Shown: piece after piece, positions 1 through 21,061 of the stretch
How the letters are laid out: the number at the start of each line of letters is the position of its first letter
Numbering within the stretch: the stretch's first letter is position 1
Assembly: GCA_030536095.1 (NCBI GenBank)
Contig: JAUNQQ010000007.1
Span: 1 to 21,061 of the forward strand
Length of the DNA stretch: 21,061 bases
Origin: Candidatus Saccharimonadota bacterium
Lineage (GTDB): Bacteria; Patescibacteriota; Saccharimonadia; Saccharimonadales; Saccharimonadaceae
Direction of reading: 5' to 3'
Translations under genes and position numbers: made by a program
The notes under the pieces: model-generated
The model's database searches: none
Seen by the model: the letters and a program-made list of their open reading frames with translations, nothing else
What the model was told of the DNA's origin: nothing

Positions 1-96
1 AAGGCGCTTTAAAGTTATTTACTTCTCTGCGCCATATTGGCGGAGGTTCACTTTTTATTCTATGGCTTTGCGTTTTCTTGCAAAAGTTCTGCAATA

Positions 97-243
97 AAAA
101 GCGACACCGCACTGGTGTACTAAATTACAACAGAAGCTTTTACCAAAACTCATGCTGATTATGCGATGTCGCAACTTTTGCTTGAGTTTTGGCGGACCAG
201 CTTCCTACAAAAAGTGGGCTTCCAAAATTGTAATTTAGTACAT
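97..243 (-). ncRNA. Unidentified structured RNA or leader, ends paired
   Basis: I do not recognise the family. On the minus strand a promoter (248-276) should start transcription at about 241-243. That is the edge of a perfect 15-bp inverted repeat (228-242 with 116-130) closing the RNA. Nested inside are 6 bp (199-204 with 133-138), 10 bp (183-192 with 143-152) and a small apical hairpin (162-173). A terminator-like hairpin follows (114-118 with 104-108, then five U at 96-100). No open reading frame fits. It could be a stand-alone small RNA, a riboswitch-like leader for a gene left of the window, or a small inverted-repeat element. The structure and promoter are seen; function is unknown. 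Confidence 0.6.
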
Positions 244-247
244 TTTA

Positions 248-276
248 ATCATAACCCAAATAAAAGCAGAAGTCAA
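248..276 (-). promoter_or_regulatory. Promoter of the 97-243 RNA
   Basis: Minus strand: TTGACT (276-271), a 17-base spacer and TATGAT (253-248). Each box matches the sigma-70 consensus at five of six positions. The predicted start falls at the outer edge of the 15-bp inverted repeat. Confidence 0.6.
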
Positions 277-286
277 GGGTTTTTCG

Positions 287-313
287 AAAAAATCGCCCAT
301 AAAGTGGGCGATT
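287..313 (-). terminator. Intrinsic terminator of the aldolase gene
   Basis: Read on the minus strand: a 9-bp stem AATCGCCCA (313-305) with TGGGCGATT (299-291), loop CTTTA, running into a tract of six T. It lies 21 bases after the aldolase stop codon. Confidence 0.85.
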
Positions 314-333
314 AGATAGATAAATAAGTTAGA

Positions 334-2184
334 TTATTTTATTGCGTCACAGTTTGCGATAAGGCGGGCCTTAAAGGCGTCCTTAGCAGCGTCAGAATTC
401 TCGTTATCACCCTTCCAGGTGACAAGAGCGGGATCCTGCAGAGCACGAGCAAAAGAGAACGTGACTGGCCATGGGAAAGGACCGTTTTTAGTAATTTCGC
501 GAAGATTTTCGGTCGCTTGTTCGGGAGACTGACCACCGGAAAGAAAGACAACGCCACCGAGCTTACGCGGAACATGCGCACGGAGAACCTGGGAAGTGGC
601 ACGGCCGACTTCTTCGGTGGTGGATTGAATCGGATATTGTTTTCCAGCCATAACCATATTTACTTTCAGGATGCAAGATTCGAGCTTAATTCCCTGTTTA
701 CCGAGAGCGTCAAAGAGACAATCGAGGATTTTTGAGGTGGTATCAATACTAGTTTCGAGAGTATAGTTCCCATCATAAACGAGTTCCGGCTCAACAATTG
801 GGACAATGGAGGCATCTTGACAAATCTTTGCATAAGTGGCAAGAATATCAGCATTTTTCTCAATCGCCATTTCGGACGGATAATCAGTTCCCCTCACCTC
901 AAAGGCAGCGCGCCATTTTGCAAAACGAAGCCCGCGTTCATAATATTCGTCTAATCGCTCCCTTAAACCATCGAGTCCGTCAGTATATTTTTCTTCGGAA
1001 TCAGGAAAATTCACTAGACCCTTATCGACTTTTACGCCGGGAATTATTCCGTGCGCAGTAAGATACGAGACAAAATCACGACCATCATCAGATAATTGTT
1101 TTGTTGTTTCGTCAAATAGAATAACACCATTTATATATTGTTCCAATTCGGGAGTAGAGAGGAAAATATTACGATAATCGCGGCGATGTTCCTCATCATC
1201 GGGGATAAGCAGAGACTCAAACTTCTTATGGATAGACCCACCAGACTCATCGGCAGCGAGAATTCCCTTCCCAGGAGCCATTAGCTGCGCAGTAATCATC
1301 CGAAGGTCGGTTTCTTCGGCACGCTGATTTTTAGCGAGAGACTCGACGCGCTTTTTCGGAACAGTACCGAGAAGGGTAGAGTTTTCGACATTTACCTTTG
1401 CCATAAGCAGGGCATCTTTTACGGAGTAATCATGAAGCAGGGCAGAGAAAATTGTTGAGGCGATAATAGAATGACAGGTTAGATGCGTCATCAAATCCGT
1501 CCGCTCAATTCGCCAACTCTGATGAACAGTGCCGAGAGTAATACTACGATCGGAAATACGACAGACCGAACCAGAATAATTAGCATCTGTCAAGCCGTTT
1601 AGATTGGGGCCGGAAAGGCTAGAATCGGACTTTTCGGATTCATCAACAAAAATCATACTAGCAAAAGCCAATAACTTCTTATCGGCATCAGATGGATTAC
1701 GTGGGACATAGACGGCAACACGCGTATGCGAGGAAATTGACAAAAACTGACGAAGGTTTTTTACTAAGTCGTCCGTTACGCCGGCGCTACGGTCGACATA
1801 AATCCAATCAACAGAGTCAGTAGGGGTTACCCAAATGGTTTTTTCTCTCTCGTTGCCAGTAAGATAGGTGATATTATTTCCGCGGCTAAGCATATAACGG
1901 TATTCCTGAGCCTCCTGCGCATTATCAACAACACTACCATCAACAAAACCAAGGCGCGCACCGGCGATTTTTGCACTGTGTTCGAAACGATTCATTACTT
2001 CCATCGCGACGGCTGCACCACCAAAAATCGCAGTGCGAGTAAAGAATTTTGCGGCAGACTTTCCGTCGAATTTTAAATCGAGCCAAGGTATTCCCTGCTC
2101 ATCTTCTTCAAAGTGATTCCGACGCTCGTCGAGACGGAGATAGACATCTTTTATTACGTTCCCTATAATTAACACATTGCTCAT
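334..2184 (-). CDS. PfkB-like pseudokinase fused to class I fructose-bisphosphate aldolase
   Basis: The C-terminal half (about residues 293-616) is a class I fructose-1,6-bisphosphate aldolase. It shows GKGILAADES (305-314), FAKW (421-424), PIVEPE (462-467), the Schiff-base lysine K507 in ILKVNMV, and LSGGQS (548-553). It should cleave fructose-1,6-bisphosphate into DHAP and glyceraldehyde-3-phosphate by the metal-independent route. The first 280 residues resemble a PfkB/ribokinase fold (VLIIGNVIKDV at the start, GGAAVAMEV at 55-63, and a C-terminal helix pattern at 235-274). The Asn of the first PfkB signature appears replaced by Val, and the catalytic GAGD region reads as THLTCH, so kinase activity looks lost. 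At 616 residues it is nearly twice a normal class I enzyme. The mRNA should be leaderless: TATAAT ends 6 bases before the ATG. The aldolase call is firm; the kinase origin is by motif only. Confidence 0.9.
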   Translation of the reverse strand: MSNVLIIGNVIKDVYLRLDERRNHFEEDEQGIPWLDLKFDGKSAAKFFTRTAIFGGAAVAMEVMNRFEHSAKIAGARLGFVDGSVVDNAQEAQEYRYMLSRGNNITYLTGNEREKTIWVTPTDSVDWIYVDRSAGVTDDLVKNLRQFLSISSHTRVAVYVPRNPSDADKKLLAFASMIFVDESEKSDSSLSGPNLNGLTDANYSGSVCRISDRSITLGTVHQSWRIERTDLMTHLTCHSIIASTIFSALLHDYSVKDALLMAKVNVENSTLLGTVPKKRVESLAKNQRAEETDLRMITAQLMAPGKGILAADESGGSIHKKFESLLIPDDEEHRRDYRNIFLSTPELEQYINGVILFDETTKQLSDDGRDFVSYLTAHGIIPGVKVDKGLVNFPDSEEKYTDGLDGLRERLDEYYERGLRFAKWRAAFEVRGTDYPSEMAIEKNADILATYAKICQDASIVPIVEPELVYDGNYTLETSIDTTSKILDCLFDALGKQGIKLESCILKVNMVMAGKQYPIQSTTEEVGRATSQVLRAHVPRKLGGVVFLSGGQSPEQATENLREITKNGPFPWPVTFSFARALQDPALVTWKGDNENSDAAKDAFKARLIANCDAIK

Positions 2185-2190
2185 ACTATG

Positions 2191-2196
2191 ATTATA
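2191..2196 (-). promoter_or_regulatory. -10 box of the aldolase gene, leaderless
   Basis: TATAAT on the minus strand with an upstream TGT (extended -10), 6 bases before the ATG at 2184. Transcription should start at or next to the ATG, and no Shine-Dalgarno site fits. Confidence 0.7.
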
Positions 2197-2209
2197 ACAC
2201 AGGATATGA

Positions 2210-2215
2210 TATAAT
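2210..2215 (+). promoter_or_regulatory. -10 box of the methyltransferase-rpmA unit, leaderless
   Basis: TGA-TATAAT followed by six bases and the ATG at 2222. It is divergent from the aldolase promoter inside a 37-base intergenic gap, so two polymerases cannot occupy both sites at once. Confidence 0.7.
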
Positions 2216-2221
2216 CAAGGT

Positions 2222-3316
2222 ATGAAATATCTTGGAGTTTTAGGTAGACAGCCAGAAATATCGGTGGCAGAGCTGAGTGCGCAGTTTTATAATGTTCAAT
2301 GGGTAAGCAAGGAACTAGCTGAATTTTCGGCGGATTCTCGACCAAATATCGACCGGCTGGGAGGCGTAATAAAGATTGCAGAGGAGTTGACAATTTCGCC
2401 AGCTGATTATCTAAAAAGTCTAGACGCGGGAAAGATAACGTTGGGGATTTCAGATTATTCGCGGAGGGCGACGAAGCAGGTTGTAATGAGAAAAGCGCTT
2501 GAGCTTAAAAATGCACTCAGGGAAGCGAACAGGAGTGCGAGAGTAGTACCGAATCGAGAAAGGGTGATTTCAACGGCGGCGGCGCTGGGGAATGGACTGG
2601 GGCGGAGAGACCGGCACGTAGAGTTTATACTATATAATGATAAATGGTATGTGTCAATAGGCGTACAAAACATTAATGCATATACGCGGCGAGATCGAAT
2701 GCGACCGGCGCGAGATGCGAAAGTGGGGATGCTGCCGCCGAAATTGGCGCAAATCTTAATAAACTTATGTGGAGTTATGCCGGCTGGGTCGAGAGTCTTG
2801 GATCCGTTTTGTGGGACGGGGGTAATTTTACAAGAGGCAAGGCTGATGGGGTATTATGTTTATGGGACGGATAAAAATCCGAAGATGATTGAATATTCGA
2901 AGAGAAACTTAAAATTTCTCGGGGCGGCGCAGGGGGACTGGACACTAGAAGTCGGGGATGCAACGGAACATCGGTGGAGTGGTGAAATTTCGGCAGTGGC
3001 GGCGGAAAGTTACCTCGGGAGTCCGCTGTCGGAGATTCCGAGCGGAGTGAGACTGAAAAACGAGCAGAATGTTTGTGGTGATATTCTCAGGGGATTTTTG
3101 AAAAATCTAGGTAGGCAAATTCGAAGCGGGACGCCGGTGGTGATTGCGGTACCAGCGTGGCTACGGGGGAATGGCGAGTACGAAAAACTCGTAAAAAATC
3201 TTGACGAAATTAGAGAGTTGGAGTATAATGTAGAAAAGTCGGGTGCTGGGGAGTTGATTTATGCGCGACCTGGTCAGATAGTTGCCCGAGAGATATTAAT
3301 TTTAAGGAAGAAATAG
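2222..3316 (+). CDS. Trm11/TrmG10-like RNA methyltransferase (UPF0020 type)
   Basis: A 364-residue SAM-dependent methyltransferase. Residues about 45-160 hold a THUMP-like RNA-binding region ending in INAYTRRDRMRPARDAKVGMLPPKLAQ, which resembles the linker of archaeal and eukaryotic tRNA-guanosine-N2 methylases (Trm11/TrmG10). The Rossmann domain has motif I DPFCGTG (194-200) and the acidic YGTDKNP (214-220). Motif IV, normally DPPY, appears to be ESYLG (262-266), so substrate and activity are uncertain. The likely target is tRNA, by family. The start at 2222 is set by the -10 box six bases upstream. It is followed one base after its stop by rpmA, so the two are co-transcribed. A DNA methylase of the same superfamily is possible but less likely given the THUMP-like part. 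Confidence 0.7.
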   Translation: MKYLGVLGRQPEISVAELSAQFYNVQWVSKELAEFSADSRPNIDRLGGVIKIAEELTISPADYLKSLDAGKITLGISDYSRRATKQVVMRKALELKNALREANRSARVVPNRERVISTAAALGNGLGRRDRHVEFILYNDKWYVSIGVQNINAYTRRDRMRPARDAKVGMLPPKLAQILINLCGVMPAGSRVLDPFCGTGVILQEARLMGYYVYGTDKNPKMIEYSKRNLKFLGAAQGDWTLEVGDATEHRWSGEISAVAAESYLGSPLSEIPSGVRLKNEQNVCGDILRGFLKNLGRQIRSGTPVVIAVPAWLRGNGEYEKLVKNLDEIRELEYNVEKSGAGELIYARPGQIVAREILILRKK

Positions 3317-3317
3317 T

Positions 3318-3590
3318 ATGTCACACGTAAAAGCTGGTGGAACCGCGAAGAATATACATAATAATGCTGGGCAGAGGCTTGGCGTGAAGAGATTTGGTGG
3401 ACAGAAAGTCCGGAATGGTGAAGTAATTGTGCGTCAGACTGGTGCAACAAAGATTGCAGGGCCGGGGACATATTTGTCGCGGAATTTTACGATTCATGCG
3501 GCGAAAGATGGGGTGGTTACCTTTGTGAAAACGAAGAAGAGGCATTTTTCGGGGAAAAACTTACCGAGAACTAGAGTTGAGGTTAGATAA
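3318..3590 (+). CDS. rpmA: 50S ribosomal protein L27
   Basis: A 90-residue bL27, a large-subunit protein whose N-terminus reaches the peptidyl-transferase centre. Typical features are the N-terminal HVKAGGTAKN, RLGVKRFGGQKVRNGEVIVRQTG (residues about 20-42) and the basic C-terminus. The start is one base after the methyltransferase stop, with AAGGAAG upstream as a ribosome site. It lacks the N-terminal extension that is cleaved in Firmicutes. The usual partner rplU (L21) is not adjacent; the gene is the second of a two-gene unit with an RNA methylase, which fits a translation-linked operon. A strong terminator follows. Confidence 0.95.
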   Translation: MSHVKAGGTAKNIHNNAGQRLGVKRFGGQKVRNGEVIVRQTGATKIAGPGTYLSRNFTIHAAKDGVVTFVKTKKRHFSGKNLPRTRVEVR

Positions 3591-3595
3591 AATTT

Positions 3596-3620
3596 CGCCC
3601 CGAGTGAGGGGCGTTTTTTT
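3596..3620 (+). terminator. Terminator between rpmA and xseB
   Basis: CGCCCC (3596-3601), loop GAGTGA, GGGGCG (3608-3613), then seven T on the plus strand. The hairpin also follows the xseB stop on the minus strand, so it may serve both convergent genes. Confidence 0.9.
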
Positions 3621-3816
3621 AAAACTCTTTGTCGATGACTTCGATTTTGTTTTTTAGGGTTTCGAGGTCGGTCTTTACTTCTTTGGCGGCCTTCATCGTT
3701 GCTTCGTATTTTTCGGCAGCTTGATCAAGTGAGAAATCATCGCCATAAAACCATTCGACCTGTTTATTTAGTTCGTTCATCTTTTCGCTAATGCTTTTAG
3801 ATTTTTCATCTGCCAT
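3619..3816 (-). CDS. xseB: Exodeoxyribonuclease VII small subunit
   Basis: A 65-residue helical protein matching XseB: VEWFYGDDFSLDQAAEKYEATMKAAKEV corresponds to the family pattern of an acidic first helix, SLxxAxxxYE, and a second helix. It binds the XseA large subunit to form exonuclease VII, which degrades single-stranded DNA. I start it at the MADEK methionine (3816) and not six residues upstream, because AAAGGA lies at proper spacing before that ATG. It overlaps the xseA stop by 11 bases, so translation is probably coupled. It is the last gene of the minus-strand operon. Confidence 0.85.
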   Translation of the reverse strand: MADEKSKSISEKMNELNKQVEWFYGDDFSLDQAAEKYEATMKAAKEVKTDLETLKNKIEVIDKEF

Positions 3817-5041
3817 CTTTATTCCTTTCTTCAATTTTCTTTACTTCTGCTTCGAAATATTTTTTCATAGTTGTAATTTTTAGAGTTTTACCAATATCTA
3901 TTTCACCGGCAATAATAGCATATCCCTGCCTTAAGACCAATTCTGGATTCATAGACTCAATAATCTTCAAGGTATTTTCGATTTTGGCAAGTTCGTGGTT
4001 TAATCTCTCAGCGATAAAATGTTTTAGCTGGGCAAGGTCGCGGTCGGTTTTAGCCTGCAACTCGCTGACGGATTTTTTCATCACGGAATTTGCGGTGGAG
4101 ATTTTAGATTGCAGTACTCTGTTGGTGGCTTCGATTTTTTCGGATAAGATGCGGCGAAGACCGTCACGCTTTAACTGTAGCTCGTTCGCAACATCAACAA
4201 TGGCGGCATAGATACGGCGAGAAAGTCCCTCAGTCTGAGAATTAATGCGTCTTATTTCGGCGGATTTGTCAAGCGTAAGCATCTCGGCGCAGTTACTCGG
4301 AGTAGAGGCGCGAATATCAGCGGCGAGATCGGCGAGAGTTTCGTCGACTTCGTGACCAATACCGGTAATCACGGGGATTTTTGAGCTGGCAATGGCGCGA
4401 ACTAGGGCTTCGTCATTAAAACAAGAGAGGTCATCCGCTGAGCCACCACCGCGAATCATGGCGATAATCTGAACTTCACCTTTTTCATTCAGATAATTTA
4501 GAGCACGAATCATCTGTTCAGGCGCGGCCATTCCCTGAACCTGAGTATGACAAACCTGAATTTCGAGACCACCCCAGCGATGGTTGATAATTTTACAAAA
4601 GTCGGCATAGCCGGCGGCTCCAGTCGAAGAAATGACACCGATTCGGACGAGATTCTCTGGGAGTGGACGCTTTTTGGCTGGGTCAAAAAGACCTTCTTTG
4701 GTTAATTTCTTTTTTAGAAGCTCATAAGCCTTCTTAATACTGCCTTCACCGACGGGGACGATTTTTTGGACGGTGAGCGAAAATTTTCCCCATTTTGTCA
4801 CCTTTGGCAGGGCTTTTACACGGACTTTCATACCATCTTCGAGAGGAATGGAAAGTTGCCAAACAGGCATAAAACAATTTACGCTAGATTCGTCGTCTTT
4901 TAGGTCGAAAAAAATCCATTTTCCCTGAGATGTTTTATAAGAGGCGACCTCACCCTCGATGATGACACCCGAAAAAGCATAAGCGAGATCCTGATTTAGA
5001 TTATCAAGAAATCCGGAAACCGAAAAAACTAGATCATCCAT
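3806..5041 (-). CDS. xseA: Exodeoxyribonuclease VII large subunit
   Basis: A 411-residue XseA. The N-terminal OB-fold covers roughly residues 1-105 (IIEGEVASYKTSQGKWIFFDLKD). The catalytic core includes GVISSTGAAGYADF, MIRGGGSADDL, and PVITGIGHEVDETLADLAADIRASTPS, followed by a long coiled-coil helix region and a short C-terminal tail. With XseB it degrades single-stranded DNA in both directions and helps DNA repair. Its ATG shares one base with the TAA of the upstream membrane-protein gene (TAATG), which implies coupled translation. It ends in TGA, showing that TGA is a stop codon here. Confidence 0.95.
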   Translation of the reverse strand: MDDLVFSVSGFLDNLNQDLAYAFSGVIIEGEVASYKTSQGKWIFFDLKDDESSVNCFMPVWQLSIPLEDGMKVRVKALPKVTKWGKFSLTVQKIVPVGEGSIKKAYELLKKKLTKEGLFDPAKKRPLPENLVRIGVISSTGAAGYADFCKIINHRWGGLEIQVCHTQVQGMAAPEQMIRALNYLNEKGEVQIIAMIRGGGSADDLSCFNDEALVRAIASSKIPVITGIGHEVDETLADLAADIRASTPSNCAEMLTLDKSAEIRRINSQTEGLSRRIYAAIVDVANELQLKRDGLRRILSEKIEATNRVLQSKISTANSVMKKSVSELQAKTDRDLAQLKHFIAERLNHELAKIENTLKIIESMNPELVLRQGYAIIAGEIDIGKTLKITTMKKYFEAEVKKIEERNKDGR

Positions 5042-6117
5042 TAGTCGAGCGGATTATCTTCGTTAATACGCTCGATTTCAGCACGTTCCTTCTTGCCAAT
5101 TTTAGATACGGCATGTTGATAAAAACCATAACCTGAGCCGACCGTCAAGACGAGAACAATAACACGAGTAGTAACAACGACGGCAGTAGCGAGACCAATT
5201 TCGACATTTAGCATGGTCATTACGCCAATCATTGAGCCTTCGTAGCCGCCAATTCCACCCGGAGTGGCGACAATCCCGCCGATGACTGAGCCAATAGCTT
5301 CGGCAACCATAATCGGGGGGAGGAGTTCGGGGTGACCCATTGAGATTGAGACGACCCAATAAGTCGCAACCTCAAGAAAACTATAGACAACTCCCCAGAG
5401 GATAGGTTTAATTAATATAGACTTATTCTCTCGAGCCTCCATGAGGTTTTTATGAATATCATGAAAATAACTCTGGACGGTTTTTAGGTTCAAGATGTCT
5501 TTTTTATGACCAAAAGTGATTTTTTCAACAAACCAGTTTACAAACTTTGTACCTGTTTTGGCAAACCAGTCAATGCGTTTTTTGCTGCTGGCGATAACAA
5601 CGATGGCAACAATAACAAGAAATATAGCAAGACAGACGAAAGCGACCACACCAAGAATCCAAGAGGCAGAATCAGAGAGTTCACCCTGAGAAATGAGAAA
5701 AATAATTGCAAGGACGGTCTGGAGCTGATTAGTAGAAATAGTAATCGCATAGCGAAGAAGGTACATAAAAGAGGTTTCACCATAACTTGCGCCGTAAGGC
5801 TTTAGACGCCAGGCAATATAACCAAGACCAGAAACACCGCCGGACGGAACGGCATGATTCATGAAATTTAGCTCAAGTGAAATACGAAAAAGATCGAATT
5901 TTGAGATATTTTTAGAGTCGCCTTTTGCGCGCATGTAAGAGAAAAACATCTGGCCGCAGCAGTAATACATAAATAGCTGCTCTGGAATAAGCATAAGAAC
6001 AACGAGAAGATTAGTATTCTGAAGATAATCAACAGCCATAAAAATCTGGTCTTTTGCCTGCCAAAGGACAAAGACTATAAGGATAAGAGTAAGCGCACTG
6101 ATAATTTTTCGAATCAT
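5041..6117 (-). CDS. YbhN/UPF0104 (LPG synthase TM-like) membrane protein
   Basis: A 358-residue polytopic inner-membrane protein of the lysylphosphatidylglycerol-synthase transmembrane family (PF03706-like, also YbhN/AglD). Two family hallmarks are present: NHAVPSGGVSGLGY about one quarter in and TPGGIGGYEG in the last third. About eight hydrophobic segments can be counted. Family members are flippases or lipid-associated transferase membrane parts; this one lacks the soluble aminoacyl-transfer domain, so lipid lysylation is not predicted. It heads a three-gene minus-strand operon with xseA and xseB. TATAAT lies six bases before the ATG, so the mRNA is leaderless. The substrate is unknown. 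Confidence 0.8.
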   Translation of the reverse strand: MIRKIISALTLILIVFVLWQAKDQIFMAVDYLQNTNLLVVLMLIPEQLFMYYCCGQMFFSYMRAKGDSKNISKFDLFRISLELNFMNHAVPSGGVSGLGYIAWRLKPYGASYGETSFMYLLRYAITISTNQLQTVLAIIFLISQGELSDSASWILGVVAFVCLAIFLVIVAIVVIASSKKRIDWFAKTGTKFVNWFVEKITFGHKKDILNLKTVQSYFHDIHKNLMEARENKSILIKPILWGVVYSFLEVATYWVVSISMGHPELLPPIMVAEAIGSVIGGIVATPGGIGGYEGSMIGVMTMLNVEIGLATAVVVTTRVIVLVLTVGSGYGFYQHAVSKIGKKERAEIERINEDNPLD

Positions 6118-6123
6118 AGTATG

Positions 6124-6129
6124 ATTATA
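6124..6129 (-). promoter_or_regulatory. -10 box of the YbhN-xseA-xseB operon, leaderless
   Basis: TGA-TATAAT on the minus strand, six bases before the ATG at 6117. Confidence 0.7.
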
Positions 6130-6178
6130 TCATATCAGAAAAATTTTGGGGGAATTTTGACTTTTGAAATTTCCAGAG

Positions 6179-6184
6179 TATAAT
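6179..6184 (+). promoter_or_regulatory. -10 box of map, leaderless
   Basis: TATAAT eight bases before the ATG at 6193. An earlier ATG at 6188 is out of frame and lies too close to the box to be used. Confidence 0.65.
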
Positions 6185-6192
6185 AAGATGGT

Positions 6193-6954
6193 ATGGATAA
6201 GAAATTGGAAGAAAAAGTTTCGGCAATGCGGGAGGGGGGAAAGATTCTGGGGCAGTTGTTGACGGATTTAAGGAATTATGTTCAGGTGGGAATGAGTGAA
6301 AAGGAGGTGGATGCGTGGGTACGGAAGGAAGTTGAAAAACGAGGTGCGACAGTAGCATATGATGAGTTGGAGGAGAAATTTCCAGGAGCGATTTGTATTT
6401 CAACGAATGAACAACTGGTCCACGGGGCGCCGAGTGATTATGTTTTTCAAGACGGCGACAAAGTTTCGTTTGATATGGTGATCGGATATAAGGGGTATTA
6501 TACTGATTCGGCGTTTACAATGTTGGTTGGAGATGGAGGAAGTCCGGCAGTAAGGCGGATGATTTCTGTAACGGAGAGTGCGCTGATGGAGGGAATTGAT
6601 CAGGTGCGACCGGGTGTACCGATTTGGAAAATTGGGGAGGCAGTAGAGAGAGTGCTTCGGCGAGAGAAATTGGGGGTGATTGAGAATTATGTTGGGCATT
6701 TTATCGGAGAGAAGATGCATATGGAGCCGCTGGTGCCAAATTATAAAGTTCGGAGTTATAATTATAAACTGCGAGTGGGTGATACGCTGTGTATTGAGCC
6801 GATGGCAAGTTTGGGGAAACCAGCGAATCATGTGGCGGATGATGGGAGCGGATGGACAGTGGTGATGAATGATGGTTCGATTGGATGTCATACTGAACAT
6901 ACGGTATTAGTTACAGAGACGGGGTATGAGATTTTGACGCCGAGGGAAATTTAG
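6193..6954 (+). CDS. map: Type I methionine aminopeptidase
   Basis: A 253-residue cytosolic metalloprotease that removes the initiator methionine. The five metal ligands are visible: D94 and D105 in FDMVIGYKGYYTD, H169 in VGHFIG, E202 in CIEPM, and E235 in TEHTVLVTE. H78 in HGAP is the conserved active-site histidine. There is no N-terminal zinc-finger extension, so it is the bacterial type Ia form. It stands alone, convergent with ftsA, not beside the ribosomal-protein cluster where map often sits. The start is set by the TATAAT box eight bases upstream. Confidence 0.95.
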   Translation: MDKKLEEKVSAMREGGKILGQLLTDLRNYVQVGMSEKEVDAWVRKEVEKRGATVAYDELEEKFPGAICISTNEQLVHGAPSDYVFQDGDKVSFDMVIGYKGYYTDSAFTMLVGDGGSPAVRRMISVTESALMEGIDQVRPGVPIWKIGEAVERVLRREKLGVIENYVGHFIGEKMHMEPLVPNYKVRSYNYKLRVGDTLCIEPMASLGKPANHVADDGSGWTVVMNDGSIGCHTEHTVLVTETGYEILTPREI

Positions 6955-7022
6955 TTTTTGTTAAACCATAAAAAGTATTTTGTAAACAGTCGCAAGTGCA
7001 TCGGGTAGGCAAAAATTAGTGA

Positions 7023-8237
7023 CTAAAACTTTTTTAGCCAGCCAAAGAGGCCCTTACTATCACCTTTTTTCTTTTTTAGTTTTACGGTGCCTTCGCGTGG
7101 GGCTTCTTGAATACCTTTCATGGCCAGGCCGACGGCGGCGGCGTATTCCGGACGGTAAATCGACTCGGCCACACCGCCGAGATTATGCGGGACGCCAATT
7201 TTTACTGCTGCCTGAAAAGCCTCCTTTGCGAAATAATCAATATCCCTCATGCGTGCACCACCGCCGATTAAAACAATTCCCTCTGGTAATCGTTGGTCGT
7301 ATTTTGCTCGCACTAACTCGCCTCTTGCCCGCTCAAAAATCTCCGCCACACGATCCCTTACGACCTGATTGACTTCTTCTCGCGAAAAATTCAACTCCGT
7401 CCGACCTTTTCGTACAACAATGTCTTTTTCGCCATCCTCAAATAGACCAGTCACAAATCGGCGCTTAATATCCTCCGCCATTTCAGTATCAATCTGTAAA
7501 ACTATGGCGAGGTCGTTCGTGATATTATTCCAGCCCACTGGCACTACGCCGAGATATTGTAAATCACCCTCCTCATAAACTGCTACTCCGGTCGTCGCAG
7601 CACCCAAATCAATTACCCCTACTCCGTTTTCGATTTGCTTCTCTGATAAAACTGCTCTTGCCCCCGCCATTACGCTCGGTTCGACTAATTCCGTCGTAAC
7701 GCTCGCTGCCTCGGTCGCCTTTTTTAGATTTAGCAAATTAGGCGTAAGCGTTGAAACTACGCAGGCCTCCATCTTTAGTCGGACCCCAGTCATTCCCATC
7801 GGGTCTTTTATTCCATTCTGGTCATCTAGGGTGTAATCCAGAGGTAAAACATCTAAAACTGCGCGGTTCGCAGCAATGCGCCCGTCCACTGCGGCCGCTT
7901 CAACGCGATCCAAATCTTCCGCGGAAATCTCATGGTCTGCCGTGCCGACAGCAATAACACCCTCTGCGCGTTCACTAGTAATTTGTGCGCCATTAATAGA
8001 CACGGTTGCATTATTCACCTGATAACCACTCATCCGCTCGACTTCCCCCAGAACTCGGTCAATCGCCTCGCTCGGACCAGTCAGATTGGCTACCACCCCT
8101 TTCCTCATACCGATATTTTTACCTTCATTATACCCCACTACCGCCAACTCGCCCTCTTTTCCCTCGGTCAAAACTACTGCTCTAACATTTTCTGTCCCGA
8201 TGTCAATTCCAACTGAAAATTTTGCCTTTTCATCCAT
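7023..8237 (-). CDS. ftsA: Cell-division protein FtsA
   Basis: A 404-residue actin-like ATPase that anchors FtsZ to the membrane. The actin-fold motifs are VGIDIGTENVRAVV (phosphate 1), GVIDLGAATTGVAVY (phosphate 2) and IVLIGGGARM (adenosine). The SHS2-type 1C region lies in the N-terminal third. The C-terminus KGLFGWLKKF after a lysine-rich linker is a typical amphipathic membrane-targeting helix. The gene is divergent from ftsZ across 158 bases, whereas ftsA and ftsZ are usually consecutive in one operon. Its -10 element is weak (TAATAT, six bases before the ATG), so it may be leaderless. Confidence 0.95.
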   Translation of the reverse strand: MDEKAKFSVGIDIGTENVRAVVLTEGKEGELAVVGYNEGKNIGMRKGVVANLTGPSEAIDRVLGEVERMSGYQVNNATVSINGAQITSERAEGVIAVGTADHEISAEDLDRVEAAAVDGRIAANRAVLDVLPLDYTLDDQNGIKDPMGMTGVRLKMEACVVSTLTPNLLNLKKATEAASVTTELVEPSVMAGARAVLSEKQIENGVGVIDLGAATTGVAVYEEGDLQYLGVVPVGWNNITNDLAIVLQIDTEMAEDIKRRFVTGLFEDGEKDIVVRKGRTELNFSREEVNQVVRDRVAEIFERARGELVRAKYDQRLPEGIVLIGGGARMRDIDYFAKEAFQAAVKIGVPHNLGGVAESIYRPEYAAAVGLAMKGIQEAPREGTVKLKKKKGDSKGLFGWLKKF

Positions 8238-8243
8238 AATATA

Positions 8244-8249
8244 ATATTA
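8244..8249 (-). promoter_or_regulatory. Possible weak -10 of ftsA
   Basis: TAATAT on the minus strand six bases before the ftsA ATG. It has the same position as the strong boxes of neighbouring genes but only a four-of-six match. Confidence 0.35.
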
Positions 8250-8339
8250 CCACAACCACCATTTTTTTTCCATAAAATGTTTAATTTTTGTTTTTACTTT
8301 TTAGGATTCTTGTTCAAGAGAAAAATCCAAAGAAAGTAG

Positions 8340-8367
8340 TTGAAATTTTATTCAGGTGTGCTATAAT
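8340..8367 (+). promoter_or_regulatory. ftsZ promoter
   Basis: TTGAAA (8340-8345), a 16-base spacer and TGC-TATAAT (8362-8367). The start should fall near 8374, giving a leader of about 22 bases with GAGGAG four bases before the ATG at 8396. A short inverted sequence, TCTTGTTCAAGA (8308-8319), lies just upstream and could be an operator; nothing supports that further. Confidence 0.8.
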
Positions 8368-8395
8368 GAAGGAAATTGAAAAAGTGAGGAGTAAT

Positions 8396-9622
8396 ATGCC
8401 GGAAATAAAACCAACAGAGGTGGAAAGCGTAGCAAGCATTAAGGTGATTGGGGTAGGTGGAGCTGGTGGATCAGCGGTGGATCGGATGAAGGAGGTAGGT
8501 CTTTCGGGCGTGGAATTTATTGCGGTAAATACAGATGCACAGGCGTTACATCATTGTGATGCTGATACAAAGGTACATATCGGAAAGGGCCTGGGGGCGG
8601 GAGGTGATCCAGAAAAAGGACGCGAGGCAGCAGAGGAAAGTCGGGATAATATCGCGAAGGCGTTGGATGGGGCGGATATGGTGTTTATTACCCTGGGAGC
8701 AGGAGGTGGAACTGGGTCGGGAGCTGGGCCGGTAGTAGCGGAAGAAGCGAAAAGTCGAGATATTTTAACGGTAGGCGTAGCGACAAAACCATTTACCTTT
8801 GAGGGGGCGAAGCGACGGGAAAATGCGGAGGCGGCGATTGAGAGATTGGCGCGAAATGTGGATGCGCTGATTACAATTCCGAATGACCGACTTTTGCAGA
8901 CGATTGACCCACGGACGCCGTTACTAGAGACATTCAAAATTGCAGATGATGTACTCAGGCAGGGAGTACAGGGGATTTCGGAGCTAATTACGGAACATGC
9001 GCTGATTAATCTGGACTTTGCGGATGTGAAGGCAATTATGAAAGAAGCTGGGTCGGCGCTAATGGGAATTGGGCGAGCAAGTGGCGAAAATCGGGCGGTG
9101 CTTGCGGCGCAACAGGCGATTGAGTCGCCACTAATTGAGGTAAAAATCGAGGGAGCGAGAGGAGTATTATTCTCGGTGTCTGGTGGCTACGATATGAGCA
9201 TGAGTGAAATTCAGGAGGCGGCAGAGGTTATTACAGGAGCAGTGTCGTCGGATGCGAATATTATCTTCGGTGCGTCAATTCGGCCAGACCTTGAGGATGA
9301 GATTGTAATTACAGTAGTTGCGACAGGATTTGATTCGGATTATTACCGAGAAATTGAGCGTGAAAAGGCGGCGATTGCGACGGCGGAAAAAATGATTGAG
9401 CCGGAGCCAGAACCGGAACCCGAACCAGAGCCAGTAGTTGAGGCGAAGGAGCCGGGAAAATTGACGACGGATGAGCAGGTGCCAAAGGTTGATTCGGCAG
9501 ATTTTACGGCAGAAAACAAGGTGAATATGTGGGATTCGATTAAGACGCCACCAGCGAATAATAATGATGATGACTTAGATATTCCGCCGAGCCTCCGAGG
9601 AAAATTGAGAGGAAAGAAGTAA
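8396..9622 (+). CDS. ftsZ: Cell-division GTPase FtsZ
   Basis: A 408-residue tubulin homologue forming the division ring. [11 protein letters not shown] (21-31), NTDAQAL (45-51) and the tubulin signature [11 protein letters not shown] (101-111) bind [14 protein letters not shown] is the T7-side loop region. A linker with five EP dipeptides follows the core. The tail [14 protein letters not shown] is the peptide that should bind FtsA. I choose 8396 because an upstream in-frame start region (from 8288) spans the promoter, the ATG at 8366 lies inside the -10 box, and GAGGAG precedes 8396. It is first in a unit with nrdR and a small thioredoxin-like gene. Confidence 0.95.
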
Positions 9623-10093
9623 GTGAATAACGGATTGAAGATTGGCGACTCAAAGGTAATTGAGAGCCGGGAAGCGCCGGATGGAACGACGATTCGGCGA
9701 CGGCGAGAAAATCCTGATGGGGTGAGATTTACGACATATGAGCGGATTGAGATGCCGCAGCTAATGGTGACAAAAAGGAGCGGAAAGAAGGAGGTTTTTG
9801 ACCGAGATAAATTAGCATCAGCAGTGAATCGGAGCGTGGGGAAGTTCTTTAATTCGGATTTGGAAGTTGAAGCGGTGGTAGATAAAGTGGAGGAGCAACT
9901 ACATAAAGTTGGGAAAGAAGTGGTCACTTCGGAGGAGATTGGTGAGACGATTTTGGATGTTCTGGCGGAGATAAATGAGGTGGCATATGTGCGATTTGCG
10001 AGCGTGTTTCGGGAGTTTAAGACTTTGGATGAATTTGAAAAAATTATAAGAGAACAAAAGGAGAAAAAGGATGGGCATAACCGCAGTATATAA
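9623..10093 (+). CDS. NrdR-like ATP-cone protein without zinc ribbon cysteines
   Basis: A 156-residue homologue of NrdR, the repressor of ribonucleotide reductase genes. The family landmarks remain in order: KVIESREAPDGTTIRRRRE (11-29), RFTTYERIE (35-43), and an ATP-cone (about 45-135) with VFDRDKLASAV and NEVAYVRFASVFREFKTLDEF. The four cysteines of the N-terminal zinc ribbon are missing; the protein contains no cysteine, and the ribbon is about one residue shorter at each knuckle. It starts with GTG directly after the ftsZ stop, in the same frame, with GAGGAAAG as ribosome site, so no longer N-terminus can be recovered. DNA binding may be lost or done without metal. Confidence 0.8.
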   Translation: MNNGLKIGDSKVIESREAPDGTTIRRRRENPDGVRFTTYERIEMPQLMVTKRSGKKEVFDRDKLASAVNRSVGKFFNSDLEVEAVVDKVEEQLHKVGKEVVTSEEIGETILDVLAEINEVAYVRFASVFREFKTLDEFEKIIREQKEKKDGHNRSI

Positions 10094-10337
10094 AAGAGAA
10101 ACGGATTATGGGGCAGAAACCGAAAGTTTCTTGAGGGACTTAGGAAGGAAGATTGGCGAGACGGAAATACGAGTTTTAGATCCAGAAACGATTGACGGGG
10201 AGATTTTTACGCGAGCATACGACATAACAAATTATCCAGCGATTGTAGCGACAAATCACGACGGGAAAGTTTTACAGAGTTGGACGGGATTGCCGCTACC
10301 TAGAATTGATGATGTGTCATATTACGCGAACGCATAA
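10071..10337 (+). CDS. Small thioredoxin-fold-like protein, no CxxC
   Basis: An 88-residue protein I cannot name. The segment YDITNYPAIVATNHDGKVLQSWTGLP resembles the second half of thioredoxin folds: a cis-proline loop (NYPAIV) and a strand with DGKVLQSWTG. There is no CxxC and no cysteine at all, so thiol redox activity is not expected. The ATG at 10071 has AAGGAG seven bases upstream and lies 23 bases inside the end of the nrdR-like gene, so it is translationally coupled to it. Membership in the ftsZ-nrdR unit suggests constitutive expression. The fold call is inference. Confidence 0.55.
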   Translation: MGITAVYKRETDYGAETESFLRDLGRKIGETEIRVLDPETIDGEIFTRAYDITNYPAIVATNHDGKVLQSWTGLPLPRIDDVSYYANA

Positions 10338-10402
10338 GAGTTTTATTGCTCACAAAAGAGAGCTATTAGGAAAAATATCTGGTAAAACGGGGAGAAAGGT
10401 GA

Positions 10403-10408
10403 TATAAT
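10403..10408 (+). promoter_or_regulatory. -10 box of aspS, decides the start
   Basis: TGA-TATAAT overlaps the first in-frame ATG (10407), so that ATG cannot be on the transcript. The second ATG (10416) is seven bases after the box and is the leaderless start. Confidence 0.65.
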
Positions 10409-10415
10409 GAAGGGC

Positions 10416-12182
10416 ATGAAAAGAGTGTTGACATTAGAGGCGGAAGGAAAAATGGGGGAGAATATTTCAGTGGCGGGCTGGGTAAATTCGAGACGCGACC
10501 ATGGTGGACTAATTTTTGTTGATTTACGAGATGAGAAAGGGATTTTGCAGTTGGTCGTAACACCAGATACGGAGGAGGCATTTCATCTGGCGGAAGCGGT
10601 GCGAGATGAGTATGTGTTGAGTGCAAGCGGAAAAGTGCGAGAACGAGCGGATGAACTAAAAAATCCAAATATTCCGACGGGCGATATTGAGTTAGTAGTG
10701 GAAAAATTGGAAGTTTTGAATCGAGCAGACACGCCGCCGGTCAATACGCACGATGAGGGGGAGAGAACGGGGGAGGAGTTGCGGCTGAAATACCGGTATC
10801 TTGATTTAAGGCGGCCGAAGATGCAGGAGCTAATTCGAAAGCGATCGGAATATTATCAGATTCTCAGAAAGTATATGACCGAACGGGATTTTGTGGAAGT
10901 GACGACGCCGATTTTGGCAAATTCTAGTCCGGAAGGAGCGCGAGATTTTCTCGTGCCGTCGAGGCTGAAGCCGGGGCTGTTTTATGCTCTGCCACAGGCG
11001 CCACAGCAGTTTAAGCAGCTTCTGATGGTGGGCGGGGTGCCGAGATATTTTCAGATTGCGCCGTGTTTTCGAGATGAGGATCCGCGGGCGGATCGGCTGT
11101 ATGGTGATTTTTATCAGCTGGATATGGAGATGAGTTTTATTGAAGATGGGGAGGAGATTCGGGAATTGATGGAGCCGCTAATTGTGTCACTGGTGAAAGA
11201 TTTTGCTGGGAAGAAATTGGTTTCTGAGAAAATTCCAAGACTGAGTTATACCGAAGCGATGGAAAAATATGGAACAGATAAGCCAGATTTAAGATATGGA
11301 CTGGAGCTGATAGAGTTAACGGATGTATTCCAGAATACAGAGTTTAAGGTGTTTAAACAACCGTGTGTGAAGGCAATTCTGGTGCCGAATGGGTCGGATT
11401 TTACACGGTCGCAGATTGACAATTTTACGGAGCAGGCAAGAAAGTTGGGCGCAGGGGGACTGGCATATATCATATATCAGGCAGATGGAACGGAAAAGTC
11501 GCCAATTGCGAAGTTTTTGAGTCCCGCAGAACTCCAGGCAATTCGAGAAAAAACTGGAGCGAAGCCGGGAGATACAGTGTTTTTTGGGGCGGATGAGCGA
11601 GCAAAAGTAAATAAGGTTCTAGGCGTACTCCGAGAAACTTTTGCGGAAGTAAAAGAGCTAAAAAGCGATAACGAAGTGGCACTTTGTTGGGTGACAGATT
11701 TTCCGTTTTATGAATGGAATGATGGAGAGCGAAAGATTGATTTTGGGCATAATCCGTTCTCAATGCCAAAAGGTGGATTAGCCGCGCTCAAGGCGGCAAA
11801 GTCGGATGATGAAAAACTCGCGATTTTAGCGGATCAGTATGATATGGTAATGAATGGTTATGAGATTTGTTCGGGAGCGGTACGGAATCATAATCCGGAT
11901 ATTATGTATGAGGCGTTTTCAAATATTGGTTATGACCACGAGTTTGTTGAGAAGAAGTTTGGCGGGATGCTAAATGCGTTTCGGTTTGGTGCGCCGCCGC
12001 ATGCGGGATGTGCGTTTGGGATTGACCGGATTTTTATGGTGCTAACCGACCAGAAAAATATTCGAGATATTATTGCGTTTCCGAAGAATGGTAGTGGATA
12101 CGACCTGATGATGGGGTCGCCATCAGAGGTAGAAGCGGGGCAACTCGAAGAGCTAAATCTGGCGATTACAGAAGAAGACTAA
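10416..12182 (+). CDS. aspS: Aspartyl-tRNA synthetase, probably non-discriminating
   Basis: A 588-residue bacterial class IIb synthetase. The anticodon-binding OB fold covers about residues 1-110. TTPILANSSPEGARDFLVPSR and motif 2 FRDEDPRADR (218-227) form the active site. The bacterial GAD insertion follows, and motif 3 GCAFGIDRIFMVLT lies near the end. The loop SRRDHGG carries His29 where discriminating enzymes such as E. coli's have Leu. By the Pseudomonas precedent this predicts a non-discriminating enzyme that also makes Asp-tRNA(Asn), which would need GatCAB elsewhere in the genome. The start is chosen by the -10 box. Confidence 0.95.
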   Translation: MKRVLTLEAEGKMGENISVAGWVNSRRDHGGLIFVDLRDEKGILQLVVTPDTEEAFHLAEAVRDEYVLSASGKVRERADELKNPNIPTGDIELVVEKLEVLNRADTPPVNTHDEGERTGEELRLKYRYLDLRRPKMQELIRKRSEYYQILRKYMTERDFVEVTTPILANSSPEGARDFLVPSRLKPGLFYALPQAPQQFKQLLMVGGVPRYFQIAPCFRDEDPRADRLYGDFYQLDMEMSFIEDGEEIRELMEPLIVSLVKDFAGKKLVSEKIPRLSYTEAMEKYGTDKPDLRYGLELIELTDVFQNTEFKVFKQPCVKAILVPNGSDFTRSQIDNFTEQARKLGAGGLAYIIYQADGTEKSPIAKFLSPAELQAIREKTGAKPGDTVFFGADERAKVNKVLGVLRETFAEVKELKSDNEVALCWVTDFPFYEWNDGERKIDFGHNPFSMPKGGLAALKAAKSDDEKLAILADQYDMVMNGYEICSGAVRNHNPDIMYEAFSNIGYDHEFVEKKFGGMLNAFRFGAPPHAGCAFGIDRIFMVLTDQKNIRDIIAFPKNGSGYDLMMGSPSEVEAGQLEELNLAITEED

Positions 12183-12196
12183 TCTAGTTAGAACAT

Positions 12197-12236
12197 CCGA
12201 TAGCTGCTGATGACTGTCGGGCTTTAGGGTTTTTTA
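12197..12236 (+). terminator. Possible weak terminator of aspS
   Basis: CCGATAG (12197-12203) pairs with CTGTCGG (12214-12220) through one G-U pair. The run of T comes eight bases later, which is not ideal, so this is tentative. Confidence 0.35.
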
Positions 12237-12964
12237 TGACCTTTGAAGGTTTTTCGCAGGGTTTTTTGGGTAAGTTTTTTCTGGCGGCGCAATTCCTTTT
12301 TGTAGGCGCGTTGCTGTTTTTTTAGCCAGCGTTTTCCGCGCTCCTTTCCCTGTTCTACGCCCAGAAAAACTTGTTTCAGAACCTTCCGGGCGGCGCGCTT
12401 TATTTCATTGGTTTGGTCACCGATAATGTTTTGGAGATCGAGATTCGTAGTGGCGATTTGGGTTGCATAAACAGAGATTACCGTGTCGAGGAAAAATAGA
12501 ACAAGTGAGATAAGGGCGAGATTACTCAGCCATGAAGGCGGGAGATTGTCAATTAGGAGGTCAATGTATTTTTGAAAAAAATAGACAATCATGCAACCAC
12601 CAAAGCCAAAACCAAGCGATGTGCCAAGAAAAATCTTGCCGCCCACCTGGAGCTTATGCTTTTTTGAATAATCCCACCATTTAAGATGAAAGAGTTTTTC
12701 GAGGAGGACGCCGGTGATATATTCAAGAGCAGTGCAGATAATGAGCGAGAGCCAGAAAGTTAGCCAGGGGTCATCGCGGACGGCGGTGGTTGACCAGAGG
12801 ACGAGAATGGCGCCGAAACCGTAAAGCGGGACAACGGGACCAAAGAGAAAGCCGCGTTGGACGAGTTTTTTGCCGCGAATTGAACAGAAAATGACTTCGA
12901 TTAGGTAGCCGAGAAAGGAGTAGATAGTAAAATAGAGAACCCAGCGGGAAAATTCGTCTGTCAT
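12224..12964 (-). CDS. PF06541-like (putative ABC-transporter type IV) membrane protein
   Basis: A 246-residue membrane protein with about five hydrophobic segments. Its N-terminal half (YFTIYSFLGYLIEVIFCSIRGKKLVQRGFLFGPVVPLYGFGAI) and ALEYITGVLLEKLFHLKWWDYS match the CmpB/PF06541 family known from Firmicutes. The last 50 residues are extremely basic (clusters of K and R after WLKKQQR) and should lie in the cytoplasm. The family name is historical; no ATP-binding domain exists and the function is unknown. TAAAAT lies six bases before the ATG, so it is leaderless. It is divergent from tRNA-Leu and convergent with aspS. Confidence 0.75.
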   Translation of the reverse strand: MTDEFSRWVLYFTIYSFLGYLIEVIFCSIRGKKLVQRGFLFGPVVPLYGFGAILVLWSTTAVRDDPWLTFWLSLIICTALEYITGVLLEKLFHLKWWDYSKKHKLQVGGKIFLGTSLGFGFGGCMIVYFFQKYIDLLIDNLPPSWLSNLALISLVLFFLDTVISVYATQIATTNLDLQNIIGDQTNEIKRAARKVLKQVFLGVEQGKERGKRWLKKQQRAYKKELRRQKKLTQKTLRKTFKGHKKP

Positions 12965-12970
12965 AAGATT

Positions 12971-12976
12971 ATTTTA
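12971..12976 (-). promoter_or_regulatory. -10 box of the PF06541-like gene, leaderless
   Basis: TAAAAT on the minus strand, six bases before the ATG at 12964. Confidence 0.55.
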
Positions 12977-12997
12977 CCATATTTTTAGAGAATGTGG

Positions 12998-13003
12998 TAT
13001 AAT
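12998..13003 (+). promoter_or_regulatory. -10 box of tRNA-Leu
   Basis: TGG-TATAAT ten bases before the mature 5' end of the tRNA, leaving only a 2-3 base leader for RNase P. No good -35 is seen. Confidence 0.7.
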
Positions 13004-13012
13004 AAGAGGAGA

Positions 13013-13099
13013 GCCCGAGTGGCGGAATTGGTAGACGCGCTAGCTTCAGGTGCTAGTGTCAGCAATGACGTACAGGTTCAAGTCCTGCCTCGGGCACCA
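13013..13099 (+). tRNA. tRNA-Leu(CAG)
   Basis: Acceptor stem GCCCGAG (13013-13019) with CTCGGGC (13089-13095), discriminator A, and encoded CCA (13097-13099). The anticodon stem is CTAGC/GCTAG (13040-13044, 13052-13056) and the loop TTCAGGT gives anticodon CAG at 13047-13049. The long variable arm (TGTCA with TGACG) and the T-loop GGTTCAAGTCC are typical of class II leucine tRNAs. Confidence 0.97.
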
Positions 13100-13206
13100 T
13101 TTTTACTATTAAAATCGCGTATCTTAGCCTTCTCAAGTTCTCGCTCGATCAAAATCGCGCGTCGAACTTTCGAAGACTAATCTATGCGATTTTAATTAGT
13201 AAAAAT
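13100..13206. repeat. Imperfect inverted repeat after tRNA-Leu
   Basis: The sequence at 13100-13119 is the near-perfect reverse complement of 13186-13205 (one extra base). A second inner pair, around TTAGCC/CTAA and CAAGTTC/GAACTT, extends the hairpin. It starts immediately after the tRNA CCA. It could fold in read-through RNA as a tRNA 3' trailer structure; no classic T-run terminator is present. Confidence 0.55.
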
Positions 13207-13331
13207 TATTGTGACCGGAAGCTAGGTCTTGGCTTTTTCGCCAGTTTGCTCGCCCAAAGACGCGCTTCACTGACTCAAAAACCAATCTAGAAGATTTTAG
13301 TTCAGAAAAATTACTGTAGCCAGAGAGCCGA
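13122..13331. repeat. Two diverged tandem copies of a 105-base unit
   Basis: Aligning 13122-13226 with 13227-13331 at a constant 105-base offset shows shared blocks without gaps: TCTTAGCC/TCTTGGCT, GCTCG, AATCTA, GATTTTA, and AAAAATTA-TGT-CC. The best conserved part is about 13179-13218 against 13284-13323. No reading frame spans both. Together with 13332-13364 and the inverted repeat this accounts for the roughly 330-base gap between tRNA-Leu and the next gene. Origin is unknown. Confidence 0.6.
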
Positions 13332-13364
13332 GACTTGAAATTTTTCCTATTTTTGAGATAATGC

Positions 13365-13393
13365 TTGCAAAAAATGAATTTTTATTGTATAAT
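13365..13393 (+). promoter_or_regulatory. Promoter of the Cys-rich orphan gene
   Basis: TTGCAA (13365-13370), a 17-base spacer and TATAAT (13388-13393). The leader is about 37 bases and carries AAGGAG (13423-13428), eight bases before the ATG. Confidence 0.8.
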
Positions 13394-13436
13394 GGAGAAT
13401 AGTAGTTGTACATTGCGAGCATAAGGAGTGGTTGAC

Positions 13437-14012
13437 ATGATAGTCATGGAAACTGGAAGTAAAGAACTTTATGTTGAAGATGACAGAGCGTTTATGATGA
13501 TTGTTGGTGGCGATAATAGGTGGTGCTCCACCTACGAGGTGGAGTTGGAAGAAATCGATAAAGAAAGAATAAGCGACGTCCGAGAAGAACCATCAGAGCA
13601 GATTCTGCTTTTGAAAAGCGGTGAGGGAATGTATTATTTATGCATCCAGAAGGGTGTGCCGATAAAAACTGAGGCATTGCACCTATGCCCAATGTGTTGT
13701 CATTGTTCGGCGCTATCTGGTAGCTTTGGGTGTCAGAAGGTGCGTGATCTCGGCAGAAATAAGAAAATCGAGAAGTATGGTTTCGTGTTGAGTGGATACG
13801 AAATACTCAACGGGCGAGATGACCAGACATTTATAGTCAGTAGATGCAAGAACTTCGAGGCGGACTCGAGGGAAAGTCGGCGAATGGAGATTGAGGAAAT
13901 AATCAGGTTCTTGACTATTAACCAGAGGACGCGGCTAGCGGCAACATGGGAGGAAATACACAGATACTATCCGACTGACGCACGGACCAGACGAATTGAT
14001 GGAAGTGAGTAG
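13437..14012 (+). CDS. Orphan Cys-rich protein of unknown function
   Basis: A 191-residue soluble protein I do not recognise. The middle carries a cysteine cluster LCPMCCHCSALSGSFGCQ (four Cys in six residues, then a fifth), with another Cys later in SRCKNF. This could bind zinc or an iron-sulfur cluster, which is inference. The rest is acidic and mixed alpha/beta, with charged helices near the C-terminus (RRMEIEEIIRFL, WEEIHRYYP). A GTG at 13428 is in frame, but it overlaps the AAGGAG ribosome site; the ATG at 13437 is correctly spaced and is chosen. The gene has its own -35/-10 promoter and a strong terminator, so it is monocistronic and probably well expressed. Confidence 0.75.
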   Translation: MIVMETGSKELYVEDDRAFMMIVGGDNRWCSTYEVELEEIDKERISDVREEPSEQILLLKSGEGMYYLCIQKGVPIKTEALHLCPMCCHCSALSGSFGCQKVRDLGRNKKIEKYGFVLSGYEILNGRDDQTFIVSRCKNFEADSRESRRMEIEEIIRFLTINQRTRLAATWEEIHRYYPTDARTRRIDGSE

Positions 14013-14031
14013 TAGCTCCATGCTTTAAGAT

Positions 14032-14062
14032 AAAGGGCGAAAACATGGTTTTCGCCCTTTTT
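14032..14062 (+). terminator. Strong terminator of the Cys-rich orphan
   Basis: A 13-bp perfect stem AAAGGGCGAAAAC (14032-14044) with GTTTTCGCCCTTT (14048-14060), loop ATG, and a T-run to 14062. Confidence 0.93.
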
Positions 14063-14096
14063 ATGTGAATTCAGGGGTTAACCTAGAGATTTATGA

Positions 14097-14102
14097 TATA
14101 AT
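14097..14102 (+). promoter_or_regulatory. -10 box of tatD, leaderless
   Basis: TGA-TATAAT six bases before the ATG at 14109. Confidence 0.7.
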
Positions 14103-14108
14103 TCTGGT

Positions 14109-14906
14109 ATGATTGATACGCATTGCCATATTCATGATTTTTCGGTTTATAAATATGTTTGTGGGACAAAAAAGGCGAATTCTGCGGATTTTACGCCGGA
14201 GAAATTAGTGAAGCGAGCGAGAGAAAATGAGGTTTCTAAGATAATCTGCGTAGGAACGACAATGAAAGATTCAGAGCGGGCGCGGGATTTTGCTAGTAGG
14301 TTTTCCGATGACAGAATGAAGATTTTTTGGGCGTACGGGATTCATCCAGATGAAAGTGAAAAAATGGCAGAGGTGAGCTTCGAGAAGATTGAAAAAGATT
14401 TTCTCGCGGGGAGTTTACCGGTGGCGATTGGGGAAATTGGGCTGGATTTTCATAATGATAATTCTAATAAAGAGATGGAGCGACAGATAGAACTGTTTCG
14501 GAAAATGTTAAAATTAGCAAAAAAGTATCAGCTACCGGCGATTTTTCACGTGCGAGAGGCGTTTGGTGAGTTTTTTAGGGTAATCGATGAATTTCGCGGA
14601 ATTTCGGGAGTAGTACATTCTTTTTCGGATAGCGAGGCAGTATTGCAGAAATGCCTGGAACGAGGATTTTATATTGGGGCGGGCGGAATTATGACATTTC
14701 GGAAAAAGGCGCCGCTGCCGCCACTGGAGCGAATTCTGCTCGAGACAGATGCACCGTTTCTAACGCCGGTGCCATATCGAAAAGAAATCAACGAACCGCA
14801 TTATGTTCGGGCGACGGCAGAATTTTTGGCAAAAAGATACGAAATTTCGACTGAGGAAATAATTGCACGGGCAGATAAGAATGCGAAAAATTTGTTCGGG
14901 ATTTAA
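14109..14906 (+). CDS. tatD: TatD-family metal-dependent DNase
   Basis: A 265-residue TIM-barrel hydrolase of the TatD family. Metal ligands are seen in order: H5 and H7 (DTHCHIHD), the glutamate in AIGEIGLDF, the histidine in IFHVREAF, the histidine in GVVHSFSD, and the aspartate in LLETDAPFLTP. Family members are 3'-5' exonucleases/DNases involved in DNA repair or degradation. The start is set by the TATAAT box six bases upstream. It is convergent with mnmA, 19 bases apart. The length is normal. The precise substrate cannot be read from sequence. Confidence 0.9.
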   Translation: MIDTHCHIHDFSVYKYVCGTKKANSADFTPEKLVKRARENEVSKIICVGTTMKDSERARDFASRFSDDRMKIFWAYGIHPDESEKMAEVSFEKIEKDFLAGSLPVAIGEIGLDFHNDNSNKEMERQIELFRKMLKLAKKYQLPAIFHVREAFGEFFRVIDEFRGISGVVHSFSDSEAVLQKCLERGFYIGAGGIMTFRKKAPLPPLERILLETDAPFLTPVPYRKEINEPHYVRATAEFLAKRYEISTEEIIARADKNAKNLFGI

Positions 14907-14925
14907 GTTTTAAATTTAGCATTTA

Positions 14926-16125
14926 TTATAAAATAATCCCACCGCCAAGACAAGTCTCGCCGTCGTAAATTACGGCGCTTTGACCAGAGGCGGGACGACG
15001 AGTTTTTTCAGGGAAAATGAGTTTTTGAGCCTCATAAATGGCGGGAAGAAGTTCGCCACGATGACGGAGACGAACCCGAATGTTTCTTGGCGGAGTTTCA
15101 CGGAAAAAGACATCCTCAAGTATAAGTTCCTTAGTCCAAAGATTTTTATCCTGGAGATTACGCGAGACATAGACGAGATTATTTTTCATATCCTTTTTTA
15201 CGACATAATAGGGGAGACCGCCACCAATATCAAGACCATGGCGCTGGCCGAGAGTATAAAAAACCGCACCGTCATGATAACCGCAAAATTCGCCAGTTTC
15301 AAAATCAAGAATTTTTCCGGGTTGCTGATATTTTTCGGGAAGAAAATCGCGGAGAAAATCTTTCATGTTCGCCTCGCCGACGAAACAAACACCCATGGAC
15401 TCTTTTTTATAAGCATTAGCAAAACCAAATTGCTCAGCAAGTTTTTTCACCTCAGGCTTAGTAAGATTGCCAAGTGGGAAAATGGTATGGGCAAGAGAAA
15501 CGGCGGAAATACGATAGAGAAAATAAGTCTGATCTTTATTATTGTCAGCAGCGAGAAGAAGTTGTGGGGTTTTACTTATGGCTTTTTGCCCAAAACTGGT
15601 ATTGGCTAATTTTATATTGTTATTGCTTAAATTTAAAGTACTATTGGTTTTTTCTATTTTGGTATTGGTTAATCCCAAATTGGTATTGCTTATTTTTAAA
15701 CTGCTATTGGTTAAGTCTAAACTGCTATTGCTTGACAAAACGCGCGCATAATGGCCGGTAGCGATAAGGTCGGCGCCTTGTTCGCGAGCAACTTCATAGA
15801 ATAGCTTAAATTTTATTTCCTGATTACACATAATATCAGGATTGGGTGTTCTTCCCTGTTTAAATTCAGCGAGCATATAGTCAACGACTTTTTGCTTATA
15901 TTCGGTTTCAAAATCAAAAACACGAAAATCGATGCCGAGCTTTACGGCGACACGCTTTGCGTCGGCGAGATCTTCAGCCCAGGGACATTTCATACCCGGA
16001 AGATCGCGCGACCAGTTTTTCATATAGACACCAACAACCTGATAGCCTTGATCAAGGAGAAGTTTAGCGGAAACGGACGAATCGACGCCACCGCTCATAC
16101 CTACAAAAACCGTGGACTTAGACAT
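14926..16125 (-). CDS. mnmA: tRNA-uridine 2-sulfurtransferase with inserted heptad repeats
   Basis: MnmA thiolates U34 of Lys, Glu and Gln tRNAs. The PP-loop is GMSGGVDSS (9-17). The catalytic cysteines are C100 in NPDIMCNQEIKF and C247 in SMGVCFVGE. IATGHYAR (121-128), DQTYFLY and TLGQRHGLDIGGG are family landmarks. Between GHYAR and DNNKDQTYFLY sits an extra block of seven 7-residue repeats (132-180), absent from ordinary MnmA. I place the start at MSKSTVFVG (16125), giving 399 residues; a longer frame would extend deep into iscS. The start overlaps the iscS stop by eight bases. IscS supplies the sulfur, so the operon makes sense functionally. Confidence 0.95.
   Translation of the reverse strand: MSKSTVFVGMSGGVDSSVSAKLLLDQGYQVVGVYMKNWSRDLPGMKCPWAEDLADAKRVAVKLGIDFRVFDFETEYKQKVVDYMLAEFKQGRTPNPDIMCNQEIKFKLFYEVAREQGADLIATGHYARVLSSNSSLDLTNSSLKISNTNLGLTNTKIEKTNSTLNLSNNNIKLANTSFGQKAISKTPQLLLAADNNKDQTYFLYRISAVSLAHTIFPLGNLTKPEVKKLAEQFGFANAYKKESMGVCFVGEANMKDFLRDFLPEKYQQPGKILDFETGEFCGYHDGAVFYTLGQRHGLDIGGGLPYYVVKKDMKNNLVYVSRNLQDKNLWTKELILEDVFFRETPPRNIRVRLRHRGELLPAIYEAQKLIFPEKTRRPASGQSAVIYDGETCLGGGIIL
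15586..15732. repeat. 21-base minisatellite inside mnmA, seven copies
   Basis: The core TATTG(G/C)(T/C)T recurs at exact 21-base steps; its TTG is at 15602, 15623, 15644, 15665, 15686, 15707 and 15728. On the coding strand each copy encodes seven residues of pattern [STA]-N-[STN]-x-[LI]-x-[LIK]. The phase is kept and the copies have diverged slightly. Confidence 0.95.
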
Positions 16126-17287
16126 TGAGACGAGTCCTTTCGGAATTAACAGCGGTAGCGATTTTTTTCGCGGCGAGTATAATATCTTCTTCGGTATTAT
16201 CCTTACCAAAAGTAATACGAAGCGAGCCCTGAATTATGTCGTCGGAAAAACCACAAGCCTTTAGGACGTGAGACTTTTCGCCTTTAGAGGCGGCGCAGGC
16301 AGCACCAGTTGAGACATAAACATGAGCAGATTCGAGAAGATAAATCAGGCGCTCAGCATCCAGCCCAGGAAAACTAACTGGGGAAAAATTGGCGAGTTGC
16401 TTCTTTGGATTGCCGAGAAACAGCGGAGTAATTTCGGAAAAATCAGTGAGAGTTTTCTGAAAAAGCCGCTTTAAATGTTGAAAATTCTTACGGGAGGAAG
16501 TGAGATGAGACCTTGCCTCACCCGCGGCAACAGAGAAGCCAACAAGAGCGGGAACATTCTCGGTACCGGAGCGGAAATTTTGCTCCTGACCGCCACCGAG
16601 AATAAGCGGATGAAGTCTTGTCTCGCGAGAATGGTAAAGTGCGCCGATGCCCTTTGGGCCATACATCTTTGCAGAATTAAACGTAAGCAAATCAACGCCG
16701 AGGCGACCAACGGAAATCTCGAGAAGGTTTAGTGCCTGAGAAGCGTCGGACATGAGGAAAATTGGACGAGAAATTCCGGCTAGCCTCCGACGGAGGCGTT
16801 CAGATTTTACCAATTCGGCAATTTCCGCGATTGGCTGAATAGTGCCAAGTTCGTTATTGACGAGGGCAACAGAGATAAGCTCAGTCTCATCATCAAGATT
16901 TTTGCGCAAATCGTCTAAATCAAGCGCGCCATCTGGTTTCACTTTTATTTCTCTGCCACCATGGAATTTTGCGGGGACGCGGACGGAGTCATGCTCAGTA
17001 GCAGAAAAGAGAATTTTACCAGATTCTGAGACAGCCGTCAAGGCGAGATTATTGGATTCGGTGGCACCAGAAGTAATAATTAGATCGTCGGATTTGGCAC
17101 CAATGATGTGGGCGAGCTGGGACTTTTTTTCTTCATAATCATCGCGAACAAATTTTGCGGGAAGATAGGGCGAGCCAGGATTGTAAAATTTCTCAGAAAA
17201 ATAAGGGGTCATAGCCATTAGCGCTTTATCAGAAAGCGGAGTTGCGGCAGCATAGTCGAGATAGATTGATTTTTCGGTAGTATTCAT
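16118..17287 (-). CDS. iscS: Cysteine desulfurase (IscS/NifS type)
   Basis: A 389-residue PLP enzyme that takes sulfur from cysteine as a persulfide. YLDYAAATPLS (9-19), ATEHDSV with H99, D181 in MSDASQA, the PLP lysine K207 in SAKMYGPKG, FRSGTENVP, and the persulfide cysteine C331 in STGAACAASKG are present. The usual histidine just before the PLP lysine is replaced by alanine. The ATG at 17287 is chosen because TATAAT lies seven bases upstream; a longer frame would start upstream of that box. The downstream partner is mnmA, so tRNA thiolation is the probable main role. No iscU or suf genes are nearby. Confidence 0.93.
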   Translation of the reverse strand: MNTTEKSIYLDYAAATPLSDKALMAMTPYFSEKFYNPGSPYLPAKFVRDDYEEKKSQLAHIIGAKSDDLIITSGATESNNLALTAVSESGKILFSATEHDSVRVPAKFHGGREIKVKPDGALDLDDLRKNLDDETELISVALVNNELGTIQPIAEIAELVKSERLRRRLAGISRPIFLMSDASQALNLLEISVGRLGVDLLTFNSAKMYGPKGIGALYHSRETRLHPLILGGGQEQNFRSGTENVPALVGFSVAAGEARSHLTSSRKNFQHLKRLFQKTLTDFSEITPLFLGNPKKQLANFSPVSFPGLDAERLIYLLESAHVYVSTGAACAASKGEKSHVLKACGFSDDIIQGSLRITFGKDNTEEDIILAAKKIATAVNSERTRLNV

Positions 17288-17294
17288 TGATGTT

Positions 17295-17300
17295 ATTATA
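17295..17300 (-). promoter_or_regulatory. -10 box of iscS-mnmA, leaderless
   Basis: TATAAT on the minus strand, seven bases before the ATG at 17287. Confidence 0.7.
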
Positions 17301-17326
17301 CAATAAAAAAACATAAAAGTCTAATC

Positions 17327-17355
17327 TTGACAAATATCAGCAAGTGTGCTATAAT
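17327..17355 (+). promoter_or_regulatory. Consensus promoter of the 43-residue gene
   Basis: Perfect TTGACA (17327-17332), a 17-base spacer and TGC-TATAAT (17350-17355). The leader of about 34 bases holds GGGGGAG (17385-17391) four bases before the ATG. Confidence 0.9.
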
Positions 17356-17395
17356 AAAGAAGTCATTGTGGCGGCCTAGATGAAGGGGGAGAGCC

Positions 17396-17527
17396 ATGCA
17401 GGCTTTTAGCACTTTTGAAAAGTTTGTTTTGTTTGCTATCGTGGCGGTTGTTGCCGCGATAGCGGTAGGGATTATGGCCATGCGGCCAATTCTCTATCAG
17501 CTGAACGCCTACATGGCGCTCGGCTAA
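17396..17527 (+). CDS. Small single-pass membrane peptide
   Basis: A 43-residue protein too short for most gene finders. It begins MQAFSTFEKF, followed by a hydrophobic helix of about 19 residues (residues 11-28, VLFAIVAVVAAIAVGIMA) and a short polar tail RPILYQLNAYMALG. It has a perfect sigma-70 promoter, a strong ribosome site and an immediate terminator, which together make it very likely a real and strongly expressed gene. Topology is probably a single membrane span; function is unknown. It is not a recognisable toxin, and no antitoxin partner is seen. It lies in the gap between divergent iscS and convergent alaS. Confidence 0.8.
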   Translation: MQAFSTFEKFVLFAIVAVVAAIAVGIMAMRPILYQLNAYMALG

Positions 17528-17536
17528 ACTTTTCTC

Positions 17537-17560
17537 TGGGTGCCTACGGGCGCCCATTTT
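17537..17560 (+). terminator. Terminator with UACG tetraloop
   Basis: TGGGTGCC (17537-17544) pairs with GGCGCCCA (17549-17556) with one G-U pair. The loop is TACG, a UNCG-type stable tetraloop closed by C-G, followed by TTTT. It sits between the 43-residue gene and the alaS stop. Confidence 0.85.
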
Positions 17561-17568
17561 CATGCTAT

Positions 17569-19431
17569 TTATTCTAGAATAGCTTTTATTCGGCGAACAC
17601 CGGCGGAGCTAGATTCTTCTTTTTTAATTTTGAAATTTCCGAGGATGCCGGTATGATCAACATGAGGGCCGCCACAGACTTCGCGCGAAATCTCGCCGAT
17701 TTCGTAAACTGTGAGACGGTCGGGATATTTTTCCCAGAATTGACCAGAAGCATGCAGGGTATTTTTAGCGTAATCCTTATCGTATTCCTGATGAGAAACG
17801 GGGAGATCTTCCGAAATCCAGGCATTCACCTGCTCCTCAACAGCGGACCTTTCATCAGGGGAAAGCTTACGGTCGAGATTAAAGTCGAGACGGAGACGAT
17901 CAGAAGTAATATTGCTGCCCTTCTGGACAATATTCGGATCGATTAGCTTTTGGAGAGCGGCGAGAAGGAGGTGGGTAGCGGTATGGTATTTTGTTGTCAT
18001 CTCACCGTGATCTTCGAGACCACCCTTAAACATACCCTTAGAGGCAGTCCGACTACGCTCGCGCTGCTCCGAGAGAGCCCGATTAAAATCGGCGAGATAA
18101 TTTTTATCGACAGGGATATTTTGGCGATAAGCCTCCTCAACTGCGATTTCAAGCGGAAAACCATAAGTATCTTGCAACTTAAAGAATTCGGCGCCAGATA
18201 TACCGTTTTCCTTCATCTTTAAGAGCTCCTTCATGCCACGATTAAGGGTTTTTCGAAAAGCAAGCTCTTCACGCTCAAGCGTTTCTAGAGCATTAGCCCG
18301 AGCAGGAAGAATATTATCAGGAAGAGATTTATATTCATCGGAAATTGTTGAAATAGTATCAGCCAGGAAGTTCTGGGCAATACCAAGGTCGAGAGCCTTT
18401 AGAATGGCGCGACGAATAAGCCGGCGAAGCGCATAACCCTGTGCCTTATTGGATGGACTCAAGCCCTGAGCAGCAAGCAGATAGGCGCCACGGAGATGGT
18501 CAGCAATGATTCGCATTTCATCGGTGTTATTTTCGTAGTTCTTACCAGAAAGCTCCTCAAGCTTCTTAATAATCGGGTAAATCAGGGAAATCTTAAAGAC
18601 GTCAAAGGAGTCAATTGCGGCAGCAGCAATACGTTCAAGCCCAGCGCCGAAGTCAATATTTTTCTTCTCAAGCTCGGAAAAACTACCATCATCATTTCGA
18701 CGATATTGCATAAAGACCTGGTTTCCAATTTCCATAAAACGGGCGCCGTCAGAAGCGGGATGCGACTGGCCAAATTTTTCAATATCCTGTTTGTCTTCGC
18801 CAAAATCGTAAAAAACTTCGGAGTCGGGACCACAGGGGTCGCCGATTGGGGTCGAATCAACACCACCGGCGCGCGACCACCAGTTTTCGTGATCGTCATA
18901 GAAAAAGATACGCTCGCCGGGTTTTATTCCGCGCTGGTTACCATTTTCTGCGGAGCCAATTTCGACAATCTTTGCGTCAATTCCCTTCTCGGCGAAAACT
19001 TCTTGCCAAATTTCCGCTGCCTCAGTATCCTTCGGAATGCCGTATTTTTTATTGCCAATAAAACAAGTAACATAAATTCGTTCGGGGTCAAGCCCGACAA
19101 TCTCGGTGAGGAAGGTAAAGAAATTTTTAATCTGGTCACGCTTAAAATAATCACCAAGAGACCAGTTTCCGAGCATCTCAAAAACAGTCGTATGACGAGG
19201 ATCGCCGACGTCATCAATATCCTGGAGACGGAGACAAGGCTGAGAATCGGTCAGACGAGCGCCTTCTGGATGAGTTTTACCAAGAAGATAGGGGAGGAGC
19301 GGCTGCATCCCGGAGCCGGTAAAGAGAGTCGTAGGATCATCCTCGAGCACCATTGGCGCCGGCGGAATTTCGACATGACCATTATTTTTCTGAAATTCTA
19401 GGAATTTTTTTCTAATTTCACTTGCGTTCAT
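17569..19431 (-). CDS. alaS: Alanyl-tRNA synthetase, short form without C-Ala
   Basis: A 620-residue class II synthetase. The catalytic domain shows FTGSGMQPLLPYL, RHTTVFEMLGNWSLGDYFK (80-98) and GAGLERI. A tRNA-recognition helical region with RRLIRRAI follows. The editing domain keeps all zinc/active-site ligands: H483 and H487 in HTATH, C586 and H590 in CGGPH. The protein stops right after the editing domain, so the coiled coil and C-Ala (DHHA1-like) region of the roughly 875-residue bacterial enzyme are missing. The frame ends cleanly, so this looks like a native short form. TATAAT lies six bases before the ATG (leaderless). Confidence 0.95.
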   Translation of the reverse strand: MNASEIRKKFLEFQKNNGHVEIPPAPMVLEDDPTTLFTGSGMQPLLPYLLGKTHPEGARLTDSQPCLRLQDIDDVGDPRHTTVFEMLGNWSLGDYFKRDQIKNFFTFLTEIVGLDPERIYVTCFIGNKKYGIPKDTEAAEIWQEVFAEKGIDAKIVEIGSAENGNQRGIKPGERIFFYDDHENWWSRAGGVDSTPIGDPCGPDSEVFYDFGEDKQDIEKFGQSHPASDGARFMEIGNQVFMQYRRNDDGSFSELEKKNIDFGAGLERIAAAAIDSFDVFKISLIYPIIKKLEELSGKNYENNTDEMRIIADHLRGAYLLAAQGLSPSNKAQGYALRRLIRRAILKALDLGIAQNFLADTISTISDEYKSLPDNILPARANALETLEREELAFRKTLNRGMKELLKMKENGISGAEFFKLQDTYGFPLEIAVEEAYRQNIPVDKNYLADFNRALSEQRERSRTASKGMFKGGLEDHGEMTTKYHTATHLLLAALQKLIDPNIVQKGSNITSDRLRLDFNLDRKLSPDERSAVEEQVNAWISEDLPVSHQEYDKDYAKNTLHASGQFWEKYPDRLTVYEIGEISREVCGGPHVDHTGILGNFKIKKEESSSAGVRRIKAILE

Positions 19432-19437
19432 GGTGGT

Positions 19438-19443
19438 ATTATA
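19438..19443 (-). promoter_or_regulatory. -10 box of alaS, leaderless
   Basis: TGT-TATAAT on the minus strand, six bases before the ATG at 19431. Confidence 0.7.
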
Positions 19444-19496
19444 ACACAGATACGAAGAAAGTTAATGAGTTTTGTGGAAAAAAGTAATTATAGGGG

Positions 19497-19525
19497 TTGA
19501 CAAAAATACGGTTATGGTGTATAAT
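19497..19525 (+). promoter_or_regulatory. Consensus promoter of the 95-residue gene
   Basis: Perfect TTGACA (19497-19502), a 17-base spacer and TATAAT (19520-19525). It is followed by a structured leader of about 65 bases. Confidence 0.9.
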
Positions 19526-19531
19526 CATAGT

Positions 19532-19589
19532 GTAGTCGTTGGCTACGATCGTTAAGGATTGGCGTCTGAGGACGCCCTAGGGAAAGGAG
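19532..19589 (+). promoter_or_regulatory. Structured 5' leader with ribosome site
   Basis: Two small hairpins: GTAG/CTAC (19532-19546) and GGCGTC-TGAG-GACGCC (19561-19576). AAGGAG follows at 19584-19589, six bases before a TTG start. The second hairpin ends eight bases before the ribosome site. Eleven bases of the leader (19535-19545) are also the exact reverse complement of 19881-19891 at the end of the gene. Confidence 0.65.
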
Positions 19590-19595
19590 CTTGCA

Positions 19596-19883
19596 TTGGA
19601 GGCAAGCACTTTTAAGGTAGTCGTAAAGGCCGACGGGAAGACTCAGGAGGAGGTGAAGCACCTTCGGTGCACCTTAAACCCGCTCCGATTGGGGCGTGAG
19701 ATAGTGTCACACTATGTCGAAGATACCTCTACGGGGAAGCTGGTTTACCGGCTTCGCCAGACGCCGGATGGCGACGAGCTCATCGCTTACGAAGGCGCAC
19801 CGCTCGGTATTCGCCGAGTATATGAGGTGTCTGGGGAAATCCAGATTCTTCCGGTCGCCGAGACTGTGGCCGCAGTGGCCTAG
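19596..19883 (+). CDS. Orphan 95-residue protein, TTG start
   Basis: An unrecognised small soluble protein, mixed beta-rich (FKVVVKADGK, HYVEDTSTGKLVYRLRQ, IRRVYEVSGEIQILPVAE). There is no signal peptide and no membrane segment, and only one cysteine. The frame is supported by AAGGAG six bases before TTG, a perfect promoter and a strong terminator. Base composition is visibly more GC-rich than neighbouring genes, with many GCC, GAC and CGG codons, which may reflect high expression or a different origin. TTG may hold translation down in spite of the strong promoter. It is monocistronic, between alaS and tRNA-Val. I cannot offer a function. Confidence 0.75.
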   Translation: MEASTFKVVVKADGKTQEEVKHLRCTLNPLRLGREIVSHYVEDTSTGKLVYRLRQTPDGDELIAYEGAPLGIRRVYEVSGEIQILPVAETVAAVA

Positions 19884-19905
19884 CCAACGACGCACTTTCT
19901 TTTTT

Positions 19906-19932
19906 GGCGGAAACATAAGTTTCCGCCTTTTT
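19906..19932 (+). terminator. Strong terminator of the 95-residue gene
   Basis: GGCGGAAAC (19906-19914), loop ATAA, GTTTCCGCC (19919-19927), then five T. It is a perfect 9-bp stem. Confidence 0.93.
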
Positions 19933-19983
19933 CTGTCTTTAAGAAGGTGTAATTGGCGAGGAGATTTTGAACAGATTTCACTA

Positions 19984-20012
19984 TTGAGAAAATCTAGGAA
20001 GTGTGATAGAAT
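19984..20012 (+). promoter_or_regulatory. tRNA-Val promoter
   Basis: TTGAGA (19984-19989), a 17-base spacer and TGA-TAGAAT (20007-20012). The start falls two or three bases before the mature tRNA. Confidence 0.7.
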
Positions 20013-20020
20013 CAATTTAT

Positions 20021-20097
20021 GGATGATTAGCTCAGTTGGCTAGAGCGTCTCTTTGACGTAGAGGAGGTCAGAGGTTCGAGTCCTCTATCATCCACCA
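20021..20097 (+). tRNA. tRNA-Val(GAC)
   Basis: Acceptor GGATGAT (20021-20027) with ATCATCC (20087-20093), discriminator A, and encoded CCA (20095-20097). The D-arm is GCTCAGTTGGCTAGAGC. The anticodon stem is TCTCT/AGAGG and the loop TTGACGT places GAC at 20055-20057. The T-arm GAGGTTCGAGTCCTC is perfect. Confidence 0.97.
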
Positions 20098-20109
20098 GGG
20101 TTGAAATTC

Positions 20110-20129
20110 GAGGCGAGAGCCTCTTTTTT
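20110..20129 (+). terminator. Terminator of tRNA-Val
   Basis: GAGGC (20110-20114), loop GAGA, GCCTC (20119-20123), then six T. Confidence 0.88.
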
Positions 20130-20145
20130 GGTTGGAAAAATACCA

Positions 20146-20241
20146 CAAAAGAAGCACCCCGAAGAGTGCTCTTAGCTGCGTATGGATCGGTGCCGGAATA
20201 ACGACACTTACTAACTAAAGCTCACCATACGGCTTACGCCT
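20146..20241 (-). ncRNA. Unidentified small RNA, about 95 nt
   Basis: I cannot assign a family. On the minus strand a perfect promoter (20248-20276) starts RNA near 20241. The RNA opens with hairpin GGC-GUAA-GCC, a GNRA-type loop. A 7-bp stem CGUAUGG/CCAUACG follows and encloses hairpin GUGUCG/CGGCAC. It ends in a 7-bp terminator stem AGCACUC-UUCG-GGGUGCU (20170-20153) followed by UCUUUU. UUAGUU in the internal loop can pair with AGCUAA after the 7-bp stem, a possible pseudoknot. No open reading frame or downstream gene exists on that strand, so a trans-acting RNA is more likely than a leader. It does not show the SRP RNA, 6S or RNase P signatures I know. Confidence 0.75.
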
Positions 20242-20247
20242 ATGATT

Positions 20248-20276
20248 ATTATAGCAAATATATTGGATCCTGTCAA
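20248..20276 (-). promoter_or_regulatory. Consensus promoter of the 20146-20241 RNA
   Basis: Minus strand: perfect TTGACA (20276-20271), a 17-base spacer and TGC-TATAAT (20253-20248). It lies directly after the DUF3800 stop codon. Confidence 0.9.
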
Positions 20277-20277
20277 T

Positions 20278-20937
20278 TTATAGTAAGCTTCCCTCAAAAT
20301 TATTTCTGGGAAATTCGTCCATCTTAATAACTCTGGGTTTTATCATATTTAGGAAATGGGGGTGAGCATAAGTATAAGCGTGATAGACCGTACCAGATAT
20401 TACATCGGCAGTTTGTAAGTTTTCTAATGTTTTTGAGTCGCGCTGGATAACCGTCACTTCCCTATTAGCATGGTTATGCCTAGTATAAGCATTAATAGTA
20501 ATATAATCCGGCAACGAATTCATTGACTTAACGCAGGTTGCGCGCTGATCAAAAATAATCTCAAAATCATCATTATATTTTGCAAAAATCATATCGGTTA
20601 GCAGTTTTGCAAAATAATTATAGGTGAGATTTTTTGGCTTTCCTTGTCTAAGAAGCGTGGCATTCTTTTTGTAAACTACTAGATAATAGAGATCAATATC
20701 GGCGTGGGAAGTGATTTTGTTGATTATGCGCTGGCGCCGCTCAAAACGAAGCTTTGACGATTTTATTTCGTAATAAGTATTAGAATGATTTTCTTCTGCA
20801 ATTAATTGCTGCTCTCGCCGAATAATTCTCTTTACTCTATTTTTGCCATTTTCATTATCAAACACGGCTGCAGCTAAAACAAAATAATTGCCGCCTCGGC
20901 CTAGATTTCCTGATTCGTCAATATAGGCAGTAATCAT
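20278..20937 (-). CDS. DUF3800 protein, putative RNase H-like nuclease
   Basis: A 219-residue protein of the DUF3800 family. It begins with the hallmark AYIDESGNLG (4-13), where the aspartate and glutamate of YIDESG fit an RNase H-like active site. Later come IIFDQR and the C-terminal LQTADVISG with its aspartate. The reaction is unproven; members are often found near mobile or defence genes, but no such partners are seen here. Two stacked -35/-10 promoters lie upstream, and there is no clear ribosome site before the ATG. Codon use is more AT-rich than the housekeeping genes, which could indicate recent acquisition. Confidence 0.85.
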   Translation of the reverse strand: MITAYIDESGNLGRGGNYFVLAAAVFDNENGKNRVKRIIRREQQLIAEENHSNTYYEIKSSKLRFERRQRIINKITSHADIDLYYLVVYKKNATLLRQGKPKNLTYNYFAKLLTDMIFAKYNDDFEIIFDQRATCVKSMNSLPDYITINAYTRHNHANREVTVIQRDSKTLENLQTADVISGTVYHAYTYAHPHFLNMIKPRVIKMDEFPRNNFEGSLL

Positions 20938-20944
20938 AATACAA

Positions 20945-21003
20945 TTATTAGCAGTTCAGGCGATGATTGTCAATATTATATAACGCTTATGATTATTTGT
21001 CAA
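20945..21003 (-). promoter_or_regulatory. Tandem promoters of the DUF3800 gene
   Basis: Distal: TTGACA (21003-20998), 17-base spacer, TATAAT (20980-20975). Proximal: TTGACA (20973-20968), 17-base spacer, TAATAA (20950-20945), seven bases before the ATG, so it would give a leaderless mRNA. The distal one would give a leader of about 30 bases without a ribosome site. Nothing further is recognised from 21004 to the window end. Confidence 0.65.
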
Positions 21004-21061
21004 GAATGGTAGGAAGTTTGTGGAACATAAAACAATATGAGGACTAATTATATTCATCTTC

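Follow-up and report, generated by a model that had tools for sequence, protein, structure and literature searches.

T-box riboswitches bind tRNA via defined motifs and precede amino-acid genes. The HMP-PP (thiS) riboswitch, a small riboswitch for a thiamin precursor, has an aptamer embedded in the terminator, and RfaH and LoaP are NusG-type proteins that act in antitermination over long operons. Among the described RNA motifs, the trpB motif is a terminator/antiterminator attenuator with the alternative pairing in the shoulder of a stem. In a folate-gene motif, the terminator loop may form a pseudoknot with the preceding hairpin, which would prevent termination. Both motifs are taken here as given in PMC11109978.

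Here, we describe a leader RNA at the left end of the window, that is, the whole stretch of 21,061 nucleotides from a Candidatus Saccharimonadota bacterium that was analyzed. The leader is a member of a large, apparently undescribed RNA family that precedes many surface, membrane, and DNA-modification genes in Saccharibacteria, which are symbionts of very small size. As in the HMP-PP riboswitch, the sensing part and the terminator would overlap in sequence; the leader does not match it in sequence, and thiamin genes are lacking here. With the T-box riboswitches it would share a leader-encoded choice between terminator and antiterminator, but no Rfam match was found for the leader family, and a T-box was rejected since neither the window nor eight relatives match the Rfam T-box model. 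Antitermination in the leaders of surface or envelope genes, predicted for this family, is known from RfaH and LoaP systems; here, in contrast, one terminator is involved and the competing helix is part of the RNA itself. The closest likeness is in layout: a leader terminator hairpin with an overlapping alternative helix before a gene, as in the trpB motif and in riboswitch expression platforms. The leader differs from the trpB motif in that an apical loop would capture the 3′ strand of the terminator, and no overlap in genes or taxa is seen in the sections of the paper cited above. A proposed hairpin–terminator pseudoknot is shared with the folate-gene motif as described there, whereas here the 3′ half of the terminator is covered, the covariation is three-way, and the genes and organisms differ.

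At the gathering threshold, Rfam 15 returned only tRNAs for the whole window; over the leader, window positions 1–400 and eight relatives had no matches other than weak and unrelated ones at a relaxed threshold. No description of the leader was found in the open papers searched on riboswitches, attenuation, phase variation, and structured RNAs in Saccharibacteria and Patescibacteria, a survey that covered few subscription papers or preprints. Saccharibacteria, Patescibacteria, and TM7 are absent from the main text of the structured-RNA discovery papers PMC11109978, PMC8632094, and PMC6429828.

Architecture of the leader in the window

The window is contig C50 of a genome of 752,288 bases in 84 contigs. 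The RNA runs leftward, and its elements are arranged as follows.

248–276, minus strand: promoter-like TTGACT (276–271), a 17-nt spacer, and TATGAT (253–248)
228–242, minus strand: 5′ arm of stem P1, beginning at about +1; 15-bp inverted repeat with 116–130, 100%
194–217, minus strand: U-rich, asymmetric hinge or side hairpin in the 5′ arm, from the minimum-energy fold; its position differs among members
143–192, minus strand: apical hairpin with the box in its loop; arms 143–166 and 169–192, 75% complementary
162–172, minus strand: apical box, RNA GCGACATCGCA, complementary to the tail, from complementarity and relatives
116–130, minus strand: 3′ arm of P1, inverted repeat with 228–242, its end shared with the 5′ strand of the terminator hairpin
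104–118, minus strand: local terminator-like hairpin T1, ACACC-AGTGC-GGTGT, from sequence and folding
101–111, minus strand: tail, the 3′ half of T1 and the pairing partner of the box, from complementarity and covariation
96–100, minus strand: U-tract, from sequence
1–95, minus strand: remaining 5′ untranslated region to the contig end; similar sequence on contigs C73 and C62 enters surface-protein genes

The original prediction of a minus-strand promoter at a 15-bp inverted repeat that closes a nested hairpin RNA is confirmed by this layout, with each feature found at the coordinates given for it. The RNA of window positions 260–60 folds with −64.6 kcal/mol, compared with −43.9 (sd 4.1) for shuffled sequences (z −5.1; 0/200 as good). 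On the minus strand, the terminator-like segment at 118–104 is followed by CGCTTTTT. The box at 162–172 and positions 101–111 are 91% Watson–Crick complementary over 11 nt, the odd position being a G-U pair; this complementarity to the 3′ half of the terminator, also predicted, is above chance and is accompanied by compensatory changes in relatives. A second predicted block, 80–88, is fully complementary to 173–181 over 9 nt. The complementarity is thus present, but the block was rejected as a conserved element: a second block of at least 8 bp is found in 6% of 95 leaders versus 7% when the downstream pieces are exchanged among leaders.

A gene beyond the left edge had been proposed as one option. 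Window position 1 is the contig end, and window positions 1–43 are identical to the final 43 bases of contig C62, the end of which enters a gene for a secreted-looking surface protein. From this 43-base overlap, we infer that the surface-protein gene of C62 is the leader's own gene. The copy on C73, 86% identical, enters a paralogue.

Elsewhere in the window, a 616-aa ORF (334–2184, minus strand) appears by eye to join a sugar-kinase-like part to a class I fructose-bisphosphate aldolase. The ORFs at 7023–8237 (minus strand) and 8288–9622 (plus strand), ftsA-like and ftsZ-like by eye, are divergently transcribed, and an mnmA-like ORF (14926–16209, minus strand) has an asparagine/serine/leucine-rich repetitive insertion (…SLDLTNSSLKISNTNLGLTNTK…).

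Members of the family and their genes

The window's own genome has six leaders. A covariance model, R1, finds six places and a broader model, R2, finds five; the tail pattern with up to three mismatches also finds five places, and the reversed pattern none. The sixth leader is located on C28. Each copy has a TATAAT-like box, a stem a few bases on, an apical box, and a terminator, and the stems are unlike in sequence, yet they pair. Repeated copies of the same element had been named as the mark of a mobile inverted repeat; the copies found are not one repeated sequence, since their stems differ and pairing is kept. A MITE-like element was likewise rejected: within the own genome, the best DNA match to the window ends at position 118 without reaching the stem, and the six stems differ but pair. 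Contigs C50, C62, C37, C82, and C28 end inside leader or downstream-UTR repeats, and the genes of half the leaders are hidden because the assembly breaks fall in these repeats.

A strict pattern matches 21 of the 174 genomes of the genus (among the matches listed, 52 versus 1 for the reversed pattern). Extended by four T, it matches 17 of 392 genomes in the order. R1 has matches in 74 of the 174 genus genomes, with up to 22 per genome, per-genome match counts here including opposite-strand echoes of single leaders. In the order, R2 finds the leader in 90 of 344 genomes and in 43 of 149 genera; in a phylum sample, the figure is 32 of 379 genomes. The R1 and R2 tallies are upper figures, since short matches of 20–30 bits include plain palindromic terminators. 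R2 scores plain palindromic terminators at 20–28 bits over about 30 nt, and its short, weak genome matches are therefore probably false. Among the matches listed, the named contigs with true members are titled Candidatus Saccharibacteria or Patescibacteria, with the exception of L149, a bacterium MAG contig carrying a true family member, and L197. The latter, from an Acutalibacter isolate and 229 kb long, has at 227–772 (+) and 903–980 (+) a Saccharibacteria-type leader and a phage-type integrase upstream of it; either transfer or contamination would account for this leader. A full-length, high-scoring match is found in 2 of 34 viral-contig loci. One (L379, leader at 2300–2369) has ORFs that by eye resemble terminase, portal, and capsid genes. 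In the other (L371, 5722–6147 and 6200–6272), the leader precedes a small membrane-anchored protein, which resembles proteins behind bacterial leader copies.

The sets of leaders used below were assembled as follows. Of 157 distinct terminator-like sites, 76 pass and 81 fail a loose test (box pairing 9 or 10 of 10, P1 at least 7 of 9). The 71-leader set consists of these 76 minus six chance matches from other phyla, recognized by eye (L122, L125, L144, L153, L169, and L229), plus L081, a g1 leader without a box, which was added by hand. The 155-leader set joins the 97 forward matches of R1 (in 98 sources) to 58 of the 61 sources of a later set, L298, L302, and L305 being dropped as weak. R1 was built from box to tail only and does not include P1, yet 94 of its 97 matches have a −10 box followed by a perfect P1 of 9 bp. 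When upstream regions are swapped, a 9-bp P1 with the box still turns up in 111 of 477 tries, since GTCTTA is frequent at the P1 base. The −10 box in the 97 relatives is perfect in 58, with one mismatch in 34 and two in 5; P1 begins 6–8 nt past it in 95, in a stem search that favored a nearby −10 box. The pairs of P1 covary in relatives.

The first ORF lies within 120 nt of the match end in 53 of 58 loci, at a median distance of 38 nt in those 53, so that a second promoter would hardly fit in between. Behind three of the six own-genome leaders, those on C73, C14, and C28, lies a surface-protein gene, cut by the contig end on C28; the other three meet a contig end before any gene. Elsewhere in the genus, most first ORFs are secreted-looking by eye. 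The curated cut-off of Pfam Fib_succ_major is reached in L048, with scores below it in L054, L074, L077, L081, and L087, and other first ORFs encode a lysozyme/amidase protein (L088) and a YgjV-like protein (L058). Outside the genus, the first ORFs include N6/N4 and C5 DNA methyltransferases, an EcoRI-type methyltransferase, a Tsp45I-type restriction enzyme, a type IIG enzyme, and GmrSD-like and OLD-like proteins. Further first ORFs there encode T4SS pilins, an Ltp lipoprotein, and collagen-like, OmpA-like, and DUF4352 proteins; many others encode small membrane proteins that match no Pfam family. The DNA-modification/defense kind makes up 12 of the 84 first ORFs outside the genus, L336 and L345 by candidate family only.

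An enrichment of defense or DNA-modification genes specific to the leader was considered and rejected, since upstream control ORFs also match PADLOC families; the 50 controls match 41 families, each in one member, a tally of families rather than of distinct proteins. The gene association may therefore belong to the region and not to the leader. By Pfam, seven of the 50 upstream ORFs are serine resolvases and one is a phage-type integrase. A similarity cluster of seven upstream ORFs (L271, L274, L277, L316, L317, L321, and L323), taken to be the seven resolvases (serine recombinases), is divergent from the leader in those cases for which coordinates were compared. The leaders often sit in mobile, defense-rich regions.

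Two pairings of the tail

When the box is picked by sequence motif alone, a1–t10 is paired in 68 of 70 leaders (G-C 34, A-U 28, U-A 6), a10–t1 in 69, and a11–t0 in 63, and for each of these pairs 0/5000 shuffles are as good. The interior pairs of the motif are near-invariant and hence carry little information on covariation. Across 42 sequences, 98.3% of the box:tail cells are paired versus 28.7–64.8% for slid versions; for a broader 52 sequences, the values are 95.8% versus 36.5–63.2%. RNAalifold on 19 compact members gives a 13-bp box:tail helix and no other helix. Five box:tail pairs have at least three Watson–Crick types among 97 leaders (0/2000 shuffles as good), so that the compensatory changes for which the original prediction had called are plentiful. 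The pairing follows the leader in cis: in 18 genomes with at least two leaders (53 leaders), unpaired positions number 0.49 with a box's own tail versus 1.03 with a sister tail, and 0/20,000 permutations are as good. An A-tract facing the U-tract is conserved in box:tail, two bases beside the U-tract pair only in box:tail and covary there, and conserved bases are found beside the box.

The same tail also forms T1. In 155 leaders, T1 has a mean of −8.2 kcal/mol and box:tail a mean of −21.7 kcal/mol, and box:tail is the more stable in all 155, when isolated pieces are compared and the closing cost of the pseudoknot is ignored. T1 is better than −4 kcal/mol in 151 leaders and nearly absent in four; some T1 hairpins have 8–10 bp and −13 kcal/mol. 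The hairpin ends 1–2 nt short of the U-tract. The tail is other than GGTGTC in 37 leaders, 27 of which retain T1 (≤ −6 kcal/mol) plus box:tail, T1 being weaker or nearly absent in the other 10. Both pairings survive in the 27 because the T1 5′ strand and the box change along with the tail, the types (T1 5′ strand/tail/box) being GACACC/GGTGTC/GGCACC, GACAACC/GGTTGTC/GGCAAC, GACAGCC/GGCTGTC/GGCAGCC, and GACGACC/GGTCGTC/GGCGAC. Several of the 27 are near relatives, and there are therefore fewer independent events than 27. P1 and T1 overlap in the bases GAC, and those P1 pairs hardly vary.

Since T1 co-changes with both box and tail, T1 and box:tail are, on sequence evidence, two mutually exclusive folds under selection. 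The same evidence establishes the parts of the leader, both helices, their conservation, and the covariation in cis. The attenuator logic originally proposed is upheld to the extent that the two helices exclude each other and both covary. The leader is promoter-proximal in front of a gene and has a terminator-like hairpin with a U-tract and an exclusive, selected helix. It is probably a gene switch, since its sequence history points to exclusive folds around one transcription stop signal.

Five leaders (L038, L039, L053, L073, and L076) have a GGTGTCTA-like sequence 3′ of the U-tract, right before the ribosome-binding site. It complements the 3′ arm of P1 together with GACACC, is absent from other copies, and may form a further competing helix.

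A proposed attenuator and its alternatives

We favor, with modest confidence, a cis-acting transcription attenuator leader in which T1 is the terminator and box:tail the antiterminator. RNA polymerase would start at the P1 base, and P1, the hinge, and the apical hairpin would fold, leaving the box in the apical loop. In one state, the tail would pair with the upstream-adjacent GACACC to form T1, giving a short dead-end RNA. In the other, the tail would pair with the box (up to 13 bp), T1 would not form, and polymerase would continue to the gene about 40 nt on. The first tail bases lie in the T1 loop and would be out before the T1 3′ strand, thus serving as a toehold for the box. Because P1 would compete with T1 for GAC, P1 plus box:tail would be one state and T1 the other. 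On this reading, T1 would terminate, box:tail would antiterminate, and a signal would bias the choice; candidates are a protein, a small molecule, or elongation speed plus nucleotide supply. T1 is favored as the terminator because some T1 hairpins reach 8–10 bp and the tail bases that pair with the box would emerge before T1 closes.

Several points tell against this attenuator. Box:tail pairs the 3′ strand and reaches the U-tract, and could itself be a terminator stem. T1 is weak on average and stops short of the U-tract, four of the 155 leaders are nearly without it, and L081 has no box. Long members would require the box to reach back across a long stem. A fold-back rule of equal lengths (stem below the hinge equal to stem above plus box helix) is unsupported because the lengths are anticorrelated (Spearman −0.52, 71 leaders).

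Because box:tail reaches the U-tract, the sign of the switch could be the opposite, with box:tail flush with the U-tract as a strong terminator (OFF) and T1 as a weaker, leaky alternative. The greater stability of box:tail in every leader, the covarying bases beside the U-tract that pair only in this helix, and the conserved A-tract agree with such a sign. We nevertheless consider it fairly unlikely: some T1 hairpins, with 8–10 bp and −13 kcal/mol, resemble complete terminators, in which case transcription would stop in both states, and the box, enclosed in a hairpin loop, may have too much bulk to fit the exit channel of the polymerase. An autonomous small RNA by default, with the apical loop acting in trans on other tails or RNAs and the gene reached by leaky read-through, is improbable. 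Box and tail types are indeed common to sister leaders, and T1 with the U-tract would yield a defined short RNA, but the boxes follow their own tails within genomes and the leader directly precedes a gene.

The pseudoknot-like pairing and the conserved bases beside the box would also suit a ligand riboswitch with an aptamer made of the apical hairpin and the box:tail pseudoknot. That reading is quite improbable given stems free to vary in sequence and length, few conserved unpaired bases family-wide, and downstream genes that share no single metabolic pathway. It is likewise quite improbable that the leader is a DNA-level inverted-repeat element, mobile or recombinational, in which the terminator is incidental. 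The many copies, the resolvases and the integrase upstream, and the two viral contigs speak for it; the G-U pairs, the strand-specific promoter, the terminator, and the three-way co-change suit RNA instead, covariation and promoter-proximal placement already argue against it, and no common recombination site is seen because stem sequences differ between copies.

With the attenuator as the preferred reading, we put forward, tentatively and as something short of an even prospect, that self-contained RNA switch cassettes (promoter, attenuator, gene) occur across Patescibacteria and travel with surface, restriction-modification, and phage-borne membrane cargo under one common signal. If so, one signal, e.g., host contact, nucleotide supply, or phage attack, would control a variable, environment-facing gene set. 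An apical loop that pairs with the terminator 3′ strand, with three-way covariation, would be an unusual switch design. Hardly any work has addressed how episymbiotic Patescibacteria regulate their genes, and a 2024 review describes the mechanisms behind their cell-state differentiation as completely unknown (PMC11665869). The leader family is a concrete, repeated regulatory element ahead of surface, DNA-modification, T4SS pilin, and phage-borne membrane genes, and through it regulation in these episymbionts becomes testable.
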